From: Halorubellus sp. JP-L1
Lineage (GTDB): Archaea; Halobacteriota; Halobacteria; Halobacteriales; Natrialbaceae
Reading direction: 5' to 3'
Assembly (NCBI RefSeq): GCF_011440375.1
Contig: NZ_JAAOIR010000001.1
Span: 1,116,001 to 1,180,000 of the forward strand
Length of the DNA: 64,000 nt
This document shows, piece after piece, positions 1-64,000 of this stretch. Made by a program: the position numbers and the translations under genes. The notes under the pieces were generated by a model, which had not been told where the DNA came from, searched no databases, and saw nothing but the letters and a program-made list of their open reading frames with translations. How positions within the stretch are numbered: the stretch's first letter is position 1; each line of letters begins with the position of its first letter.

Positions 1-519
1 CCGTTCGCGGATCTCGTCGACGTCGCTCTCCTTCCACTGCCCACGGTTTATTAGGAAGTTCGGGTCCATCACGTGGACGTCGGCGTCGAGCGCGTAGAAC
101 TGCTCCTTGCCGAGGCCGCTGTCGCCCCAGAGCTCGGTCATATCGCTCTTGTCGACGCTGACGCCGGGAATCTCGTCGTAGTACTGCGTGTGGTATCGGC
201 TCGGGAGCCAGAGGCCCTTCGGCGGTTCGAGGCCGAGCGCGACGCCCATGTCCGCCCACGAGCCGTTGTTCGCGACCCACGTTTCGGGGACGCTCTCGAA
301 CTCGACGTCGCCGACCGGTACCATCGACACCGAGTACGGGCCGTCGTCGCTCTCGCCCGTCGTCGTCGACCCGTCGCCGGCCGTGGTGGTGTCGTCGTCG
401 GTGGAGTCGGTCGTTCCCAGGCTCGACGCGCAGCCGGCCAGGAGGGTGCCGGTGAGTGCGGCGCCGCCCATCTTCAGAACGTTACGTCGTAGTGGCTCTG
501 CATCCGAATCCTCCGTCAT
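1..519 (-). CDS. ABC transporter substrate-binding lipoprotein, iron-siderophore type (partial, C-terminus outside window)
   Basis: Reading leftward from the ATG at 519, 173 codons stay open to the window edge, so the C-terminal part is missing. The N-terminus has a twin-arginine motif (RR at 11-12), a short hydrophobic stretch and a lipobox LLAGC with Cys30. This marks a Tat-exported lipoprotein anchored outside the membrane. An acidic, Thr/Ser-rich linker (about 31-60) leads into a TroA/FepB-like binding domain, judged from its general character. The family captures iron-siderophore or related ligands for an ABC importer. The permease and ATPase would lie beyond the left edge. A box typical of haloarchaeal iron regulators sits between the TATA element and the start, so repression by iron is likely. 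A different ligand, such as cobalamin, cannot be excluded. Confidence 0.8.
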   Translation of the reverse strand, partial: MTEDSDAEPLRRNVLKMGGAALTGTLLAGCASSLGTTDSTDDDTTTAGDGSTTTGESDDGPYSVSMVPVGDVEFESVPETWVANNGSWADMGVALGLEPPKGLWLPSRYHTQYYDEIPGVSVDKSDMTELWGDSGLGKEQFYALDADVHVMDPNFLINRGQWKESDVDEIRER

Positions 520-523
520 AGAA

Positions 524-539
524 GTTAGGCTGCCCTAAA
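524..539 (-). promoter_or_regulatory. iron-regulator box (DtxR/SirR/Idr-like) in a leaderless promoter
   Basis: Seen: a near-palindrome GTTAGG-CTGC-CCTAAA 5 nt upstream of the ATG at 519. An AT-rich TATA-like stretch at 541-549 (CTTTATTT on the minus strand) lies about 27 nt before that ATG, so transcription probably starts at or next to the start codon. The box then occupies the space between TATA and transcription start, where a bound protein would block initiation. The motif resembles the inverted repeat reported for DtxR-family iron regulators in Halobacterium. Assigning the regulator is inference. Confidence 0.7.
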
Positions 540-700
540 CAAATAAAGTGCTTGCGGTTTTTAGGGACGCCAAAACCAGTGCGTGAGTATCACGAACACG
601 CCACTCCCGTCGGGGCGCAGCGTCACCTCGTCCCGCCGCCGGCCGCGTCCGAGCACCGGGACCGGGTGGCTTTTTCTCGCCGCCGGTCGCACCCACTCCC

Positions 701-1498
701 ATGCAAGTCGACGAGGAGTTCGATCACGTGAACATCGATCACGCCGACGGCGTGGCTCACGTCCGACTGGCGCGACCGGACGCGCACAACGCACTGGACG
801 TCGACACCGCCATCGACCTGAAGGACGCCCTCGCCGCCACCACGACGGCGAGCGACGTCCGCTGCGTCGTCCTCGAGGGCGAGGGGAGCGCGTTCTGCTC
901 GGGCGCCGACCTCGCCGCGTTCGAGGGCGACGAGACCGACCAGCGCCGGCTCGACGCCGTCGCCACGCGCCTGCACGCCGCCGTGCGAGCGCTCGCGACG
1001 AGCGCGGTCCCCACGGTCACGGCCGTGAACGGCGTCGCCGCCGGCGGCGGGTTCGGGCTCGCGCTCGCCGGCGACCTCGTGCTCGCCCACGAGTCCGCGC
1101 GCTTCGAGTACTCCTACCCCCGCGTCGGGCTGTCCGGCGACGCCGGCGCGACGTGGTTCCTCCCGCGCCTCGTCGGCATGCGTCGCGCCCGCGAGTTCCT
1201 CCTCCTCGACGAACCCGCGTCCGCCACCGACGCCGTCGACATGGGGCTCGCGACCGAGGTCGTCGACGCCGACGACTGGACCGGCCGCATCGACGCGGTC
1301 GCCACCGACCTCGCCGCGGGCCCGACGAAGGCCTACGGTGCCGCGAAGAAGCTCATGAACCGCTCGTACGAGCGGACGCTCAACACGCAACTGACCGCGG
1401 AGAAGGACGCCATCGGCGCGCTCGCGCGCACCGACGACTACGCGGCCGGATACGAGGCGTTCTTCACGAAGGAGCAACCGACGTTCAGAGGCGAGTAA
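701..1498 (+). CDS. enoyl-CoA hydratase/isomerase family protein (PaaG-like)
   Basis: This 265-aa crotonase-fold protein is the usual size for the family. The oxyanion-hole segments are visible: SAFCSGADL at about 63-71 and AAGGGFGLALAGD at about 113-125. The two catalytic glutamates of classical enoyl-CoA hydratase are not at their expected places: a Gly follows the GGGF, and GLSGDAGATW (143-152) carries an Asp instead. That Asp arrangement is like PaaG/dienoyl-CoA isomerase members, so an isomerase role on an acyl-CoA is at least as likely as hydration. The gene ends 2 nt before a 2-hydroxyacid dehydrogenase, so the two are probably co-transcribed. The substrate is unknown. The ATG at 701 gives the normal N-terminus. 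Confidence 0.85.
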   Translation: MQVDEEFDHVNIDHADGVAHVRLARPDAHNALDVDTAIDLKDALAATTTASDVRCVVLEGEGSAFCSGADLAAFEGDETDQRRLDAVATRLHAAVRALATSAVPTVTAVNGVAAGGGFGLALAGDLVLAHESARFEYSYPRVGLSGDAGATWFLPRLVGMRRAREFLLLDEPASATDAVDMGLATEVVDADDWTGRIDAVATDLAAGPTKAYGAAKKLMNRSYERTLNTQLTAEKDAIGALARTDDYAAGYEAFFTKEQPTFRGE

Positions 1499-1500
1499 TC

Positions 1501-2478
1501 ATGAGTGACAGCAACCAGCTGACGGTCGCGGTCCTCCGCGAGACCGTCCACGGCATCCCCCTCGAAGACTACGTCGACTCGCTCCGCGAGCACCTCCCCG
1601 ACCACGAGGTCGTTCGCGCACGCACGCCGAGCGAGGAACGCGAGGTCGTCCGGGACGCGGACGTCGTCGCCGGCATGAACATCAGTGACCGCGTCCTCGA
1701 GAACTTCGACGACGTCTCCCTGTTCGCGTGCGCGTTCGCCGGCACCGGCCACCTCCCGATGGACGCGCTCCGCGAGAAGGGCGTCGCGGTGACGAACGCC
1801 TCCAGCGTCCACGCCCCGAACATGGGCGAGCACGCGCTCGCCGCCGTCCTCTCGTTCACGCGACGGTTCCACGTCGCGCGCCGCCAGATGGCCGAGGACG
1901 TCTGGCGCTCGTACCCGACGCACGAACTCGCGGACTCGACCGTCACGGTCGTCGGCCTGGGCGCGATCGGAACCGCGGTCGCCGAGCGCCTCGACGCGTT
2001 CGACGTCGAGACCGTCGGCGTCCGGCACTCCCCCGAGAAGGGCGGGCCCGTCGACCGCGTCGTCGGCTACGACGACCCCGCCGGCGTCGAGAAAGCACTC
2101 GCCGAGTCCTCGTACGTCGTGCTCGCGTGCCCGCTCACTGACACCACCGAAGGCCTCCTCGACCACGACGCGTTCGTGACGATGCCCAGCGACGCGGTCG
2201 TCGTGAACATGGCGCGCGGCCCCGTCGTCGACACCGACGACCTCGTCTCCGCGCTCCGGCGCCACGAGATCCGCGGCGCCGCGCTCGACGTCACCGACCC
2301 GGAACCGCTCCCCTCCGGCCACCCCCTGTGGGACTTCGACAACGTCCTCGTCACGCCCCACAACGCCGGCCATACGCCCAAGTACTACGACCGCCTCGCC
2401 GAGATCGTCGCCGAGAACGTAAAGCGGCTCGCGGACGGCCGCGTCGACGACGAAGGATTCCAGAACGAGGTCGCCTGA
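1501..2478 (+). CDS. D-2-hydroxyacid dehydrogenase, NAD(P)-binding
   Basis: This 325-aa protein belongs to the D-isomer-specific 2-hydroxyacid dehydrogenase family, which interconverts 2-oxo acids and D-2-hydroxy acids. The Rossmann motif GLGAIG is at 152-157. The family's catalytic residues are all present: Arg239 in NMARGPVVD, Glu268 in DPEPLP and His287 in TPHNAGH. The ATG at 1501 lies directly after the stop of the upstream enoyl-CoA hydratase gene, and an open frame running in from further upstream is a coincidence of the high G+C. The substrate cannot be read from sequence. The neighbour suggests a branched-chain, aromatic or acyl-CoA degradation branch, but this is inference. Confidence 0.88.
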   Translation: MSDSNQLTVAVLRETVHGIPLEDYVDSLREHLPDHEVVRARTPSEEREVVRDADVVAGMNISDRVLENFDDVSLFACAFAGTGHLPMDALREKGVAVTNASSVHAPNMGEHALAAVLSFTRRFHVARRQMAEDVWRSYPTHELADSTVTVVGLGAIGTAVAERLDAFDVETVGVRHSPEKGGPVDRVVGYDDPAGVEKALAESSYVVLACPLTDTTEGLLDHDAFVTMPSDAVVVNMARGPVVDTDDLVSALRRHEIRGAALDVTDPEPLPSGHPLWDFDNVLVTPHNAGHTPKYYDRLAEIVAENVKRLADGRVDDEGFQNEVA

Positions 2479-2544
2479 CCGACGGATCGCGCCGACGACG
2501 AACGCACCGACGGATCGCGCCGACGGCGGAGGGTTCTCGTGCGC

Positions 2545-2751
2545 TCAGGCGTCTCGCGAGAGCGAGTCCCGATAGCCCGCGCGCACCTCGACGACGAGGT
2601 ACGCGAGGCCGACGACGGCGACGAACGCGACGCCGACGCCACGGACGTCCACGCCGAGCGTGGACTCCAGGGTCCCGCCGAACGCGACCGCGAGGAGCGT
2701 GGCGACGGCGACGACGCCGAGGAACGCGAGGAACCGCCAGCGCGCGTCCAC
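2545..2751 (-). CDS. small two-helix membrane protein, function unknown
   Basis: From the GTG at 2751 the product is 68 aa: a short basic start, two hydrophobic segments (about 6-22 and 32-48) and a charged tail. A longer reading from an ATG at 2835 would overlap the neighbouring 56-aa gene for most of its extra length and adds a Ser-rich, non-hydrophobic stretch. The GTG start, about 35 nt after that neighbour's stop, is therefore preferred. It is probably part of a short minus-strand run of small membrane genes (2545-3388). No family recognised. Confidence 0.5.
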   Translation of the reverse strand: MDARWRFLAFLGVVAVATLLAVAFGGTLESTLGVDVRGVGVAFVAVVGLAYLVVEVRAGYRDSLSRDA

Positions 2752-2785
2752 TGGGACGCTCCCGGACTCGCCGCGCGACGCGAGG

Positions 2786-2956
2786 TTAGAGGTGCGCGCC
2801 GCCGAACACGAGGACGTTGAAGACGACGCTCGCACCGACGAAGACGGCGTCCGAGAGGTCGTACGCGTTCACCGCCCAGGACGTCCCGGCGAGGACGGCG
2901 AACGCGAGCGCGACGGCGACGACGTGAACCATCGTCTCGTTCGGACTATCCGACAT
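2786..2956 (-). CDS. 56-aa membrane protein, function unknown
   Basis: A short frame on the minus strand encodes 56 aa, beginning MSDSPNETMV. Two hydrophobic segments (about 10-23 and 37-52) are separated by a short loop containing NAYDLSDA, which looks like a small hairpin membrane protein. It starts at the ATG at 2956 and stops at 2786. The residue pattern (acidic polar head, Ala/Val helices) matches real haloarchaeal small membrane proteins rather than a random frame. It is easily missed by length filters and lies between two other small membrane genes on the same strand. Confidence 0.6.
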   Translation of the reverse strand: MSDSPNETMVHVVAVALAFAVLAGTSWAVNAYDLSDAVFVGASVVFNVLVFGGAHL

Positions 2957-3031
2957 ACGAGTACCTGTCGGCCGCAGTGACGTAACTGTTCGCGTACACG
3001 GCTCGCGGAGCCGTCGGCGTGAGCGTGGCTG

Positions 3032-3388
3032 TCACGCGTCGAGACGGAGCAACGTCGATCCCGTGCGGTAGTTGTACGCCTCGACGACCGTGCCGACGGC
3101 CATGAGCGCAGCCAGCCCACCCTCGAACAGCGACCGCGGCGGACTCGCGTACAACAGCGCGAACGAGACGGTCAACAGGAAGGACGTCGTCATCGGCGTC
3201 CGCGGGTCCTCGCGCGTCCGCTCGAACGCTTTCGGCAGTATGGCGAGCGTGGCGAGCGCCATCCCCGCCAGTTCGACCGGCGCGACGGACGCGCCGAGTG
3301 CGATCGCACCGACGAGGATAGCGACCACGACGGCGGCGAGACCGACCGGAACCAGGTGGACGCGACCGAGGGAGGGCACCGAGACCAT
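3032..3388 (-). CDS. membrane protein, function unknown
   Basis: This 118-aa protein has about four hydrophobic segments (roughly 12-33, 38-52, 66-82 and 88-104) and short charged loops such as ERTREDPRTP near 56-65. It starts at the ATG at 3388 and belongs to the same minus-strand run as the two smaller membrane genes downstream. No conserved catalytic motif is visible and no family could be named. Confidence 0.65.
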   Translation of the reverse strand: MVSVPSLGRVHLVPVGLAAVVVAILVGAIALGASVAPVELAGMALATLAILPKAFERTREDPRTPMTTSFLLTVSFALLYASPPRSLFEGGLAALMAVGTVVEAYNYRTGSTLLRLDA

Positions 3389-3452
3389 ACGCCACGTGAC
3401 GGTTCTCCGATAGAAAAGCGATGCGGTCGGTCGCGGCAGGACCCCGCGACGC

Positions 3453-4487
3453 TCAGAGCCAGCCGTCGCGCGAGAGCAGTTCGCCGTTCAGGACGCTCGC
3501 ACCCGCCGCCCCGCGGATCGTGTTGTGCGCGAGACAGTTGTACTGGACGCCCGCCGGCGTCGCCTGGACGCCGCCGGCCGCGACCTGCATGCCGCCGCCG
3601 AGCATGCGGTCCAGGCGCGGCTGCGGCCGATCCGGCTCGTCGAACACCTTCACGAGCGGGTCGGGCGACGACGGCAGGTCCGCGCTCGGCGCGTCCGCCA
3701 TCGCCGCCTCCACCTCGCCCACCGACGGGTCATCGTCGAGCTCCGCCCAGACGTTCTCCAGGTGGCCGTCGAGCGTCGGCACGCGATTGCACGAGGCCGA
3801 AACCGCCGCGTCGTGTAGCGACAGCGCCGCGCCGTCGAACTCGCCGAGGAGCTTCCGGGACTCGGACTCCATCTTCGCCTCCTCCCCGCCGATGTGCGGG
3901 ACGACGTTGTCGATGATCTCCATCGAACTCACGCCCGAGTACCCCGCACCGCTGACCGCCTGCAGCGTCGACACGTGCACGCGCTCCAGTCCGAACGAAT
4001 CGAGCGCGGCGAGCGTCGGCACCATCGTGATCGTCGAACAGTTCGGGTTCTTCACGAGCGCACCGTCCCACCCGCGCTCGTCGCGCTGCACCTCGATGAG
4101 GTTCATGTGCTCGGCGTTCACCTCCGGAACGACGAGCGGCACGTCCTCGTCCATCCGCGCGTTCGACGAGTTCGAGGACACCACGTACCCCGCCTCCGCG
4201 AACGCCGGCTCGACGCGCTCGCCGACGCTCGACGGGAGCGACGAGAAGATCAGGTCCACGTCGTCGGGCACCGCGCTCGGGTCCGTCTCGCGAACCGTCG
4301 TCTCCGCTACGTCCTCCGGGATCGGTGAATCCACGCGCCACTTCGCGACCTCGCGATACGGCCGGCCGACGCTCGACTCGCTCGCCGTCAACGCCGCGAT
4401 CTCGAAGTCGGGATGGGGGTCGAGAAGCTGGATCAGTCGCTGTCCGACTGCACCGGTGGCGCCAAGGACGCCGACGCGTACACTCAT
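3453..4487 (-). CDS. asd: aspartate-semialdehyde dehydrogenase
   Basis: This 344-aa enzyme reduces 4-aspartyl phosphate to aspartate 4-semialdehyde with NADPH, the branch point to lysine, threonine and methionine. The nucleotide-binding motif GATGAVG is at 9-15. The active-site cysteine is Cys150 in KNPNCSTITMV, which is the family signature. The C-terminal substrate domain contains RVPTLDGHLE with the expected catalytic His. The ATG at 4487 directly precedes the Rossmann motif; a longer frame starting upstream adds 17 atypical residues and is rejected. The gene is transcribed divergently from the regulator at 4639. Confidence 0.93.
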   Translation of the reverse strand: MSVRVGVLGATGAVGQRLIQLLDPHPDFEIAALTASESSVGRPYREVAKWRVDSPIPEDVAETTVRETDPSAVPDDVDLIFSSLPSSVGERVEPAFAEAGYVVSSNSSNARMDEDVPLVVPEVNAEHMNLIEVQRDERGWDGALVKNPNCSTITMVPTLAALDSFGLERVHVSTLQAVSGAGYSGVSSMEIIDNVVPHIGGEEAKMESESRKLLGEFDGAALSLHDAAVSASCNRVPTLDGHLENVWAELDDDPSVGEVEAAMADAPSADLPSSPDPLVKVFDEPDRPQPRLDRMLGGGMQVAAGGVQATPAGVQYNCLAHNTIRGAAGASVLNGELLSRDGWL

Positions 4488-4638
4488 GCTTGGTCGACGG
4501 TCGGAGTTACCCAAGCAAAGACCTTCGGGTGCCGTCACCGCTTGACGGAAGTCCGCGCAGCGTCACGGAGCCATCCCACGGTTCTCCGAGGCATCGCACG
4601 TACGGGGTTTCATTAGCGGCGCCGCGTTGCTTGGAGGT

Positions 4639-5547
4639 ATGCAGACGCACATCGTGCCGGTCGGGTTCGACTACGACCGGCTGATCGCGCCGCTCGTGCG
4701 CGACCAGTTCGACGTGGAGCGCGTCATCCTCCTGGAGGGAGCGGTGGGGTCGGAGGCGAACGTCGAGTACTCGCAGAACCTCTCGGAGAAGCTCGAGCAG
4801 GACTTCCGGAACTTGCTGGGCGCGGACACCGAGCGCGTGGTGGTGGCGGACGTCTACGACTACGACGCGGCGTTCGAGCAGGCGTACGACCTCATCACGG
4901 CCGAGCTCGACCGCGGGAACGAGGTCTGGGTGAACATCGCGGCGATGCCGCGGACGGTGTCGTTCGCGTTCGCGACCGCCGCGCACTCGCTGATGGTCGA
5001 GCGCGAGGAGGAACGGGAGTTCATCCACACGTACTACACGGCGCCCGAGAAGTACCTGGAGACCGAGCTCGCCGAGGAACTGCGGCGCCAGCAGGACCTC
5101 CTCGACGACCTCCAGGCGGCGGGCGTCGACGGCGACCTCGAGGAGCGCGTCGCCGAGCGCCTGGAGACGTCCCGCGACCTCCTCTCGGAGTTCGACGAGC
5201 GCGGGACGACGATCGGCGCGAAGGAGATCGACGGCAGTCACGTCATCGAACTCCCGGTGGCGTCGTTCTCGAACGTGAAACCGTTCGAGGAAGTCATCCT
5301 GTTCGAACTCGGCGAGCACGGCGAGTTCGCGTCCGTGAGCGAACTCGCGGAGGCACTCGCCGAGGAACTGAACGAGGAGTACTCGGACTCGTTCCGGTCG
5401 AAAGTGATCTACAACGTCGACCGCCTCGGCCCCGGCGGGAAAGGCTACATCGAGCAAGAGAGCGCGGGGAAGTCCTACCGGACGCGACTGTCGCGGATCG
5501 GCGAACTCTGGGTGCGCGCACACGGCGACGGCCGCCACGGGGAGTGA
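4639..5547 (+). CDS. CARF-like/winged-helix regulator, HFX_2341 (DUF6293) family
   Basis: This is a 302-aa soluble, acidic protein. The N-terminal half begins MQTHIVPVGFDYDRLI and includes VNIAAMPRTVSFAF (about 98-111), a Rossmann-like arrangement reminiscent of CARF ligand-sensing domains. A charged helical linker (about 130-200) joins it to a C-terminal wHTH region with FASVSELAEALAEEL and a glycine-rich wing (GPGGKGY). Haloarchaeal proteins of this build are annotated as HFX_2341-family transcriptional regulators. The start at 4639 is chosen over an ATG four codons earlier because it matches the conserved beginning. The gene sits 90 bp ahead of an RCK K+ channel on the same strand, which suggests functional coupling. 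The ligand is unknown. Confidence 0.72.
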   Translation: MQTHIVPVGFDYDRLIAPLVRDQFDVERVILLEGAVGSEANVEYSQNLSEKLEQDFRNLLGADTERVVVADVYDYDAAFEQAYDLITAELDRGNEVWVNIAAMPRTVSFAFATAAHSLMVEREEEREFIHTYYTAPEKYLETELAEELRRQQDLLDDLQAAGVDGDLEERVAERLETSRDLLSEFDERGTTIGAKEIDGSHVIELPVASFSNVKPFEEVILFELGEHGEFASVSELAEALAEELNEEYSDSFRSKVIYNVDRLGPGGKGYIEQESAGKSYRTRLSRIGELWVRAHGDGRHGE

Positions 5548-5637
5548 TCGACGGTACCCGCCGGCGACGCCACCACCGCGACCGCCGAGACGGCGAACTT
5601 TTGTCGTTCGGCCGTCGAATTGTTGGTGTACGCCCGC

Positions 5638-7326
5638 ATGGTTCACGTTCCCAAGTCGCTGTCGGTCACCAACCTCTCCCGCCGGAACCGGCTGGTCGTC
5701 TACTACCTCACCGGACTCCTTGCCCTCGTCGGCCTCTACACGGTCGTGTACAACGTCATGATGGCGGAGCTCGAGGGCGTAAACCAGTCGATCTTCGCGT
5801 CGCTCGAGTTCGTCGTCCAGACGATGACGACGACGGGGTACGGCCAGGACTCGGGGCACTGGAGTCATCCGGCGATGTTCCTGTTCGTCGTCCTCACGCA
5901 GGTCTCGGGCATCGCGATCGGGTTCTTCACGCTCAGACTCATCGTCATCCCGCTGTTCGCGGACGCGGACGTGGAACTCGACGACCGGCTGTCGCCCAAG
6001 CGCGATCACGTCATCGTCTGCGAGTACCGCCGCGACTCGAAGGTCCTCCTCGACGAACTCCGCGAGCTCGGCATCGAGTACGTCCTGATCGCCTCTGACG
6101 AGGAGAACGCCCTCGAGTTGTCCAACGACGGCTACTCCGTCATCCACGGCTCGCCCCAGGACGCGTCCGCGTTCGAACGAGCGAGCATCGGGACGGCACG
6201 CGCAGTCATCACTGACGCGGAGGGCGCGAACGTGAACACGATACTGACCGTGCGATCGGTGCGCGAGGACGTCGACGTGATCGCGCTCACCGACGACAGC
6301 GAGATGCGGGACGTCCTCCAGTCCGCTGGCGCGGACACGGTGCTGTCGCCTCACGCCGTGCTCGGGCGTCGACTCGCTGAGAAGGCGATCTCCTCGTTCA
6401 GTGCGGAACTCACCGACACGGTCGCCCTGGGGGCCGACATCGAGGTAACGGAGGTCCCAGTCGACCACGAGAGTCCGCTCGTCGGGACGCGGATTCGGGA
6501 CTCGCAGATTCGAGAGCGTACGGGCGCGAACGTCATCGCGGCGTGGATCGACGGCGAACTCCAGTTGCCGCCCGACCCGGACTCGGTCATCCGACCGAAC
6601 ACCGTCCTGTTGGTTTCGGGTGCGCGCGAGTCCCTCGAAGCGTTCAGCGACGTCACCCGGCAGGGGCGCGTGCACCGCCAGTACGACCGCATCGTCGTCG
6701 CCGGCCGGGGAGAGGTCGGGGAGGCGGCGGAGTCCGTCGTCACCGATGCCGGGATCGAGGCGGTGACCATCGACGTGACGGAGCGGGACGGGGTCGACGT
6801 CGTCGGCGACGCCGGGTCCAGGGAGGTCCTGGAGGCGGCGGGCGTCGCGGAAGCGGACGCCGTCATCGTGGCGCTCCCCGACGACTCGACCTCGCTCCTG
6901 ACGACCGTGCTGGCGCGGTCACTGAACGAGGACGTCGAGATACTCGTGCGCGTGAGCGACGCGGGCGCCACCCGGAAGGCGCTGAGTGCCGGCGCGGACT
7001 ACGTGCTCTCGGTCCCGCGGGTGAGTGCGAGGCTGGTCGCCATGGAGCTGCGCGGCGAGGACGTCCTGGCGCCGGCGAGCCAGATCCGGCTGGTTCGCGT
7101 GTCGGCGGCGCCATTCGCGGGATCGACGCTCGCCGACTCGAACATCTACGAGCGCACGGGTTGTCGCGTCATCGCCGTCGAGGACGACGCAGGAACCACC
7201 ACCGCAGTCGACCCCCAGCGGGAGTTAACGGGCTACGAGCGCCTGACGCTCGTCGGCTCCGACGAAGCCGTCCAGCGGTTCCTCAAGCGATACGACGTCT
7301 CGCCGAAGCCCCCCGAGCCCGAGTGA
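5638..7326 (+). CDS. potassium channel with two TrkA-N/TrkA-C (RCK) units
   Basis: This is a 562-aa membrane protein. TM1 spans about 19-41, the pore carries the K+ filter TTGYG at 65-69, and TM2 spans about 79-100. Two cytoplasmic RCK units follow: the first TrkA-N begins near 127 (HVIVCEYRR) and the second near 345 (IVVAGRGEVGE), each followed by a TrkA-C-like part. The layout resembles ligand-gated 2TM/RCK K+ channels in which both gating rings come from one chain. The ATG at 5638 is used because upstream in-frame codons add nothing family-like. It lies downstream of the CARF-like regulator and probably shares its transcript. NAD(H), nucleotides or Ca2+ are possible gating ligands. Confidence 0.88.
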   Translation: MVHVPKSLSVTNLSRRNRLVVYYLTGLLALVGLYTVVYNVMMAELEGVNQSIFASLEFVVQTMTTTGYGQDSGHWSHPAMFLFVVLTQVSGIAIGFFTLRLIVIPLFADADVELDDRLSPKRDHVIVCEYRRDSKVLLDELRELGIEYVLIASDEENALELSNDGYSVIHGSPQDASAFERASIGTARAVITDAEGANVNTILTVRSVREDVDVIALTDDSEMRDVLQSAGADTVLSPHAVLGRRLAEKAISSFSAELTDTVALGADIEVTEVPVDHESPLVGTRIRDSQIRERTGANVIAAWIDGELQLPPDPDSVIRPNTVLLVSGARESLEAFSDVTRQGRVHRQYDRIVVAGRGEVGEAAESVVTDAGIEAVTIDVTERDGVDVVGDAGSREVLEAAGVAEADAVIVALPDDSTSLLTTVLARSLNEDVEILVRVSDAGATRKALSAGADYVLSVPRVSARLVAMELRGEDVLAPASQIRLVRVSAAPFAGSTLADSNIYERTGCRVIAVEDDAGTTTAVDPQRELTGYERLTLVGSDEAVQRFLKRYDVSPKPPEPE

Positions 7327-7432
7327 CATCCGCGCTCGTCGCGGACCCGTTACGTCGAGAGTGGGCAAGGGCGAGCGGTACGCTACCGAGACACGGGAAC
7401 GTTCTTGCGAATGGCGGGCGTGGATTCGGTCG

Positions 7433-8527
7433 ATGACCGACGGTGACGACGACCCTCGGTCGCTCTCGCGGGACGTCATCGAACGCGCAGTCGCCGCCGT
7501 CGCGCCCGAGTGGCAGGTCGCGGACGCGACCCTCGCGGACGGGGGGCACCTCGCGGTGTACGTTCTCGATCTCGATGCCCCGGACGGTCCCGACTCGGCG
7601 GTTCTGAAGGCGACGCCGCCGGAGTTCGCAGACGGCGGGGGCGTGCACGCGGAACCGCGCTTGCTCGCGCTCGTCGCCGACCGTACGTCGATCCCGGTCC
7701 CGACGGTGTACGGCGTCGTCGACGAGCGCGCTCGACTTCCCACGCCGTGCTTCCTGATGGAGCACGTCGACCGGGACGGGCACGTCGACGACCACCGCCT
7801 CCTCGACGCCGACGCGCTCGCACGGCTCGCCCGGACCACCGGGCGCTTCCTCGCCGAGCTGCACGACCTGGACGTCGTCGATCGGTTCGGCACCGTCGCG
7901 TGGAGCGGCGACGGCCCGCTCGACGGCGGCCGGCCTCGCGCCAGTGCGGACGCGTTCGCGGTGGTCGACGGCGGCCCGGACTGGCCCGACGTCGTCGCGG
8001 ACTGGGTCGACCTCGAGTGCTCGAACCTCGAAAGCACGCGCTTCGCGGACTGCCGCTCGCCCCTGCGCGCCGCGCTCGACGACCGCGTTCGCGCGCTCGA
8101 GACCGCCAGCGAGCGCGGCGACCTCGAGTTCGACCCCGTGCTCGCCCGCATCGACCACGGCCTCCACAACGTCGTGCTCGCGGACGAGGGCGGCGACGTC
8201 GCGAGCGTCATCGACTGGGCGTTCGCGCTCGCGACCACGCCAGGGTACGACCTCGCCGTCGTCGCGGACGTCCTGACCGGTGGCGTTCGCGTCCACCGCG
8301 ACGACCACCCGGACAGACGCAATCTCGCGGCGGACGCCCTCCTCGACGGCTACCGCGAGCGAGCCGGTCGCGTCCCAGTGGAGTACGGCGCGCACGGCGA
8401 GACCTACCAGTTGCTCGCGACGGTCCGCGCGATGAACCACCTCCAGCGCGTCCTCGACGACGAGCCCCCGGCCGTCCGCGACGTCGTCGCGCGAGGGCTC
8501 CGCGAGCGCGCTCGAGCGCTCGCCTGA
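7433..8527 (+). CDS. phosphotransferase family protein (APH-like kinase fold)
   Basis: This 364-aa protein is related to aminoglycoside/choline kinases. The catalytic loop reads ARIDHGLHNVV near residue 240. The presumed catalytic Asp and the metal-binding Asn five residues later keep the spacing of the usual HGD-x4-N loop, but the conserved His two before the Asp is Arg. The DFG-equivalent is VIDWAFAL, about 20 residues on. These changes do not prove inactivity. The substrate is unknown; haloarchaeal members may phosphorylate small metabolites. The ATG at 7433 is preferred over an upstream in-frame start that adds 24 Arg-rich residues. Confidence 0.72.
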   Translation: MTDGDDDPRSLSRDVIERAVAAVAPEWQVADATLADGGHLAVYVLDLDAPDGPDSAVLKATPPEFADGGGVHAEPRLLALVADRTSIPVPTVYGVVDERARLPTPCFLMEHVDRDGHVDDHRLLDADALARLARTTGRFLAELHDLDVVDRFGTVAWSGDGPLDGGRPRASADAFAVVDGGPDWPDVVADWVDLECSNLESTRFADCRSPLRAALDDRVRALETASERGDLEFDPVLARIDHGLHNVVLADEGGDVASVIDWAFALATTPGYDLAVVADVLTGGVRVHRDDHPDRRNLAADALLDGYRERAGRVPVEYGAHGETYQLLATVRAMNHLQRVLDDEPPAVRDVVARGLRERARALA

Positions 8528-8848
8528 CGCGTTCGTCCGCGACTGTCTCGGTCCCACACCATCGCTACGCTTTTGCAGCCTCGGCGTTCATGCACGAGCA
8601 TGGAGCACCACGCTGTCGCCGTAGTATGTCCCCTGGTCTGACAGCGGTGCCTTCGTTCTCTCGACGCCGCTCGCGACCGATCAGTCGCGAGCATTCGCGC
8701 CGTCACCGCGGAGTCGCCGAGGCGAGTACGGGAGAGCTCCGGCATCGTCGACAGCATCGCCATCTCATCGAGCGAGTGCGCCGTCCGTCGCGGCCGCGCA
8801 TCGAGAACCTTAACAGCCGAATGCACGACAAACCGAACAAGAGAACAC
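8528..8848. other. 321-bp intergenic region upstream of valS
   Basis: No convincing gene is present in either strand. A perfect 9-bp inverted repeat (GCTCGCGAC, 6-nt loop, GTCGCGAGC) lies at 8669-8692. A weak TATA-like stretch (CCTTAAC) near 8810-8816 lies about 35 nt before the valS start. The hairpin could be a regulator site or part of a long leader. Confidence 0.5.
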
Positions 8849-11509
8849 ATGCCAGCAGGTGACTACGAGCCGGACCGGATCGAGGAGGAGTGGCAGGAGA
8901 CGTGGGTGGACGAGGACGTGTACGCCTACGAGGGCGATCCCGAGGTCGACCCGAACACCGTCTACAGCATCGACACGCCGCCGCCGACCGTCTCGGGGAG
9001 CCTCCACATGGGGCACGTGTACGGGCACACGCTCCAGGACTTCGCCGCGCGCTACCACCGGATGGCGGACGACCACGTCCTGTTCCCGTTCGGGTACGAC
9101 GACAACGGCATCGCGAGCGAGCGCCTGACCGAGGACGAGCTCGGCATCCGCCACCAGGACTACTCGCGTCGCGAGTTCCAGGAGAAGTGCCGCGAGGTCT
9201 GCTCGACGTACGAGGCCGAGTTCACGGGGAAGATGCAGGAACTCGGGATGAGCATCGACTGGTCGAGTACGTACAAGACCATCGAGCCGCGCGTCCAGCG
9301 GATCTCGCAGCTATCGTTCCTCGACCTCTACGAGCAGGGCCGCGAGTACCGGAAGAAGGCCCCCGCGATCTGGTGCCCGGAGTGCGAGACCGCGATCTCG
9401 CAAGTCGAGATGGAGGACGCCGACCGCCACACGCACTTCAACGACGTCCGGTTCGACCTCGCGGAACCGACCGAGAGCGGCCGCGAGAGCTTCGTCATCG
9501 GGACGACCAGGCCCGAGTTGCTGCCGGCGTGCGTGAGCGTCTTCGTCCACCCCGACGACGACGAGAACCAGGACCTCGTCGGCGAGACCGCGGAAGTCCC
9601 CATCTTCGGGCACGAGGTCCCGATCATCGAGGACGACCGCGTCGATCTCGAGACGGGTACCGGGGTCGTGATGTGCTGTACGTTCGGCGACCAGAACGAC
9701 ATCGAGTGGTACCAGGCCCACGACCTCCCGCTGCGGGTCGCGATCGACGAGTCCGGGACGATGACGGACCTCGCCGAAGACTACGAGGGCCTGTCGACGA
9801 AAGAGGCCCGCGAGGCGATCGTCGAGGACCTCGACGACGCCGGGCACCTCGTCGACCGCGAGCCCCACGAGCACGCGGTCCAGGTCCACGAGCGCTGCGA
9901 GACGGACGTCGAGTACCGCGTCTCGCGCCAGTGGTACATCGAGCTCCTCGACCACAAGGAGGAGTACCTGGAGGCGGGTCGCGAGATGGACTGGTTCCCC
10001 GAGAAGATGTTCTCGCGGTACCAGCACTGGATCGAGGGCCTGGAGTGGGACTGGCTGATCTCGCGCCAGCGCGACTCCGGCATCCCGTTCCCGGTCTGGT
10101 ACTGCACCGAGTGCGACCACGAGGTCCTCGCGGAGCGCGAGCAACTGCCCGCGGATCCGCTCGCTGACGACCCACCCGCCGACGCCTGCCCCGAGTGCGG
10201 GCACGGCGAGTTCCGCCCCGAGGAGGACGTCCTCGACACGTGGGCGACCTCGAGCCTGACGCCGCTGATCAACGCGGACTGGGACCCCGAGACGCTCGGG
10301 GACGGCGAACTCGCCGCCGGCGACCTCGCACACCCCGAACTCTACCCGTTCGACGTTCGCCCGCAGGGCCACGACATCATCAGCTTCTGGCTGTTCCACA
10401 CGGTCGTCAAGTGCTACGAGCACACGGGCGAGGTCCCCTTCGATAGCGTCCTCATCAACGGCTGGGTGCTCGACGAGAACCGCGAGAAGATGAGCAAGTC
10501 CAAGGGGAACATCGTCGACCCCGCGGACGTCGTCTCCGAGTACCCGATCGACGCGATCCGGTACTGGGCGGCGTCCTCGGGCGTCGGCGACGACTTCCCC
10601 TACAGCGACACGGACATCGTCGCCGGCGAGAAGCTCATCCGGAAGCTCTGGAACGCGAGCAAACTGGTCGATAGCCTCACCGACGAGGATTCGACGCCGC
10701 CGAGCGAGCGCGACGCGCCCGACGACCTCGACACGCTCGACGAGTGGCTGCTCGCCGAACTCGACGACCTCGTCGCGGACCTCAGCGCGCGCTTCGAGGA
10801 CCACGAGTACGCGAAAGCCCGGAATCGCCTGCGGACGTTCTTCTGGGGGACGTTCTGCGACGACTACCTCGAGATCGCGAAGGAGCGCGACAGCGAGTCG
10901 ACGCGGTACGCGCTCGCGCTCGCCCACGAGACGTTCCTCAAACTCTGGGCGCCCGTGATGCCTCACGTCACCGAGGAACTCTGGCACGAGCACTACGTCG
11001 CCGGCGACCGCGACGACGTCGACGCGACCGAGACGAGCGTCCACTTAGAGGACTGGCCCGACGTCCGCGGGTACGACGCGGACCTCGAAGCGGGCGAGAC
11101 CGCGATGGAGGTCATCAGTGCGCTGCGGAAGTACAAGACCGACGCCCAGCTCGCGCTGAACGCCGACCTCGATCACGTCGAGGTGTTCGGGTCCGTCACC
11201 GGGTTCGAGGACGCCATCACGGGCGTCATGCACGTCGACAATCTGACTGTCCACCAAGAGTCCCCGGACATCACGACCGCGGTCGTCGACGTCGACCTGG
11301 ACTACTCAACGCTCGGCCCGAAGTACGGCGGACAGGTCAACGACTTCGACAGCGCGATCGCCGACGGCGACTACGAGATCGCGGACGGCGAACTGCACGT
11401 CGCCGGCGAAGTCCTCGCCAGCGACGAGTTCGAGGTCCGTGAGGAACGCACGTACGCCGGGAGCGGCGAGATGGTCGAGACCGACCGCGCGGTCGTCGTC
11501 GTGCACTGA
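8849..11509 (+). CDS. valS: valine--tRNA ligase
   Basis: This 886-aa class I synthetase attaches valine to tRNA-Val. The HIGH motif appears as HMGH at 53-56 and the KMSKS motif at about 547-551. The editing (CP1) domain contains GTTRPELLPACVSVFVHP near 215-235. Cys pairs (WCPEC near 175, CTEC and CPEC near 420-450) are probable zinc ligands. A C-terminal anticodon-binding domain follows the LWAPVMPHVTEELW segment. The length is normal for archaeal ValRS. It is followed closely by a convergent membrane-protein gene. Confidence 0.96.
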   Translation: MPAGDYEPDRIEEEWQETWVDEDVYAYEGDPEVDPNTVYSIDTPPPTVSGSLHMGHVYGHTLQDFAARYHRMADDHVLFPFGYDDNGIASERLTEDELGIRHQDYSRREFQEKCREVCSTYEAEFTGKMQELGMSIDWSSTYKTIEPRVQRISQLSFLDLYEQGREYRKKAPAIWCPECETAISQVEMEDADRHTHFNDVRFDLAEPTESGRESFVIGTTRPELLPACVSVFVHPDDDENQDLVGETAEVPIFGHEVPIIEDDRVDLETGTGVVMCCTFGDQNDIEWYQAHDLPLRVAIDESGTMTDLAEDYEGLSTKEAREAIVEDLDDAGHLVDREPHEHAVQVHERCETDVEYRVSRQWYIELLDHKEEYLEAGREMDWFPEKMFSRYQHWIEGLEWDWLISRQRDSGIPFPVWYCTECDHEVLAEREQLPADPLADDPPADACPECGHGEFRPEEDVLDTWATSSLTPLINADWDPETLGDGELAAGDLAHPELYPFDVRPQGHDIISFWLFHTVVKCYEHTGEVPFDSVLINGWVLDENREKMSKSKGNIVDPADVVSEYPIDAIRYWAASSGVGDDFPYSDTDIVAGEKLIRKLWNASKLVDSLTDEDSTPPSERDAPDDLDTLDEWLLAELDDLVADLSARFEDHEYAKARNRLRTFFWGTFCDDYLEIAKERDSESTRYALALAHETFLKLWAPVMPHVTEELWHEHYVAGDRDDVDATETSVHLEDWPDVRGYDADLEAGETAMEVISALRKYKTDAQLALNADLDHVEVFGSVTGFEDAITGVMHVDNLTVHQESPDITTAVVDVDLDYSTLGPKYGGQVNDFDSAIADGDYEIADGELHVAGEVLASDEFEVREERTYAGSGEMVETDRAVVVVH

Positions 11510-11534
11510 CCGTCACTGCGACCGTCGCTTCGAG

Positions 11535-12269
11535 CTACTCGCGGACGCGACGGCGTTCCAGTTTCTTCGCGCGCGTCGAGAGCGCGAGGAACGTCGCGAG
11601 CACCGTGAGGACGACGGCGCCCGCGGCCGCGATGCGGTGCGGGCCGGGGGTGTGGACGACGCCGCTCGCGGTCACCTCCTCGGCGGGGATGACCGTGTGA
11701 TGCGGCGTTCCGACGACGGGAACGAAGTAGTCGACGACGTCGTTCAGGAGGTACCAGCCCGCGGCGACGGCGACGGCCTTCACGGGGAAGTCGCCGATCC
11801 GGTGGAGGACGAACCCCTGGAGGACCATCGCGAGGTGACTCCAGAACAGGAAGTTGTACATGAGCGCGCCCGTGTACGCGAAGTCGCTCTGGAACGCGAG
11901 CAGGACGAACGGCGTCCACGCGCCGAGCTTCAGGCACCCGAAGAACGCGAGCGCCGTGAGGTACTCGTTCGACCGGCCGACGGCCCACGCGCCGAACGCG
12001 AGCGCGATGAACAGCGTCGCGACCGGCGAGTCCGGGACGAACGGCCACATCGCGAGCGGCTCGAACGCGAACTGGCTGCCCTCCCACACGAAGCCCGGTG
12101 CCAGGGGGTCGATGCCGTAGTAGTAGAACCCGAACGCGGTCCCGAGGACGTTCGTCGCGACCACCAGCCAGACGAGGCGGAGGCCGAGGTCCTCGATCGC
12201 CTCGGGAACGGGCGCGACGTACCACGGCAGGTCTTCACGGGCCGGCAACTCGTCGCGTAACAGCTCCAT
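11535..12269 (-). CDS. DUF1405 family membrane protein
   Basis: This 244-aa protein has about six to seven hydrophobic segments. Features seen include [13 protein letters not shown] after the first [17 protein letters not shown], and [18 protein letters not shown] in the middle. These match the general pattern of DUF1405 proteins, found in Firmicutes and haloarchaea, whose function is unknown. The start at the ATG at 12269 leaves a short acidic N-terminus; nine further codons upstream are possible. It converges with valS (25-bp gap) and is divergent from pdxS. Confidence 0.72.
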
Positions 12270-12477
12270 CACGCCCACCCTGTGCGTGGCTCCCACAAAT
12301 CACTCCCGGTCGCGGACGACGACCCCGGTCGGCGACGCGAACCGCGTCCGCGCCGCCACCCCAAGTCGTCCGCGCGAACGGCGGCCGCGCCACCACCCCC
12401 GTTCGCGGCGTCCTTCGACACCGGTCGGCGACGCCCGTTGCGGACCGTATAAGTGCGACCGGGTGCAATCGTCGTGC

Positions 12478-13386
12478 ATGCCAACCGAGACCGACCTGGA
12501 GGACCTCAAGCGAGGGACCGACCTGGTCAAGCGCGGGTTCGCTCGCATGCAGAAGGGCGGCGTCATCATGGACGTCGTGAACGAAGAGCAGGCGAGGATC
12601 GCCGAGGAGGCCGGCGCCGTCGCGGTGATGGCGCTCGAGGCCGTGCCGGCTGACATCCGCAAGCGCGGTGGCGTCGCGCGGATGGCCGACCCCGCGGACG
12701 TCGCGGACATCGTCGACTCCGTCTCCATCCCCGTCATGGGGAAGTCCCGCATCGGCCACCGGAAGGAAGCCGAGATCCTGCAGGCCGTCGGCGTGGACAT
12801 GATCGACGAGAGCGAAGTCCTGACGCCCGCGGACGACGCCTACCACATCGACAAGCGCGAGTTCACCGCGCCGTTCGTCTGCGGCGCGCGGAACCTCGGC
12901 GAAGCCCTGCGTCGCATCGACGAGGGCGCGGCGATGATCCGCACGAAGGGCGAGGCCGGGACGGGCGACGTGAACCAGGCCGTCCACCACCAGCGCACGA
13001 TCAAGGGCTCGATCCGCCAGCTCGAGGGCATGAACTGGGAGGAGCGCGAGAAGTGGGCGCGCGAGAACGAGGCGCCCGCCGAGCTCGTGCACGAGACCGC
13101 CGAGATGGGGCGGCTCCCGGTCGTGAACTTCGCCGCCGGCGGCATCGCGACGCCCGCGGACGCGGCGCTGATGATGTACCACGAGTGCGACGGCATCTTC
13201 GTCGGCTCCGGGATCTTCGGCGCGGAGGACCCCGAGGCGATGGGCGAAGCGATCGTGCAGGCCGTGAACAACCACGACGACCCGGAGACGCTCGCGGAGA
13301 TCGCGTCGAACCTCGGGAAGTCGATGAAGGGCGACGCGAACGTCGACCTGCCCGAAGAGGAGAAGATGCAGGGCCGCGGCGTCTGA
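12478..13386 (+). CDS. pdxS: pyridoxal 5'-phosphate synthase lyase subunit
   Basis: This 302-aa TIM-barrel protein makes PLP from ribose 5-phosphate, glyceraldehyde 3-phosphate and ammonia supplied by PdxT. Signature segments are present: [17 protein letters not shown] at the N-terminus, [15 protein letters not shown] with a catalytic Lys near 84, [15 protein letters not shown], and [16 protein letters not shown] for phosphate binding. The C-terminus ends with an acidic segment and GRGV. The partner pdxT is not in this window. The start at 12478 gives the conserved N-terminus. Confidence 0.96.
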
Positions 13387-13698
13387 GCGAGGCGGAACGG
13401 AGACGGGGCGTCAGCTCCGTTCGGCTATTCTGCGCGGTTCGACCGACGAACCAGCGTTGCGAGTCCGGCGTCAGCAGGCGAATCGAGCCGGGTTCGGTCG
13501 TCCGATCGGTCGGTGAAACGTGCGTGGTACCTACCCGCTCGAGGGTACGGTCGGGTTTTCACCGACGCGTTCGCTTCGCGACCCGCCGGACGGCCTCGAT
13601 CGGGTAATCGGCAGGAAGCGACGGGTCGACGTAGCTCAAAACGAGTTTTCAGCTTGCGAAACCGGCTTTAGGGTATGGGCCAACTGTGCAGGTAAGGC
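13387..13698. other. 312-bp intergenic region before the membrane-HTH gene
   Basis: No gene was recognised. There are two inverted repeats: GTCGGTGAAA near 13508 pairs with TTTCACCGAC near 13556 across about 40 nt, and AAAACGAGTTTT lies near 13638. The second is close to the promoter of the downstream HTH gene and could be an operator. No further structure was seen. Confidence 0.4.
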
Positions 13699-14676
13699 AT
13701 GTCGCGGCTCCTCCCGTTCCAGTCGGAGACAGAGGTCCCGCAGGACCGTGCGCCGCGCGTCGTCGACCTCGAGGGCGAGGACGCCGAGAAGGTGTTCGGT
13801 GCGCTCTCCTCGGAGACGGCGCGCTCGATCTTCACGGCGCTGCACGAGGAGCCGATGACGGCGAGCGACGTCGCGGACGCGGTCGACTCCTCGATCCAGA
13901 ACGTCAGGTACCACCTGGAGAACCTCTCGGAGGCGGGCCTGATCGAGGTCGTCGACACGTGGTACTCCTCGCGCGGGAACGAGATGAAGGTGTACGCGCC
14001 GAAGGACGGCCCGCTCATCGTGTCGAGCGACGAGTCTCGCGCGAGCCGCATCCGGACGGCGCTGAGTCGTCTCGTCGGTGGCGTCGGCGTCCTGCTCGCG
14101 TCCAGCCTCCTCGTGCAGTACGGGTGGCAGGAACTGTTCGGTGGCCTCGCCACCACCGGTGCGAGTTCGGACGGCAGTGCGCCGGGCCCGGAGACGGAAC
14201 TGTCGGGGACCGCCGCGAGCGACGACCAGGCCGCGGGCGACGCCGCCAGCACGACGGCGTCGACGACGAGCGAGGGTGACGGCGGCGACGGCGCCGACGT
14301 CGGCATCAACGACGTCGACAGTACGACGACCGCGAGCGGCGGCGGCGAGGAGACGAGTGCGATGACCGGCGAGCCGACGACCGTCGAGGCGGCGACGCAG
14401 ACCGAAGCGGCGAGGACGGAGCCGGCGACGACCGCCGATGCGGCGACGACGGCTGAACCGGCGACGGAGATGGCGGCGGGGAACGAGAGCTTCAACGTCG
14501 CCGCTGAGTCGACCCGGACTGCGGCCGACGCGGCGACGACGGCCGCGAGCGGCGGCGCCGGCGGCGGCGACCTGCTCGCTGGCGGCCTCCCGCCGGGCGC
14601 GATGTTCTTCCTCGGCGGGTTCGTCGTCCTCGTCGCGCTCATCGCCTACCAGTACTCCGCGTCCCCGTACCGTTGA
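13699..14676 (+). CDS. membrane-anchored winged-helix transcription regulator
   Basis: This is a 325-aa protein. The N-terminal wHTH (about 30-105) shows FGALSSETARSIFTALHEEP, a recognition helix with IQNVRYHLENLSEAGL, and a wing near SRGNEMKVYAP, as in ArsR/HTH_20 proteins. A hydrophobic segment at about 122-140 is followed by a long Ala/Thr/Glu low-complexity region (about 150-290) and a second hydrophobic segment near 300-318 at the C-terminus. The DNA-binding domain would sit in the cytoplasm with the Thr-rich part probably outside, suggesting an envelope-responsive regulator. Targets are unknown. An inverted repeat lies upstream and dnaG downstream. Confidence 0.8.
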   Translation: MSRLLPFQSETEVPQDRAPRVVDLEGEDAEKVFGALSSETARSIFTALHEEPMTASDVADAVDSSIQNVRYHLENLSEAGLIEVVDTWYSSRGNEMKVYAPKDGPLIVSSDESRASRIRTALSRLVGGVGVLLASSLLVQYGWQELFGGLATTGASSDGSAPGPETELSGTAASDDQAAGDAASTTASTTSEGDGGDGADVGINDVDSTTTASGGGEETSAMTGEPTTVEAATQTEAARTEPATTADAATTAEPATEMAAGNESFNVAAESTRTAADAATTAASGGAGGGDLLAGGLPPGAMFFLGGFVVLVALIAYQYSASPYR

Positions 14677-15082
14677 GCGCGGTCCCGCATCACTGCGGGC
14701 ACCCCGCACCGTCGACCGCGGAGTCACCTGGAGGGTGTCGGGCAGGGTGCGTCGGACGCGATCCCTGCAACAAGTATACACCATTCGGCCACGTACTGTC
14801 GACGAGTTCGTGCAGCATGCACGAGTTCACTGTCACGATACACTCACGCGCCACCCATCGCGGTGGCCTCACGCGGCGCCCACGTCGGGCATCATCACGC
14901 GGTTACGACGCGGTAGCCCCCTCGCGGGGGAACGCCAGACCGACCGCTCCATCGCGGGGCATCAGCAGACCGACCGCTCCATCGCGGGGCATCGGGAGCG
15001 AGGCCGCCTCGCGTCGGGGCGGTAGCAGCGGGGCCCTTCAGGCCAGCGGAGACACGTCGGCCCCCGCCGGGGCCAGTTCACC
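14677..15082. other. 406-bp intergenic region upstream of dnaG
   Basis: No convincing gene is present. The region contains a two-copy direct repeat (14936-14993) and several short GC-rich hairpins, for example around CGCGGT. An open frame through it is Arg/Ser/Pro-rich and lacks protein-like character. It may be leader or promoter sequence for dnaG. Confidence 0.45.
14936..14993. repeat. two 28-bp direct repeats, 30-bp period
   Basis: The copies at 14936-14963 and 14966-14993 are identical, each starting CAGACCGACCG and ending CGGGGCATC, separated by 2 nt. A partial related segment with CGCGGGGG precedes them at about 14921-14931. They probably arose by slippage or local duplication; a binding-site pair is also possible. 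Confidence 0.85.
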
Positions 15083-16492
15083 ATGGAAGACACAGCAAAG
15101 TACCTGATTCACGCGACGTTCACAGCGGATGGGGTCGTCGAGCGGAGCGACGTCGTCGGCGCGATCTTCGGACAGACCGAGGGGTTGCTCGGCGAGGAGC
15201 TCGACCTCAGGGAGTTACAGCAGTCCTCGAAGGTCGGTCGCATCGACGTCGAGGCCGACGTCACGCGCGGCCAGACGGAGGGGACGATAACGATCGCGAG
15301 CGGTCTGGACAGGGTCGCGACCGCGACGCTCGCGGCGAGCCTGGAGACGCTCACGCGGATCGGGCCGTGCCAGGCGCGCTGCGAGGTGGCGGACATCGAG
15401 GACGTTCGGGCGGCCAAGCGCCGTCGCGTCGTCGAGCGCGCGAAGGAGCTCCTGAACTCGGCGTTCGACGATTCGGTGATGTCGAGCGACGAGATCCTCC
15501 GGGAAGTCCGCGAGCACGTGCGCGTCGAGGACGTCACGGAGTACGACGGCCTCCCGGCGGGTCCGCGGGTCGCGGACAGCGACGCGATCATCGTCGTCGA
15601 GGGTCGCTCTGACGTCCTCCAGCTGTTGAAGTACGGCATCAAGAACGCGGTGGCGGTCGAGGGAACGAACGTCCCGGACGTGATCGCGGAGTTGACCGCG
15701 GAGCGGACGGTGACGGCGTTCCTCGACGGCGACCGCGGCGGGGACCTCATCCTCCGGGAGCTCGCGGACGTCGGGGACGTGGACTACGTCGCGCTCGCGC
15801 CCGCGGACAAGTCGGTCGAGGACCTCTCGCATCACGACGTGTTCGACGCGCTCCGCGAGAAGGTGCCCTACGAGACGGTGGCGGGCGCGAACGACCCGCG
15901 CGAGGCGGTCGCGGCGACGGACGGGAGCGCGACGCCGGCACCGGCGGACGGCGACGGGTCGGGGTCGCCGACGGACGCCTCGGGTGCGGAGACAGCGGCG
16001 ACGCCGGACGACGGGACGCGGAACCCCGACGGCCCGAGTACGACGCCGGACGCGACGGACGGTGCCTCGTCGGCGATGACTGACGACGCCGAGGCGGCGT
16101 CGGACGCAGCGCCAGCCTCAGACGTCGAGGCTGCGTCCGACGGTGAGTCGGCGTCGGTCGAGGAGCCGTCGGCGCCGGAGGCGTCGCAGAGCGCGCCGAC
16201 GTCGCTCCGCGAGCACGTCGCGGCGGTCGTCGACGAGGGCACCGGCGAGGTCCGGTTGCTCGACGACGAGTACGAGACGCTCGGGAGCGCGAGCGCCGCG
16301 GACGCGTTCGAGTTGCTACGGGACGCCGCCGTCGACCCGCACGCCGTCGTCCTCGACGGCGAACTCACGCAGAAGGTACTGGACGTCGCGTCCCAGCGCG
16401 GCGTCGACCACGTCGTCGCCGACTCCTTCGGAGACTTCGTGAAGCGCCCGACGAGCGTCCGGATCCGGACCGCCGCCGACCTCACGGTCTGA
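15083..16492 (+). CDS. dnaG: archaeal DnaG-type primase (TOPRIM domain)
   Basis: This 469-aa protein begins MEDTAKYLIHATF, the archaeal DnaG N-terminal signature. The TOPRIM domain has the catalytic Glu near 173 in IIVVEGRSDVLQLL and the Asp motif FLDGDRGGD near 213-221. Archaeal DnaG has primase activity and is also found with the exosome in RNA turnover. A long acidic/Ala-Thr linker (about 275-385) separates it from a C-terminal domain (about 385-465) containing LREHVAAVVDEGTGEVRLLD. The linker is longer and more repetitive than in many relatives, as is common in halophiles. The start at 15083 matches the conserved beginning. Confidence 0.94.
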   Translation: MEDTAKYLIHATFTADGVVERSDVVGAIFGQTEGLLGEELDLRELQQSSKVGRIDVEADVTRGQTEGTITIASGLDRVATATLAASLETLTRIGPCQARCEVADIEDVRAAKRRRVVERAKELLNSAFDDSVMSSDEILREVREHVRVEDVTEYDGLPAGPRVADSDAIIVVEGRSDVLQLLKYGIKNAVAVEGTNVPDVIAELTAERTVTAFLDGDRGGDLILRELADVGDVDYVALAPADKSVEDLSHHDVFDALREKVPYETVAGANDPREAVAATDGSATPAPADGDGSGSPTDASGAETAATPDDGTRNPDGPSTTPDATDGASSAMTDDAEAASDAAPASDVEAASDGESASVEEPSAPEASQSAPTSLREHVAAVVDEGTGEVRLLDDEYETLGSASAADAFELLRDAAVDPHAVVLDGELTQKVLDVASQRGVDHVVADSFGDFVKRPTSVRIRTAADLTV

Positions 16493-16536
16493 ACCATCGA
16501 CCGGTGCGGACGTCTCGAGCGGGATTGGACCGACGG

Positions 16537-16821
16537 TCACGTCGGTGGGTCGTGGATGGGAACGAACGTCGCGTGGCCGTCTTGTTCGACCGTGATGCGG
16601 TAGCCTTCGTACGTGAACGTCACCTGTACCTGTGCGTCGGGCGCGGGCGGGTCCTCGAAGAGGTCGGCGATGACGTCCCCGAACGTCTCCCACGTGCTCG
16701 AGAGGTCGTCGACGTCCTCGTCGGCGATGTCCGCGACGTGCTCGGCGACCTGGATCGCTGGTTCGGGGCCGTCGAGGTCCAGACGTCTGTGGAGTACCTG
16801 CTCGGTGGGTCCGGATAGCAT
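16537..16821 (-). CDS. HalOD1 output domain protein, copy 1
   Basis: This is a 94-aa protein. The C-terminal half carries QVQVTFTYEGYRITVEQDG, typical of the small haloarchaeal HalOD1 domain, proposed as an output module in signalling. It is a tandem paralogue of the gene at 16929-17213, with the same length and a nearly identical C-terminal half. The ATG at 16821 is chosen so that both start at equivalent positions; a TATA-like AATTATATC near 16851 supports it. The function is unproven. Confidence 0.8.
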   Translation of the reverse strand: MLSGPTEQVLHRRLDLDGPEPAIQVAEHVADIADEDVDDLSSTWETFGDVIADLFEDPPAPDAQVQVTFTYEGYRITVEQDGHATFVPIHDPPT

Positions 16822-16928
16822 GGGTACGGGAGTAACGGCCCGACTGATATAATTGCTAACCATGAACATACAGCCGAGGTAGGACGCCGTTACTCGGCCT
16901 CAAGCCAGTATTTCGCTCGACAACCGGG

Positions 16929-17213
16929 TCACGTCGGCGGGTCGCCGACGGGAACGAACGTCGCGTGCCCGTCCTGCTCGACGGTGATGCGGTAGCCCTC
17001 GTACGTGAACGTCACCTGTACCTGCGCGTCGGGGGCAGGCGGATCCTGGAAGATCTCGTCGAGGAGGTGGTCGAAGCACTCCCACGTGCTCTCGAGGTCC
17101 GTCACCTCCTCGCCGGCGATGTTCGCGACGTGTTCGGCCACCTGTTCGGCCGGTTCGCGGACGTCCGTCTGGAGCTGTCGATGGAAGACGTCGTCTGACC
17201 CAGTGTCGCTCAT
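16929..17213 (-). CDS. HalOD1 output domain protein, copy 2
   Basis: This 94-aa protein aligns without gaps over most of its length with the neighbouring HalOD1 gene and shares the segment from DPPAPDAQVQ to HATFVP. The N-terminal half differs more (VFHRQLQTDVREPAEQV against VLHRRLDLDGPEPAIQV). Its own TATA-like CTATAACT near 17247 suggests a separate promoter. This is a recent tandem duplication, perhaps homogenised by gene conversion. The family is of haloarchaeal signalling output type, with unknown partners. Confidence 0.8.
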   Translation of the reverse strand: MSDTGSDDVFHRQLQTDVREPAEQVAEHVANIAGEEVTDLESTWECFDHLLDEIFQDPPAPDAQVQVTFTYEGYRITVEQDGHATFVPVGDPPT

Positions 17214-17320
17214 CCACTCGGTCCTGTAGCGGCGCGTGCAAAGTTATAGGGGCGTTATCGCCGGCCAGAGCGCCCCACGTGGCGGGGGATCGGGCGGCGA
17301 CCTGCCGCGTCGGTCGAGCG

Positions 17321-17785
17321 CTACGCCAGGCCGAGCGAGCGCGTCATCCGGAGGCCGTCGCCGCTCTCGTAGCGGCCGGGATGACGGGCGGCGACCTCGA
17401 ACCCGAGGTCCTCGTAGAGCGAGCGCGCGCGGTCGTTGTCGGCAGCGACCTCGAGGGTCGCCGCCGCGACGCCGCGCGAGCGCAGTTCCGAGAGCGCACG
17501 CGAGAGGAGCGCACGACCGTGCCCGCGGCCGCGGTTGGCGGGCGCGACCACGAGCTCGGACACGTACCCGGTGTCGTACGCGTGCACGTACCCGACCGGA
17601 GCGGTGTACGCGCTCCCGTCGATACCGTCGGATCCGTCCGTCTCGGGCGCTCGATCGGGGACGGCGACGACCGTGACGCCACCCGGGAGGCCGTCCGCGA
17701 ACAGGTCCTCGACCGGCTCCGGGAGGTGCGTCTGGAGGACGCGGATCGTCGGCAAGTCGACGCGAGTGGCGGCGCGGACGGTCAC
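17321..17785 (-). CDS. GNAT family N-acetyltransferase
   Basis: From the GTG at 17785 the product is 154 aa. The acetyl-CoA binding motif A is ELVVAPANRGRGHGRALL (R/Q-x-x-G-x-G/A pattern), followed by SRGVAAATLEVAADNDRARSLYEDLGF, typical of RimI-like enzymes. The GTG overlaps the stop of the upstream DUF92 gene (GTGA), which indicates translational coupling and decides the start. The substrate could be a protein N-terminus or a small amine and cannot be told from sequence. Confidence 0.87.
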   Translation of the reverse strand: MTVRAATRVDLPTIRVLQTHLPEPVEDLFADGLPGGVTVVAVPDRAPETDGSDGIDGSAYTAPVGYVHAYDTGYVSELVVAPANRGRGHGRALLSRALSELRSRGVAAATLEVAADNDRARSLYEDLGFEVAARHPGRYESGDGLRMTRSLGLA

Positions 17786-19110
17786 GGCAGGGAGAGCGCG
17801 ACGTCGAGCGCGACGACGGCGAGGCCGCCGCCGACGAGCGCGCCCGCGAGCGTCGCGAGGAAGTTCACGCCCTGGTTCCCGACCAGCGTGTCCTCGATCG
17901 TCGCACCCAGGACGCTGTCGGCGGTCATCCCGACGAACCCCGCGACGAACACCACGCCCGCGCCCGCGACGTCCACCGCCGGGAACAGCGCGAACGCCAC
18001 ACCCGCGACGAGTGCTGCACCGACGAGGCCGGCGAGTTCCCCCTGCCACGTGATCGCGCCGTCGGTCCCCGGTTCCACGCGCGCGCCCGTCGTCACGAGC
18101 CGCGGCTCGTCGTACACCGCACCGACCTCGCTCGAGAGCGTGTCGCTCATCGCGGTCGCGAGCGACCCGACGAACGCGAACAGGTACACCTCCTCCGCGA
18201 GCGGGACGTGGCCCGCGCCGACCGCGGCGTACCCGACGACCGCGCCGAGCGCCACCGCCGAGTTCCCGAGGACGTTCCCGCTCCCGCGCGCGCCGTCGTT
18301 GTCCTCCGCGACGCCGCGCTCGGCCTTCTCCTCGTACCGGAACTTCGTCGACAGCCCGCCGAGCCCGTAGAACGCGATGAGGACCGCGAACCACTCCAGA
18401 CCGCCGAGGACGATCGTGAGGAGGCCGAGCAGGACGCCCGTGAGCATCCCGGGGACGCTCGCAGTCTCGAGGTAGTACGAGACGTACCCGAAGGCGACGG
18501 TGACGCCGACGGCGAGCGCGACCTCGCCGGGGTCGGGGGCGACGACGAGGTCGTTCAGGAACCAGAGCGTGAGCGCGACCGACCAGAGCACGAGCGGGTC
18601 GTCGCGCTCGAACAGCGCCGCGCGGACGAGCGCGCCCATGACCGCGCCGGCGACGCCGAGGAACGCCAGTTCCGGGAGGCTGACGGTCGCACCCTCGCGG
18701 ACGAGCGCGAACGCCGCTCCGGGAACGAACGCGACGGCGCCGCCGGCGGCGAACCCGGCGCTCGCCGCGAACGGGTCCGGGTACCGTTGCTTGACGAGTT
18801 CGCTCGCGAGGTTCCCCCACACGAGCAGGAGGACCGTGCCGACGAACACCTCCAGCGGGAGCGCGGCGATGAACCCGAGGATGCCCAGGCCGGTCGCGGC
18901 CAGCGTGAACGATATGAGGCCGTAGAGCCGGTCTTCCTCGCGGTCGCCGGGGCGAGCGAACAACTCGAAGAGCGGGCCGGACTCGACGGCCGCCGTGAAC
19001 GCGAGCACCACCGCCGGGATGACGACGGCGACGCGGCCGACGACGGGGACGGCGAGTACGAGCGATCCGACGAGCGCGAACGCACCCGCTCGCCGTACGG
19101 TCCGATTCAC
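17782..19110 (-). CDS. DUF92 family integral membrane protein
   Basis: This 442-aa protein has many hydrophobic helices (about 11-13). The C-terminal half holds the DUF92 hallmarks: GNVLGNSAVA, FVGSLATAMSDTLSSEVG, TWQGELAGLVGA and FVGMTADSVLGATIED. The N-terminal half is a further set of helices. The GTG at 19110 is used because sequence upstream of it becomes basic and non-homologous in character. DUF92 proteins are proposed to relate to CDP-alcohol or isoprenoid phosphate metabolism (VTE5-like), but the role here is not known. It overlaps the GNAT gene. Confidence 0.85.
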   Translation of the reverse strand: MNRTVRRAGAFALVGSLVLAVPVVGRVAVVIPAVVLAFTAAVESGPLFELFARPGDREEDRLYGLISFTLAATGLGILGFIAALPLEVFVGTVLLLVWGNLASELVKQRYPDPFAASAGFAAGGAVAFVPGAAFALVREGATVSLPELAFLGVAGAVMGALVRAALFERDDPLVLWSVALTLWFLNDLVVAPDPGEVALAVGVTVAFGYVSYYLETASVPGMLTGVLLGLLTIVLGGLEWFAVLIAFYGLGGLSTKFRYEEKAERGVAEDNDGARGSGNVLGNSAVALGAVVGYAAVGAGHVPLAEEVYLFAFVGSLATAMSDTLSSEVGAVYDEPRLVTTGARVEPGTDGAITWQGELAGLVGAALVAGVAFALFPAVDVAGAGVVFVAGFVGMTADSVLGATIEDTLVGNQGVNFLATLAGALVGGGLAVVALDVALSLP

Positions 19111-19223
19111 GCGCCGTCGGTTTTCCCGGCGATTACTTACCTGTTCCGAACGCGCGGGCGCGCCACCCGTCGCGTCCGGGGATTCCGTTCGCGCGCCGAG
19201 GACCGAATTCGAGGTCGCCGCGG

Positions 19224-19826
19224 TCACGAGTGCTCGGAATGCAGGCGGTCCCGGAAGAACCCGACGAGGCCGCTGACGGGGCCGGCGCCGGCGAGCGCGA
19301 CGACCAGTGCTCCGACGACGTTCGCGACCATGTCGGTGGCGATGTCCTCGATGCCGTAGACGACGAAGAACCCGATCAGGAACTCGGCGACCTCCCAGAC
19401 GATCGACGTCGAGAGAACGAACACGACGATGAAGACGCCGCGGAACGCGTCGGGGACGTCTATCTCGTCGGTGTGCGTCTCGAGCGCCCGGAACAGCGCG
19501 TAGCCGAACGCCGCCATCAGCGCCGCGGAGACGAAGTGCGCTATCTCGTCGTACCACTGGTAGCGTTCGTACAGGCCGGCCGCCCCGACGGCGTGGAGGA
19601 ACACCGCGACCGTGATCCAGAGGACGAGGCCTGGGTGCATGGCGTAGTCGTACTCGCGGCGGAGCAAGGCGGGGACGAACGTGATGCCGAGACTGACGGC
19701 CGCGGCCCCGAACGTCCCAAGTGCGACCGTGACCGCGCCGTACACCGCGAGACAGGCGAGGGAGACCTGGAGGACTCTGGTGAGGCGGCGTTCGGTCGTC
19801 GGCGCGTCGACGTCGCCGATGCCCAT
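19224..19826 (-). CDS. DUF2238/YjdF-like membrane protein
   Basis: This 200-aa protein has about five to six hydrophobic segments. The segment YDEIAHFVSAALMAAFGYALF with its conserved-looking Asp/His, and the later IVWEVAEFLIGFF ... DIATDMVANVVGAL, resemble DUF2238 (YjdF) proteins, where His, Glu and Asp sit inside the membrane. The function of this family is unknown. It forms a pair with the 192-aa membrane gene 6 bp upstream, so they are probably co-transcribed. Confidence 0.65.
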   Translation of the reverse strand: MGIGDVDAPTTERRLTRVLQVSLACLAVYGAVTVALGTFGAAAVSLGITFVPALLRREYDYAMHPGLVLWITVAVFLHAVGAAGLYERYQWYDEIAHFVSAALMAAFGYALFRALETHTDEIDVPDAFRGVFIVVFVLSTSIVWEVAEFLIGFFVVYGIEDIATDMVANVVGALVVALAGAGPVSGLVGFFRDRLHSEHS

Positions 19827-19832
19827 GGACGG

Positions 19833-20411
19833 TCACCCCCTCGACTGCCGGTCGAGGGAGCCGGCGGCGTCGAACTGTTCGAACGACCATTCGAGGGCGA
19901 CGCCGAGGACGACGCTCACGACGACGACGTACACGATGTCCCACTGGAGTTCGGCCTGAGACGGCAGGAAGCCGGTCCCGAGCCACCGGTCGGCGTAGAA
20001 CTGGACGATTATCCAGCACGCCTGGAGCGCCATCGTCGTCATCGTCGCGAAGACGACCGCGAACCGCCGGCTCAGCTCGACGTCGGTGTGGCGGGCGAGG
20101 GCCGCGACGAGCACGAGCGCGACCGAACTGACGACGAGGTAGCCCGAGAGGTCGGGGTAGACGCCGGCCGCGCGGAGCACGACGGCGACGGCGGCGACGG
20201 CCGAGAACGACCACGGGACCGACGCGGTCGACGACCGGGTCGCGACGGCCGGCAACGCGAGAAATGCGGCGACCAACAGCGCCACGCCACTCCAGACGAC
20301 CCGACCTGCGAGGAACTGCGCGACGGCGGCGAGTGTGACCGTGGCTATCGCCGCCCAGCCGACGACGGCGTCCCGGCGCGAGTCCAGCGATTCGGTTCGG
20401 TTCTGATCCAT
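19833..20411 (-). CDS. haloarchaeal membrane protein, function unknown
   Basis: This 192-aa protein has about six hydrophobic segments. A polar N-terminus of about 14 residues precedes TM1. The segment TMTTMALQACWIIVQFYADRWLGTGFL and the following DIVYVVVVSVVLGVALEWSFE resemble the organisation of its downstream neighbour. The two genes are 6 bp apart on the same strand and may form a complex; this is inference. Confidence 0.65.
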   Translation of the reverse strand: MDQNRTESLDSRRDAVVGWAAIATVTLAAVAQFLAGRVVWSGVALLVAAFLALPAVATRSSTASVPWSFSAVAAVAVVLRAAGVYPDLSGYLVVSSVALVLVAALARHTDVELSRRFAVVFATMTTMALQACWIIVQFYADRWLGTGFLPSQAELQWDIVYVVVVSVVLGVALEWSFEQFDAAGSLDRQSRG

Positions 20412-20456
20412 GTGACGAAAGGTGGTGATCGTGACGAACGCCAGCGGTCGACGTCG

Positions 20457-20888
20457 CTACGGCCGGGCGACGAGCACGGACGAGTCCGCGGACTGCACGA
20501 CCCTGTCGGTCGTACTCCCGAGCAGGTCCTCCTTCAGTCCGGAGTGGCCGCTCGTTCCGACGACGATCAGGTCGACGTCGTGCTCGCGACCGTACGCCTC
20601 GATCGCCTCGTGCGGAACGCCCTCGAGGGTCTCTCGTTCGTACCGAACGTCGGCCTCCTCGGCCACCGCGACCGCGTCGTCGAGCGCGTCGTCGGCCACG
20701 GACTCGAGCGTCTCGGTGAGGTCGTCCGCGATCGTTCCGACGGCCGACGCCGACATCTCCGTCCCGACGTCGACGACGTGCAGGAAGTGCACGCGCGCGT
20801 TGGCGGTCGCCGCGAGCGCCACTGCCTCGTCGACCGCGACGGAGGCCGGGTCGCTACCGTCGGTCGGCACGAGGACCTCGTCGTACAT
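20457..20888 (-). CDS. universal stress protein (UspA family)
   Basis: This 143-aa protein has a single UspA domain, beginning MYDEVLVPTDGSDPA. The ATP-binding motif G-x2-G-x9-G-S/T is visible as GTSGHSGLKEDLLGST near 116-131, so it should bind ATP. The ATG at 20888 gives the canonical N-terminus; upstream in-frame residues are rejected. It is divergent from gcvT. Confidence 0.92.
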   Translation of the reverse strand: MYDEVLVPTDGSDPASVAVDEAVALAATANARVHFLHVVDVGTEMSASAVGTIADDLTETLESVADDALDDAVAVAEEADVRYERETLEGVPHEAIEAYGREHDVDLIVVGTSGHSGLKEDLLGSTTDRVVQSADSSVLVARP

Positions 20889-21009
20889 GCATCGACTTTC
20901 GCGGGTCTCGGGCAAAAGGCCGAGGCCGGCAGCGTACTGGTCGCGCCGCGGACCGGAAACCGCCAGCCGCACGGTCGTTCCCGCGGTGGGGCCGGCTCGC
21001 GATACGAAA

Positions 21010-21017
21010 GCATTACT
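21010..21017 (+). promoter_or_regulatory. TATA-like element of a probably leaderless gcvT promoter
   Basis: The AT-rich GCATTACTT lies with its centre about 27 nt before the ATG at 21041. Haloarchaeal transcripts commonly start that distance from TATA, so the mRNA would begin at the start codon. This supports 21041 rather than an upstream TTG at 21017. Confidence 0.5.
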
Positions 21018-21040
21018 TGTCGGCGGGCGACGGGTCGAAT

Positions 21041-22204
21041 ATGGCCCTGGAGACGCCGCCGTTGCGCGACCGTCACGCCGAGGCCGGCGCGAAGTTCACC
21101 GAGTTCGGCGGGTGGGACATGCCCGTCGAGTTCGATGGCATCCGCGTCGAGCACGAGGCCGTCCGGGAGCACGCGGGCATCTTCGACGTCTCGCACATGA
21201 GCGAGATCGAGGTGTCCGGACCGGACGCGACGCGGCTCATGCAGCGGTTGACGACGAACGACGTCGCCGCGCTCGAGGCCGGCGATGCACAGTACGCGAC
21301 GATCACCGACGAGGCCGGGGACATCATCGACGACACCGTCGTCTACCGACTCCCCGAACGCGGCGATACTGCGGACGGCGTCGACGAGCACGCCGACGAC
21401 GCGGACGACGGAGGTGCGAGCGATTCGCCGTCGTACCTGTTCGTACCGAACGCGGGGCACGCCGACCAGATGCACGAGCGCTGGACGGACTACCGCGACG
21501 AGTTCGGGCTGGACGCGACCGTTCGCGACGCGACGTACGACTACGGGATGTTCGCGGTCCAGGGGCCCGACGCAGTCTCGCACGTCACGGACGCGGCGAG
21601 CGAGTCGGTCGCGGACCTGTCGCGGTTCTCCGCGACGTGGATGGACGTCGCGGGCGTCGAGTGCCTCGTCGCACGAACCGGCTACACGGGCGAGGACGGC
21701 GTCGAACTCGTCGTTCCGTGGGCCGACGCGGAGACGGTGTGGTCGGCGTTCGCCGCGGACCGAGACGTGACGCGGTGCGGACTCGGTTCGCGCGACACGC
21801 TCCGCCTCGAAGCAGGACTCCTCCTCTCGGGGCAGGACTTCGACCACGAGGAGAACCCGCGGAACCCCTACGAGGCCGGCATCGGGTTCACGGTGAAGCT
21901 CGACACCGAGTTCGTCGGCCGGGACGCCCTCGAGCGAGCGAAGGAGGAGGGCGTCGACGAGAAGCTCGTCGGGTTCCGGCTCGTCGAGCGCGGCGTCCCA
22001 CGGCACGGGTACGACGTCACCGACACCGACGACCTGGTCGTCGGCGAGGTGACCAGCGGCACGATGAGTCCGACGCTCGGCGAACCGATCGGACTGGCGT
22101 ACGTCGACACCGACTACGCGGACCCGGGGACCACGCTACGCGTCGTGGTCCGCGGTGACTCGAAGCGAGCACGCGTCGAATCACTCCCCTTCTACGAACG
22201 ATGA
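21041..22204 (+). CDS. gcvT: glycine cleavage system aminomethyltransferase (T-protein)
   Basis: This 387-aa enzyme transfers the aminomethyl group from lipoyl H-protein to tetrahydrofolate, releasing ammonia. Folate-binding features include [39 protein letters not shown] and [16 protein letters not shown]. The C-terminal barrel has [22 protein letters not shown]. An acidic insertion of about 25 residues near 110-135 (between VVYRLPERG and SYLFVPNA) is longer than usual. Its stop overlaps gcvH (ATGA). The start at 21041 fits the promoter position. Confidence 0.94.
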
Positions 22205-22584
22205 GCTTCAACATTCCGGACGACCGACGGTACAACGAATCGCACGAGTACGCGGCCCGCGACGGCGACACGGTCCGCGTCGGCATCAGCGACTTCGCGC
22301 AGGACGAACTCGGCGACGTGGTGTTCGTCGAACTGCCCGACGTCGGCGACGACGTCACCCACGGCGAAGCGTTCGGCGTCGTCGAATCCATCAAGGCAGT
22401 CAGCGACGTGTACGCGCCCGTCAGCGGCGAGGTCACGGCCGTCAACGAGGACCTCTTCGACGCGCCCGAACTCGTCAACGACGACCCCTACGGCGACGGC
22501 TGGATGCTCGAGATCGAGATGGAAGACGAGAGCGAACTCGATGAACTCCTCAGCGCCGACGAGTACGAGGCGCAGGTCGCCTGA
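22201..22584 (+). CDS. gcvH: glycine cleavage system H-protein
   Basis: This 127-aa lipoyl carrier shuttles the aminomethyl group between P-, T- and L-proteins. The lipoylation site is Lys65 in [21 protein letters not shown], the family signature. The length is standard. The ATG overlaps the gcvT stop, so translation is coupled. The P-protein genes expected directly downstream are instead about 3 kb away at 25634. Confidence 0.96.
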
Positions 22585-22704
22585 ACGCGGTCGTTTCGAC
22601 CACGCGACGATCCGCCGTATTCGAGGTCATTTTCGGAGCATCCGGACAGCATCGTTGCATGCTAGCTTATCACCCGAAGGCGCGTCTGTACGGGTCGAAC
22701 AACA

Positions 22705-23136
22705 GTGGTAGAATTAATCGATAACAAGGAAGTCGTTCGTCGGTTCGCAGAAGAAGTCATCAACGAGCGCGATACCGACGCGGCCGGCGAGTTTCTCGCC
22801 GAAGACATCGCCGACTCCACTCCGTTTGGGGAAACGTCCGGACGTGACGCCGTGGTCGAAACCATGCGGACGATCTGGACTGCGTTCCCCGACTTCGCTG
22901 TGACGCTCGAAGAAGTGATCGCGGAGGGCGAGACCGTCGCCGTTCGGATGATTCAGCGGGGGACACACGATGGGCCGTTCATGGGGATCGAGCCGACCGG
23001 ACGGTCCTTCGAGATCGAGGCGATGGGGTTCGCCCGATTGGAGAGCGGGAAGGTCGTGGAACGTCGAGCGAACCCCGATCTGCTCGGACTGTTCCAGCAA
23101 CTGGGTATCGAGGAGCTGCCCGCCACTGGAGCCTGA
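22705..23136 (+). CDS. SnoaL-like / ester cyclase family protein
   Basis: This 143-aa protein has an NTF2-like fold. It begins with VELIDNKEVVRRFAEEVINERD and contains TMRTIWTAFPDFAVTLEEVIAEGETVAVR, GTHDGPFMGIEPTGRSFEIEAMGFARL and a final FQQLGIEELP. This is the common ester-cyclase/SnoaL pattern. The substrate is unknown; many members are not polyketide cyclases. The start is a GTG at 22705. The DNA is less GC-rich than its neighbours at the 5' end (GAATTAATCGATAAC), and it interrupts the glycine cleavage locus, both hints of later arrival. Confidence 0.8.
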   Translation: MVELIDNKEVVRRFAEEVINERDTDAAGEFLAEDIADSTPFGETSGRDAVVETMRTIWTAFPDFAVTLEEVIAEGETVAVRMIQRGTHDGPFMGIEPTGRSFEIEAMGFARLESGKVVERRANPDLLGLFQQLGIEELPATGA

Positions 23137-23310
23137 ACCGATCGCCGGATCACGCGATCGGCCGAGACTGGATGCCGACTACCGAGCAGACCTACTGAAC
23201 GAGTGACTCGGCGAGCGGTCCGCGAATCGAACCGGTCCATCGCGCTGGAATCTGCCGCTGAGTAGCGCATACCGGTTCTATCGAGCGCAGAGCGTTTCGA
23301 CTGGGTCGAT

Positions 23311-24267
23311 TCATCGCGACCGTTCGGGGTCGCCGTGCAGGAGCATGTCGCTGAACATCGTCTCGAACGCGGTGGCGTCGATGGCTTCGACCACCCTGGT
23401 TCGGGGTTCGCCGTCGGTGATTCCGAGTTCGTCGACCATGCTGTAGCCGCGCGTGATGCCTTCGCGTTCGTCGACGTCGACGTGGTACGTGCTGGCGTCG
23501 GTGACGAGGTCGGGGTCGAGCGCGCACGCGACCGTGAGCGAGTCCGGCTGGGTGGTGGCGTCGACGCCGAGGCGTTCCTTCGAGAACTCGCGGGGGTGCT
23601 CGGTGATGGTCGTGAAAAATTGCGCGTACTCGCTGTCTGCGTCCTCGAAGACGGCGAGTTCGTCGGCTTCGAGCATCGCCTGCCGGACGGTGAGGCCCCA
23701 GTCGACGAGCGTGACGTCGAGTTCGTCGAGGACGACCTTCGCGGCGTCGGGGTCGACCCAGAAGTTGTACTCCGCGCTCGGGGTGTCGTTCCCGAGCGTG
23801 TTCACGGCGCCGCCCATCACCCACACCTCGTCCAGCAGGCGGTCGAGTTCGGGCTCCTTCCGGAGCGCGAGCGCGACGTTCGTGAGCGGCCCGATGCAGA
23901 CGAGCGTCACCTCTCCCGGGTGCTCGCGGGCGGTCTCCACGATGGCGTCCGGGCCGAATCCCTCGGCCGAGGGGACGCCAGTGTCCGGGAAGATCTCGCC
24001 GCCGAGGCCGCCCTCGCCGTGGATGTGGTCGACGTGCTCGTGGTCCTTCACGAGCGGCGACCGCGCGCCCTCGTAGACGGGAACGTCGTCGGCCTTCCCG
24101 GCGAGTTCGAGCGTGTGCTTGGCGTTCTCGACCTGGTGGTCGAACTCGACGTTCCCCGCCACGATCGTGAGCGCTTCGAGGTCGATGCCGTCCGCGAGCG
24201 CGGCCAGCAGGATGCCCATCGTGTCGTCGCCCGCGGTGTCTGTGTCGAGGAGTACGCGGCGTCCCAT
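23311..24267 (-). CDS. inosine/uridine-preferring nucleoside hydrolase
   Basis: This 318-aa enzyme hydrolyses the N-glycosidic bond of nucleosides to base plus ribose. The Ca2+/ribose motif DTDTAGDD stands at about 8-15 after a short N-terminus. LVCIGPLTNVALALRKEP and the later AEYNFWVDPDAA (Asn/Asp ligands) are family signatures. The ATG at 24267 is chosen because the frame upstream is low-complexity and overlaps the divergent kinase promoter. It is transcribed away from the PfkB gene at 24386, and the two would release and then phosphorylate ribose. Base specificity is unknown. Confidence 0.9.
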   Translation of the reverse strand: MGRRVLLDTDTAGDDTMGILLAALADGIDLEALTIVAGNVEFDHQVENAKHTLELAGKADDVPVYEGARSPLVKDHEHVDHIHGEGGLGGEIFPDTGVPSAEGFGPDAIVETAREHPGEVTLVCIGPLTNVALALRKEPELDRLLDEVWVMGGAVNTLGNDTPSAEYNFWVDPDAAKVVLDELDVTLVDWGLTVRQAMLEADELAVFEDADSEYAQFFTTITEHPREFSKERLGVDATTQPDSLTVACALDPDLVTDASTYHVDVDEREGITRGYSMVDELGITDGEPRTRVVEAIDATAFETMFSDMLLHGDPERSR

Positions 24268-24385
24268 GCCGTCACCCAGCGTGACCGGGACCATAACCGC
24301 ACCGTCATCCGTCGTCGTTGCCGGCACCGCGACGCCCCGGGTTGAGTCGGGAACGCTCTTTGCACCCCGCGACGTCCGGTGGCGC

Positions 24386-25345
24386 ATGGGCAGGGTCGCG
24401 AGCTTCGGGAGCGTGAACGTCGACCACGTCAGGTACTGCGAGCGCGCGTGGCTCGCGGCGCAGGCCGAGCGCTACGACTGGTTCCCGGCGGCGGGCGAGA
24501 CGCGGAAGGTCGAGTCGGTCCCCGAGGCGTTCGCGGCCGCGTTCGACCGGACGTTCCTCGGCGGGAAGGGCGCCAACCAGACGGTCGCGGCGGCGGCCGC
24601 GGGCGCCGACGCCGCCCTGTTCGGGGCAGTGGGAGCGGACGCGAACGAGCACGCGGTCCGGGAGCGACTCGCGGAGCGCGACGTCGACGCGTCGGCCGTC
24701 GAGTCGGTCGACGGGCCGACGGGCGCGGCGTACGTCGCCGTGGACGAGGCGACCGGCGAGAACCACATCGCCGTCCTGTCGGGCGCGAACGGCGCGGTCG
24801 ACGCCGCGTACGCCCGCCGGCACGCCGACGCGCTCGCCGGCGCGGACTGCGTGGTGCTCCAGAACGAGCTCCCCGTCGAAGCCGTCCTGGGCGCGCTCGA
24901 CGTCCTCGCAGACCGTCCGAATCGGCCAGTTGTCGTGTTCGATCCCGCGCCCGCGGACGAGAACGCGGCGCGCGTGCTCGCTCACGAGTGCGTGGACGCG
25001 ACGACGCCGAACGCGGGCGAAGCCGACCGCCTCGACGCGGCGCTCGCGGCGTTCGACGGCACGATCGTGCGGACGCGCGGCGCGGACGGCGCCGCCGTCG
25101 ACCCCGGCGAGCGCGGCCCGTGGACCGGCGAGGCGTTCACGGTCCCGTCGCCGACCGTCGACGCGGTCGACACCACCGGCGCGGGCGACGTGTTCGACGG
25201 CTACCTGGCGGCGGCGCTCGCCGAGGACCGACCGCTCCGCGACGCAGTCACCGACGCCGCCGTCGCCGCCGCGCTATCGACCACGCGCGAGGGCGTGCAG
25301 TCCGCCGTCCCCGACCGCGAGCGCGTCCGCCAGTACCGCGACTGA
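24386..25345 (+). CDS. PfkB family sugar kinase, ribokinase-like
   Basis: This 319-aa protein begins MGRVASFGSVNVDHV. The sugar-binding GGKGANQTVAAAAAGA is near 53-68, a nucleotide segment VFDPAPADEN near 190, and the catalytic motif DTTGAGDVFDGYLAAAL near 265-281 with the Asp base. This is characteristic of ribokinases. It is divergent from a nucleoside hydrolase, consistent with a ribose salvage pair. The last 31 bp of the gene, including the stop, are duplicated just downstream. Confidence 0.87.
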   Translation: MGRVASFGSVNVDHVRYCERAWLAAQAERYDWFPAAGETRKVESVPEAFAAAFDRTFLGGKGANQTVAAAAAGADAALFGAVGADANEHAVRERLAERDVDASAVESVDGPTGAAYVAVDEATGENHIAVLSGANGAVDAAYARRHADALAGADCVVLQNELPVEAVLGALDVLADRPNRPVVVFDPAPADENAARVLAHECVDATTPNAGEADRLDAALAAFDGTIVRTRGADGAAVDPGERGPWTGEAFTVPSPTVDAVDTTGAGDVFDGYLAAALAEDRPLRDAVTDAAVAAALSTTREGVQSAVPDRERVRQYRD

Positions 25346-25385
25346 CCGCCGAAACCGCGAGCGCGTCCACCAGTACCGCGACTGA
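25315..25385. repeat. 31-bp direct repeat spanning the kinase stop codon
   Basis: The copies at 25315-25345 and 25355-25385 differ at one base (CCGCC against CCACC), with a 40-bp period. The first copy encodes the kinase C-terminus (ERVRQYRD) and stop; the second is non-coding. It looks like a recent tandem duplication. Confidence 0.9.
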
Positions 25386-25633
25386 TCGGTGGCCGACAGC
25401 CAATCAGCGCGCTCGGTATACAGGGACGACCCCATCGGGGCGAACCACGGCCCTTGTTCTACGCACGTCCGTGCATATGCTCTTTCCCGGAACCGTACCG
25501 CTCATGTGGCCCCGGTTCGAATCGCCGCCAGAGAACCGACAGCAGCGCTCCGGCCGCCGGCCGCGGGCGACGCGGGACCACATCCACCACTACGCATGAC
25601 AGGCAGCACCAACGCCCGAGGGAGGACCGAGGC

Positions 25634-26971
25634 ATGAACGGACGAGAGACCGCGGGAACGCCGTACGCGCCACACGGCGACGCGGAGACCCGGACGATGC
25701 TCGACGCGGTCGGCGTCGACTCCGAGGAGGCCCTGTTCGACATCCCCGAAGACGTCAGGTTCGACGGCGACTTCGGCATCGACTCGCGCACCGAGCGCGA
25801 GATTCGCGCGGAGATGGCCGACGAACTCGCGCGGAACCGCGACCTCGTCGAGTTGCTGGGTCGCGGCCACTACGACTACTACGTCCCGAGCGTCGTCGAC
25901 CACCTCGCCGATCGCTCGGAGTTCCTGACGAGCTACACGCAGTACCAGCCGGAGGTCACGCAGGGGTTCCTGCAGGCGCTGTTCGAGTACCAGAGCCTCC
26001 TCGTCGAGCTGACGGGACTGGGGATCGCGAACTGCTCGATGTACGACGCCGCGACCGCACTCGGCGAGGCGGCGACGCTCGCCGAACGCGTCCGACAGAC
26101 CAGTGGGTCGCGCGTGCTCGTCCCCGAGCACCTCGCCGACGGCCGCCGCGAGGTCCTCGCGAACTACGTCGCCGGCACCGACCTCGTCGTCGAGTCGTAC
26201 GCGATGGACGACGGCGTCGCCGACGTCGACGCGCTCGGTGAGGCCGTCGACGACGAGACCGTGATGGTGTACGCAGAGACACCGACGGTACGGGGCTGCA
26301 TCGAAGAGGACCTCGACGCCGTCGGCGACCTCGCCGACGACGCGGACGCGCTGTTCGTCCTCGGCAGCGACCCCGTGGCACTCGCGCTCCTCGAGGAACC
26401 GGCGAGCGCCGGCGCGGACGTCGTCGTCGGCTCCGCAAGCGCCCTCGGCCTCCCGCAGAGTTACGGGATGGACCTCGGGCTGTTCGCGTGCCGCGAAGAC
26501 TTCGTCCGGCAGGTCCCCGGTCGACTCGTCGGCGCGAGCACGGACGCCGACGGCCGGCGGACGTACACGCTCACGCTCCAGACGCGCGAACAGCACATCC
26601 GCCGGGAGCGCGCGACGTCGAACATCTGCACGAACCAGGCGTGGGTCGCGCTCCGCGCGGCGATGCACGCCACCGGTCTCGGCGCGGACGGCCTCGCGGA
26701 CCTCGCGAAGCGCGACGTCGCGGACGCCCGCGACCTCGCCGACCGCGTCCACGACGTCCGGGGCGTCCAGGCGCCCGTCCACGACCGCCACCACCTCCGG
26801 GAGTTCGTCGCGCACACCGACCAGCCCGCGCCCGCGGTCGTCGACGACCTCGCCGACGAAGGGTTCGCCGTGCACGCCATCGGCGAACACCACGTCCAGA
26901 TCTGTACGACTGGCACGACAGACGCCGAACGCGACGACTTCGTCGACGCACTCGCGGAGGTGGCGCGATGA
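25634..26971 (+). CDS. gcvPA: glycine dehydrogenase (decarboxylating) subunit 1
   Basis: This 445-aa protein is the N-terminal-half type subunit of the split P-protein, which decarboxylates glycine. Signature parts include the TPYAPHG start region, [24 protein letters not shown] and [17 protein letters not shown], plus a later [22 protein letters not shown] region. The ATG at 25634 follows a GGAGGAC ribosome-binding site nine to ten nt upstream and removes an atypical extension. Its TGA overlaps the gcvPB start. Confidence 0.95.
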
Positions 26972-28458
26972 GCGGAGACGCCACCGACGGAGAGGCACCC
27001 GAAGGCACCGACGCGGACCGCTCGGACGACGGCTTCCACTTCGACCAGGCGCGGTGGAGCGACGGCGATCGCCACGAACCCCTGAGTTCCGAGAAGCACA
27101 CGAGCGAGGCCGACTACGACGACAGCCCGCTCCCCGACGACCTCACCAGGGACGGCCTCGAACTCCCGAAGCTCGAGGAGCCGGAGCTCGCGCGTCACTA
27201 CACGCGCCTCTCCGAGATGAACTACGGGATCGACAGCGGCCCGTACCCGCTGGGGTCGTGTACGATGAAGTACAACCCGAAGTTCACGGAGGACGTCGCC
27301 GCGGACCCGAACGGCCTCGTGCATCCCGACCGACCGGTCGAGACCGTGCAGGGGACTCTGTCCGTCCTCCACGGCCTCCAGGACTACCTCGCGCGCATCG
27401 GCGGGATGGACGCCGTGACGCTCCAGCCGCCAGCCGGCGCCGCCGGCGAGTTCGCGGGCGTCCTCGTCGCCGACGCGTACCACGAACACAACGGCGATGA
27501 CCGCTCGGAGATCATCGTTCCCGAGAGCGCGCACGGCACGAACTTCGCGAGCGCCGCGCTCGCCGGGTTCGACGTCGTCTCGCTGCCCGGTGGCGACGAC
27601 GGCCGCGTCGACCTCGACGCCCTCGACGCCGCATTGAGCGACGACACCGCACTCCTGATGCTCACGAACCCGAACACGCTCGGGCTGTTCGAGCGCGACA
27701 TCGAGGAGATCGCGGACATGGTCCACGACGCCGGCGGGCTGCTGTATTACGACGGCGCGAACCTGAACGCGCTCCTCGGCCGCGGTCGCCCCGGCGACAT
27801 GGGGTTCGACCTCATGCACTACAACGTCCACAAGACGTTCGCCACGCCCCACGGCGGCGGCGGCCCCGGCGCCGGCCCCGTCGGCGTGACCGACGAACTC
27901 GCGCCCTTCCTTCCCGACCCGCAGGTCGTCGAAGCGCCCGACGAGCGCTCGCTGTCCTACGAGTTCGAGACGCCCGAGCACTCCATCGGGAAAGTCCACG
28001 GCCAGTACGGGAACTGGCTCGTGCTCGCGAAGGCGTACGCGTACATCGCGCGCCTCGGCGACGACGGACTCAGCGACTCGAGCGCGAAAGCCGTCCTGAA
28101 CGCGAACTACCTCGCGAGTCAGATCGAGTACGAAGTCCCATACGGCCCCTTCCACCACGAGTTCGTCGCCAGCGCCGGCGACCAGGACGCCGCCGACGTC
28201 GCCAAGCGCATGCTCGACTACGGCGTCCACCCGCCGACGACGAAGTGGCCCGAGATCGTGAGCGAAGCCCTGATGACCGAACCCACGGAGATCGAGGGCA
28301 AGCGCACGCTCGACCAGCTCGCGCGCGCGTTCAACGCTGTCGCCGGAGAGAGCGACGACACCATCGAGAGCGCGCCCGAACGGACGACTGCCGCCCGCAT
28401 CGACCAGACCGAGGCCGCACGCGACCTCCGGCTCTCCTGGCACGCACTCGAGGACTGA
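26968..28458 (+). CDS. gcvPB: glycine dehydrogenase (decarboxylating) subunit 2
   Basis: This 496-aa protein is the PLP-carrying subunit of the split P-protein. The PLP lysine is Lys289 in [21 protein letters not shown]. Other conserved parts are [22 protein letters not shown] and [16 protein letters not shown]. The first 40 residues or so are an acidic halophilic extension. The ATG overlaps the gcvPA stop (ATGA), indicating coupling. With gcvT, gcvH and a lipoamide dehydrogenase it oxidises glycine to CO2, ammonia and methylene-THF. Confidence 0.95.
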
Positions 28459-28532
28459 CCAGCCTCCACCCCACTCACCTTCTCGACGACGCAGTCGCTA
28501 TCGACCGTCCGTGAACTCGTGGAGAAGACGCC

Positions 28533-28706
28533 TCAGGCGTCGGCTTCGGACGTGTCGATGACGCCGTCGACCTGCACGAACCCGTAGTCGCAGTCGGGAC
28601 AGTGCCACTTGACCTTCGTGCCGAGGTGCAGCGTCGTGCTCGCCGCGCGATAGAAGACGCGTTCCTCGCCGCAGTCGGGACAGTAGTGCTCGAGTTCGAG
28701 GCTCAT
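28533..28706 (-). CDS. 57-aa zinc beta-ribbon protein (DUF7838-like)
   Basis: The protein has two CPDC knuckles, CPDCGEE at 9-15 and CPDCDYG at 36-42, which would bind one zinc. Between them is FYRAASTTLHLGTKVKW. The ATG at 28706 gives 57 aa; a long upstream extension of the same frame is not protein-like. Haloarchaea have a conserved family of this size and motif. The role is unknown, perhaps nucleic acid or protein binding. Confidence 0.8.
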   Translation of the reverse strand: MSLELEHYCPDCGEERVFYRAASTTLHLGTKVKWHCPDCDYGFVQVDGVIDTSEADA

Positions 28707-29024
28707 GTGCCCGGATTTCCGACGCGGACTGTTGAACGTACCGATTCGAGTCACGGTGTGGACGGCCTGACGACGCACTCGTAAATCACATATCGCGATA
28801 GCAAATCGGCGTCGGTGGTTCGAGAGCGGGCGTCTCGCACCGCTCGCCGAAGCACGGCCCGTTCCCGATTCCAGGCTCGCTCGAGTAGGGAGCCGCCGGA
28901 ACGCGGCCAGACCAGTCCCGAGTCCGCTGCGAGATCCCGCAGGTCCGCGAGAAGCGAACGGACGGTGAAAGTCCAGTTTCACCCAGGTCGTGGACTGAAG
29001 TACCGTCCGTCTGATGGGTATCGT
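28707..29024. other. 318-bp intergenic region between divergent small genes
   Basis: No gene was recognised. It contains the divergent promoter area (AT-rich AAATCACATATCGCGATAG near 28782-28801, with the palindrome ATATCGCGATA) and the nested hairpin at 28958-29010. Confidence 0.45.
28958..29010 (+). promoter_or_regulatory. nested stem-loop ahead of a small membrane protein gene
   Basis: An outer 9-bp perfect inverted repeat ACGGACGGT (28958-28966) / ACCGTCCGT (29002-29010) encloses an inner 6-bp perfect repeat AGTCCA (28970-28975) / TGGACT (28991-28996). The structure ends 14 nt before the ATG at 29025. If transcribed it would be a strong leader hairpin next to the ribosome-binding region. 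A DNA operator is the alternative. Confidence 0.55.
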
Positions 29025-29273
29025 ATGTCGACCAGCCAGTCCGCCCCGGCGGTGCTCACACCGACGCGCGTCGCGAGCGCCGCCGCCGTCCTCGCCGGCC
29101 TCGGACTCGCCAGCTACGGCGGGTACACGCAGTACACGATCTCGCGCGCCGTCGCCGATGGTGCCTGCGACGGCTGTGCGCCCTGGCATCCGCTGTTCGT
29201 GGTCGCACCCCTCGTCGTCGGCGTCGTTCTCGTCGCCATCGGCTCCTACGCGTTCGCGAAGACCACCTGCTGA
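29025..29273 (+). CDS. small two-helix membrane protein
   Basis: This is an 82-aa protein. A short polar start, TM1 at about 15-32, a periplasm-facing loop with ISRAVADGACDGCAPWHPLF containing two Cys (DGACDGC), and TM2 at about 55-74. The protein ends KTTC. The ATG at 29025 is chosen because the upstream frame is Arg/Ser-rich and crosses the hairpin. No family recognised; the CxxC-like pair could be redox-active or metal-binding, which is speculation. Confidence 0.6.
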   Translation: MSTSQSAPAVLTPTRVASAAAVLAGLGLASYGGYTQYTISRAVADGACDGCAPWHPLFVVAPLVVGVVLVAIGSYAFAKTTC

Positions 29274-29786
29274 CGGGACGTGGGCGCGGTCGTCGTCCGT
29301 ACGCGAACGCCAGCTCGTTCGGCGAAGCCACACCTGCGGCCTGCACGAACGACGGACCGAAGAGCTGACCGCGGTCGACGCGTCGTCCACCTCGCGCAGC
29401 GACAGCGTCGCCGGTGGAGTGGATCGGTTCTACATCGCGCACGCGGGGGCGAGCATCGCACCGAGCTCGAAACGCTCCCCAGTCGAACGCGTACCCCCAG
29501 TCGAACGCGTACCCCCAGTCGAACGCGCACACCCAGTCGAACGCGTCGTCCTCCAGACCGGAGACCTCGTCGCTCTGGCGCTAGCTGTCGTCGGGGGCGG
29601 GCGCATCGATTCTCGTCGTCACGGTCCTCCGGACGTTCGAGCGGCGACTCCGCCGTCGTACCCTGGAGTCCGCGCGTCGGTAACCGGCGAGTGTTAGCTC
29701 CGCCCCGGCGATTTCGTATCGCGCATATTGGTTTATCGGAGGTGTTCCGGGCGATAGTTAAGTGCCAGCGGGCCCGACGGCGAGGC
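29274..29786. other. 513-bp intergenic region with an 18-bp tandem repeat
   Basis: No credible gene is present. Open frames exist on both strands but have Arg/Pro-rich or repeat-derived composition. The tandem repeat at 29480-29546 is the only distinct structure. An AT-rich stretch CGCATATTGGTTTATCGG at about 29721-29738 is the likely promoter zone for the adenosyltransferase. Confidence 0.5.
29480..29546. repeat. 18-bp tandem repeat, about four copies
   Basis: CAGTCGAACGCG starts at 29480, 29498, 29516 and 29534, separated by spacers of TACCCC or CACACC type, giving an exact 18-bp period. The 18-bp length keeps any frame open, which explains the repetitive peptides in shadow ORFs. Confidence 0.9.
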
Positions 29787-30320
29787 ATGAAGATCTACAC
29801 CGGTCGTGGCGACGAGGGGATGACCGACCTGCGGGACATGAGCCGGGTGTCGAAGACGAGTCCGCGGATCGAGGCGTACGGGACCGTCGACGAGCTGAAC
29901 GCACTCATCGGGACGGTGCGGCCGACGGGGCACGACGACGTCGACGAGATCCTCCGCGGCGTCCAGAACCACCTGCACGTCGTGCAGGCGGACTTCGCGA
30001 ACCCGGACCCCGACGAAGACGACCCGCAGGTCGAGGAATCCCACGTCGAGGAGGTCGAGGCGTGGATCGACGAGTACGAGGACGAGCTCGATCCCCTGGA
30101 GTCGTTCATCCTCCCGACGGGGTCGGAGAAGGGCTCGCGGTTGCATCACGCGCGGACGGTGTGTCGGCGCGCGGAGCGCCGCGCGGTCGAGTTCGCCGCG
30201 GGCGACCCGGTGAACGCCGAGGCCATCCAGTACCTGAACCGGCTGTCGGACGGACTGTTCACGTGGGCGCGCGTGGTGAACAAGCGCGACGGCGCTCGCG
30301 AGGACAACCCGACGTACTGA
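29787..30320 (+). CDS. cob(I)alamin adenosyltransferase, PduO type
   Basis: This 177-aa enzyme transfers the 5'-deoxyadenosyl group of ATP to cob(I)alamin. It begins MKIYTGRGDEGMTDL, the ATP-binding N-terminal signature, followed by RVSKTSPRIEAYGTVDELNALIG. FILPTGSEKGSRLHHARTVCRRAERR and YLNRLSDGLFTWAR are the remaining family motifs. The length is normal. The start at 29787 matches the conserved N-terminus. It ends 30 bp from a convergent MBL hydrolase. Confidence 0.93.
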   Translation: MKIYTGRGDEGMTDLRDMSRVSKTSPRIEAYGTVDELNALIGTVRPTGHDDVDEILRGVQNHLHVVQADFANPDPDEDDPQVEESHVEEVEAWIDEYEDELDPLESFILPTGSEKGSRLHHARTVCRRAERRAVEFAAGDPVNAEAIQYLNRLSDGLFTWARVVNKRDGAREDNPTY

Positions 30321-30349
30321 CCCGCCGTTCGATCCCGGGAGGGATTTTC

Positions 30350-31297
30350 TCAGGTGCGTTCGTAGACGACCATGCCGCCGCGTTCGTCGCGTTCGACCTC
30401 GCCGCGGGCTTCGAGGACGTCGAGGTGCCCGACGGCTTCGCTCATGCCGGAGAACTGCTCGGTGGCGGGCAGGTCCTCGAAGAGGCCGTTCATGACGTCG
30501 ACGGCGGTCGTAGGGTCGTCGAGGAGGTCGCGGACGTTCTCGGTGCGGTCCTCGTGCGCGGCGAGTATCTCGTCGATCCGTGCCGCCGGGTCGTCGATGA
30601 CCTCTCGGTGGCCGGGGAGCAGTCGGTCGTAGTCGCGGGCGCGGAGTGCCGCCAGGGCGTCGTTGAACGCGGGGAGGACGCGCGGTCGGTCGTCGCCCTC
30701 CTCCATGGGCGGCTGGAGGAGGGGGTTCGGAGTGATTTCCGGGAGGACGTTGTCGCCGACGACGGCGTGGCGTTCGTCGTCGTGGTCGTACGCGAACGTG
30801 AGTTCGCCGGGGGCGTGCCCGGTCGTGGTGCCGACGTCGAGCGTCCGGCCGTCGACGGTGACGGTGTCGGCGGCGTCGAGGACGCGGTCGGTGTCGACGT
30901 CCGGGGCGTACTGGACGAACGCTTCGGGGAGTTCGGTGACGGTCTTGGCGGTCGACTGGGCCATGCCGTGACGCTGGAAGAACTCCTGGAAGTACCGTTG
31001 TTCGTACTGGAGTCGGTCGCCGAAGTTGGCGATGATGCCGGCGGCGGGTTCGCTGGCGAGGACGCGCGCGCCGCGGTCGCGGAACCGCCTCGCGAGCCCG
31101 AAGTGGTCGGGGTGGGGGTGTGTGACGAGGACCTGCTCGACGTCGTCGGGGTCGAGGTCGGCCTCGGCGAGGGCGGTGAGGAGCGCGGACCAGGCCTCTT
31201 CGCTGGCGGGCCCGGGGTCGACGATGGTGTGGCCGGCGACGTAGGCGTTGACGCGCCCGATCTGGAAGGGGGTCGGGATCGAGAGTCGTTCGAACAC
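30350..31297 (-). CDS. MBL-fold metallo-hydrolase
   Basis: This is a 315-aa protein. The metal motif HPHPDH stands at 60-65; further ligands are likely at TGHAPGEL (about 160), the Asp in VVGDNVL (about 183) and the His in LLPGHREV. Two metal ions, Zn or Fe, are expected. A C-terminal winged-helix-like segment (MSEAVGHLDVLEARGEVERDERGG) resembles the LACTB2-type tail. The start is a GTG at 31297 with an AT-rich GTTTAC element near 31328. The substrate is unknown. Confidence 0.85.
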   Translation of the reverse strand: MFERLSIPTPFQIGRVNAYVAGHTIVDPGPASEEAWSALLTALAEADLDPDDVEQVLVTHPHPDHFGLARRFRDRGARVLASEPAAGIIANFGDRLQYEQRYFQEFFQRHGMAQSTAKTVTELPEAFVQYAPDVDTDRVLDAADTVTVDGRTLDVGTTTGHAPGELTFAYDHDDERHAVVGDNVLPEITPNPLLQPPMEEGDDRPRVLPAFNDALAALRARDYDRLLPGHREVIDDPAARIDEILAAHEDRTENVRDLLDDPTTAVDVMNGLFEDLPATEQFSGMSEAVGHLDVLEARGEVERDERGGMVVYERT

Positions 31298-31476
31298 GCC
31301 AGTGGCGTACGCGACGGTGCTGGTAAACGGTTTGGGGCGGAAGCAGGAGCGGAGCCGTGTCGCGGCGGTGGCCGCGTGATGCCCACGGCTCTTCTGGACC
31401 GTCGGTCACGAGGCGACGGTCCCTGGTTGGGACAGACTTGTGCGAGTGGCAGAGGGGGAGCGCCCGCCGCCACGGT

Positions 31477-31492
31477 TTTAGGTTTGCCTAAA
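31477..31492. promoter_or_regulatory. iron-regulator box 1 upstream of 31583
   Basis: TTTAGG-TTTG-CCTAAA, perfect half-sites, 91 nt before the gene at 31583. It is the same motif as at 524, 39456 and 40283. It lies between a divergent MBL gene and the 89-aa gene, closer to the latter. Confidence 0.7.
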
Positions 31493-31511
31493 TCATTGGT
31501 AAATCCACCGG

Positions 31512-31527
31512 TTTCGGTTCGCCTAAA
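31512..31527. promoter_or_regulatory. iron-regulator box 2 upstream of 31583
   Basis: TTTCGG-TTCG-CCTAAA: the right half-site is perfect and the left has one change (C for A). It lies 35 bp downstream of box 1, with AT-rich sequence between them, suggesting cooperative binding around a promoter. Confidence 0.6.
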
Positions 31528-31582
31528 ACCAGGTACGTCGGCGACAGGTTCTTGTCCTCTCAGTACCAACATAATACGTAGC

Positions 31583-31852
31583 ATGAACAAGCACTTCGAG
31601 GACGCCCGATACTACCTGCAGCGCGCGGGCGAACACGCAAAGGCCGGGTTCGAGGAGGAGGTAGAGCCGCTCGTCGAGCGCGTCAACGAGTTCCGTGGCG
31701 TCGAGCCCGAGCCCGAACCGACGCGCGTGGAGCGGCTCCAGGCGGACCTCCTGGAGTTAGAGCAGCGCGCTGAGGGGGAGGCACGCGAACGCCTCGCCGA
31801 GGCCCGCGAGAAGGTGAGTGCGTACCGCGAACGCACCGAACAACCCGCTTGA
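31583..31852 (+). CDS. small acidic helical protein (DUF7553-like)
   Basis: This 89-aa protein begins MNKHFEDARYYLQRAGEHAKAGFEEEVEP. It is highly charged and rich in Glu, Arg, Ala and Leu, with heptad-like spacing in VERLQADLLELEQRAEGEARERLAEAREKV (about 50-79), so a helical hairpin or coiled coil is likely. Haloarchaea have a conserved family of this kind. Two iron boxes upstream suggest iron-dependent expression. The function is unknown. Confidence 0.75.
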   Translation: MNKHFEDARYYLQRAGEHAKAGFEEEVEPLVERVNEFRGVEPEPEPTRVERLQADLLELEQRAEGEARERLAEAREKVSAYRERTEQPA

Positions 31853-31896
31853 GAACGGAACCCTTTAGTTCGCCAACCGGGTACCGACGAGTGCCT

Positions 31897-31971
31897 GGGT
31901 TGGTGGTCTAGCCAGGTTATGACGGCTCCTTCACACGGAGCAGGCCGGCGGTTCGAATCCGCCCCAACCCA
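31897..31971 (+). tRNA. tRNA-Val (anticodon CAC)
   Basis: The acceptor stem GGGTTGG (31897-31903) pairs with CCAACCC (31964-31970), with discriminator A at 31971. The anticodon stem GCTCC/GGAGC encloses the loop TTCACAC, giving anticodon CAC (codon GUG). The T-arm is GGCGG-TTCGAAT-CCGCC. No intron and no encoded CCA. Confidence 0.95.
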
Positions 31972-32363
31972 CTTCTGCTTCCGCAAACCGACGAGCGTAG
32001 CGAGGAGGCTGCGGGAGCAGAATGGTTCTGTGCGGATTCGAACCCTGCCAGTCGCGCGCAGCGAACGGAGTGAGCGAGCACGTCTGGCTCTAGTTCGAAT
32101 CCGCCCCAACCCACTTCTCGCAGCACAATACGACGAGCGCTAGCGGGGAGTCTGTGCTGCGAGAAGTGTTGACGGTGCGATTCGAAACAGGGAGCGAAGC
32201 GAACGATGTGAGCGGAGTGACCGAGGTTCGAATCCGCCCGAATCCGCTTCTTCCGGCCCCGTGATGGCGGTCGAGAGCGAGGAGTCCGGGGAGCGAGGAA
32301 GTGTGAGGTGGGATTCGAATCAGGAGGGGCGCGAGTGAGTGGAGTGACTGTGGTTCGATTCCG
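31972..32363. repeat. three tandem degenerate units ending in copies of the tRNA-Val 3' end
   Basis: The 26-bp tRNA 3' end plus flank (31951-31976, GTTCGAATCC...CTTCT) recurs exactly at 32093-32118, with three mismatches at 32226-32251, and much degraded at 32353. Each unit (142, 133 and 127 bp) starts with a hairpin: 31973-31985/32010-32022, 32114-32127/32153-32166 (perfect 14 bp) and 32247-32260/32288-32301. The arms differ in sequence between units but pair in each. A second inverted repeat pairs a GATTCGAA segment with the following TTCGAATC in each unit (12-bp perfect in unit 1, 32032-32043/32093-32104). Confidence 0.9.
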
Positions 32364-32780
32364 TCCACGTTCGTGGAGCGCCGGGTGGTGGGCCGGGATT
32401 CGTCGGGCTGTGTGTGGTGAGCGGCGTGTTTGGGTTCGGTCGGGTGGGTGGGACTGTAGGTTGGTGGGGAGGTATATAGGGCAGGATCAGAGGAACGCAC
32501 ACAGTTATCAGTTGTATTACTAGTTGGTCGGTTAGACGATGTGTTGGTTTCGTTTGCGTGATATTTGGTGGCATCGCTCGACGAATGTTCGTCGAGACCT
32601 ACGCGCGTATTTTACCGTAATAGTAGGCCTCGGCGGCTTCGACAGGGGTTTTCCGAGGGTCATCGAAAGCCGCCAATGACAACGTTTGTCTATATAGGAG
32701 AATGTTTTCTCACGAGAGTGCATAGATGCCTATAGGTCTATTAGCAACCGCTTTAATCGGAATCCGTCTTCGTACGTGTA
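32364..32780. other. low-GC intergenic region with hairpins, upstream of pstS
   Basis: The G+C content falls clearly below the rest of the window. There are hairpins at 32577-32596 (CTCGACGAA/TTCGTCGAG, perfect) and 32632-32674 (GGCGGCTTCGA/TCGAAAGCCGCC, one bulge). Two related elements, CTATATAGG near 32690 and CCTATAGG near 32727, could be operators for phosphate control. A TATA-like CTTTAATC at 32750-32757 lies about 27 nt before the pstS ATG, implying a leaderless transcript. A 63-codon minus-strand frame here has no recognisable homology. Confidence 0.55.
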
Positions 32781-33911
32781 ATGGCGGAAGACCGGAGGCG
32801 GTTCCCGGCCGGGGCATCGCGTCGCAAGTTCATCGCGACGGCCGGCGTCGCTGGGGTAGCGGCGCTCGCGGGGTGCATGGGCGACTCGTTACGTGGTGCA
32901 CGACGCCGACGCGAGGCGGCCACGTCGACCACGAGTGAGGCCACGTCGACGACGTCGGCGGGCAGTGACGGCCCGGGGCCGCTGACGTCCGACGGCTCCT
33001 CGACGGTGTACCCGATCATGAACTCCGGTGGGTCGTACTGGAACGCGAACCGGCCCGCGGACGACACCGAGTACTGGCCGCACGACGAGTACGGCATCGA
33101 CACCGAGAAGAACCTCGCGGACTACTGGGCTGGCCTGTACGGGTTCGAGTCCGGGGACAGCGGAGAGCCGCCGTTCCGGTTCACGGTGGCGCTCTCGCAC
33201 TCGGGGACGGGCGTCGAGAAGGTGATGAGCGGGCAGGTCGACATCGGGAACTCGTCGGGCGCCGTCGAGGACGAACTCCCCGACCGCGAGTCCTACGACG
33301 CGTTCACCGATCACGTCGTGGGCGTGGACGGCCAGCCGCTCGTCGTCTCCGAAGAGATCGCCGAAGCCGGCGTCACGAAGATCACTGGCGACGAACTGAA
33401 GGGCCTCTACAAGGGCCGCATCACGAACTGGAGCGAACTCGGTGGCCCCGACCGCGAGATCCAGGTGCTCGGGCGCGTGAAGGGCTCGGGGACGCGGACG
33501 TCGTTCGTCGCGAACGTCTTCGGGAACCCCGAGGAGGACACGCAGGTCGCGAGCCGGTTCGGGCAGAACCAGCGCCTCGCGCAGGCGGTCGCGCAGGCCG
33601 ACAACGCGATCAGTTACCTCGCGCTGACGTTCATCGACACCGACGGCGTGTCCCCGATCGCGCTGGAGTGGGAGGGCACCACGTACTCCTACCAGGACGA
33701 CCGGAACGGCCTGGACTCGAAGGACTACCCGCTCTCGCGGGACCTCCACGGGTACACGTGGGAGGGGACGTCGAAGAAGGAGGCGGCGTTCCTCCGAATG
33801 ATACTGAGCGACTTCGGGCAGGACACGTTCGTGAAGCCGAACAACTACTTCGCGCTCGGGAAGCGTCGCCAGGAGGAGCAGCTGGCGAAGCTCCCCGAAC
33901 CGTCGAACTGA
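32781..33911 (+). CDS. pstS: phosphate ABC transporter substrate-binding lipoprotein
   Basis: This is a 376-aa protein. The Tat motif SRRKFIA at 13-19, the hydrophobic stretch and a lipobox with Cys32 give an exported lipoprotein. A Thr/Ser linker precedes the PBP domain: DGSSTVYPIMN, SHSGTGVEKVMSGQVDIGNSS and GRVKGSGTRTSFV are the phosphate-binding loops. Length and motifs are typical of haloarchaeal PstS. It is the first gene of pstSCAB. The promoter position supports the ATG at 32781. Confidence 0.95.
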   Translation: MAEDRRRFPAGASRRKFIATAGVAGVAALAGCMGDSLRGARRRREAATSTTSEATSTTSAGSDGPGPLTSDGSSTVYPIMNSGGSYWNANRPADDTEYWPHDEYGIDTEKNLADYWAGLYGFESGDSGEPPFRFTVALSHSGTGVEKVMSGQVDIGNSSGAVEDELPDRESYDAFTDHVVGVDGQPLVVSEEIAEAGVTKITGDELKGLYKGRITNWSELGGPDREIQVLGRVKGSGTRTSFVANVFGNPEEDTQVASRFGQNQRLAQAVAQADNAISYLALTFIDTDGVSPIALEWEGTTYSYQDDRNGLDSKDYPLSRDLHGYTWEGTSKKEAAFLRMILSDFGQDTFVKPNNYFALGKRRQEEQLAKLPEPSN

Positions 33912-33959
33912 CCGCGGTCGCGAGCGAGCGACCCGTACCGGCGTTCGAGAACGCGGACG

Positions 33960-34001
33960 ACCAAACGCAAGCTACCAAACGCACGCTACCAAACACACGA
34001 A
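33960..34001. repeat. three 14-bp tandem repeats abutting the pstC start
   Basis: ACCAAACGCAAGCT (33960-33973), ACCAAACGCACGCT (33974-33987) and ACCAAACACACGAA (33988-34001) lie directly before the ATG at 34002 in the 90-bp pstS-pstC gap. The repeats are purine/A-rich and unstructured and could act in translation initiation or mRNA processing. No Shine-Dalgarno sequence is seen. Confidence 0.85.
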
Positions 34002-35123
34002 ATGTCACGGGATCTCACGTCGAACGTTCGTACGACACTCCTCGGTCGGGACGCGTCCGAGGGCGCACTGCTCTCGGTCGGCCTGACCGCACTGTTGCTG
34101 GTCGCGACGGTCGGTGTGTTCCTCGTCGCTCCGGCGTACGCGCTCCCGACGCTCCTCGCGTTCGTGCTCGTCACGACCGTGGCGTGGGTGCGCAACCAGG
34201 CGGAGACCGCGCGGTTGTTGACGCTCGTCGCGACGGTGTCGACCGTGCTGACGGTGTCGTTCATTACGATCTACCTGTTCGCGAGCGCGTTCCCCGCGGT
34301 CGTCGAGCGCGGAGCCAGCCTGTTCGTGCTCCCCGTCGAGAACGGCCGGACGCGATGGTTCTTCTGGCTGGACGCACTGTTGCCGTCGAGCGGGACGGTC
34401 TGGAACCCGCTCTCGGGCGCGTACTCGCTCATCCCGACGATCTGGGCGACCGTGATCGTGACGACGATCTCGGCGTTCGTCGCCGGCCCGCTCGGGCTGT
34501 TCGGCGCGCTGTTCATCAGCGAAGTGGCGAGCGACGGCGTGCGCGAGGTCGTCAAGCCCGCGGTCGAGGTGCTCGCGGGCATCCCCTCGATCGTCTACGG
34601 CTTCATCGGGTTCCAGGTCCTGAACGGGTTCGTGCAGGCGTCGTTCCTCGACGACGGGGCGTCGTTCCTCATCGCGGGACTGGTCGTCGGCATCATGGCG
34701 CTCCCGACGGTGGTGTCGGTGGCGGAGGACTCGCTGTCGAGCGTCCCGCGGTCGATGAAGGACGGGTCGGTGGCGATGGGGGCGACGCAGTGGCAGACGA
34801 TGAAGTCCATCTCGATCCCGGCGGCGTTCTCGGGGATCTCCGCGGGCCTCATCCTCGGACTCGGGCGTGCGGTTGGCGAGACGATGGCGGTGGCGGCGAT
34901 CATGGCGGCGGGCGTCGGGCTCGCGAACCCGCTGTTCGACGTGTTCGACCAGGGCGCGACGTTGACGAGCCTCATCGCGACGAACTACGGGAGTGCCTCG
35001 GAGTCGACGCTCGGCGTGCTGTTCGTCGCCGGCGTCATCCTGTTCGTCATCGTCGCGGGGATGAGCGTGCTCTCGCAGTACGTCGAGCGACGGATGAACG
35101 AGAAGCTGCGGGGTGACGCATGA
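34002..35123 (+). CDS. pstC: phosphate ABC transporter permease PstC
   Basis: This is a 373-aa protein with about eight hydrophobic segments. The binding-protein-dependent permease domain covers about 140-365, with the EAA loop SLSSVPRSMKDGSVAMGATQWQTMKSISIP, and GLGRAVGETMAVAAIMAAG afterwards. The N-terminal 100 residues add two to three extra helices. The final residues overlap pstA (ATGA). It forms the channel together with PstA. Confidence 0.94.
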   Translation: MSRDLTSNVRTTLLGRDASEGALLSVGLTALLLVATVGVFLVAPAYALPTLLAFVLVTTVAWVRNQAETARLLTLVATVSTVLTVSFITIYLFASAFPAVVERGASLFVLPVENGRTRWFFWLDALLPSSGTVWNPLSGAYSLIPTIWATVIVTTISAFVAGPLGLFGALFISEVASDGVREVVKPAVEVLAGIPSIVYGFIGFQVLNGFVQASFLDDGASFLIAGLVVGIMALPTVVSVAEDSLSSVPRSMKDGSVAMGATQWQTMKSISIPAAFSGISAGLILGLGRAVGETMAVAAIMAAGVGLANPLFDVFDQGATLTSLIATNYGSASESTLGVLFVAGVILFVIVAGMSVLSQYVERRMNEKLRGDA

Positions 35124-37780
35124 GCGACGCGTACGCACGCGACACGACGCTCGTCGGTGCGGACTCGCGACTGTACGATCGTGCGCTCGACGGCGTCGTC
35201 GCGCTGACGGTCGTCGGGTTCGCGCTCGCGCTCATGGGGATCGTGCAGGTCGTCGAGCTGGCGGCGAGCGGCGCCGCGCTCGGCGAGTCACTGCTCGCGG
35301 TGCTCGCGGTGACGGCCGGCGGCGTCGGCGTCGTCGCGGCGTTCTCGTGGGCGAACGTCGTCCCCATCACGTCCGAGCGCGTGCGCGGCGTGGCGGTCGG
35401 ACTCGTCGTGAGTCTGGTGGCGTTGACGGCGGTCGCGTACGCGACCGGGGTGACGCTCGCGTCGATGCTCGGCTGGGTGCTCTTGTTCGAGGCGGCCGTC
35501 ATCGTCGTCGCCGGCGTGGCTTCGCGTGCGGGCGTGGTCGAGACGACGCCCGATGCGAGCGCGGGCCTGGTCGCCGGATTCGCGTTCGGCGTCGTCGGGC
35601 TCGCGCTCGGTGCGGCAGTCGGTGGCTCGCTGCTCGGAGCGGGGGCGGTCGCGTGGCTCGCACCCGCGGTCGTCGTCGGTGTCGCGCTCGCCGCGTTGAC
35701 GATCCTCCCTCGCGAGGACGTCGGGTCGACGCTGCCTGCGGCGCTCGTCGTCGGCGCGCTCGGTGCGACGATCGCGTCGGCGGTCCTCGGCGTCGGCTGG
35801 CAGTGGAACCCGCAAGCTGTCTCGGGCGGGTTCACGGGCGGGATCGTCATTCCGCTGTTCGTCCTGACGGGGTCGCTGCTGTCGGCGTGGAGTGCGGCGA
35901 AGGCGCGCGAGGGCTTCGGCGCGCAGGGCCGCCAGTACGGGACGTTCCTCGTCATCGACCTGAACGCGCTGATGATGCTGGTCGTGATGGCGGCCATCGT
36001 CGTGTTCGTCACGATCAAGGGCGCCGGGTACGCGTTCCACGGGTTCCAGGTCGGTGCGGCGAGCGCGCTCCTGGCCACGCTCCCGCTGCTCGTCCTCACC
36101 GTTCGGCGCGCGAAGCGACCGGCCGGGTCGCCCGAGTGGCGTAGCGGCGCCCGCCAGCTGCTCCGGGTGCTCCCGCTGTCGGCCGCTGGCGCGCTCGCGG
36201 CGCTGTTCGCGTACGTCGCGGTGACTGGGCGGCGACTGGCGTACGACTTCACGTACACGGTCCAGGTGAACCGGCAGCCGGAGGTCCTCGACACGAGCGT
36301 CGCCGTGACGCGGTCGCTCGTCGTCGGGACGCCGCTCGTCCTCGTCGTCGGCGTCGCGCTGTTCGCGTACTTCTTCCGGCGGTACGGGAGCCTGGACAAC
36401 GTCGGCGAGGAGTTCCAGTCGGTCGCCAGAGTGCGTCGGGCCGTCCCGCTCGTCGTCGGCGCGCTCGTCGTGCTCGCGGCCGCGTTCGGCGTTCTCGGCG
36501 CGAACCCGTTCGGACTGACGGTGCTGGGCGAGACGATAGCGTACTGGATCGTCGTCGCGGCCGCGGTCGCCGCGATGGCGCTCGCGGTCGCCCCGCTCGC
36601 GGCCGTCCTCGCCGGTGGCGACCCGGCCGCGGTCGGCGAGCGCGCGGTGCGGTTCGCGCCGCTCGTCGTCGTCGGCGCGCTCGGTGGCGTGTCCGTCCTC
36701 CTCGCGAGCGCGTTCCTCGAGTCGACCGCGCGCACCGTCCCGAACGTCTCCGGCGTCCCGGTGGTCGCGTTCGCCGCGTTCGTCGCCGGTCTCGCCTCGC
36801 TCGCGCTCGCCGCGCTCACCGTCGCGGGAGCGCGCGGCGTCGACGAGACGATCACCGAACGACTGCTCGGCGAGGAGACGACGCTCTCGCTCGCCGCCGC
36901 GGCCGGGTACGTGGTCGTCCTCGGCGTCCACGTCGCGGGCACGGGCGTCCCGTTCCGCGTCGGGCCGGCCGCGGTCGCGACCACGGGATCGCTCTCCTGG
37001 CCGATGGCGATGCAGGCGTACATTCCACTCGGCGTGGACCCCGGCGGCATCTTCCCCGCGATCGTCGGGACGGTGTGGCTCGTCGTCGGCGCGACCGCGT
37101 TCGCCGTCCCGCTCGGCCTCGGCGCGGCCGTGTTCCTCACCGAGTACGCCGAGCAGGGGAACTTCACGAACCTCGTGGAGATCGCGACGAACGCCCTCTG
37201 GAGCACGCCGAGCATCGTGTTCGGCCTGTTCGGGGCGGCGTTCCTCATCCCGCGCCTGGGCGGCGACGAGTCGCTGCTCGCTGGGATGCTCGTCCTCGGG
37301 TTCATGCTGCTGCCGCTCGTCCTCATCACGAGTCGCGAGGCCATCAAGGCGGTCCCGGCCGAGTACCGGGACGCGAGCGCGGCACTCGGCGTGGACCAGT
37401 GGACGACCATCCGGAGCGTCGTCGTCCCGGCGGCGATGCCGGGCGTCATCACGGGCGTCATCCTCGGCGTCGGCCGGATCGCGGGCGAGACCGCGCCGCT
37501 CATCCTCGTCCTCGGGTCGACCCTGAACGCGACCGAGGCCGTGGACGTCGTCGGCGGGTTCCGGTTCGTCGCCGAGCCGCCGTTCGTCGTGAACGACGCG
37601 CTCACGGCGGCGTCGGCGAGCCTCCCGACGCAGGTGTGGGCGGTCATCTCGGCTGGCGTGAGCGGGTCGCCGTCGATGGGGTGGGCGAGCGCGTTCGTCC
37701 TCCTGATGGTCGTGCTCTCGTTCTACGCGGTCGGCATCACTGCACGAACGATCTTCCGGCGGAAACTCGACTATGAGTAA
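35120..37780 (+). CDS. pstA: phosphate ABC transporter permease PstA with a very long N-terminal membrane region
   Basis: This is an 886-aa protein, about three times the 280-300 aa of bacterial PstA. The permease domain occupies about 600-880, with [17 protein letters not shown], the EAA loop [28 protein letters not shown] and [17 protein letters not shown]. The preceding 600 residues are almost all hydrophobic helices (perhaps 14-16) with short loops; no soluble domain is seen. No frameshift is evident, and the frame is continuous with start and stop overlapping pstC and pstB. Haloarchaeal PstA proteins often carry N-terminal extensions, but this is extreme. Confidence 0.9.
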
Positions 37781-38702
37781 GCAAGAATCAAACTTCGACG
37801 ACGACGACAGCACGGGAACCGAGACGGCGAGCTCCAAGTCCTCGGCGACGGTCGCGGGCGAGACCGCCGAGGAGACCCGCGAGTCCTGGACGGCGTACGA
37901 GTTCGAGGGCGACGCGAAGGTGAGCGTCGAAGACTTGAACGTCTGGTACGGGGACGACCACGCCCTGAAGGACGTCTCGATGGACATCCCCGAGAACTCA
38001 GTCACTGCGCTCGTCGGTCCCTCCGGCTGTGGGAAGTCGACGTACCTGCGATGCCTGAACCGGATGAACGACCGCATCAAGGCCGCGCGCGTCGAGGGGT
38101 CGGTGCAGCTCGACGGGACCGAGATCTACGACGCGAACGCGAACCTCGTCGAGCTCCGGAAGCGCATCGGGATGGTGTTCCAGGCACCGAATCCGTTCCC
38201 GAAGTCGATCAAGGACAACATCTCGTACGGCCCCCGCAAGCACGGCGACATCGACACCGGGCTGCTCGCGCGCCTGTTCGGGCGCGACGACAGCGACGAG
38301 GAGCTGGAGCTCGTCGAGCGCGCGCTCAGGCAGGCCGCGCTCTGGGACGAGGTCAGCGACCGCCTCGACGACAACGCACTCGGCCTCTCTGGCGGCCAAC
38401 AGCAGCGTCTCTGCATCGCTCGCGCGCTCGCCGTCGACCCGGAGGTCATCCTGATGGACGAGCCCGCGAGCGCGCTCGACCCCATCGCCACCTCGAAGAT
38501 CGAGGACCTCGTCGAGGAACTCTCGAAGGACTACACGGTCGTGATCGTCACGCACAACATGCAGCAGGCCGCTCGCATCAGCGACCAGACCGCGGTCTTC
38601 CTCACGGGCGGCGAACTCGTCGAGTACGACGACACGGACAAGATCTTCGAGAACCCCGAGAGTCAGCGCGTCGAGGACTACATCACCGGCAAGTTCGGAT
38701 AG
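37773..38702 (+). CDS. pstB: phosphate ABC transporter ATP-binding protein
   Basis: This is a 309-aa protein. Walker [10 protein letters not shown] is at 82-90, the Q-loop in [13 protein letters not shown], the ABC signature LSGGQQQR, Walker [14 protein letters not shown] and switch His in VTHNMQQA. An acidic, Ser/Thr-rich N-terminal extension of about 45 residues precedes the ATPase. The start overlaps the end of pstA by 8 nt. A phoU gene does not follow within this window. Confidence 0.95.
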
Positions 38703-38796
38703 CGGTCAGTCCTCGCAGTACCGAAACCGCCGGAGTTCCTGTCACCGGCGTCGACAGTCCGATGCATTGATTGTTCTTCCGCGTGGAGTGTCGCGC

Positions 38797-39393
38797 ATGG
38801 TCCAGTCGACAGACGAGCCCCCCTCGAACGACGAACCCTCCTGGCGCACGGTCGCGTCCCCGGTCAGTCCGGCCGACGGTCTCGACCGAGTGGTCGCGGC
38901 CGTCGGTCGTGGCCGCGACGCGTTCCCGACGACGCGCGTGCGCCATGGCGTGTTCGGTCGTCGTACAACGGTATCGGTCGCCCTGATCGCTCTCGCGTTC
39001 GCGCTCGCCGTCGCCGCCGCCCAGCACGTCGCCGCGACCGTCGGCTACGGCACCGTCGGGTCCTGGGTTCACGGGACCTGGACGGGCACGAATCCCGAAC
39101 CGCTCCTGTTCCTCGGGGTCGCCGCGCTGCTCGCGCTCGCGACGGCGAGTGCCGCCGGGAACTCGGGGCTGGTACCGACCGTCGTCCTCGTCGCTGGCCC
39201 CGTCTACGGCGTCGCGTTCGCGCGTTACGGGACGCGCGAGACCCTCTCTCGCTACGGACCGGAGGTCGTCTCGCTCCCCGAGGCGGCCGCGTTCGCCGCG
39301 TTCGTCGCCATCGCGGTCGCGGTCCCGGTCGCTGTCCTCGGGTTCGGTCTCGGGAGCGGCGTCCGCCACGCGCTCGCACCGCTCCGTCGGTGA
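38797..39393 (+). CDS. membrane protein downstream of pstB, function unknown
   Basis: This 198-aa protein has a polar N-terminus (about 1-55) and then four hydrophobic segments (about 57-76, 98-116, 121-136 and 162-190). Its position, 94 bp after pstB on the same strand, would allow co-transcription, but no link to phosphate uptake is visible in the sequence. The ATG at 38797 is preferred over a TTG ten codons upstream. No family recognised. Confidence 0.65.
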   Translation: MVQSTDEPPSNDEPSWRTVASPVSPADGLDRVVAAVGRGRDAFPTTRVRHGVFGRRTTVSVALIALAFALAVAAAQHVAATVGYGTVGSWVHGTWTGTNPEPLLFLGVAALLALATASAAGNSGLVPTVVLVAGPVYGVAFARYGTRETLSRYGPEVVSLPEAAAFAAFVAIAVAVPVAVLGFGLGSGVRHALAPLRR

Positions 39394-39455
39394 CGTCCGA
39401 GCCGTCCCAGCCGTCCGGCGACCGTCAAAGTCGACGCGAACCGAGCCCTTTTTAC

Positions 39456-39471
39456 TTTAGGCTCGCCTAAA
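39456..39471 (+). promoter_or_regulatory. perfect palindromic iron-regulator box
   Basis: TTTAGGC-TC-GCCTAAA is a perfect 16-bp palindrome. It sits between a TATA-like CTTTTTACT (about 39448-39455) and the ATG at 39480, the same repressor-type arrangement as at 524-539. A leaderless transcript starting near 39479 is implied. Confidence 0.8.
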
Positions 39472-39479
39472 CACTCGTA

Positions 39480-39644
39480 ATGGCCGCTGGGACGCAGTCT
39501 GAGACTGCCGACGTGGAAACGGAACGGTCGGAGACCCCCGAGCTATCGGTCTGCGAGACCGCCCCCGGGAAGACGGTCTTCATCGAATCGGACAACAGCG
39601 ACGGCTGGCTCGCGAGCGACACGACCGTCGACGTGCAACGATAG
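39480..39644 (+). CDS. 54-aa acidic protein under an iron box
   Basis: The ATG at 39480 to the TAG at 39642-39644 gives 54 aa beginning MAAGTQSETADVETE. The C-terminal half (CETAPGKTVFIESDNSDGW, then LASDTTVDVQR) resembles haloarchaeal DUF7331-like small proteins with a conserved beta-hairpin and Trp. One Cys is present. The start is fixed by the promoter: TATA, box and ATG are spaced for leaderless initiation. Function unknown; iron-repressed expression is inferred. It converges with dpsA. Confidence 0.75.
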   Translation: MAAGTQSETADVETERSETPELSVCETAPGKTVFIESDNSDGWLASDTTVDVQR

Positions 39645-39684
39645 TCGCCGAAAAGACGGTTCGTCTCCTCGCGAGTCGATCGCG

Positions 39685-40227
39685 TCAGTTCGACGCGTCG
39701 ACCTTGAGCGTGTCGTCCTCGAGGTAGTGGTCGATGACGTGGGTGTGCTCTTCGAGGTCCTCGAGGTGTTCGCGGAGCATCTCTGCGGTCGCGTAGTCGC
39801 CCAAGCCCTCCGCGAGTTCGATGTGCTGGCGGTAGCTCTCGATGATGTCCCCGTACATCTCGAGGTCGTTCGAGAGGGACGTGCGGATGTCGTAGACGTC
39901 CTCGTCCTCGGGTTCGACGGTCGCGTTCTCCGAGAGCGTCGCCATGCTGGCGTGCGGGACGCCACCGATAGCTTGTGCGCGCTCTGCGAGTTCGTCGGCG
40001 GCGAGTTCGATCTCCTCGTAGGCCTCCTGGAGGAAAACGTGGATGTCGCGGTGTTCGGCGCCGGCGACGTTCCAGTGGTGCTTGTGGAGCTGGTGGTAGA
40101 GGACGTACGCGTCTGCGAGGTCGGTGTTGAGCGCGTCGATGATCTGTGCGGCCTTCTCCTCGTCGAGCCGTACCGGGTTCTCGCCGACGCTACCCGCCTC
40201 TTTCTGGACTTCTTTCTGTGTACTCAT
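39685..40227 (-). CDS. dpsA: Dps-family ferritin, DpsA
   Basis: This 180-aa protein forms a 12-mer that oxidises and stores iron and protects DNA from Fenton chemistry. Ferroxidase residues are visible in YVLYHQLHKHHWNVAG (His near 51) and in the helix FLQEAYEEIELAADELAERA (Asp and Glu near 78-82). The length matches Halobacterium DpsA. An AGGAG lies just before the ATG at 40227, and an iron box lies farther upstream at 40283. Confidence 0.94.
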   Translation of the reverse strand: MSTQKEVQKEAGSVGENPVRLDEEKAAQIIDALNTDLADAYVLYHQLHKHHWNVAGAEHRDIHVFLQEAYEEIELAADELAERAQAIGGVPHASMATLSENATVEPEDEDVYDIRTSLSNDLEMYGDIIESYRQHIELAEGLGDYATAEMLREHLEDLEEHTHVIDHYLEDDTLKVDASN

Positions 40228-40642
40228 AGCTCCTGTAGATACGGTCTTGGACCACTTATAGTTTTCCAGTAAGAAAATATTTTTTCGCCTCGCCTAAACC
40301 CAGTGCGTCGTCGGGAGCTCCACTCGGACGCGCGATCTGCGACGACGCTGCACGTCCTGCGACCGTCGACGACAGCCACGAACAGACGAGAACAGACCGC
40401 CACAGTCGTCGATAAACTACAGAGCACGATAGGAAATCGCTCCGGGCGGGCCGAGAGCGCGCCCTGGCCGGAGAAGACGGGCGATGACCGCAGCACGCGC
40501 TCGACGGCGAGTTCGGCGGCGCGAACGATGGGCCCGACGGCATCGCTGCTGCCGAGAGCGAGCCCGCGACTACGACTGCGAGAGAAACGGTAGAAGGTGT
40601 CGCGAACGGACGTCCGGCCGGGGCCAGCGAGGGGGTGCCGGA
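40228..40642. other. 415-bp intergenic region between dpsA and tatA
   Basis: The first 75 bp hold the dpsA promoter and iron box. The rest contains no convincing gene: frames on both strands are Arg/Ser/Thr-rich without conserved character. Nothing else was recognised. Confidence 0.5.
40283..40298 (-). promoter_or_regulatory. iron-regulator box upstream of dpsA (degenerate left half)
   Basis: TTTCGC-CTCG-CCTAAA: one half-site is perfect and the other has two changes. It lies 56 nt or more upstream of the dpsA ATG and upstream of the AT-rich AAATATTTTC (about 40271-40280). That is, it is on the far side of TATA, unlike the repressor-type boxes. Activation rather than repression by an iron regulator would fit an iron-storage gene; this is inference. 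Confidence 0.55.
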
Positions 40643-40933
40643 TCAGGCCGAGGGGGCGCCGCGATCGACGTCGGTCTCGTGGTCGGCGTCCGCGTCGAGG
40701 TCGGTCTCGCGGTCGGCGTCCGCCGCGGTGGCGTCGGTCTGCGCGCCGGCGTCGGCGGCGTTCCGGATGTCGTTTTCGAGTTCCGCGCGGCCGCGCTCGA
40801 ACTCGCTCATCGCTTCGCCGCTGGCGCGCGCGAGCTTCGGGAGCTTGTTCGCGCCGAACAGGAGGACGACGAGGAGGAACACGATCACGAGTTCGGGGCC
40901 GCCGAGTCCACCGACGAACAACTGGAACGACAT
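40643..40933 (-). CDS. tatA: twin-arginine translocase TatA/E family subunit
   Basis: This is a 96-aa protein. The N-terminal TM (about 10-26) begins after GGLGGPE, followed by the hinge and amphipathic helix FGANKLPKLARASGEAMSEFERG. The C-terminal half is an acidic Asp/Ala-rich tail with DADRETDLDADADHETD repeats. It forms the protein-conducting part of the Tat pathway, used by many haloarchaeal secreted proteins, including the lipoproteins in this window. The ATG at 40933 gives the canonical start. Confidence 0.93.
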   Translation of the reverse strand: MSFQLFVGGLGGPELVIVFLLVVLLFGANKLPKLARASGEAMSEFERGRAELENDIRNAADAGAQTDATAADADRETDLDADADHETDVDRGAPSA

Positions 40934-41065
40934 TGGTATCGAGAGTAGGTACGCGCGGCACGAGCTTAAGTACGCAGTAGCACGGGTAGCGACCTCGAGA
41001 GACGATTCTCGGGTCGTGGGTCGTTACTCGGGCCGTAGGTCGTGACCGCGGCCGCGGTCGTGCGG

Positions 41066-41668
41066 TCAGATGATGTACCAATCCCGGAGAAGGGTGACGA
41101 TGGCGTCGAGCGCGCGAAAGCCGTAGCCGTACGCGACCGTGCCGGGAACGACCGCGAGTAGGATCGCGCGCCGCGTGGATACCCGGTGGACGGTCGCGAT
41201 GCCGACGACGAGCAGCGCGAACGCGTAGACGCCGCAGACGGCGCGGACGAGCGGCGACGGGATGCCCGCGAACACGCACGGTGCGGTCGCGTACCCGAGC
41301 ACCTGCACGGTCTCGCTGATGCCCCCGCGGTCCGGAGCGAGCGCGGCGAGCAGGAGCGTCTCCACGGCCGCGAGCAAGTGTAATCCCGCGGGAGCGACGA
41401 GGAAGACGGCGACGCCGATCCAGAGCACGCCCGAGAGCAGCGGGCGGCCCGCGACGACCGGGTACGCCTCGGGGACGAGCGCGAACCGCGAGAGTTCCGC
41501 GACGAGCACGACCACCATCGCGAACGTCAACCCGGGTGCCTGGTCGCCTGGTGCGACGCCCGTCCGGAAGAACCGCGACGGCGCGGTCGCGACCTCGAAC
41601 CACGCGCGAGCGACCGCTCGCGGCCCCCGGTCGCGGCCGCCGGTCGTCGACTCCACCCACTGCGTCAT
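41066..41668 (-). CDS. Yip1-family membrane protein
   Basis: This 200-aa protein has a polar N-terminus with WFEVATAPSRFFRTGVAPGD, typical of haloarchaeal Yip1 proteins, and then about five hydrophobic segments. The middle has ETVQVLGYATAPCVFAGIPSPLVRAVCGVYAFALLVVGI, the Yip1-like core. The end is FRALDAIVTLLRDWYII. Function in archaea is unknown. Confidence 0.8.
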   Translation of the reverse strand: MTQWVESTTGGRDRGPRAVARAWFEVATAPSRFFRTGVAPGDQAPGLTFAMVVVLVAELSRFALVPEAYPVVAGRPLLSGVLWIGVAVFLVAPAGLHLLAAVETLLLAALAPDRGGISETVQVLGYATAPCVFAGIPSPLVRAVCGVYAFALLVVGIATVHRVSTRRAILLAVVPGTVAYGYGFRALDAIVTLLRDWYII

Positions 41669-41761
41669 CGCCGCATCACCCGACCGAATCCGATCGCGCT
41701 GCTACCCGGCCGATGCCGTTCGGTCGTGCGTGCGGTACTCCGGGTGCGTTCAGTCATGCGG

Positions 41762-42466
41762 TCACTCGTTCGCGGCCCCTGGGTCGGCGTCGTCGTCGCG
41801 CTCGCCGCTGCCGTCGCCGTCGGCGGCGAGTTCCGCTGGGTCGGCCGCCTCGGTGAACTCGTCGAGGCTCCGGTCGAGCGACCCCGTCTGGAGCGTGTGA
41901 CAGTTCCGGCAGCGCGCCTCGTAGGACTCCTCGGCGCCGACGAGGATCGTCGGGTCGTCGACGTGCGCGGGCTCGCCCTCGACGAGTCGCTGGTTCCGCG
42001 TCGCGGGCTCGCCGCAGACCGAGCAGATCGCCTGGAACTTCTCGACGTACTCCGCGGTCGCCATCAACGCCGGGAGCGGATGGAACGGTTCCCCGCGGAA
42101 CGTCTGGTCGGTCCCGGAGACGACGACGCGATGACCGTCGTCCGCGAGCGCGTCGCAGACGTCCACGAGCGTCTCGTCGAAGAAGTTCGCCTCGTCCACC
42201 GCCACCACGTCCTCGCCGTCGACGCACTCCGTGATCTCCCAGACGCCCTCGCCCTCCGCGGGCACCGCCGTCGCGTCCCAGTCCCGGCCCTCGTGACTCC
42301 CGATGACGTCGTCGCCGTACCGGTCGTCGACCGCGGGCGTGAACACGGCCACCTCCTGCTCGGCGATCTTCGCACGCCGAAGCCGCCGCAGCAACTCCTC
42401 GGTCTTCCCGGAGAACATACTCCCCGTGATGACCTCCACCCAGCCACTGTTCGTGATCGCGTGCAT
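41762..42466 (-). CDS. tdk: thymidine kinase
   Basis: This 234-aa type II thymidine kinase phosphorylates thymidine with ATP. The P-loop GSMFSGKT is at 15-22, the Asp/Glu in VVAVDEANFFDE is the catalytic region, and zinc Cys are in CSVCG and CRNCH. The Tyr-containing lasso region is near VEGEPAHVDDPTILVGAEESYEA. A 35-residue acidic C-terminal tail is an addition. The ATG at 42466 directly precedes the P-loop; the very long frame upstream is a shadow. Confidence 0.93.
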   Translation of the reverse strand: MHAITNSGWVEVITGSMFSGKTEELLRRLRRAKIAEQEVAVFTPAVDDRYGDDVIGSHEGRDWDATAVPAEGEGVWEITECVDGEDVVAVDEANFFDETLVDVCDALADDGHRVVVSGTDQTFRGEPFHPLPALMATAEYVEKFQAICSVCGEPATRNQRLVEGEPAHVDDPTILVGAEESYEARCRNCHTLQTGSLDRSLDEFTEAADPAELAADGDGSGERDDDADPGAANE

Positions 42467-43135
42467 TCGAACTGGCCGACGAGTCGAGGGTGCAAAAACT
42501 TCCTGTATCGCGACGCATCCGTCGATCACGCACCTCCGAACAGCACCACGAAGCCCCGGCACACCCGCGACGAAGGGGAGAACGCGAATGCGGAGAATCC
42601 ATCGCACCGCCAACACACAGGAAGCCCCGGCGCGCTCGCGACCGCGCCGCCCCTTCCAGTCCCACCCGACCGCGACCGCACCGCTTCCGCGACCGCACCG
42701 CGCCCTGCCCTTCCCCTGCTCGCAGCACGCGCCGTCGGCGCGCGCTGCTCGCGGCCGAGTTGTCGGGTCGAACCACGCTTTCGAATGCCGGCTGGCGAGC
42801 GGTGACGCAGCCGCGCGAACGAAGGTGAGCGCGGCTGCGTCGATACTGCGCGAGGGATGAGCACCGCGGTGACCGACGGGAACCGCGGCGCGCAGTCGGC
42901 TGGGGAGGACGAGGCTGCGGAGCGGTGGCGGTGCAGTTGCTGTTGCGGTTGGTCCAGCGCACTCACCGCGAGCGCCCAGCGGGCGCGAGCGGGATTTTTT
43001 CGCCCACGTTTTTCCAAGGAGTGGTGCGCCGCAGGCGCACCCGACGCAGGAAAAAGGTGGTAGTGAAAAAGGTGGTAGTGAAAAAGGTGGTGGAGGAACG
43101 CGTCGTTTTTGGCGTCGACTCTCGAATGCGGCGGT
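42467..43135. other. 669-bp divergent intergenic region between tdk and udp
   Basis: No gene is supported. It contains a perfect 13-bp inverted repeat, GACGCAGCCGCGC (42804-42816) / GCGCGGCTGCGTC (42829-42841) with a 12-nt loop; a GC hairpin around GCAGCACGCGCC/GGCGCGCGCTGC near 42721-42750; two T-runs (GGATTTTTTCG near 42991-43001 and CGTTTTTCC near 43006-43014); and a three-copy 15-bp repeat at 43051-43095 just before udp. A GTCGAACC/TTCGAATGCC pair near 42771-42790 recalls the tRNA-Val tail units. Confidence 0.5.
43051..43095. repeat. 15-bp tandem repeat, three copies
   Basis: AAAAAGGTGGTAGTG occurs at 43051-43065 and 43066-43080, and with changes at 43081-43095 (AAAAAGGTGGTGGAG). It lies 41 bp before the udp ATG. 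The A5 runs are in phase at about 1.5 helical turns. The minus strand reads as T5 runs, which could terminate transcripts coming the other way. Confidence 0.85.
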
Positions 43136-43861
43136 ATGGCCAAGCAACCGCATCTGTTGGTCGAGGAGGGAGACGTTAACGAGGTCGCGATCGTTCCGGG
43201 TGACCCCGGGCGCGTCGATCGGATCGCGGGGCTGTGTGACGACAGCGAGGTCGTTGCGGAGAATCGCGAGTACAAGGTCGTGAATGCGACGTACGAAGGT
43301 CGGGATCTCACGATCTGTTCGACCGGAATCGGGTGCCCGAGCGCCGCGATCGCCGTGGAGGAACTTGCTGCCGTGGGCGTGGAGACGTTCGTCCGCTGTG
43401 GGACCACGGGCGCGCTCCAGGAAGGCATCGAGATCGGCGACATGGTCGTCGCGACCGCCGCCGCGAAGAACGAGGGGACGAGCAAGCGCTACGAGGCCGT
43501 CGAGTACCCCGCCGTCCCCGACTACGACGTTCTCTCCGCGCTCGTCGACGGCGCCGAAGCGAACGACGAAGACGTGCACGTCGGCGCGATCGCGAGCGAC
43601 GACGCGTTCTACGCCGAGACCGACGAGTACGTCGAGGACTGGGAGGACGCCGGCATCCTCGCCGTCGAGATGGAGGCGGCGACGCTGTTCACGCTCGCGC
43701 GCCGCAAAGGCCTCCGCGCTGGCGCCATCTGCACGGTCGACGGGAACCTCGTCGAGGGCACCCAGAAGGGCGCGACCGACGACGACGAACTCCCCGAGAA
43801 AGCGAAGAACAACGTCGAGCGCGCCATCCAGATCACGCTCGACGCCACGACGCAGGTTTAA
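43136..43861 (+). CDS. udp: uridine phosphorylase
   Basis: This 241-aa enzyme of the NP-1 family splits uridine with phosphate into uracil and ribose 1-phosphate. The phosphate-binding VPGDPGRVDRIA is near 19-30, ICSTGIGCPSAAIAVEEL follows, then FVRCGTTGALQEGIEIGDMVV and the ribose-binding AVEMEAATLFTLA. The length is typical. The ATG at 43136 gives the conserved MAKQPHLLV start. Its neighbour tdk, in divergent orientation, also serves pyrimidine salvage. Confidence 0.92.
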   Translation: MAKQPHLLVEEGDVNEVAIVPGDPGRVDRIAGLCDDSEVVAENREYKVVNATYEGRDLTICSTGIGCPSAAIAVEELAAVGVETFVRCGTTGALQEGIEIGDMVVATAAAKNEGTSKRYEAVEYPAVPDYDVLSALVDGAEANDEDVHVGAIASDDAFYAETDEYVEDWEDAGILAVEMEAATLFTLARRKGLRAGAICTVDGNLVEGTQKGATDDDELPEKAKNNVERAIQITLDATTQV

Positions 43862-44117
43862 GCCAGAAGCCGGGGCGAACTGCGGCGTGCCCTGACGCGT
43901 CGTCGTCCGCGCGGCCACGGCGGGAGCGCAGTCGACCCGCGGACCTCGCCCCTGACTGCCTGTACGCTATATCGAGTCCTCGACGAGCGATCGCACCGTC
44001 GCAGGCCGCCGCCCCCCTCGCTTCCCGGGCCTGCCGTCACTGACGACGGCCGCCATCGAGCGCTCGCACGCTCCGTCACGGACGGCCGTCGACGGGTCGC
44101 CGGTCGGTCGGGCGCGG

Positions 44118-45299
44118 TCAGTTCGCTGCGTCGTCGCTCGGCGACGCGAGGTGGCCGTCGACGAGCCGGTCGGCGATGCGCTCGGAGTCCGTGCTCCCGA
44201 GTGCGGACTCGACGAGGAGGTGCCCGCCGATCTGTGCGGGACTGATGACGGTGTTCGCGCCCGCTCGCTTCAGCTTGTCGACGTTCTCGCGGTCCGTCGC
44301 GGCCGCGACGATGTTCGCGTCCGGCCGGAGTTCGCGCGCGGTCAGGATCGAGAGCGCGTCGTTCGCGTCGTTGTTCGTCGCCGCGACCACGGCACGCGCC
44401 CGGTCGAGGTGCACGCGATGCAGCGGCTCCTCGTCGCTCGGGTCCGCGACGACGAGCGGGACCGCTCGTTCCTTCAGTTCGGCGATCGACTCGTTGTCGG
44501 GTTTCGCGACGACGACGAAGTCGACGTCCAGGTCCGCGAGTTCGGTCAGTATCGGTTCGGTCAGGTCGCCGTACCCGAGGACGACGACGTGGTCCTCGAG
44601 GAGTTCCAGTTCTGAGTCGTTCATGCGTCCGAGTGCGGTCGCGAAGCGAGCTTCGAGCAGCGGCGCGAACAGCGCGCCGAGTGCGGCGGTGAAGCTGGTG
44701 ACGCCGACGGCGAGCACCGACAGCGCGAACAGTTCGCCGATCGTCGAATCGGGCGTGATGTCGCCGTACCCGACGGTGCTGGCGGTGACGACGGTGAAGT
44801 AGAACGCGTCCGCGAGCGTCTCGACGCGCGGGAACTCCTCGCGGAGCGCCCACGTCCCGACGGTGCCGTAGATCTGCGCGCCGACGAGCGCGAGCCCCGC
44901 AGCGATCTGGGAGGTCGAAAGCGAGACATCGCGATCGAAGCGCGCGCGATTCCACCAGCAGACGACGGTCGCGACGACCGAGAGCGCGACGAGCGGGATG
45001 GAGTACGCGCTCGACTGCACGAGGCCCTGCGCGGCCGTGACCGGGAGGAGGACGACCGCGGAAAGCCACGAGACGTAGAGCGCGCGCCGCATCGACGCGG
45101 CGGTGACGAGGAGCACGAACCCCGTGAGGGTGCCCGAGAAGCCAGCGGCCTGCTGGACGCCGCCGGGGACGTACGCGGCGAGCGGGCCGGCGGTCGGCGT
45201 CGTGATGTTCACGAGTCCGGTGGCGATCGAGAGGACGGCGACCGCGCTGACGAGCGCGGCCGTCGCCCCGACGCCGGTCGGACGGAACCGCCAGTCCAT
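44118..45299 (-). CDS. potassium channel with TrkA-N (RCK) domain
   Basis: This is a 393-aa protein. About six hydrophobic segments come first, ending in a pore with the filter TVGYG near 174-178 (TASTVGYGDITPDSTIGE) and an inner helix. The cytoplasmic TrkA-N domain begins near 235 (DHVVVLGYGDLTEPILTEL) and includes VADPSDEEPLHRVHLDRARAVVAATNND. The TrkA-C domain is absent or very short. The ATG at 45299 is divergent from the two TrkA-C-like genes, which could supply it in trans; this is inference. Confidence 0.88.
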   Translation of the reverse strand: MDWRFRPTGVGATAALVSAVAVLSIATGLVNITTPTAGPLAAYVPGGVQQAAGFSGTLTGFVLLVTAASMRRALYVSWLSAVVLLPVTAAQGLVQSSAYSIPLVALSVVATVVCWWNRARFDRDVSLSTSQIAAGLALVGAQIYGTVGTWALREEFPRVETLADAFYFTVVTASTVGYGDITPDSTIGELFALSVLAVGVTSFTAALGALFAPLLEARFATALGRMNDSELELLEDHVVVLGYGDLTEPILTELADLDVDFVVVAKPDNESIAELKERAVPLVVADPSDEEPLHRVHLDRARAVVAATNNDANDALSILTARELRPDANIVAAATDRENVDKLKRAGANTVISPAQIGGHLLVESALGSTDSERIADRLVDGHLASPSDDAAN

Positions 45300-45332
45300 G
45301 CCCCCGCGTGGTCGCCCGGTCGACTTAATCCC

Positions 45333-45408
45333 GTCGGGTCCCGTCCCCGTCGGGTCTCGTCCTCGTCGGGTCTCGTCCTCGTCGGGTCTCGTCCTCGTCG
45401 GGTCTCCG
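45333..45408. repeat. 16-bp tandem repeat, five copies
   Basis: GTCGGGTCTCGTCCTC repeats with exact 16-bp period at 45333 (two changes), 45349, 45365, 45381 and 45397 (partial). It occupies the space between the divergent channel gene and the TrkA-C-type operon, so it is in the promoter region of both. Confidence 0.9.
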
Positions 45409-45483
45409 GGATTCGACGCGTCAACCCAACTGCGTCGTGGTGCGTCGACAACGATTTCAGTGACGACTCCGTGCGAACGGGGT

Positions 45484-46758
45484 ATGGCTTCGTTACCGGT
45501 CGAGTTCCTCTTCGGCGTCTACCTCGGCCTCCTCACCGGCATCGTTCCGGCGTTCGTCTCCGGTGCGCTCGGGTTCGCGTTCAAGTACTTCACGGGCGTG
45601 ACGCTGCCCGGGCTCGGGGTCGTCGTCCTCTCGGTCGCGATCGCGGGCATCAACGGCGGCCTCATGGGCTTGCTCGACCCGGCGGTCGCGAGCTCGCCGC
45701 GCGTGGTGACGGCCGCGGTCGTGGTGATGATGCTGTCGCTGTACGCGCACAGTCAAGGGGACAGGCTCGGCGTGACGCTCCCGAAGCGCTTCTCGCTCCG
45801 GCGACTCCGCGAGCGCACGCTCTCCGGGGAGGCGCTCGACGTCTTCGGTGGCGTCACCGTGACGGTGACGGATACGGTCGGGGACGTCGAGGGCTACCCG
45901 CCGCTGCCCGCGGACCTCCGGTCGCGGATCGCCGAGTCGACGTGGTCGTTCCCCGGCGACCTCCCGCTCTCCGAGCTCGAATTGCGGCTCGCGGAGCGAC
46001 TGAAGACCGAGTTCGACCTCGCGGACGCGTCGGTCACCGTCGACTCCCGGGGTCGGGCGACGGTCGCGGCGGCGCCGCCGACGGGCGGCCTTTCGCGGAC
46101 GGTCCCGAAGGGCAAGCGCGCGGTGTCGGTTGCGGCGCTCCTCCCGACCGGCGTGGCGCGGGGCGACACCGTGATCGCGCAGACGTCGACGGGGCCGGTG
46201 ACGGGGACCGTAGTCTCGGCGCGAACGACCGGTGACGATCCGCCCGAGCCGCGAGCGTCGCTCGCCCCAGTCGAGGAGGACGTGCTGACCGACGGCGGGG
46301 CGGACGCGGCGGAGGCATCCGTGGCGACGCCGACGGCGCCGACGACGGACGGCGGCGAGGGCCGCGTGACGCTCGCCGTCGACCGCGCGGACGCCGCGGC
46401 CCTCCTCCGGGCGAGTCGAGCGCGCGTCCACGTGACCTCGCGGGGCACGCACCGCGAGTACGAACTCGTCTCGCTGCTGCGGCGGGCGGGGAACCGGTTC
46501 CGGCGCGTCACCGTCCGCGCCGACGGCGCGCTCGACGGGACGACCATCGGCGAGGCGGGCGTCCGCGACGCGTACGGCGTCGCCGTCCTCGCGGTCCGCG
46601 AGTCGGGCACGAGCGGCGGCGCGACCCCGAAGGACGGTTCGAGCGACCGCCGGTGGGCGTTCTCGCCGACCGGGTCCGTCGCGCTGTCCGCGGGCGACGA
46701 ACTGTTCGTCGTCGGACGACCGGACGCGCTCGCTGCGTTCGTGGAGGCGGCGGCGTGA
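45484..46758 (+). CDS. membrane protein with TrkA-C-like domains, paralogue 1
   Basis: This is a 424-aa protein. Three hydrophobic N-terminal segments lie within about 1-90. Soluble parts follow, with SFPGDLPLSELELRLAERLKTEFD, a Thr/Ala linker near 275-300 and a C-terminal RCK_C-like domain (VRADGALDGTTIGEAGVRDAYGVAVLAVR, then SAGDELFVVGRPDAL). Haloarchaeal proteins of this build are annotated as potassium transporter TrkA-C proteins. The stop overlaps the next paralogue (GTGA). It probably works with the divergent channel. Confidence 0.78.
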   Translation: MASLPVEFLFGVYLGLLTGIVPAFVSGALGFAFKYFTGVTLPGLGVVVLSVAIAGINGGLMGLLDPAVASSPRVVTAAVVVMMLSLYAHSQGDRLGVTLPKRFSLRRLRERTLSGEALDVFGGVTVTVTDTVGDVEGYPPLPADLRSRIAESTWSFPGDLPLSELELRLAERLKTEFDLADASVTVDSRGRATVAAAPPTGGLSRTVPKGKRAVSVAALLPTGVARGDTVIAQTSTGPVTGTVVSARTTGDDPPEPRASLAPVEEDVLTDGGADAAEASVATPTAPTTDGGEGRVTLAVDRADAAALLRASRARVHVTSRGTHREYELVSLLRRAGNRFRRVTVRADGALDGTTIGEAGVRDAYGVAVLAVRESGTSGGATPKDGSSDRRWAFSPTGSVALSAGDELFVVGRPDALAAFVEAAA

Positions 46759-47927
46759 GCTCGCACTCGCTGCTCGCGGTCGCCGTCCGCGTCGCGTCGC
46801 TCGCGGCGCTCGCCGGCGGCGTGAGCCTCCTCGCCGCCGTCCTCTACCGGTGGTGGGGTCGCGAGCGCATCCCCGAGGGCATCGCGCTCCTGCTCGGCGT
46901 GACCGCGGTCGCGCTCGTCCTGAACACCGAGCAGACGCTCAAGCAGTTCATCGTCGACGGCGGGACCGGCGAGTTCGACCAGTGGGAGGCGCTGCGGACG
47001 GTGACGACGTTCACCGCGAGCGCGATCGTCGCGGACGTCGCGCGGCGCGTCGGCGACCGGAGCGCCGAGCGCGCGTTCCGGAACGGGTCGACGCCGCGGT
47101 TCGACCGCGAGCTCGCGCAGATGGTTCGTGCCGGCGGGCGCGCCGTCACGGTGACGCTCCCGGACTCGATCGACGACATCGACGGCTACGATCCCGTCCC
47201 GGAGGCGAAGAAGGCCGAGTTCGCCGGGGAGCGGTTCGTGTTCCCGCGGCGCGTCACGGTCGGGGAGCTCGGCGACCGCATCCGTGCGCGTCTCGAGACC
47301 GACTACGGCGTCGGGCACGTGGACGTCGAGGTGACCGCCGAGGGCGACGTGACGTACCTCGGCGTCGGTGCGCGCGAGGCCGGCATCGGGCCGACGCTCG
47401 CGCCGGGTGCGGCGGCGGTCGCGGTACAGGCCGACCCGGCGAACGCGGCGAGCGCCGGGGACCTCGTGCAGGTGTGGGCGGGCGGCGCGGACGGCGAGCC
47501 CGAGCGCGTCGCGACCGCCGAGGTGCGTGCGGCCGTCGACGACGTGGTGACGCTCGCGCTCGACGAGCCCGACGCCGCCGCGCTCGCGGACGACGTCGCG
47601 TACCGACTCGTGACGATGCCGACCGAGCCGAGCGTCGACCGCGAGTTCGCCGCGCTCCTGCGCGCCGCCGACGAGACGATGGGTGCGGTCGTCGTCGACG
47701 CGAACAGCCCGCTCCAGGGCGCGACCGTCGGCGCGCTCGACGTCACCGTCGCCGCGATCCGACGGCCCGACCGCGGCGTCGCCCCGATCCCCGAGAGCGA
47801 CACGCCGATCGAGGTCGGGTCGACGCTGTACGTCGTCGCCCGCCCGGACGCGTTCCGCGCGTTCGAGGCGGCGGCGACGCCCGTCCAGGTGACCGAACCC
47901 GCCGCCTCGCCCGACGGCGACGACTGA
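46755..47927 (+). CDS. membrane protein with TrkA-C-like domains, paralogue 2
   Basis: This is a 390-aa protein with two to three N-terminal hydrophobic segments (about 6-29, 40-56 and 75-90). Its soluble parts parallel those of the gene before it: FVFPRRVTVGELGDRIRARLETDYG and a C-terminal GAVVVDANSPLQGATVGALDVTVAAIRRPDRG with VGSTLYVVARPDAFRAF. The GTG at 46755 overlaps the previous stop, which fixes it and indicates coupled translation. The pair may form a heteromeric regulator of K+ transport. Confidence 0.78.
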   Translation: MSSHSLLAVAVRVASLAALAGGVSLLAAVLYRWWGRERIPEGIALLLGVTAVALVLNTEQTLKQFIVDGGTGEFDQWEALRTVTTFTASAIVADVARRVGDRSAERAFRNGSTPRFDRELAQMVRAGGRAVTVTLPDSIDDIDGYDPVPEAKKAEFAGERFVFPRRVTVGELGDRIRARLETDYGVGHVDVEVTAEGDVTYLGVGAREAGIGPTLAPGAAAVAVQADPANAASAGDLVQVWAGGADGEPERVATAEVRAAVDDVVTLALDEPDAAALADDVAYRLVTMPTEPSVDREFAALLRAADETMGAVVVDANSPLQGATVGALDVTVAAIRRPDRGVAPIPESDTPIEVGSTLYVVARPDAFRAFEAAATPVQVTEPAASPDGDD

Positions 47928-48008
47928 CGGCGCCGGTTCCGCGCAGTCGCTTCTCGTCGGTTCGGAACGTCCGCAATCGCTTTACTCGCCCGCGCCCGAG
48001 TGGCGAGC

Positions 48009-48281
48009 GTGCACTGGAAGCTGTTCGCCGACCTCCGCGAGCGCGCCGGCGAGGAGACCGTCGCCGTCGAGGACGCCGCCACCGTGGAGGACGCGCTCGA
48101 GGCGCTGCTCGCGGACCGCGACGCACTCCGCGAGCGCGTGCTCGACGCCGACGGCGACGTCGTCCCGGACGTGAACGTCCTGAAGAACGGCGAGAACGTC
48201 TTCGACGCCGGCGACGGCCTCGACGAACCAGTCGTCGAGGGCGACGAACTCGCGCTGTTCCCGCCCGTCTCGGGCGGATAG
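48009..48281 (+). CDS. samp1: ubiquitin-like small archaeal modifier protein SAMP1 (MoaD-like)
   Basis: This 90-aa beta-grasp protein begins VHWKLFADLRERAG and ends GDELALFPPVSGG, matching the SAMP1 pattern from Haloferax. The C-terminal Gly-Gly is adenylated by the E1-like UbaA and linked to lysines, or carries sulfur for molybdopterin synthesis. The GTG at 48009 matches the family start; a GTG three codons earlier is possible. It stands 81 bp downstream of the TrkA-C pair and apparently has its own promoter. Confidence 0.88.
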   Translation: MHWKLFADLRERAGEETVAVEDAATVEDALEALLADRDALRERVLDADGDVVPDVNVLKNGENVFDAGDGLDEPVVEGDELALFPPVSGG

Positions 48282-48368
48282 CGCGACCAACTCGACCACG
48301 ACGCGATCGACGGTGGCGCGGTCGCTGGAACCGGCGGTCTGAAGGCGCCCGCGATGCCAGGGTCTGGT

Positions 48369-49145
48369 ATGCGACTGTCAGCGTTCTGCGAGCGACTCGA
48401 CGAGGAGCTGCGGACGGCAGCGTACGCCGATTTGGACGCGAGCGCGAACGGGCTCCAGGTCGGCCCGGACTCCGGGGAGGTCGAGTCCGTCGCGTTCTGC
48501 ACGGACGGCGTCCGGCAGACCATCGACATGGCGACAGATTGGGGCGCGGACGCGATGGTGGTGCATCACGGCGTCTCCTGGGGCGGCATCGAGCGCGTGA
48601 CCGGTCGTGCGTACAACCGGGTCGCGCCTCTCGTCCGGAACGACGTCGCGCTCTACGTCTCGCACCTCCCACTCGACGGACACCAGGAACTCGGGAACGC
48701 CGCGGGCGTCGCGGACGTCCTCGGGCTCGAATCACGCGAGCCCTTCGGCGCCGTCGGCCCCGAGTACGCCGGCACGCGCGGCCGCCTCCCCGAATCGACG
48801 TCCGCGGACGCGCTCGTCGACGCGCTCGAACCCTCGCTGTCTACGGGCGGCGAACCCGTCCAGGTCCTCGACCACGGCCCCGACCGCCTCCGGGACGTCG
48901 CGGTCGTCACCGGCGACGGGAGCGACTACGTCGACGAGGCCGCAGCGGCGGACGTCGACGCGCTCGTCACCGGCGAAGTGAAGCAGAAGACGTACCACGA
49001 GGCCCGCGAAGCCGACCTCACCGTCGTCGTCGCCGGCCACTACGCCACCGAGACGTTCGGCGTCCGGAACCTCCGGGACTGGATCGAGACCGAGTGGGAC
49101 GAGGACCTGGAGACGACGGTCTTCGACGTCCCCACCGGCCTCTAG
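48369..49145 (+). CDS. Nif3-like dinuclear metal centre protein
   Basis: This is a 258-aa NIF3/YbgI family protein. Metal-ligand motifs are visible: the His pair in AMVVHHGVSW, the His in YVSHLPLD and, at the end, VVVAGHYATETFG with His and Glu. The fold forms hexameric toroids with two metals per active site; the true reaction is not established (sometimes called GTP cyclohydrolase I type 2). The ATG at 48369 is preferred over one five codons earlier. Confidence 0.88.
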   Translation: MRLSAFCERLDEELRTAAYADLDASANGLQVGPDSGEVESVAFCTDGVRQTIDMATDWGADAMVVHHGVSWGGIERVTGRAYNRVAPLVRNDVALYVSHLPLDGHQELGNAAGVADVLGLESREPFGAVGPEYAGTRGRLPESTSADALVDALEPSLSTGGEPVQVLDHGPDRLRDVAVVTGDGSDYVDEAAAADVDALVTGEVKQKTYHEAREADLTVVVAGHYATETFGVRNLRDWIETEWDEDLETTVFDVPTGL

Positions 49146-49179
49146 ATCGGGTCGCACCGAACGGAATCGCGTCGCCGCC

Positions 49180-49407
49180 CTACACCTCAGGTTCGTTCCG
49201 CGCGTGCGAGACCTCGCGGTCGCTCGTCGCACGCACGAGGTCCTCGCCGTCGTACTCGAAGTCGTCGCTCCCGTCGAGCTCGGACACCGTCACCGTCGTC
49301 CCGTCCGCGGACCACGCCGCCCGCAAGCCCTTCCGCTCCACGGCGTCGAAGTCCGTCCGCGCGAGCTCGTATGCGAGCACGTCTGCGTCCGTCTTCCCGA
49401 GCGTCAT
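49180..49407 (-). CDS. 75-aa haloarchaeal protein, function unknown
   Basis: From the ATG at 49407 the protein reads MTLGKTDADVLAYELARTDFD and continues with a Trp-containing strand and an acidic tail (ELDGSDDFEYDGEDLVRATSD). It appears soluble and acidic. Its composition and the clean start argue for a real gene. No family could be named. It is convergent with the Nif3-like gene and divergent from mscS. Confidence 0.6.
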   Translation of the reverse strand: MTLGKTDADVLAYELARTDFDAVERKGLRAAWSADGTTVTVSELDGSDDFEYDGEDLVRATSDREVSHARNEPEV

Positions 49408-49571
49408 CGCATAGGTACTCGCCGCCCAGACCCGTGTAGGTTTCCCCGACGCTCGCCCGTCGACGACCGACGGCGTCGGCCGGTGGTGTCGGCCGATGGC
49501 GGCGGCGCGCACCCGCCGAACCGGCTGATACCGGGCGCATACTCAAGGCCGTGGTCGACCCCACGTGAACC

Positions 49572-50435
49572 ATGCTCCAGGTGCGTGCGGCCAGACGGCT
49601 CTTCGCGGAGTTCTTCGCGCTCGCGCTGGACGCCTCGATCCTCGTCGTCGTCGTCGCCGCCATCTACCTCCCCGGGCGATACCTCCTCGTCCCCGGCCTC
49701 CAGTGGCTCCTCGACGCGGCGAACGTCGACGAGGCGTTCGCGCTCCCCGCCGTGAACCTCCTGCGGGCGGGAGTCATCCTGTTCGCCGCGTTCGCGGGCA
49801 TCACCGTCTCCGGGCTCGCGAGCTTCCTCGCCGCGACGCAGGCCATCACGGCCGGTGCGACGATCGCGATCGGGTTCGCGAGCAGGGACGTCCTCGGGAA
49901 CCTCGTCAGCGGCGCGTTCATCGTCCTCGACCCGACGTACAACATCGGCGACTGGATCCGCTGGAACGACAGCGAGGGCATCATCGAGGACATCAGCTTC
50001 CGCGTGACGCGCGTCCACACGTTCGACAACGAACTCGTCGTCGTCCCGAACTCCGAGCTGACGCGCAACGCCGTCACGAACCCGGCGGCGAAGGACCGCC
50101 TGCGCGTGACGGTGCGGTTCGAAGTCGGCGAGGACGCGGACCTCGACGCAGTGCGGAGGATCGTCGTCGAGGAAGCCCGCACGCATCCGGGGATCGACGA
50201 ACGACCGGCGCCGACGGTCGTCGTCACCGAGGTCGTCGGGTCGTCGATCGTCCTCGAGGGGCGGTTCTGGATCCCGGACCCGGCCCGCGTGGACTTCGAG
50301 CGCGTACATTCGGACGTGACCGAGGCCGTGAAGACGCGGTTCGCGGACGAGGACGTCGCGATGCCGTCCGAGGAACGCGAACTCTCCGGCGAACTCGGGA
50401 CGTACCGCGTCGACGACGGCCAGCGCTACGAGTAG
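49572..50435 (+). CDS. MscS-family mechanosensitive channel
   Basis: This is a 287-aa protein. Three TM helices (about 14-35, 62-80 and 85-105) lead to the pore helix AITAGATIAIGFASRDVLGNLVSG, and the MscS beta domain has DPTYNIGDWIRWNDSEGIIEDISFR and NELVVVPNSELTRNAVTN. The cytoplasmic alpha/beta domain follows. It releases osmolytes on hypo-osmotic shock. The start at 49572 gives the normal layout; no signal peptide. Confidence 0.9.
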   Translation: MLQVRAARRLFAEFFALALDASILVVVVAAIYLPGRYLLVPGLQWLLDAANVDEAFALPAVNLLRAGVILFAAFAGITVSGLASFLAATQAITAGATIAIGFASRDVLGNLVSGAFIVLDPTYNIGDWIRWNDSEGIIEDISFRVTRVHTFDNELVVVPNSELTRNAVTNPAAKDRLRVTVRFEVGEDADLDAVRRIVVEEARTHPGIDERPAPTVVVTEVVGSSIVLEGRFWIPDPARVDFERVHSDVTEAVKTRFADEDVAMPSEERELSGELGTYRVDDGQRYE

Positions 50436-50455
50436 AGCGGCCCCAATACAGCGGG

Positions 50456-51907
50456 TCAGCTCGCGGCGGGGAGTTCTATCGCGACGGTCGTGCCGTCGTC
50501 GACGACGTACGTCACTTCGCCGTCCGCGGAGTCGACGATCCAGTTCGTGAGCCAGAGCCCGAGGCCGCTCGCGTGCTCCAGAGGGGTCTCCCGGTTCGCG
50601 CGGAGCGCGTCGAGTTCGGCGGACGGGATGCCGGGGCCGTCGTCGGTGACGGCGACGCGAACGCTCGACTCGTCGACCGCCACTGCGACTCGAACGCGCG
50701 GGTCGTCGTCGTGCTCGAGTGCGTTCCCGACGACGTTCTCCACCGCGACCTCGAACAGCGGCGGGACCGACGCCCGCGCGGACGCCGGCGCGTCGACCGT
50801 CACCGAGTCCCGGGTGCTGGCGTCGGTCACGCTGTCGACCGCGTGCTCGACGATGGGGACGACGTCCGCCGGCTCGGGCGCGCTCGCGTTCGGGCCGGTG
50901 AGTTCCTCGACGACGTTCGCCTTCCCGCCGAGTTCGACGAGATTCGACGCGACCCGTCGGATGCGGGACGTGTACTCCTCGACGCCGTCGTGTTCGGCCT
51001 CCACGAACTGCGTCATGCCGAGGACGACGTTCATGTCGTTCCGGAGGTTGTGCCGAAGGACGCGATTCAGGACGCGGAGCATCTGGTCGCGGCGGCGGCG
51101 TTCGGCGACGTTCCGGAGCACGCCGACGGAGCCCGCGTACTCGCCGTCCTCGGGCGGGAGCAGCGAGAGGTTGAGTTGAGCCGGGACCGCGGTCCCGTCC
51201 GTGTCCGTCACCGTCACGGCGACCTGTTCGCTGGTCGCGTCGTCGGCGGCGATCAGCGACTGGATGACGTCGATGCAGGCCTCGACGTCGTCGGCGGACA
51301 TGATCGCGGTCGCGAACTTGCCGAGGACCTCCGAGCGGTCGTACGAGAAGTCGTGCGCTTCGAGCGCGGCCTGGTTGACGTACTCGATGCGGCCGTCGGC
51401 GTCGAGCATGTAGATGCCGTCGTCGACGCTCTCGAGGATGCGCTCGAACCGGTCGCGCTCCACGGCCGCGGTCCGGTCGGTGACGGCGAGCACCACGCGG
51501 TCGCCGGCTCGACTCCCGGACACCGAGGCGGGCGTTCCCTCTACGGTCCCGATCGTGAGGCGGCGTTCGCCCGCTTCGTTCGCGAGCATCGCGTCGACGC
51601 CCCTCGCGTCTCCGTCGGCCGCGCGCTCGCTCTCGTCGACCGCGTGCTCGTTCCCGTCGATCGGCGGCTCGCTCTCGTCGACGCCGGCACTGTCATCGGG
51701 GTCGTCGACCAGGACGTCGAGCGTCGGCGGGTCGACGAACAGCGACCGCCAGTCGTCGCCGACGACGCCGTCGCGGTCCGCGTCGGCGAGGTCGACGAGG
51801 GCGTCGTTCACCGCTGCGACGCGGCCGTCCGCGTCGACGACAGCGACGCCGTCACTCGTCGCGTCCAGCACGGCGTCGAGCACCCCCGAGTCCCCCGGAT
51901 CGGTCAT
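50456..51907 (-). CDS. PAS-domain sensor histidine kinase
   Basis: This 483-aa protein is soluble, with no TM. Two PAS domains are seen: one near 10-50 interrupted by an acidic insertion (about 65-100), and one at about 150-270 with ESVDDGIYMLDADGRIEYVNQAALEAH. The H-box VLNRVLRHNLRNDMNVVLG has the phosphoacceptor His near 287. The ATPase part shows ENVVGNALEHDD, TDDGPGIP and GLGLWLTNWIV. No cognate response regulator lies next to it. The signal is unknown; redox or light is possible through PAS. Confidence 0.9.
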   Translation of the reverse strand: MTDPGDSGVLDAVLDATSDGVAVVDADGRVAAVNDALVDLADADRDGVVGDDWRSLFVDPPTLDVLVDDPDDSAGVDESEPPIDGNEHAVDESERAADGDARGVDAMLANEAGERRLTIGTVEGTPASVSGSRAGDRVVLAVTDRTAAVERDRFERILESVDDGIYMLDADGRIEYVNQAALEAHDFSYDRSEVLGKFATAIMSADDVEACIDVIQSLIAADDATSEQVAVTVTDTDGTAVPAQLNLSLLPPEDGEYAGSVGVLRNVAERRRRDQMLRVLNRVLRHNLRNDMNVVLGMTQFVEAEHDGVEEYTSRIRRVASNLVELGGKANVVEELTGPNASAPEPADVVPIVEHAVDSVTDASTRDSVTVDAPASARASVPPLFEVAVENVVGNALEHDDDPRVRVAVAVDESSVRVAVTDDGPGIPSAELDALRANRETPLEHASGLGLWLTNWIVDSADGEVTYVVDDGTTVAIELPAAS

Positions 51908-52026
51908 CTCTCGGGCGATAGCGTGTGACGGGCCATAACGGTTCTTGCTAGACGAACGGGGTCGCCGACGGCGCCAGCGGGCCCGAATCCGAGTCGTTCA
52001 AACGCGTGGCCGTCGGACAGGGGAGC

Positions 52027-53112
52027 ATGACCGAGGACCACGACGACGAGGGTGCCGACCACGACGCGGACCATAGCGGCGAGGGCGACGGCCACGACGC
52101 CGAGCACGGTCACGCGGAGCCCGAGCGAGAGACGTTCCACCACGACCCGATCGGGCACGCGGACGTCCGCGGCGGGATGACCGTCGGCGAACTCGTCGAA
52201 GAGTACGGGCACGCGGGCATCGGCGCGGCGGACGTCCACGAGGCCGCGGACGTCGCCGCGGAGATGTTCGGCGACGAGGACACGAGCGTCTTCATGGGAC
52301 TCGCGGGTGCGATGGTGCCGACGGGGATGCGTCAGGTCGTCGCCGACCTCGTCCGCGACGGGTACGTGGACGTGCTCGTGACGACGGGCGCGAACCTCAC
52401 GCACGACGCCATCGAGGCGATCGGCGGGAAGCACCACCACGGCGTGGAGGGCGCCGACGGCATGAGTGCGCGCGAGCACGACGAGCGACTGCGTGACGAG
52501 GAGGTCGACCGCATCTACAACGTCTACCTCCCACAGGAGCACTTCGCGCTGTTCGAGAGCCACCTCCGCGACGAGGTGTTCCCGGAGATCGAGGAGACCG
52601 TCACCATCGCGCGGCTCTGCGAGGAACTCGGGCGCGCGAACGCCGACGTGAACGAGCGCGAGGGGATCGACGAGGACGCGGGGCTCGCCGCGGCGTGCTA
52701 CGAGCACGACGTCCCCGTCTACTGTCCCGCCGTCCAGGACTCCGTGCTGGGGCTGCAGGCGTGGATGTACTCGCAGGTCACGGACTTCCAGCTGGACGCG
52801 ACCGGCGACATGACGCCGCTCACCGACCTGGCGTTCGACGCCGACTCGGCGGGCGCGTTCGTCGTCGGCGGCGGCGTCCCGAAGAACTTCGTCCTCCAGA
52901 CGATGCTCGTCTCGCCGGACGCGTACGATTACGCCGTCCAGCTTACGATGGACCCGCCCCACACCGGCGGGCTCTCGGGGGCGACGCTCGACGAGGCGCG
53001 CTCGTGGGGGAAACTGGAGAAGGCCGCGCGGAACGCGAGCGTGTACGCCGACGCCACCATCACGCTCCCGCTGCTCGTCGCCGCCGCCCGCGAACGCGTC
53101 GAGGCCGAGTGA
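52027..53112 (+). CDS. dys: deoxyhypusine synthase
   Basis: This 361-aa enzyme makes the deoxyhypusine residue on aIF5A from a polyamine donor. The NAD-binding VLVTTGANLTHDAIEAIGGKHHHG, the segment YCPAVQDSVLGLQAWM, GGGVPKNFVLQTM and the catalytic Lys329 in SWGKLEKAA are all present. The first 45 residues are an acidic, His-rich extension. The ATG at 52027 is preferred over a start seven codons earlier. Archaea often use agmatine in place of spermidine at this step. Confidence 0.94.
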   Translation: MTEDHDDEGADHDADHSGEGDGHDAEHGHAEPERETFHHDPIGHADVRGGMTVGELVEEYGHAGIGAADVHEAADVAAEMFGDEDTSVFMGLAGAMVPTGMRQVVADLVRDGYVDVLVTTGANLTHDAIEAIGGKHHHGVEGADGMSAREHDERLRDEEVDRIYNVYLPQEHFALFESHLRDEVFPEIEETVTIARLCEELGRANADVNEREGIDEDAGLAAACYEHDVPVYCPAVQDSVLGLQAWMYSQVTDFQLDATGDMTPLTDLAFDADSAGAFVVGGGVPKNFVLQTMLVSPDAYDYAVQLTMDPPHTGGLSGATLDEARSWGKLEKAARNASVYADATITLPLLVAAARERVEAE

Positions 53113-53206
53113 GGACGGTCCGCCGCCGTTCGAGTCCCGTCCGCACCGGAAGGGGTTCTGTCTGGCCGGAGATACCTTCTTGGTCGGTGCGCGCCTCTGT
53201 ACGGGC

Positions 53207-53671
53207 GTGACGCTACTCGTTCCATACGACGGCTCTGCCCTCTCGAAGACCGCGCTCTCGCGCGCCCAGACGTTCGCGGAGTTCACGGACGAGGACTTGC
53301 TCGCGCTCGTCGTCATCCCCGACGAGCCCGGGTACGCGCACCGCCACGACTGGCTGGACCCCGCGGACACGTTCGACGTCGGCGTCGTCGAACGCAAGCT
53401 CACCCAGGAGATCCGGGACGTCGCGCCGGACGCCGAGGTCCGCGCGGAGTTCGTCGAGAACACCGAACCCACGGCTGACACGACGATGATCGTCGTCCGC
53501 ACCATCAAGGAGGTAGCCGCCGAACTGGCGGTGAGCGTGGTGTTCGTCGGCAGCCAGAACGCGGGGAAGGTGACGCGGCCGCTCGCCAGCATCGGCGGTA
53601 CGGTGGCGGACGACGCACGCTACGACGTCCACATCGTCCGCCACCCCGACCCCGAGTTCGCCGACGAGTAG
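53207..53671 (+). CDS. universal stress protein family protein
   Basis: This 154-aa protein begins VTLLVPYDGSALSKTAL, the UspA start. The C-terminal ATP-motif region reads FVGSQNAGKVTRPLASIGGTVADDA, which departs from the usual G-x2-G-x9-G-S/T pattern, so ATP binding is uncertain. GTG start at 53207. It lies between deoxyhypusine synthase and a cyclase gene on the same strand. Confidence 0.8.
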   Translation: MTLLVPYDGSALSKTALSRAQTFAEFTDEDLLALVVIPDEPGYAHRHDWLDPADTFDVGVVERKLTQEIRDVAPDAEVRAEFVENTEPTADTTMIVVRTIKEVAAELAVSVVFVGSQNAGKVTRPLASIGGTVADDARYDVHIVRHPDPEFADE

Positions 53672-53768
53672 GGGCCGGCGTCCGGGGGTGGTCTGCGGAG
53701 CGGCAATCGAGGGGAACCCCGCCGCGGGAACCACCATCGCTTTCTCCACTGTCGCCCTCGTCCCGGGC

Positions 53769-54428
53769 ATGACGCTCTCGGACCTCACGCACGCAGTCGC
53801 CGACGGGATGCCCGTCTACCCGGACACGACGCCCGTCGAGATCGAGCAGACGACCTCGGTCGCCGCGGACGGCGCTCGCGCGCACGTCCTGACGCTCCAG
53901 ACGCACGCCGGCACGCACGTCGACGCTCCGTGCCACATGCGCGACGGCGCGCCGTGTCTGGATGCGCTCGACGTCGACGACTTCCGGTTCGACGCGGTTC
54001 GCGTCGACTGCACGGACAAGGACGCCCGCGAACCAATCGGGGTCGACGACCTTCCGGAATCGGACGTCGCGGCGGAGGCGGACCTGCTCGCGTTCGCGAC
54101 CGGCTGGGACGAACACTGGGGGACCGACCGCTACCGGGATCACCCCTACCTGACGGGCGACGCGGCCGCGTGGTGCGCCGAGCACGGTTGCGCGGTCGGC
54201 GTCGACGGCTTCAGTCCGGATCCGACGCCGAGCGCCGACCCCGACCGCGAGCGCGACGCGGAACCGGACGCGTACGACGCCCACGCCGCCCTGTTCGCGG
54301 CCGACCAGTGCATCGTCGAGAACCTCGCGAACCTGACCGCGCTCCCGGACTCGTTCGTCCTCCACGCGTACCCGCTCCCCATCGCGGGCGGCGACGGCTG
54401 TCCCGTCCGCGCCGTCGCCGAACACTGA
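53769..54428 (+). CDS. cyclase family protein (kynurenine formamidase-like)
   Basis: This is a 219-aa protein. The metal-binding motif HAGTHVDAPCH near 42-52 matches HxGTHxDxPxH of the cyclase/KynB family, which hydrolyses formamides or amides using two metals. ADLLAFATGWDEHWG and VGVDGFSPDPTPS are the other conserved parts. The ATG at 53769 gives the standard MTLSDLTHAVADGMPVYP start. Its substrate is not clear. Confidence 0.88.
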   Translation: MTLSDLTHAVADGMPVYPDTTPVEIEQTTSVAADGARAHVLTLQTHAGTHVDAPCHMRDGAPCLDALDVDDFRFDAVRVDCTDKDAREPIGVDDLPESDVAAEADLLAFATGWDEHWGTDRYRDHPYLTGDAAAWCAEHGCAVGVDGFSPDPTPSADPDRERDAEPDAYDAHAALFAADQCIVENLANLTALPDSFVLHAYPLPIAGGDGCPVRAVAEH

Positions 54429-54503
54429 CCGCGGGGCACGCCGCTGCTGGCGACCACCAGTTATCGAGCGCGGCGTCCAGGCAACGCGCGCACCAACATG
54501 AAC

Positions 54504-54513
54504 TTTTATTATA
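54504..54513 (+). promoter_or_regulatory. TATA element of a leaderless promoter
   Basis: TTTTATTATA centred about 27-30 nt before the ATG at 54538. The spacing implies that transcription starts at or next to that ATG. Confidence 0.6.
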
Positions 54514-54537
54514 GACTGGTTCCGTTGTGGGTACACG

Positions 54538-54642
54538 ATGACCGCAGTACACCTCGCACTCGCCCGCACCGCCACCAGCGACCGCGCCACCGCCCGATAC
54601 CGCACCCCGACCACCACACCACCCACCCCGAATCCCACATGA
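54538..54642 (+). CDS. 34-aa possible leader peptide
   Basis: From the ATG at 54538 a 34-codon frame reads MTAVHLALARTATSDRATAR, then a Thr/Pro-rich tail ending in TPNPT. The TGA overlaps the ATG of the next small gene (ATGA), and the promoter position fits initiation at this ATG. It is probably translated and coupled to its neighbour. No homologue is recognised; it may only serve to bring ribosomes to the second gene. Confidence 0.5.
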   Translation: MTAVHLALARTATSDRATARYRTPTTTPPTPNPT

Positions 54643-54875
54643 GCACACGACCCGAACTCACGCGCGACGACGACGCCACGACCACTCGGACTGCCACGCC
54701 GACCGACTTCTCCACCGAGACCACCGGCGCCCCGCCAGCGACCGGCGACGCGCCGTCGCCCCTGGACGGCCCGTCCTGGACCGACCGCTGCAAGCGCCAG
54801 TTCGCCACCGACGACGCCGGCCGCATGCGAAACCTCGCCGACGACCGGAACCAGGCGATGCACGACGGCGTCTAG
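54639..54875 (+). CDS. 78-aa hydrophilic protein, function unknown
   Basis: It begins MSTRPELTRDDDATTTRTATPTD, a Thr/Asp/Pro-rich, probably disordered region of about 45 residues. A more structured charged end follows: SWTDRCKRQFATDDAGRMRN and LADDRNQAMHDGV. One Cys is present. Translation is likely coupled to the 34-aa frame by the ATGA overlap. No family known. Confidence 0.55.
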   Translation: MSTRPELTRDDDATTTRTATPTDFSTETTGAPPATGDAPSPLDGPSWTDRCKRQFATDDAGRMRNLADDRNQAMHDGV

Positions 54876-55018
54876 CCACCCCGTAGTCGGCGCCCCTCGG
54901 TCGAGGCTCGCGACCACCCGAGACGCCACGCCGCCGCCGCGTGCCACAGTTTCGCATGGAGAGCAGGCACTCGCAGGCCGCGGCCCTATTCGCGACCACC
55001 GCCGACGTCCAGACGGAC

Positions 55019-55243
55019 ATGGCACGACACGACTTCGGCTGGTTCGGCTGGTTCTCCGCCGCAGGATTCTTCATCCTCGGCACGCTGTACCTGCTGGACC
55101 TGGCCTTCGTAGAGGTATGGCCGTACTCGGCAACGTGGACGCTCGTCGTCGCACTGCTCGCGGGCATCGGCGCACTCGCCCTGTACTACGGGAACGACCC
55201 GACCGGCGACGAGGAAGAACACACCCGCGACACCACGCCCTGA
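55019..55243 (+). CDS. 74-aa two-helix membrane protein
   Basis: It begins MARHDFGWFGWFSAAGFFILG. Two hydrophobic segments (about 9-27 and 37-56) precede a charged acidic end (YGNDPTGDEEEHTRDTTP). The ATG at 55019 is preferred; a longer frame from 54941 adds non-hydrophobic residues. Function unknown. Confidence 0.65.
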   Translation: MARHDFGWFGWFSAAGFFILGTLYLLDLAFVEVWPYSATWTLVVALLAGIGALALYYGNDPTGDEEEHTRDTTP

Positions 55244-55516
55244 CGCCGACCGGGCGTGGTCCCGCCCCGACAGGGTCGAGACGTTCGCAACACCGTCCGT
55301 GCCGCCGCCCACCCGACCCATTCTTCGCTCACTCGTCGACGAGCGACGGCGCCACAAACGTCCCGAACCGAGCGAGACGACAACGCTGAAGGCGCGACGA
55401 CGGGAACCAGCACGTGGCCGATGACGACCCCACCGGGCCGAGCACGGGGTGGCTCCCGCGCGATGACGAACCCTATGAGTACCGAGGCCATCGATTCGTC
55501 GGGAGGCGGCTCCTCG

Positions 55517-56860
55517 TCAGTCCTCGCTGTCGTCGACCGTACTGGTCACGTAGCGCGTCGGTCGTCGGAGGACGAACTCGTCGAGGAACGCCACGACGAT
55601 GACCATGCTCTGCACGGCGGCGTAGGGCCACAGGAGCGGCGGTGCGAAGTACTCGAGGGCGCTCCGATGGTGGCCGTCCCTGGCGTCGATGGTGAGGGAC
55701 GCGTACGCCGCCGCTATCGGTGCGAGGAACACGGCTACCCAGAGCCAGCGAGCGACCGCCGGAGGCACGTAGCCGTGCCAGGGAGCGAGTACCAGTAGCG
55801 GCGTAGCGAGGACGAAGAGGGGGACGGCCAGGAGCGCGCCGAGCGTAGCAGCGAAGTCGACGCGAGCGCCGAGTGCGGGCGGGCCGGAGCGGAGGGTCGT
55901 CCCGAGATAGCGGCGAGCGACCTGCATGCCGCCGCGAGCCCAGCGCTTGCGCTGGTTCCACCAGGCGGAGACGCCGACGGGGTTGCGTTCCCGCGTCACG
56001 ATAGCGGGGTCGACCCTGACGCGGCCGCCGGCGCGCTGGAGGCGATAGGCCATGTCGAGGTCCTCGAGGAGGATCGACTCGTCGAAACGCCCGACGGCGT
56101 CGAGCGCGGCGGCGCGGAAGAACGCCTGTCCGCCGGTGAAGATGGCGAACCCGCCGAGGCGGTCGCGGGCGACGAACTCGGTCCGCTCGACGAGGTTGCG
56201 TTCGACGGTGGCGAGGAGCGCGACGAGCGACCCACTGGGGTTCGTCCCCAGGCACCGGCCCTTCACGCACCACACGGACTCGTCGGCGGTGAACCACCGG
56301 ACTGCGCGGGCGACCGCGTCGGACTCGAGACGCTGGTCGGCGTCCAGTACCGCGACGACGTCGCCGGTGGCGGCGGTCATCGCCTGGTTGGTCGCACTCG
56401 CCTTCCCGCCCGGCGCGGCGAGACGCTCGACCGCCGTCACCGATTCGTGGGTGTCGGCCGCCGCCTCCGCGACCGCTGCGGTGCCGTCCGTCGACGCGGA
56501 CTCGTACCCGACGACGACATCCAGTCGGTCCGCGGGGTAGTCGACGCGAGTGCAGGCGGCGATCGTGTCGGCGAGGACGTCCGCCTCGTTGTACGCGGTG
56601 ACGACGAGGCTGACGGACGGCAACTCCACCGTCGGCGGGACGGGTGGAGGGTCGCGTCGCACGGCCGCCACCGTCGTCGCGACCAGGAGGCGACCTGCCG
56701 CGAGCACGCACCCCGCGAGGAGGGCGGTCGCGAAGACGCGGCCGTACGCCGGAACGACGAGCCCTGGCGCGACCAGGACCGCGGAGGACGCCGCCGCGAC
56801 GACGCCGCTGACGACGCTCCGCGTCGAGAGGGACGTCTCGTCGGGCGTGACGGTGTCCAC
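55517..56860 (-). CDS. family 2 glycosyltransferase, processive membrane type
   Basis: This is a 447-aa protein. One to two N-terminal TMs (about 17-36 and 43-60) precede the GT-A domain: VSLVVTAYNEADVL, the DxD motif DAD at 173-175, ED at 266-267 (LLEDLDMAYRL) and QRKRW at 303-307. Two or more C-terminal TMs follow. This D, D, D/ED, Q/RxxRW arrangement is that of cellulose/hyaluronan synthase-like enzymes, so synthesis of a surface polysaccharide is plausible. A pseudo-metzincin membrane gene lies directly upstream on the same strand. Confidence 0.88.
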   Translation of the reverse strand: MDTVTPDETSLSTRSVVSGVVAAASSAVLVAPGLVVPAYGRVFATALLAGCVLAAGRLLVATTVAAVRRDPPPVPPTVELPSVSLVVTAYNEADVLADTIAACTRVDYPADRLDVVVGYESASTDGTAAVAEAAADTHESVTAVERLAAPGGKASATNQAMTAATGDVVAVLDADQRLESDAVARAVRWFTADESVWCVKGRCLGTNPSGSLVALLATVERNLVERTEFVARDRLGGFAIFTGGQAFFRAAALDAVGRFDESILLEDLDMAYRLQRAGGRVRVDPAIVTRERNPVGVSAWWNQRKRWARGGMQVARRYLGTTLRSGPPALGARVDFAATLGALLAVPLFVLATPLLVLAPWHGYVPPAVARWLWVAVFLAPIAAAYASLTIDARDGHHRSALEYFAPPLLWPYAAVQSMVIVVAFLDEFVLRRPTRYVTSTVDDSED

Positions 56861-57019
56861 GCCGAGACGGAGGGGCCGCGAACGGGAAAGCGTACGGCCG
56901 GGTACCGCAGCGCGCCTCGCATCGTTCCCTGGTTTCCACCGCTTCGTCGGCCCGTGCGGCAGGTCCTCGCCGTCGAAGAGTGGAGTGCAGTGCCACGACG
57001 CGAGTGAGGGTCGGTCGGA

Positions 57020-58270
57020 CTACGGTTCGTCGTGGAACAGCGTGAGGTGACTGACGATGGTGCGGTCCTCGAGTCCGCCGGCGAGCGCGCCGGAGAGGAC
57101 GCCGATGGTGCTGATGAACGCGCCCGTGCGGACGAGGTCGACGAATCCGACCGTCGGTTCCTCGAGGCTCGGCCAGTTCGACATCAGGTTCGGCGGGAAG
57201 ACGACGAGTTCGATGACGAGCATGATTCCCCAGACGAGCGCGAACAGGCCGAGCATCGCGAGGACGAGGACGAGGAAGACGGTGACGTTCACCAGGGCGG
57301 TGTGCTCGGTGACGAGGTCGTGTCGCTTCCGCGGGAACGAGAGGTTCTGGGAGAACAGGAGGTAGACGGCAGCGACGACGATGCTGACGGCGGCGAACAG
57401 GGCGGCTGTGACGTTCCCCATGTGGAAGCCGACGTCCCAGGACTCGGCGCTGAAGACGATGACGAGCGTCGGGGCGACCGCGGCCGTCGAGAGCTTCGGG
57501 AGCGACAGCGGCAGGAGTGGAGCGCGGCTGTTGCGGAGCGCCTGCGCGACCGGGCCGGGGTTCCGGACGACGCTGCGTACGTGGAACGCGAACCGGGCGA
57601 GTGGCCCGCGTGGCGTGATCTCGGTGGCGGGGATCTCGTCGGCGACGCGGTGCAGGCGCGTTTCGACGTCGGCGTCCATCGACGGGACGGCTCGTCTGTC
57701 CGGGTCGAACTGGAACGACTCCATGACGCCGTCGGCGGCGTCGCGATGGCGAGCGCCCAGGACGTGCCCGAGCAGGTGGACGAGGAGCGTCGCGCCGTTC
57801 CAGCGGACCGCCGGGTCGTCGAGCGAGCGCTGGGAGCGGTCGCGCGAGCCGCGACGGAGCTGTCGCGTGGAGACGACGGCGACCCGCGAGAGCGGAGACG
57901 CCAGTCCGGGCACGAATCGCTCTCGGCTCGAGACGAGCGGGACGTCCGTGACGACGACCACCACGTCGTAGGGGCCCTGGACCATCCGCTCCGTGGCGCG
58001 GTCGAGGAACTCCGAGGGTCGACGTCGGTCGTGGTCGGCGAGGCGTACGGCGTCCTCGCGGTAGAACCGCCAGGAGACGTCCGTCGCCGACGCCAGTTCG
58101 TCGACCGCGTCCGCGGCGGCCTGGGCGGCGAACGAATGGAGTCGCTCGGGGTCGGTCGTGGGTGCGTGCGCGACGAGCAAGCCGACGTCGACCTGGAGTT
58201 CGAGGGCTCCCTCGCACTCGGCGGCGACCAGTTCCGGGGTCTCGCGTTGCTGCGGTCGAGAGCCACTCAT
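57020..58270 (-). CDS. membrane protein with degenerate metzincin-like motif
   Basis: This is a 416-aa protein. The N-terminal half (about 1-200) is soluble. At 165-175 it shows HLLGHVLGARH, which matches HExxHxxGxxH (metzincin zinc site) except that the catalytic Glu is Leu. Met183 (GVMESF) is in place for a Met-turn. The C-terminal half has about five TMs (near 258-275, 280-303, 325-350, 353-366 and 384-402). Zinc binding may persist while peptidase activity is probably lost. It is on the same strand as the GT2 gene and separated by 159 bp. No family name recognised. Confidence 0.7.
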   Translation of the reverse strand: MSGSRPQQRETPELVAAECEGALELQVDVGLLVAHAPTTDPERLHSFAAQAAADAVDELASATDVSWRFYREDAVRLADHDRRRPSEFLDRATERMVQGPYDVVVVVTDVPLVSSRERFVPGLASPLSRVAVVSTRQLRRGSRDRSQRSLDDPAVRWNGATLLVHLLGHVLGARHRDAADGVMESFQFDPDRRAVPSMDADVETRLHRVADEIPATEITPRGPLARFAFHVRSVVRNPGPVAQALRNSRAPLLPLSLPKLSTAAVAPTLVIVFSAESWDVGFHMGNVTAALFAAVSIVVAAVYLLFSQNLSFPRKRHDLVTEHTALVNVTVFLVLVLAMLGLFALVWGIMLVIELVVFPPNLMSNWPSLEEPTVGFVDLVRTGAFISTIGVLSGALAGGLEDRTIVSHLTLFHDEP

Positions 58271-58374
58271 TCGACTGCTCGTTCGACGCGAGCGCACTAA
58301 GGGACTGTGCCAATGTCGGTCGCGGTTTCGCGTGGTGTGCCGCTACGCGCGGCCTCGCACGGCTTTCTCGCCAG

Positions 58375-59592
58375 CTAGCGGTTCGGTGACGGCCCGCGGA
58401 GGCCGGCGTGCACGTCGCGGTCCCGGAGGAGTCGCATCCGCGCGCGGAGGTCGTCCGCGACCGCGGGCACCGCCGACGCGTCGACGTGGGTCGTACCGTC
58501 ATCGCTTCCATCGTCGTCGGAGTCGTCCGCGTCGTCGGCGTCGGCATCGTCCGCGTCGTCGGCGTCGGGGTCGTCCGCGTCCGCTACCGAGAGCGGGAAG
58601 CGGCGGAGCTGTTTGTGGAGCGCCATCCCGGCCCTGGCACCGTCGCCCATCGCAATTACGGTCTGGTTCTGGCCGTGCGTGACGTCGCCGACGGCGAACA
58701 CGCCGTCGACGCTCGTCTCGTGGTCGTCGTCGACGGCGATCGCGCCGTCGTCGGCGAGGTCGCAACCGAGGGACTTCGCGAGCGACGTGTTGTATTCCTT
58801 GCCGTACACGGCGAACCCGCCCCGGTACGCACGCTCGGTGCCGTCCGCGAACGTGAGGCCGCCGAGTCGCCGTTCGTCCGCGTCGCTGCCGACCGCGTTC
58901 GCGTCGGTCGCGTCCCGGTCGGCGGCGTAGGCGCCGACGACCTCGCGGTCGACGCGGTCGACGGGATGCGCGGCGAGCTGGCGTCCGGTGTCGTCGCTCC
59001 ACTCGGGGTCGTCGCCGTCGAGGAGGAGGTCGACGTCCGCGGTGAAGTTCAGCATGAGCATCGCGACCGTCGCCGCGTGGTCGTCGCACCCGAGGACGAA
59101 CACGCGGCCGTCGCCGAGCACGTACGCGTCGCAGTGCAGGCAGTAGTGGAGGCCGCGCCCAGAGAACTGCTGGAGGTCGGGGACGGCCGGTTCCCGGTCC
59201 GAGAATCCCGTCGCGAGGACCACGCGCTCGGCCTCGAGCGTCGAGTGCCCGCCGGTGACGACGAACCGACCGTCGGCGTCGTCGCTCCGGTCGTCGGCGT
59301 CGTCGCGGCGGCCGTCGGCGTCGTCGCGGCGGTGGATGGCCGTCACCGAGTCCGGGTAGTAGTCGCCACCGTACTCCTCGAACTGCGCGACGGCGTGCGC
59401 CGATAGCTCCCGACCGGAGACGTCCTCTGAGACGCCGTAGAGGTTGTGGACGTGGTCGACCGCGGCGTGACGGCCGCCGCGCTCCTCGACGACGGCCGTC
59501 CGGTGCCCGAGTCGCGTCGCGTAGAGCGCGGTCGTCATCCCGGCGGGGCCGCCGCCGACGACGACGACCTCGTAAGACGTCCGGTCGTGCAT
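58375..59592 (-). CDS. FAD-dependent pyridine nucleotide oxidoreductase, thioredoxin reductase-like
   Basis: This is a 405-aa protein. The FAD motif GGGPAG is at 13-18. The CxxC pair Cys151/Cys154 in GLHYCLHCDAYVLG matches the redox site position of thioredoxin reductases. FAD-site VDGVFAVGDVTHGQNQTVIAMGDGARAG lies near 330. The canonical NADPH motif GxGxxA appears as LGCDDHAATVAM and is altered. Two acidic insertions are odd: repeats of RxDDADG near 90-108 and a long Asp/Ala run near 355-385. The ATG at 59592 is chosen. It may reduce thioredoxin or another partner. Confidence 0.82.
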   Translation of the reverse strand: MHDRTSYEVVVVGGGPAGMTTALYATRLGHRTAVVEERGGRHAAVDHVHNLYGVSEDVSGRELSAHAVAQFEEYGGDYYPDSVTAIHRRDDADGRRDDADDRSDDADGRFVVTGGHSTLEAERVVLATGFSDREPAVPDLQQFSGRGLHYCLHCDAYVLGDGRVFVLGCDDHAATVAMLMLNFTADVDLLLDGDDPEWSDDTGRQLAAHPVDRVDREVVGAYAADRDATDANAVGSDADERRLGGLTFADGTERAYRGGFAVYGKEYNTSLAKSLGCDLADDGAIAVDDDHETSVDGVFAVGDVTHGQNQTVIAMGDGARAGMALHKQLRRFPLSVADADDPDADDADDADADDADDSDDDGSDDGTTHVDASAVPAVADDLRARMRLLRDRDVHAGLRGPSPNR

Positions 59593-59800
59593 GGCCACTT
59601 CCTTCGCGTGCGACCGGCGTATGCCTTCGCCCGTGTACTGCGAGACCGATCCGATCACGAGACGCTCGAAACGCCGAGGAAGCGGATGCGGGGACCGACG
59701 TCCGCCACGCTTGCTGGTGGTTTTCGCTGGAGCGAACGGCCTGCAGGTGCAACCCACTCGCTTGAGTCCGTCCCTGCTCCAACGTAGCGACGAGGACACG

Positions 59801-60292
59801 ATGACAACAGAATCCACAGAAGAACTTCTCGTCGAAGGCCTGCAGGAGATGTACTACACGGAGAACCAGCTAATCGACGCGCTCGGGACGCTCGAGGAGC
59901 AGACGAGCGACGACGCCGCGAAGCAGGGGTTCTCCAAGCACCGCGAGGAGACCCGAGAGCACGTGAACCGCCTGGAGAAAGTATTCGAACAGCTGGACGA
60001 GAGCCCGCAGGAGAAAGAGGACATGGTCGTGAAAGCGATGATCGAGGAGCACGAGCAGTTCTCCGGCGAGAACGAGGGCGAGGTGCTCGACCGCTACAAC
60101 ATGGAGATCGGTCAGAAGACGGAGCACCTCGAGATCGCGGCGTATGGGAGCTTGACGTCGCTCGCGGGGAAGCTCGGGCACGACGAGGCGGCGGACGTGC
60201 TGGAGGAGACGCTCCGCGAGGAAGAGACGGCGCTGGAGGAGGTCACGAAGGCGAGCGAGCAGTTCGACCAGCAGCAGGTCGAGAGCGAGTAG
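59801..60292 (+). CDS. DUF892/YciF ferritin-like protein
   Basis: This 163-aa, all-helical protein has LLVEGLQEMYYTENQLIDALGTLEEQTSDDAAKQGFSKHREETREHVNRLEKVF and the later GQKTEHLEIAAYGSLTSLAGKLGHDEAADVLEETLREEETAL: carboxylate and His residues fit a diiron ferritin-like site (E, ExxH). YciF proteins form dimers of four-helix bundles and are stress-related. The ATG at 59801 gives the normal N-terminus. A T6 run follows at 60345. Confidence 0.87.
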   Translation: MTTESTEELLVEGLQEMYYTENQLIDALGTLEEQTSDDAAKQGFSKHREETREHVNRLEKVFEQLDESPQEKEDMVVKAMIEEHEQFSGENEGEVLDRYNMEIGQKTEHLEIAAYGSLTSLAGKLGHDEAADVLEETLREEETALEEVTKASEQFDQQQVESE

Positions 60293-60344
60293 TCCCGCGA
60301 CGACCCGCCGGGGCTCGCGACGATCGGTGACGGTCCGCGCTGGC

Positions 60345-60350
60345 TTTTTT
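60345..60350 (+). terminator. T6 run after the DUF892 gene
   Basis: TTTTTT preceded by a GC-rich stretch (GACGGTCCGCGCTGGC), 53 nt after the stop of the DUF892 gene and at the end of the convergent GH15 gene. Archaeal transcription can terminate at such T-tracts. Confidence 0.4.
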
Positions 60351-62224
60351 CAGCGGTCGGCGGTTACGGGGTCGCCGAGTCGGATCGCCATCGGGGGTGC
60401 GCTCGGGAAGTCGCGGCCGTTCGCCCAGCCGAGGTAGAGCGCGCTGTTGACGAGTCCGACGTGACTGAACGCCTGCGGGTAGTTCCCGAGGTACGCGCCA
60501 GTTTCCTCGTCGAGTTCCTCGGCGAGGAGGCCGAGCGAGTTCACGTGTTCGAGGAGTGCCTCGAAGCGCTCGCGGGCGTCGTCGACGCGGCCGGAGAGCG
60601 CGAGCGCGTCCACGAGCCAGCACGAGCAGAGGACGAACGCGCCCTCGTCGCCGGGGAGACCGTCGTCGCCGTCGTACCGGCTGACGAGCGCGTCGTTCTC
60701 GCCGAGTCGCCGCTCTATCGTCCGGACGGTCGCGCGGACGCGGTCGTCGTCGAACGGCAGGAAGCCGACGACGGGAAGGAGGAGGGCGGTGGCGTCCACC
60801 GTCGACCCGTCGAGCGTCTGCGCGAACGCGTCGAGGTCGTCGTCGTACCCGCGGCCGAGGACGGTCTCGCGGATCGCCTCGCGCGTCGTCCGCCAGTCGT
60901 CGACGGGCGCGTCGAACCCGCCGGACTCGGCGAGGTCGATACCGCGGTCGAGCGCCACCCAGCACATGACCTTCGAGTAGACGAACTGCTTCGGGCCGTC
61001 GCGGACCTCCCAGATGCCGGCGTCCGGGGTCTCCCAGACGTCCGCGACGTGCTCGACGATGCCGCGCACCGTGTCCCACTCGTCCGCGGAGAGGTCGTGG
61101 TCGTGCTGGTGGAGTTCGTCGACGGCGAGGAGGAGTTCGCCGTAGACGTCGAGCTGGAGCTGGTCGGCCGCACCGTTCCCGACGCGGACCGGCCGCGACT
61201 CGCGGTAGCCCTCGAGGTGATCGAGTTCGTGCTCGTCGAGGTCCGTCTCGCCGTGGAGGCCGTACAGCGGCTGGACGTCGGCGGGGTGCTTCGCCTGGCA
61301 GAGCTCGACGAACCACTGGACGTAGTCGCTCGCGGCGTCGACGTGCCCGAGGTTCGAGAGCGCCTGCACGGTGAAGCCGGCGTCGCGCAGCCAGTTGTAC
61401 CGGTAGTCCCAGTTCCTGACGCCGCCGACGTCCTCCGGGAGCGACGTCGTCGGCGCGGCAGCGATGGCGCCCGTCTCGGCGTGCGTGAGGAGCTTGAGGA
61501 CGAGCCCGGAGCGGACGACGAGGCCGTGCCAGGGCCCGGCGAACGCGCACTCCGCAGCGCCATCGCAGCCGTGCGACCAGTCCCGCCAGAAGGAAACGGT
61601 GTCCGCGAGCGCGCCCTCGGGGTCGGCTGCGGCGGTCTCGGCGCCCGTGCACCGCAGCAGCACCCACTCGACGTCGCCGGCGTCGACGTCGAGCGTCCCG
61701 GTCGCTCGGCCCGCGTCGGCGTCGACGTCCAGATCGAAGTCGTCTGGGACCTCGAGGACGGTGCGTTCCTCGCCGCCAGCCGCGCGAACGCCGCGGTCGG
61801 TCCGCTCGAACGCGGCGTCGGCGCGCGCGTAGTCGAACGCCGGTTCGAACTCGAGGTCGAACGTCGCCGCCCCGTCCGCGCACGCGACGCGCCGGTAGAT
61901 GACCTTCTTCGGGTGGTCGAGGCCGGCGGGCGGGAGGAAGTCGGTGACGGTCGCGACCCCCTCGTCCGTTTCGAACGTCGTCTCGAGGACGTTCGTCCGG
62001 TCGCGGTACGCCTGCGACGACTCGAACGCCCCGCGCGGCGCGAGCCGGAACCGGCCACCGCGGTCGGCGTCGAGGATGCCGGCGAAGATGCTCGGGGACT
62101 CGACGTGCGGGAACGGGAACCAGTCGACGGCGCCGTCCGGGCCGACGAGCGCGCACGTCTCCAGGTTCCCGACCACGCCGTAGTCCTCGATCGGCGCGTA
62201 CGAGCCGTCAGGCACCGTCTTCAC
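60350..62224 (-). CDS. glycoside hydrolase family 15 (glucoamylase/trehalase-like)
   Basis: This is a 624-aa protein. The N-terminal domain begins IEDYGVVGNLETCALVGPDGAVDWFPFPHVESPSIF, the GH15 start pattern. The (alpha/alpha)6 barrel has RNWDYRYNWLRDAGFTVQAL, DAGIWEVRDGPKQFVYSK with a likely catalytic Glu near 405, and YPQAFSHVGLVNSALYLG near 595 with the second acidic region. The acid-base chemistry inverts anomeric configuration. Several archaeal relatives hydrolyse trehalose, so a compatible-solute role is possible. No signal peptide is seen; it should be cytoplasmic. Confidence 0.9.
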   Translation of the reverse strand: MKTVPDGSYAPIEDYGVVGNLETCALVGPDGAVDWFPFPHVESPSIFAGILDADRGGRFRLAPRGAFESSQAYRDRTNVLETTFETDEGVATVTDFLPPAGLDHPKKVIYRRVACADGAATFDLEFEPAFDYARADAAFERTDRGVRAAGGEERTVLEVPDDFDLDVDADAGRATGTLDVDAGDVEWVLLRCTGAETAAADPEGALADTVSFWRDWSHGCDGAAECAFAGPWHGLVVRSGLVLKLLTHAETGAIAAAPTTSLPEDVGGVRNWDYRYNWLRDAGFTVQALSNLGHVDAASDYVQWFVELCQAKHPADVQPLYGLHGETDLDEHELDHLEGYRESRPVRVGNGAADQLQLDVYGELLLAVDELHQHDHDLSADEWDTVRGIVEHVADVWETPDAGIWEVRDGPKQFVYSKVMCWVALDRGIDLAESGGFDAPVDDWRTTREAIRETVLGRGYDDDLDAFAQTLDGSTVDATALLLPVVGFLPFDDDRVRATVRTIERRLGENDALVSRYDGDDGLPGDEGAFVLCSCWLVDALALSGRVDDARERFEALLEHVNSLGLLAEELDEETGAYLGNYPQAFSHVGLVNSALYLGWANGRDFPSAPPMAIRLGDPVTADR

Positions 62225-62454
62225 CGCGTGCGACGCCCGTGACGGCGGTCGCGTCGACGGCGAGCGGCGAGGGACAGTTCATGGTGGTGGTTCGGCGACC
62301 AAACGCATAGTCCCCGACCCGGCAAACTCTTGCCGAGACCCCGATCGCGGCCGACGCAGCGCGCCGCCTCCATCGGTCGCCCGGAAGCGCCGGTAGAGGC
62401 GGCGTGTGCATAGCCTGCACAAGCGATACGCGTCGCCGCGACGACGGTCCGACC

Positions 62455-63951
62455 GTGCGAGACCACGATCTGCTCGTCCTGGGCGGCGGCACCGGGAACG
62501 TCGTCGCGTCGACCGCGGCCGACGCCGGACTCGACGTCGGGCTCGTCGAACGCGGACCCCTCGGCGGGACGTGCCTCAACCGCGGCTGCAATCCCTCGAA
62601 GCAACTGATCCATCACGCGAACGTCGTCGAGATCGTGCGGTCCGCGGGCGGCTTCGACGTCGACGCGACCCTGGAGGACGTCGACTTCGCGTCGATCGTC
62701 GAGGGCGTCACGGCGGCCGTCACCGGAGAGGCCGAGCGGAAGGAGGAAGCGGCGAGAGCGAACGAGAACCTGACGTTCTACCAGACCGAGGGCCGGTTCG
62801 TCGACGAGCGCGTCGTCGAGGTCGACGCCGAGGACGGCCCCGGCGGCGAGCGACTCACCGCCGACGACGTCGTGCTCGCCGGCGGGTCCCGGCCGGCCGT
62901 CCCGGACGCCATCGACGGGACGAGCGAGACCGACTTCCTCACGAGCGACGACGCCCTCAGGCTCGCGGATCGCCCCGACCACCTCGTCGTCGTCGGCGGC
63001 GGCTACGTCGCGGTCGAACTCGCTCACTTCTTCGGGCAGATGGGCGCGAGCGTGACGATCGTCGGCCACGGCGACGTCCTCCTCTCGCGCGAGGACCGCG
63101 AGATAGCCGAGCGACTCACGGACGCGTACCGCGAGCGGTTCGACCTTCACCTCGGCTATCGAGCGACCGAGATCGGCGAGGCGGACGGCGGAGGCGACGC
63201 CGGCGAGGAGCGCGTCGTCCACGCCGAGACCGAGGGCGGCGAGGAGCTCTCGGTGCGCGGCGACGAACTCCTGCTCGCGGTCGGCCGGAAACCGAATGCG
63301 GACCTCTGGAACGTCTCCGCGGCCGGCATCGAGACCGACGACGATGGCTACGTCGAGACCGACGAGTACCTGGAGACGTCGACCGACGGCGTCTACGCGA
63401 TAGGTGACGTCGCGGGGAACTACCAGTTCAAGCACTCCGGCGACAAGGAAGCCGAGTACGTCGTGAACGCGGTCGTCCACGACGACCCCGAACCCGTCGA
63501 GTACCCCGGGATGGCCCACGCCGTCTTCGGGTCGCCCGAGGTCGCGAGCCTCGGCCAGACCGAGGACGAGCTCGAAGACAGTGACGGCGATGGCGGCGCC
63601 GACGGCAACGAGGACGAGGGCGGCGACGGCGCCGACCGCGAGGACGGCGACGGCGGCGCCGACCACGGGTACGCGGTCGGCACGTGCGCGTACGCCGACA
63701 CCGCGCTCGGCGCGGTCGTCGACGACCGCGGCGGGTTCGCGAAGGCCATCGTCGGCGACGACGGCGAGATACTCGGCTGTCACGTCGTCGGCCCCGACGC
63801 GTCGATGCTCGTGCACGAGGTCTCCACCGCCGTCGCCGCCGGCGCGGACGCCGAGACGGTCGCCGAGACGATCCACGTCCACCCCGCGCTCTCCGAGGTC
63901 GTCCAGGGTGCGTTCCGCGACGCCGTCGACTTCGAGCTCTCCGGATTCTGA
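62455..63951 (+). CDS. dihydrolipoyl dehydrogenase-like pyridine nucleotide-disulfide oxidoreductase
   Basis: This is a 498-aa protein. FAD motif GGGTGN near 10-15; redox-active disulfide Cys40/Cys45 in GGTCLNRGCNPSK; NAD motif VVVGGGYVAVELAHFFGQMG; FAD motif VYAIGDVAG; and a C-terminal HVHPALSEVV with the catalytic His. An acidic Gly/Asp insertion near 375-400 is unusual. The GTG at 62455 is preferred, giving the FAD motif at the start. It could serve as the L-protein of glycine cleavage or as a mercuric reductase-like enzyme; no mercury-specific C-terminal Cys is present. Confidence 0.87.
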   Translation: MRDHDLLVLGGGTGNVVASTAADAGLDVGLVERGPLGGTCLNRGCNPSKQLIHHANVVEIVRSAGGFDVDATLEDVDFASIVEGVTAAVTGEAERKEEAARANENLTFYQTEGRFVDERVVEVDAEDGPGGERLTADDVVLAGGSRPAVPDAIDGTSETDFLTSDDALRLADRPDHLVVVGGGYVAVELAHFFGQMGASVTIVGHGDVLLSREDREIAERLTDAYRERFDLHLGYRATEIGEADGGGDAGEERVVHAETEGGEELSVRGDELLLAVGRKPNADLWNVSAAGIETDDDGYVETDEYLETSTDGVYAIGDVAGNYQFKHSGDKEAEYVVNAVVHDDPEPVEYPGMAHAVFGSPEVASLGQTEDELEDSDGDGGADGNEDEGGDGADREDGDGGADHGYAVGTCAYADTALGAVVDDRGGFAKAIVGDDGEILGCHVVGPDASMLVHEVSTAVAAGADAETVAETIHVHPALSEVVQGAFRDAVDFELSGF

Positions 63952-64000
63952 ATCCGGGACTCTGCATCTGGGACCCCGACCGGCGGCTGCCAGCCACAGC

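Follow-up and report, generated by a model that had tools for sequence, protein, structure and literature searches.

In archaea, mobile DNA lands mainly at tRNA genes. The 3′ external transcribed spacers of tRNA precursors can act as small RNAs, and integron attC arrays, which grow from one end, consist of short imperfect inverted repeats with outer arms that pair around a GTT core. Several short mobile repeats, namely SMR-A, PATEs and MITEs, have been described in Haloquadratum walsbyi; they have palindromic parts and a transposase that is unknown or borrowed, and SMR-A is about 110 bp long (PMC3119063). In Haloferax gibbonsii LR2-5, partial tRNAs adjoin a full tRNA gene and were interpreted as remnants (PMC7921747). 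This remark was the only near prior art found in a literature search of papers available without subscription. The partial tRNAs of H. gibbonsii are probably the phenomenon described here; the passages on them mention neither a repeated unit nor an inverted copy, and neither a core hairpin nor turnover or occurrence throughout the class (PMC7921747). Here we describe the repeats behind the tRNA-Val(CAC) gene in a 64,000-nucleotide stretch of the genome of Halorubellus sp. JP-L1 (the window) and compare them with the sequences behind other haloarchaeal tRNA genes.

Structure of the tRNA-Val(CAC) tail

The last 21 bases of tRNA-Val and five flanking bases form a 26-mer, GTTCGAATCCGCCCCAACCCACTTCT (31951–31976), that recurred three times downstream, with 26/26, 23/26 and 13/26 identical positions (Table 1). 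All the direct repeats of the original prediction, including the fainter copy at 32353, were thereby found again. Each unit comprises a copy of the tRNA 3′ end (A), a variable hairpin (h1), an inverted copy of the T-loop (A′) and a core hairpin (h2), and between successive A copies the order was constant: h1, then A′, then h2. The hairpins said to begin the three units were present, the first with 13 bp and one T·G, the second perfect and the third weaker, as was the second inverted repeat of every unit, since all three copies of GATTCGAA pair with the next GTTCGAATC or GTTCGATTC. The orthologous Val(CAC) tail of a second genome of the genus had the same unit 1 h1 hairpin with many two-sided changes. 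An Rfam search of the window tail returned only the tRNA itself above threshold and no described RNA family. The motif GARCGNAGYGA was nearly absent from the rest of the window.

Table 1. Parts of the tRNA-Val(CAC) tail (positions in the window) and tails displaced from their tRNA genes in two other genomes
Feature	Position	Strand	Remarks
Host gene tRNA-Val(CAC)	31897–31972	+	ARAGORN, Rfam RF00005; copied segment A is the 3′ end from 31951
Unit 1 h1, variable hairpin	31973–32022	+	13 bp with one T·G; loop core CGACGAGCGTAGCGAG
Unit 1 A′, inverted copy of tRNA T-loop	32035–32042	+	GATTCGAA
Unit 1 h2, type II core hairpin	32043–32092	+	CCAGTCGCGCGCAGCGAACG...GAGCACGTCTGG; covariance-model match 32035–32101
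A2, copy of tRNA-Val 3′ end	32093–32118	+	exact, 26/26
Unit 2 h1, perfect hairpin	32115–32168	+	starts within A2
Unit 2 A′	32179–32186	+	GATTCGAA
Unit 2 h2, type I core	32187–32225	+	CAGGGAGC...GTGACCGAG; covariance-model match; intact relatives elsewhere
A3, copy of tRNA-Val 3′ end	32226–32251	+	23/26
Unit 3 h1, weaker hairpin	32247–32302	+	decayed
Unit 3 A′	32312–32319	+	GATTCGAA
Unit 3 h2, type I core	32320–32352	+	decayed; TCAGGAGGGG...GTGACTGTG
A4, copy of tRNA-Val 3′ end	32353–32373	+	faint, 13/21
Displaced tails (Ala, Thr, Tyr, Phe tRNAs over the four rows)	G001 C6 540161–577345		L301, L302, L337
Displaced tails, continued	G011 C1 2522930–2534376		L338
Displaced tails, continued	G011 C1 2067351–2085689		L339
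Displaced tails, continued	G011 C1 1782865–1834251		

Distribution of tails behind tRNA genes

With BLAST, the 413-nt tail matched sequences in 36 of 41 relatives, and its matches in its own genome sit behind tRNA genes. Four genomes were sampled around their tRNA genes: that of the window (G000) and one each from the same genus (G001), the same family (G011) and the same order (G027). A tail was scored when at least 16 of 21 bases matched the gene's own 3′ end no more than 500 nt downstream. Such a copy followed 20/43, 20/44, 22/36 and 15/33 of the sampled tRNA genes, respectively, or 77 of 156 in total, versus a single gene with an upstream copy (0, 0, 0 and 1 per genome). In 75 of the 85 informative cases, no other tRNA of the genome had a 3′ end that matched as well as the own one. 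This is the comparison to rely on, because tRNA 3′ ends are alike and, with looser thresholds, randomly picked tRNAs match too. Tails of one to four units thus stand behind about half of the haloarchaeal tRNA genes in the four genomes sampled, and the nearest copies are often perfect (21/21). The observation made in the window is confirmed and proved far larger than first described. Recurrence of the units behind tRNA genes in many haloarchaea, as the original prediction had proposed to search for, refutes the reading that they are unique to one strain and derive from two integrase target duplications.

A covariance model of A′-h2-A, built from 15 diverse units and run on the four whole genomes, gave 98 matches, every one of them tied to a tRNA gene; sites dispersed independently of one gene class, as in IS200/IS605-derived palindromes or REP sequences, were not observed. 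A listed tRNA lay no more than 543 nt upstream of 93 matches, 91 of them on the strand of that tRNA. One of the remaining five was directly behind a tRNA-Leu absent from the list, which brings the number within 543 nt to 94, and the other four were separated by 11, 18, 37 and 51 kb from the tRNA with the 3′ end that is copied in the match itself or in the junction next to it. Under the simplest reading of these four displaced tails, a putative mobile element apparently integrated at the tRNA 3′ end, between tRNA and tail, and such tails may be usable as markers of integrated islands. In G027, about twelve low-scoring tRNA genes lie densely clustered (C1 2635124–2637763), in the manner of the tRNA arrays of viruses or plasmids.

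Unit architecture and core types

The general formula of the tails is A-h1-(A′-h2-A-h1)n, with A-h1-A′-h2-A in uniform order in all four genomes and copies mostly about 60–170 nt apart. A direct repeat of the tRNA 3′ end, as expected from nested att sites, is present, but this spacing is too short for the genes of an element body or integrase between the repeats. While h1 varies from tRNA to tRNA, h2 falls into a few types across the class Halobacteria: type I (CAGGGAGC-stem-GCGACCGTG), type II (CCAGTCGCGCGC...GAGCACGTCTGG) and type III (GTGAGTCGCAG...CGTCTCAC). Further relatives differ in their basal stems and keep a GTCGC(A)GC...CCGTC core. The exact type II 40-mer occurred in 17 contigs of other haloarchaea, e.g. 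Halorubrum, Halogeometricum, Haloarchaeobius, Halosimplex and Halonotius, and was preceded by the matching tRNA wherever a tRNA was in range. The type I pattern was detected in 55 of 145 Halobacteria genomes, compared with 0 matches for the reversed control pattern, and all 30 loci that were read lay 27–302 nt behind a tRNA gene with a matching 3′ end. A shorter form of type I had a single match outside the Halobacteria in a phylum-wide sample; the exact type I core pattern is essentially limited to this class. The orientation of h2 relative to the tRNA was nearly fixed (type I 70:0, type II 54:1), a T·T mismatch was retained in 32 of 43 distinct h2 stems and some h2 letters were invariant class-wide. 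The sole two h2 copies inverted behind their tRNA were found in G027 (C1 418734–418800 and 1691687–1691763); they would be accounted for if the segment between A′ and A had inverted. A further type of tail was observed downstream of tRNA-Arg(CCG), tRNA-Arg(CCT) and tRNA-Ala(CGC) (L039, L047 and L029). It has a GAGTCCC...GGGACTC hairpin with an antisense-type GNA loop, and this hairpin leads directly into a tRNA 3′-end copy from which the T-loop is missing.

In 42 of 81 units, h2 had its nearest neighbour at a different tRNA of its own genome (500 permutations gave 20.7 on average and 35 at most), and in 6 of 81 at the orthologous tRNA. For h1, the corresponding numbers were 29/79, within the permutation range, and 12/79. 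In G001, a 51-nt h2 was identical at Val(CAC) and Ser(CGA), and in G000, Ile and Val(GAC) have a common h2. The Ile tail of G001 carried a different type of h2 inside a tail that is otherwise alignable with that of G000. Since h2 is common to different tRNAs and rarely to orthologues, it appears to pass between tRNA loci, with the T-loop copies as borders.

The inverted copy, in turn, follows the host gene. Of 173 units, 157 had an A′ base facing tRNA position 57 that fitted the host tRNA, and 16 did not (Fisher p = 3e-31, uncorrected for relatedness). Beyond the T-loop there was a slight but consistent excess of host matches into the acceptor strand, compared with the genome's other tRNAs (Wilcoxon p = 5e-11). 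Examined as terminal inverted repeats, the inverted ends GATTYGAA...TTCRAATC matched the target tRNA and held no fixed element sequence. About a tenth of the copies (14/146) had one extra T-loop base. Such an extra base, e.g. GTTCGATATCC for GTTCGAATCC, was observed in the Gln(TTG) tails of G000 and G001 and at loci L064, L065, L206 and L208; at Gln it is common to both copies and both species.

Gain and loss of units

Between G000 and G001, two species of one genus, the Val(CAC), Ile and Met tails were conserved with two-sided stem changes, and the Gln(TTG) and Gly(GCC) tails differed by an extra tRNA-proximal unit. At tRNA-Leu(CAA) of Halorubrum, 48 loci were readable, of which 23 were filled (tRNA-h1-A′-h2-A-flank) and 25 were empty (tRNA-flank), the intervening unit being cleanly absent. 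On a tree of the upstream flank of 47–48 Halorubrum genomes, which is a local tree with some very long branches rather than a species tree, the state changed 15 times, with at least 10 changes forced by supported branches, and filled and empty states clustered no more than shuffled labels. In most species, the incoming Leu(CAA) unit brought its own h1, unlike the resident h1. Short non-coding units with species-specific insertion at defined sites, a trait of MITEs and SMRs, were found here as well. Presence and absence alone do not distinguish insertion from deletion between direct repeats, and whole-allele exchange between species contributes. In tails with multiple copies, the first copy was better than the second in 21 cases, worse in 8 and equal in 12 (sign test p = 0.024). 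Some arrays contained repeated two-unit blocks (G011 Gly, G027 Tyr), a pattern that recombination between A copies would give.

About 20–80 nt behind tRNA-Leu(CAA) stands a hairpin, GATGCGGAAGACGCTCTCGGAGCGCTCTTCCCTCGCAAAACTT, whose sequence mimics the acceptor strand of tRNA-Leu (L251–L300, also L052 and L129). Both Halorubrum and Halorubellus conserve it, whether or not a unit precedes it. In G177, G185, G188 and G190, a second, partly decayed copy of the entire tRNA-Leu and its tail lay a few hundred bases downstream of tRNA-Leu(CAA); in several species of Halorubrum, the locus is thus duplicated in tandem.

Folding and stem substitutions

Folded as RNA, the A-h1-A′ segments of the window tail were far more stable than shuffled sequences (z = −8.0 and −6.95), as was the first h2 hairpin (z = −3.5), whereas the second h2 hairpin folded no better than shuffles (z = −0.6). 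Two-sided stem changes were genuine in the tail helices, including the basal stems of h2. The ratio of A-C to G-U mismatches was 13:11 in h1, 7:9 in the h2 basal stem, 15:18 in the GNA-loop motif and 12:6 at A′/A position 57. Together these amount to 47 A-C and 44 G-U, versus 2 and 60 in the acceptor and anticodon stems of tRNAs from the same genomes (Fisher 1e-11, from counts that are not fully independent). A G-U excess, the signature of selection on RNA, was sought in the tail helices and was absent; since selection on RNA pairing spares G-U and the tails do not, RNA-level selection is not supported. The original prediction had taken covariation as a sign of selected structure. The two-sided changes it relied on are real, but selection in RNA is borne out neither by the mismatch counts nor by units that are freely gained and lost. 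The symmetry of G-U and A-C suits DNA-templated pairing or young units and makes an RNA role less likely, and it cautions that stem covariation without a G-U excess is no proof of RNA structure.

The GA/GNA loop motif occurred 191 times on the sense and 50 times on the antisense strand. Together with the fixed orientation and the kept T·T mismatch, these sense-strand loops still call for a single-stranded explanation. Runs of T were mildly enriched in the 100 nt past the tail (23 versus a shuffle mean of 15). Their depletion inside tails, sought as an RNA signature, was unspecific because A-runs were depleted too. Several RNA types were considered and rejected. Reading the antisense A′ by eye as a box C/D or H/ACA guide RNA failed, as there were no C/D boxes and the complementarity was contiguous, not split. 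A kink-turn, also judged by eye, lacked the 3-nt bulge, and the A copy could not form the centre of a tRNA-like minihelix because the 5′ strand of the T-stem is not copied.

Discussion

We give about even chances to the interpretation that small non-coding DNA cassettes, which insert at the tRNA 3′ ends of Halobacteria, make up the tail in tandem. The units carry direct (A) and inverted (A′) copies of the 3′ end of their own tRNA, are placed only in tails and have nearly one orientation. They are cleanly present or absent, their h2 is common within a genome more than to orthologues, and proximal copies are the best on average. That units come and go between species and that h2 is common to different tRNA genes indicates a DNA repeat rather than an RNA switch. 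Insertion at or beside the T-loop and 3′ end would regenerate the tRNA and leave the displaced old end downstream, which is the outcome expected of an attachment site or of a long duplicated target. The conserved T-loop letters GGTTCRAATCC, common to all tRNA genes, and their inverse may provide the short homology by which h2 cores move between tails, through gene conversion or template switching during replication. Recombination between A copies would lengthen or shorten the arrays, and abandoned units would decay. We infer that insertion, not loss, is the primary event, and we regard the recombination route and neutrality in the same light; the cassettes may be selfish or neutral. Against cassettes stands that no integrase or transposase was linked to the units. 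Neither core, sought as an exact match in viral contigs, was found there. Ordinary insertion is insufficient, as it explains the direct copy A and not the host-matching A′. A bolder form of the cassette interpretation, which we hold only tentatively, is a self-customising mobile element, in which a haloarchaeal enzyme or replication process would write host-matched A and A′ around a portable hairpin. If true, one core could colonise any tRNA gene without breaking the gene. The T·T mismatch, the class-wide invariant letters and the fixed orientation of h2 could reflect a function.

Alternatively, the tail could be co-transcribed as a structured RNA trailer, in which the hairpins and the competing A:A′ and A′:A2 pairs govern 3′-end maturation, termination or stability. 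The strong folding of A-h1-A′, the fixed sense orientation, the strand bias of the GA/GNA loops, the conserved T·T mismatch, the two-sided changes in h2 basal stems and the T-runs after the tail are all consistent with such a trailer. We nevertheless consider it unlikely, given the near-equal G-U and A-C counts (a weaker test if most units are young), the half of tRNA genes that have no tail, the gain and loss of tails at the same tRNA between close species and the T-runs inside tails, which are not specially scarce. A tail selected as DNA, either as a decoy or spare attachment site or as a spare 3′ end that repairs tRNA genes disrupted by integration, would fit the perfect nearest copies, the class-wide retention and the placement strictly behind tRNA genes. 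It is nonetheless improbable, more so than the trailer, since elements still enter at the tRNA itself and not at the copy, copies decay, and gain and loss are unclustered on the flank tree.

Two further explanations were considered. The A copies might be att sites left as scars of successive conventional integrations from which the bodies of proviruses or plasmids were deleted. Haloarchaeal elements usually use tRNA 3′ ends as att sites (PMC3119063, PMC7921747), elements of 11–51 kb apparently sit at tailed tRNAs and the copies nearest the tRNA are best preserved. This reading is already largely refuted, and we leave it a small probability. Against it stand uniform units of about 60–160 nt with parts that follow one another alike in every genome, the existence of A′ and a common h2 core that the search of viral contigs did not find; where displacement is clearest, the entire tail lies on the far side of an element that entered at the tRNA. 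The view of the original prediction that nested att sites are insufficient for the pattern is thus upheld. Fold-back template switching leaves an A-A′-A order with hairpins at both turns, so that pure replication error, producing direct-inverted-direct triplications (tandem inversion duplications) with no element at all, would account for the hairpins and for an A′ that matches the host tRNA. It is the least probable of the explanations considered, since h2 does not come from the local tRNA and is common to other tRNA genes and across genera, and the incoming Leu(CAA) unit has its own h1 in most species.

With about half of the class's tRNA genes tailed, att remnants, partial tRNAs and tRNA flanks would be annotated differently. 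The tails also offer a natural example of a single core fitted anew to dozens of targets, and they are open to ordinary genetics in strains of Haloferax or Halorubrum.

Compared with known systems, the tails lie directly behind the tRNA gene and could be co-transcribed, as 3′ spacers are, but they have no RNA-type mismatch pattern. By analogy, they may be likened to attC arrays in their short imperfect inverted repeats, with outer arms paired around a GTT core, and in their growth from one end, although the tail units have no cassette genes and their array starts in a tRNA gene. As at the att sites of tyrosine integrases, the tRNA 3′ end is copied from the T-loop to the last base and the gene is kept whole; the tail units differ in having no element body or integrase and in carrying an inverted copy and a common core hairpin, and att-site elements at tailed tRNA genes leave the tail aside. 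SMR-A, PATEs and MITEs resemble the units in being short and non-coding, with palindromic parts, a strong target preference and strain-specific insertions, whereas SMRs and PATEs make no target duplication and SMR-A targets other mobile elements (PMC3119063). The tail units, unlike these, are directed at tRNA 3′ ends, of which no fewer than 21 nt are duplicated, and they hold an inverted copy of the target. We rate the units as probable small non-coding mobile repeats, to which SMRs and PATEs are the nearest kind, and that there is a real chance that they form a separate kind of their own.
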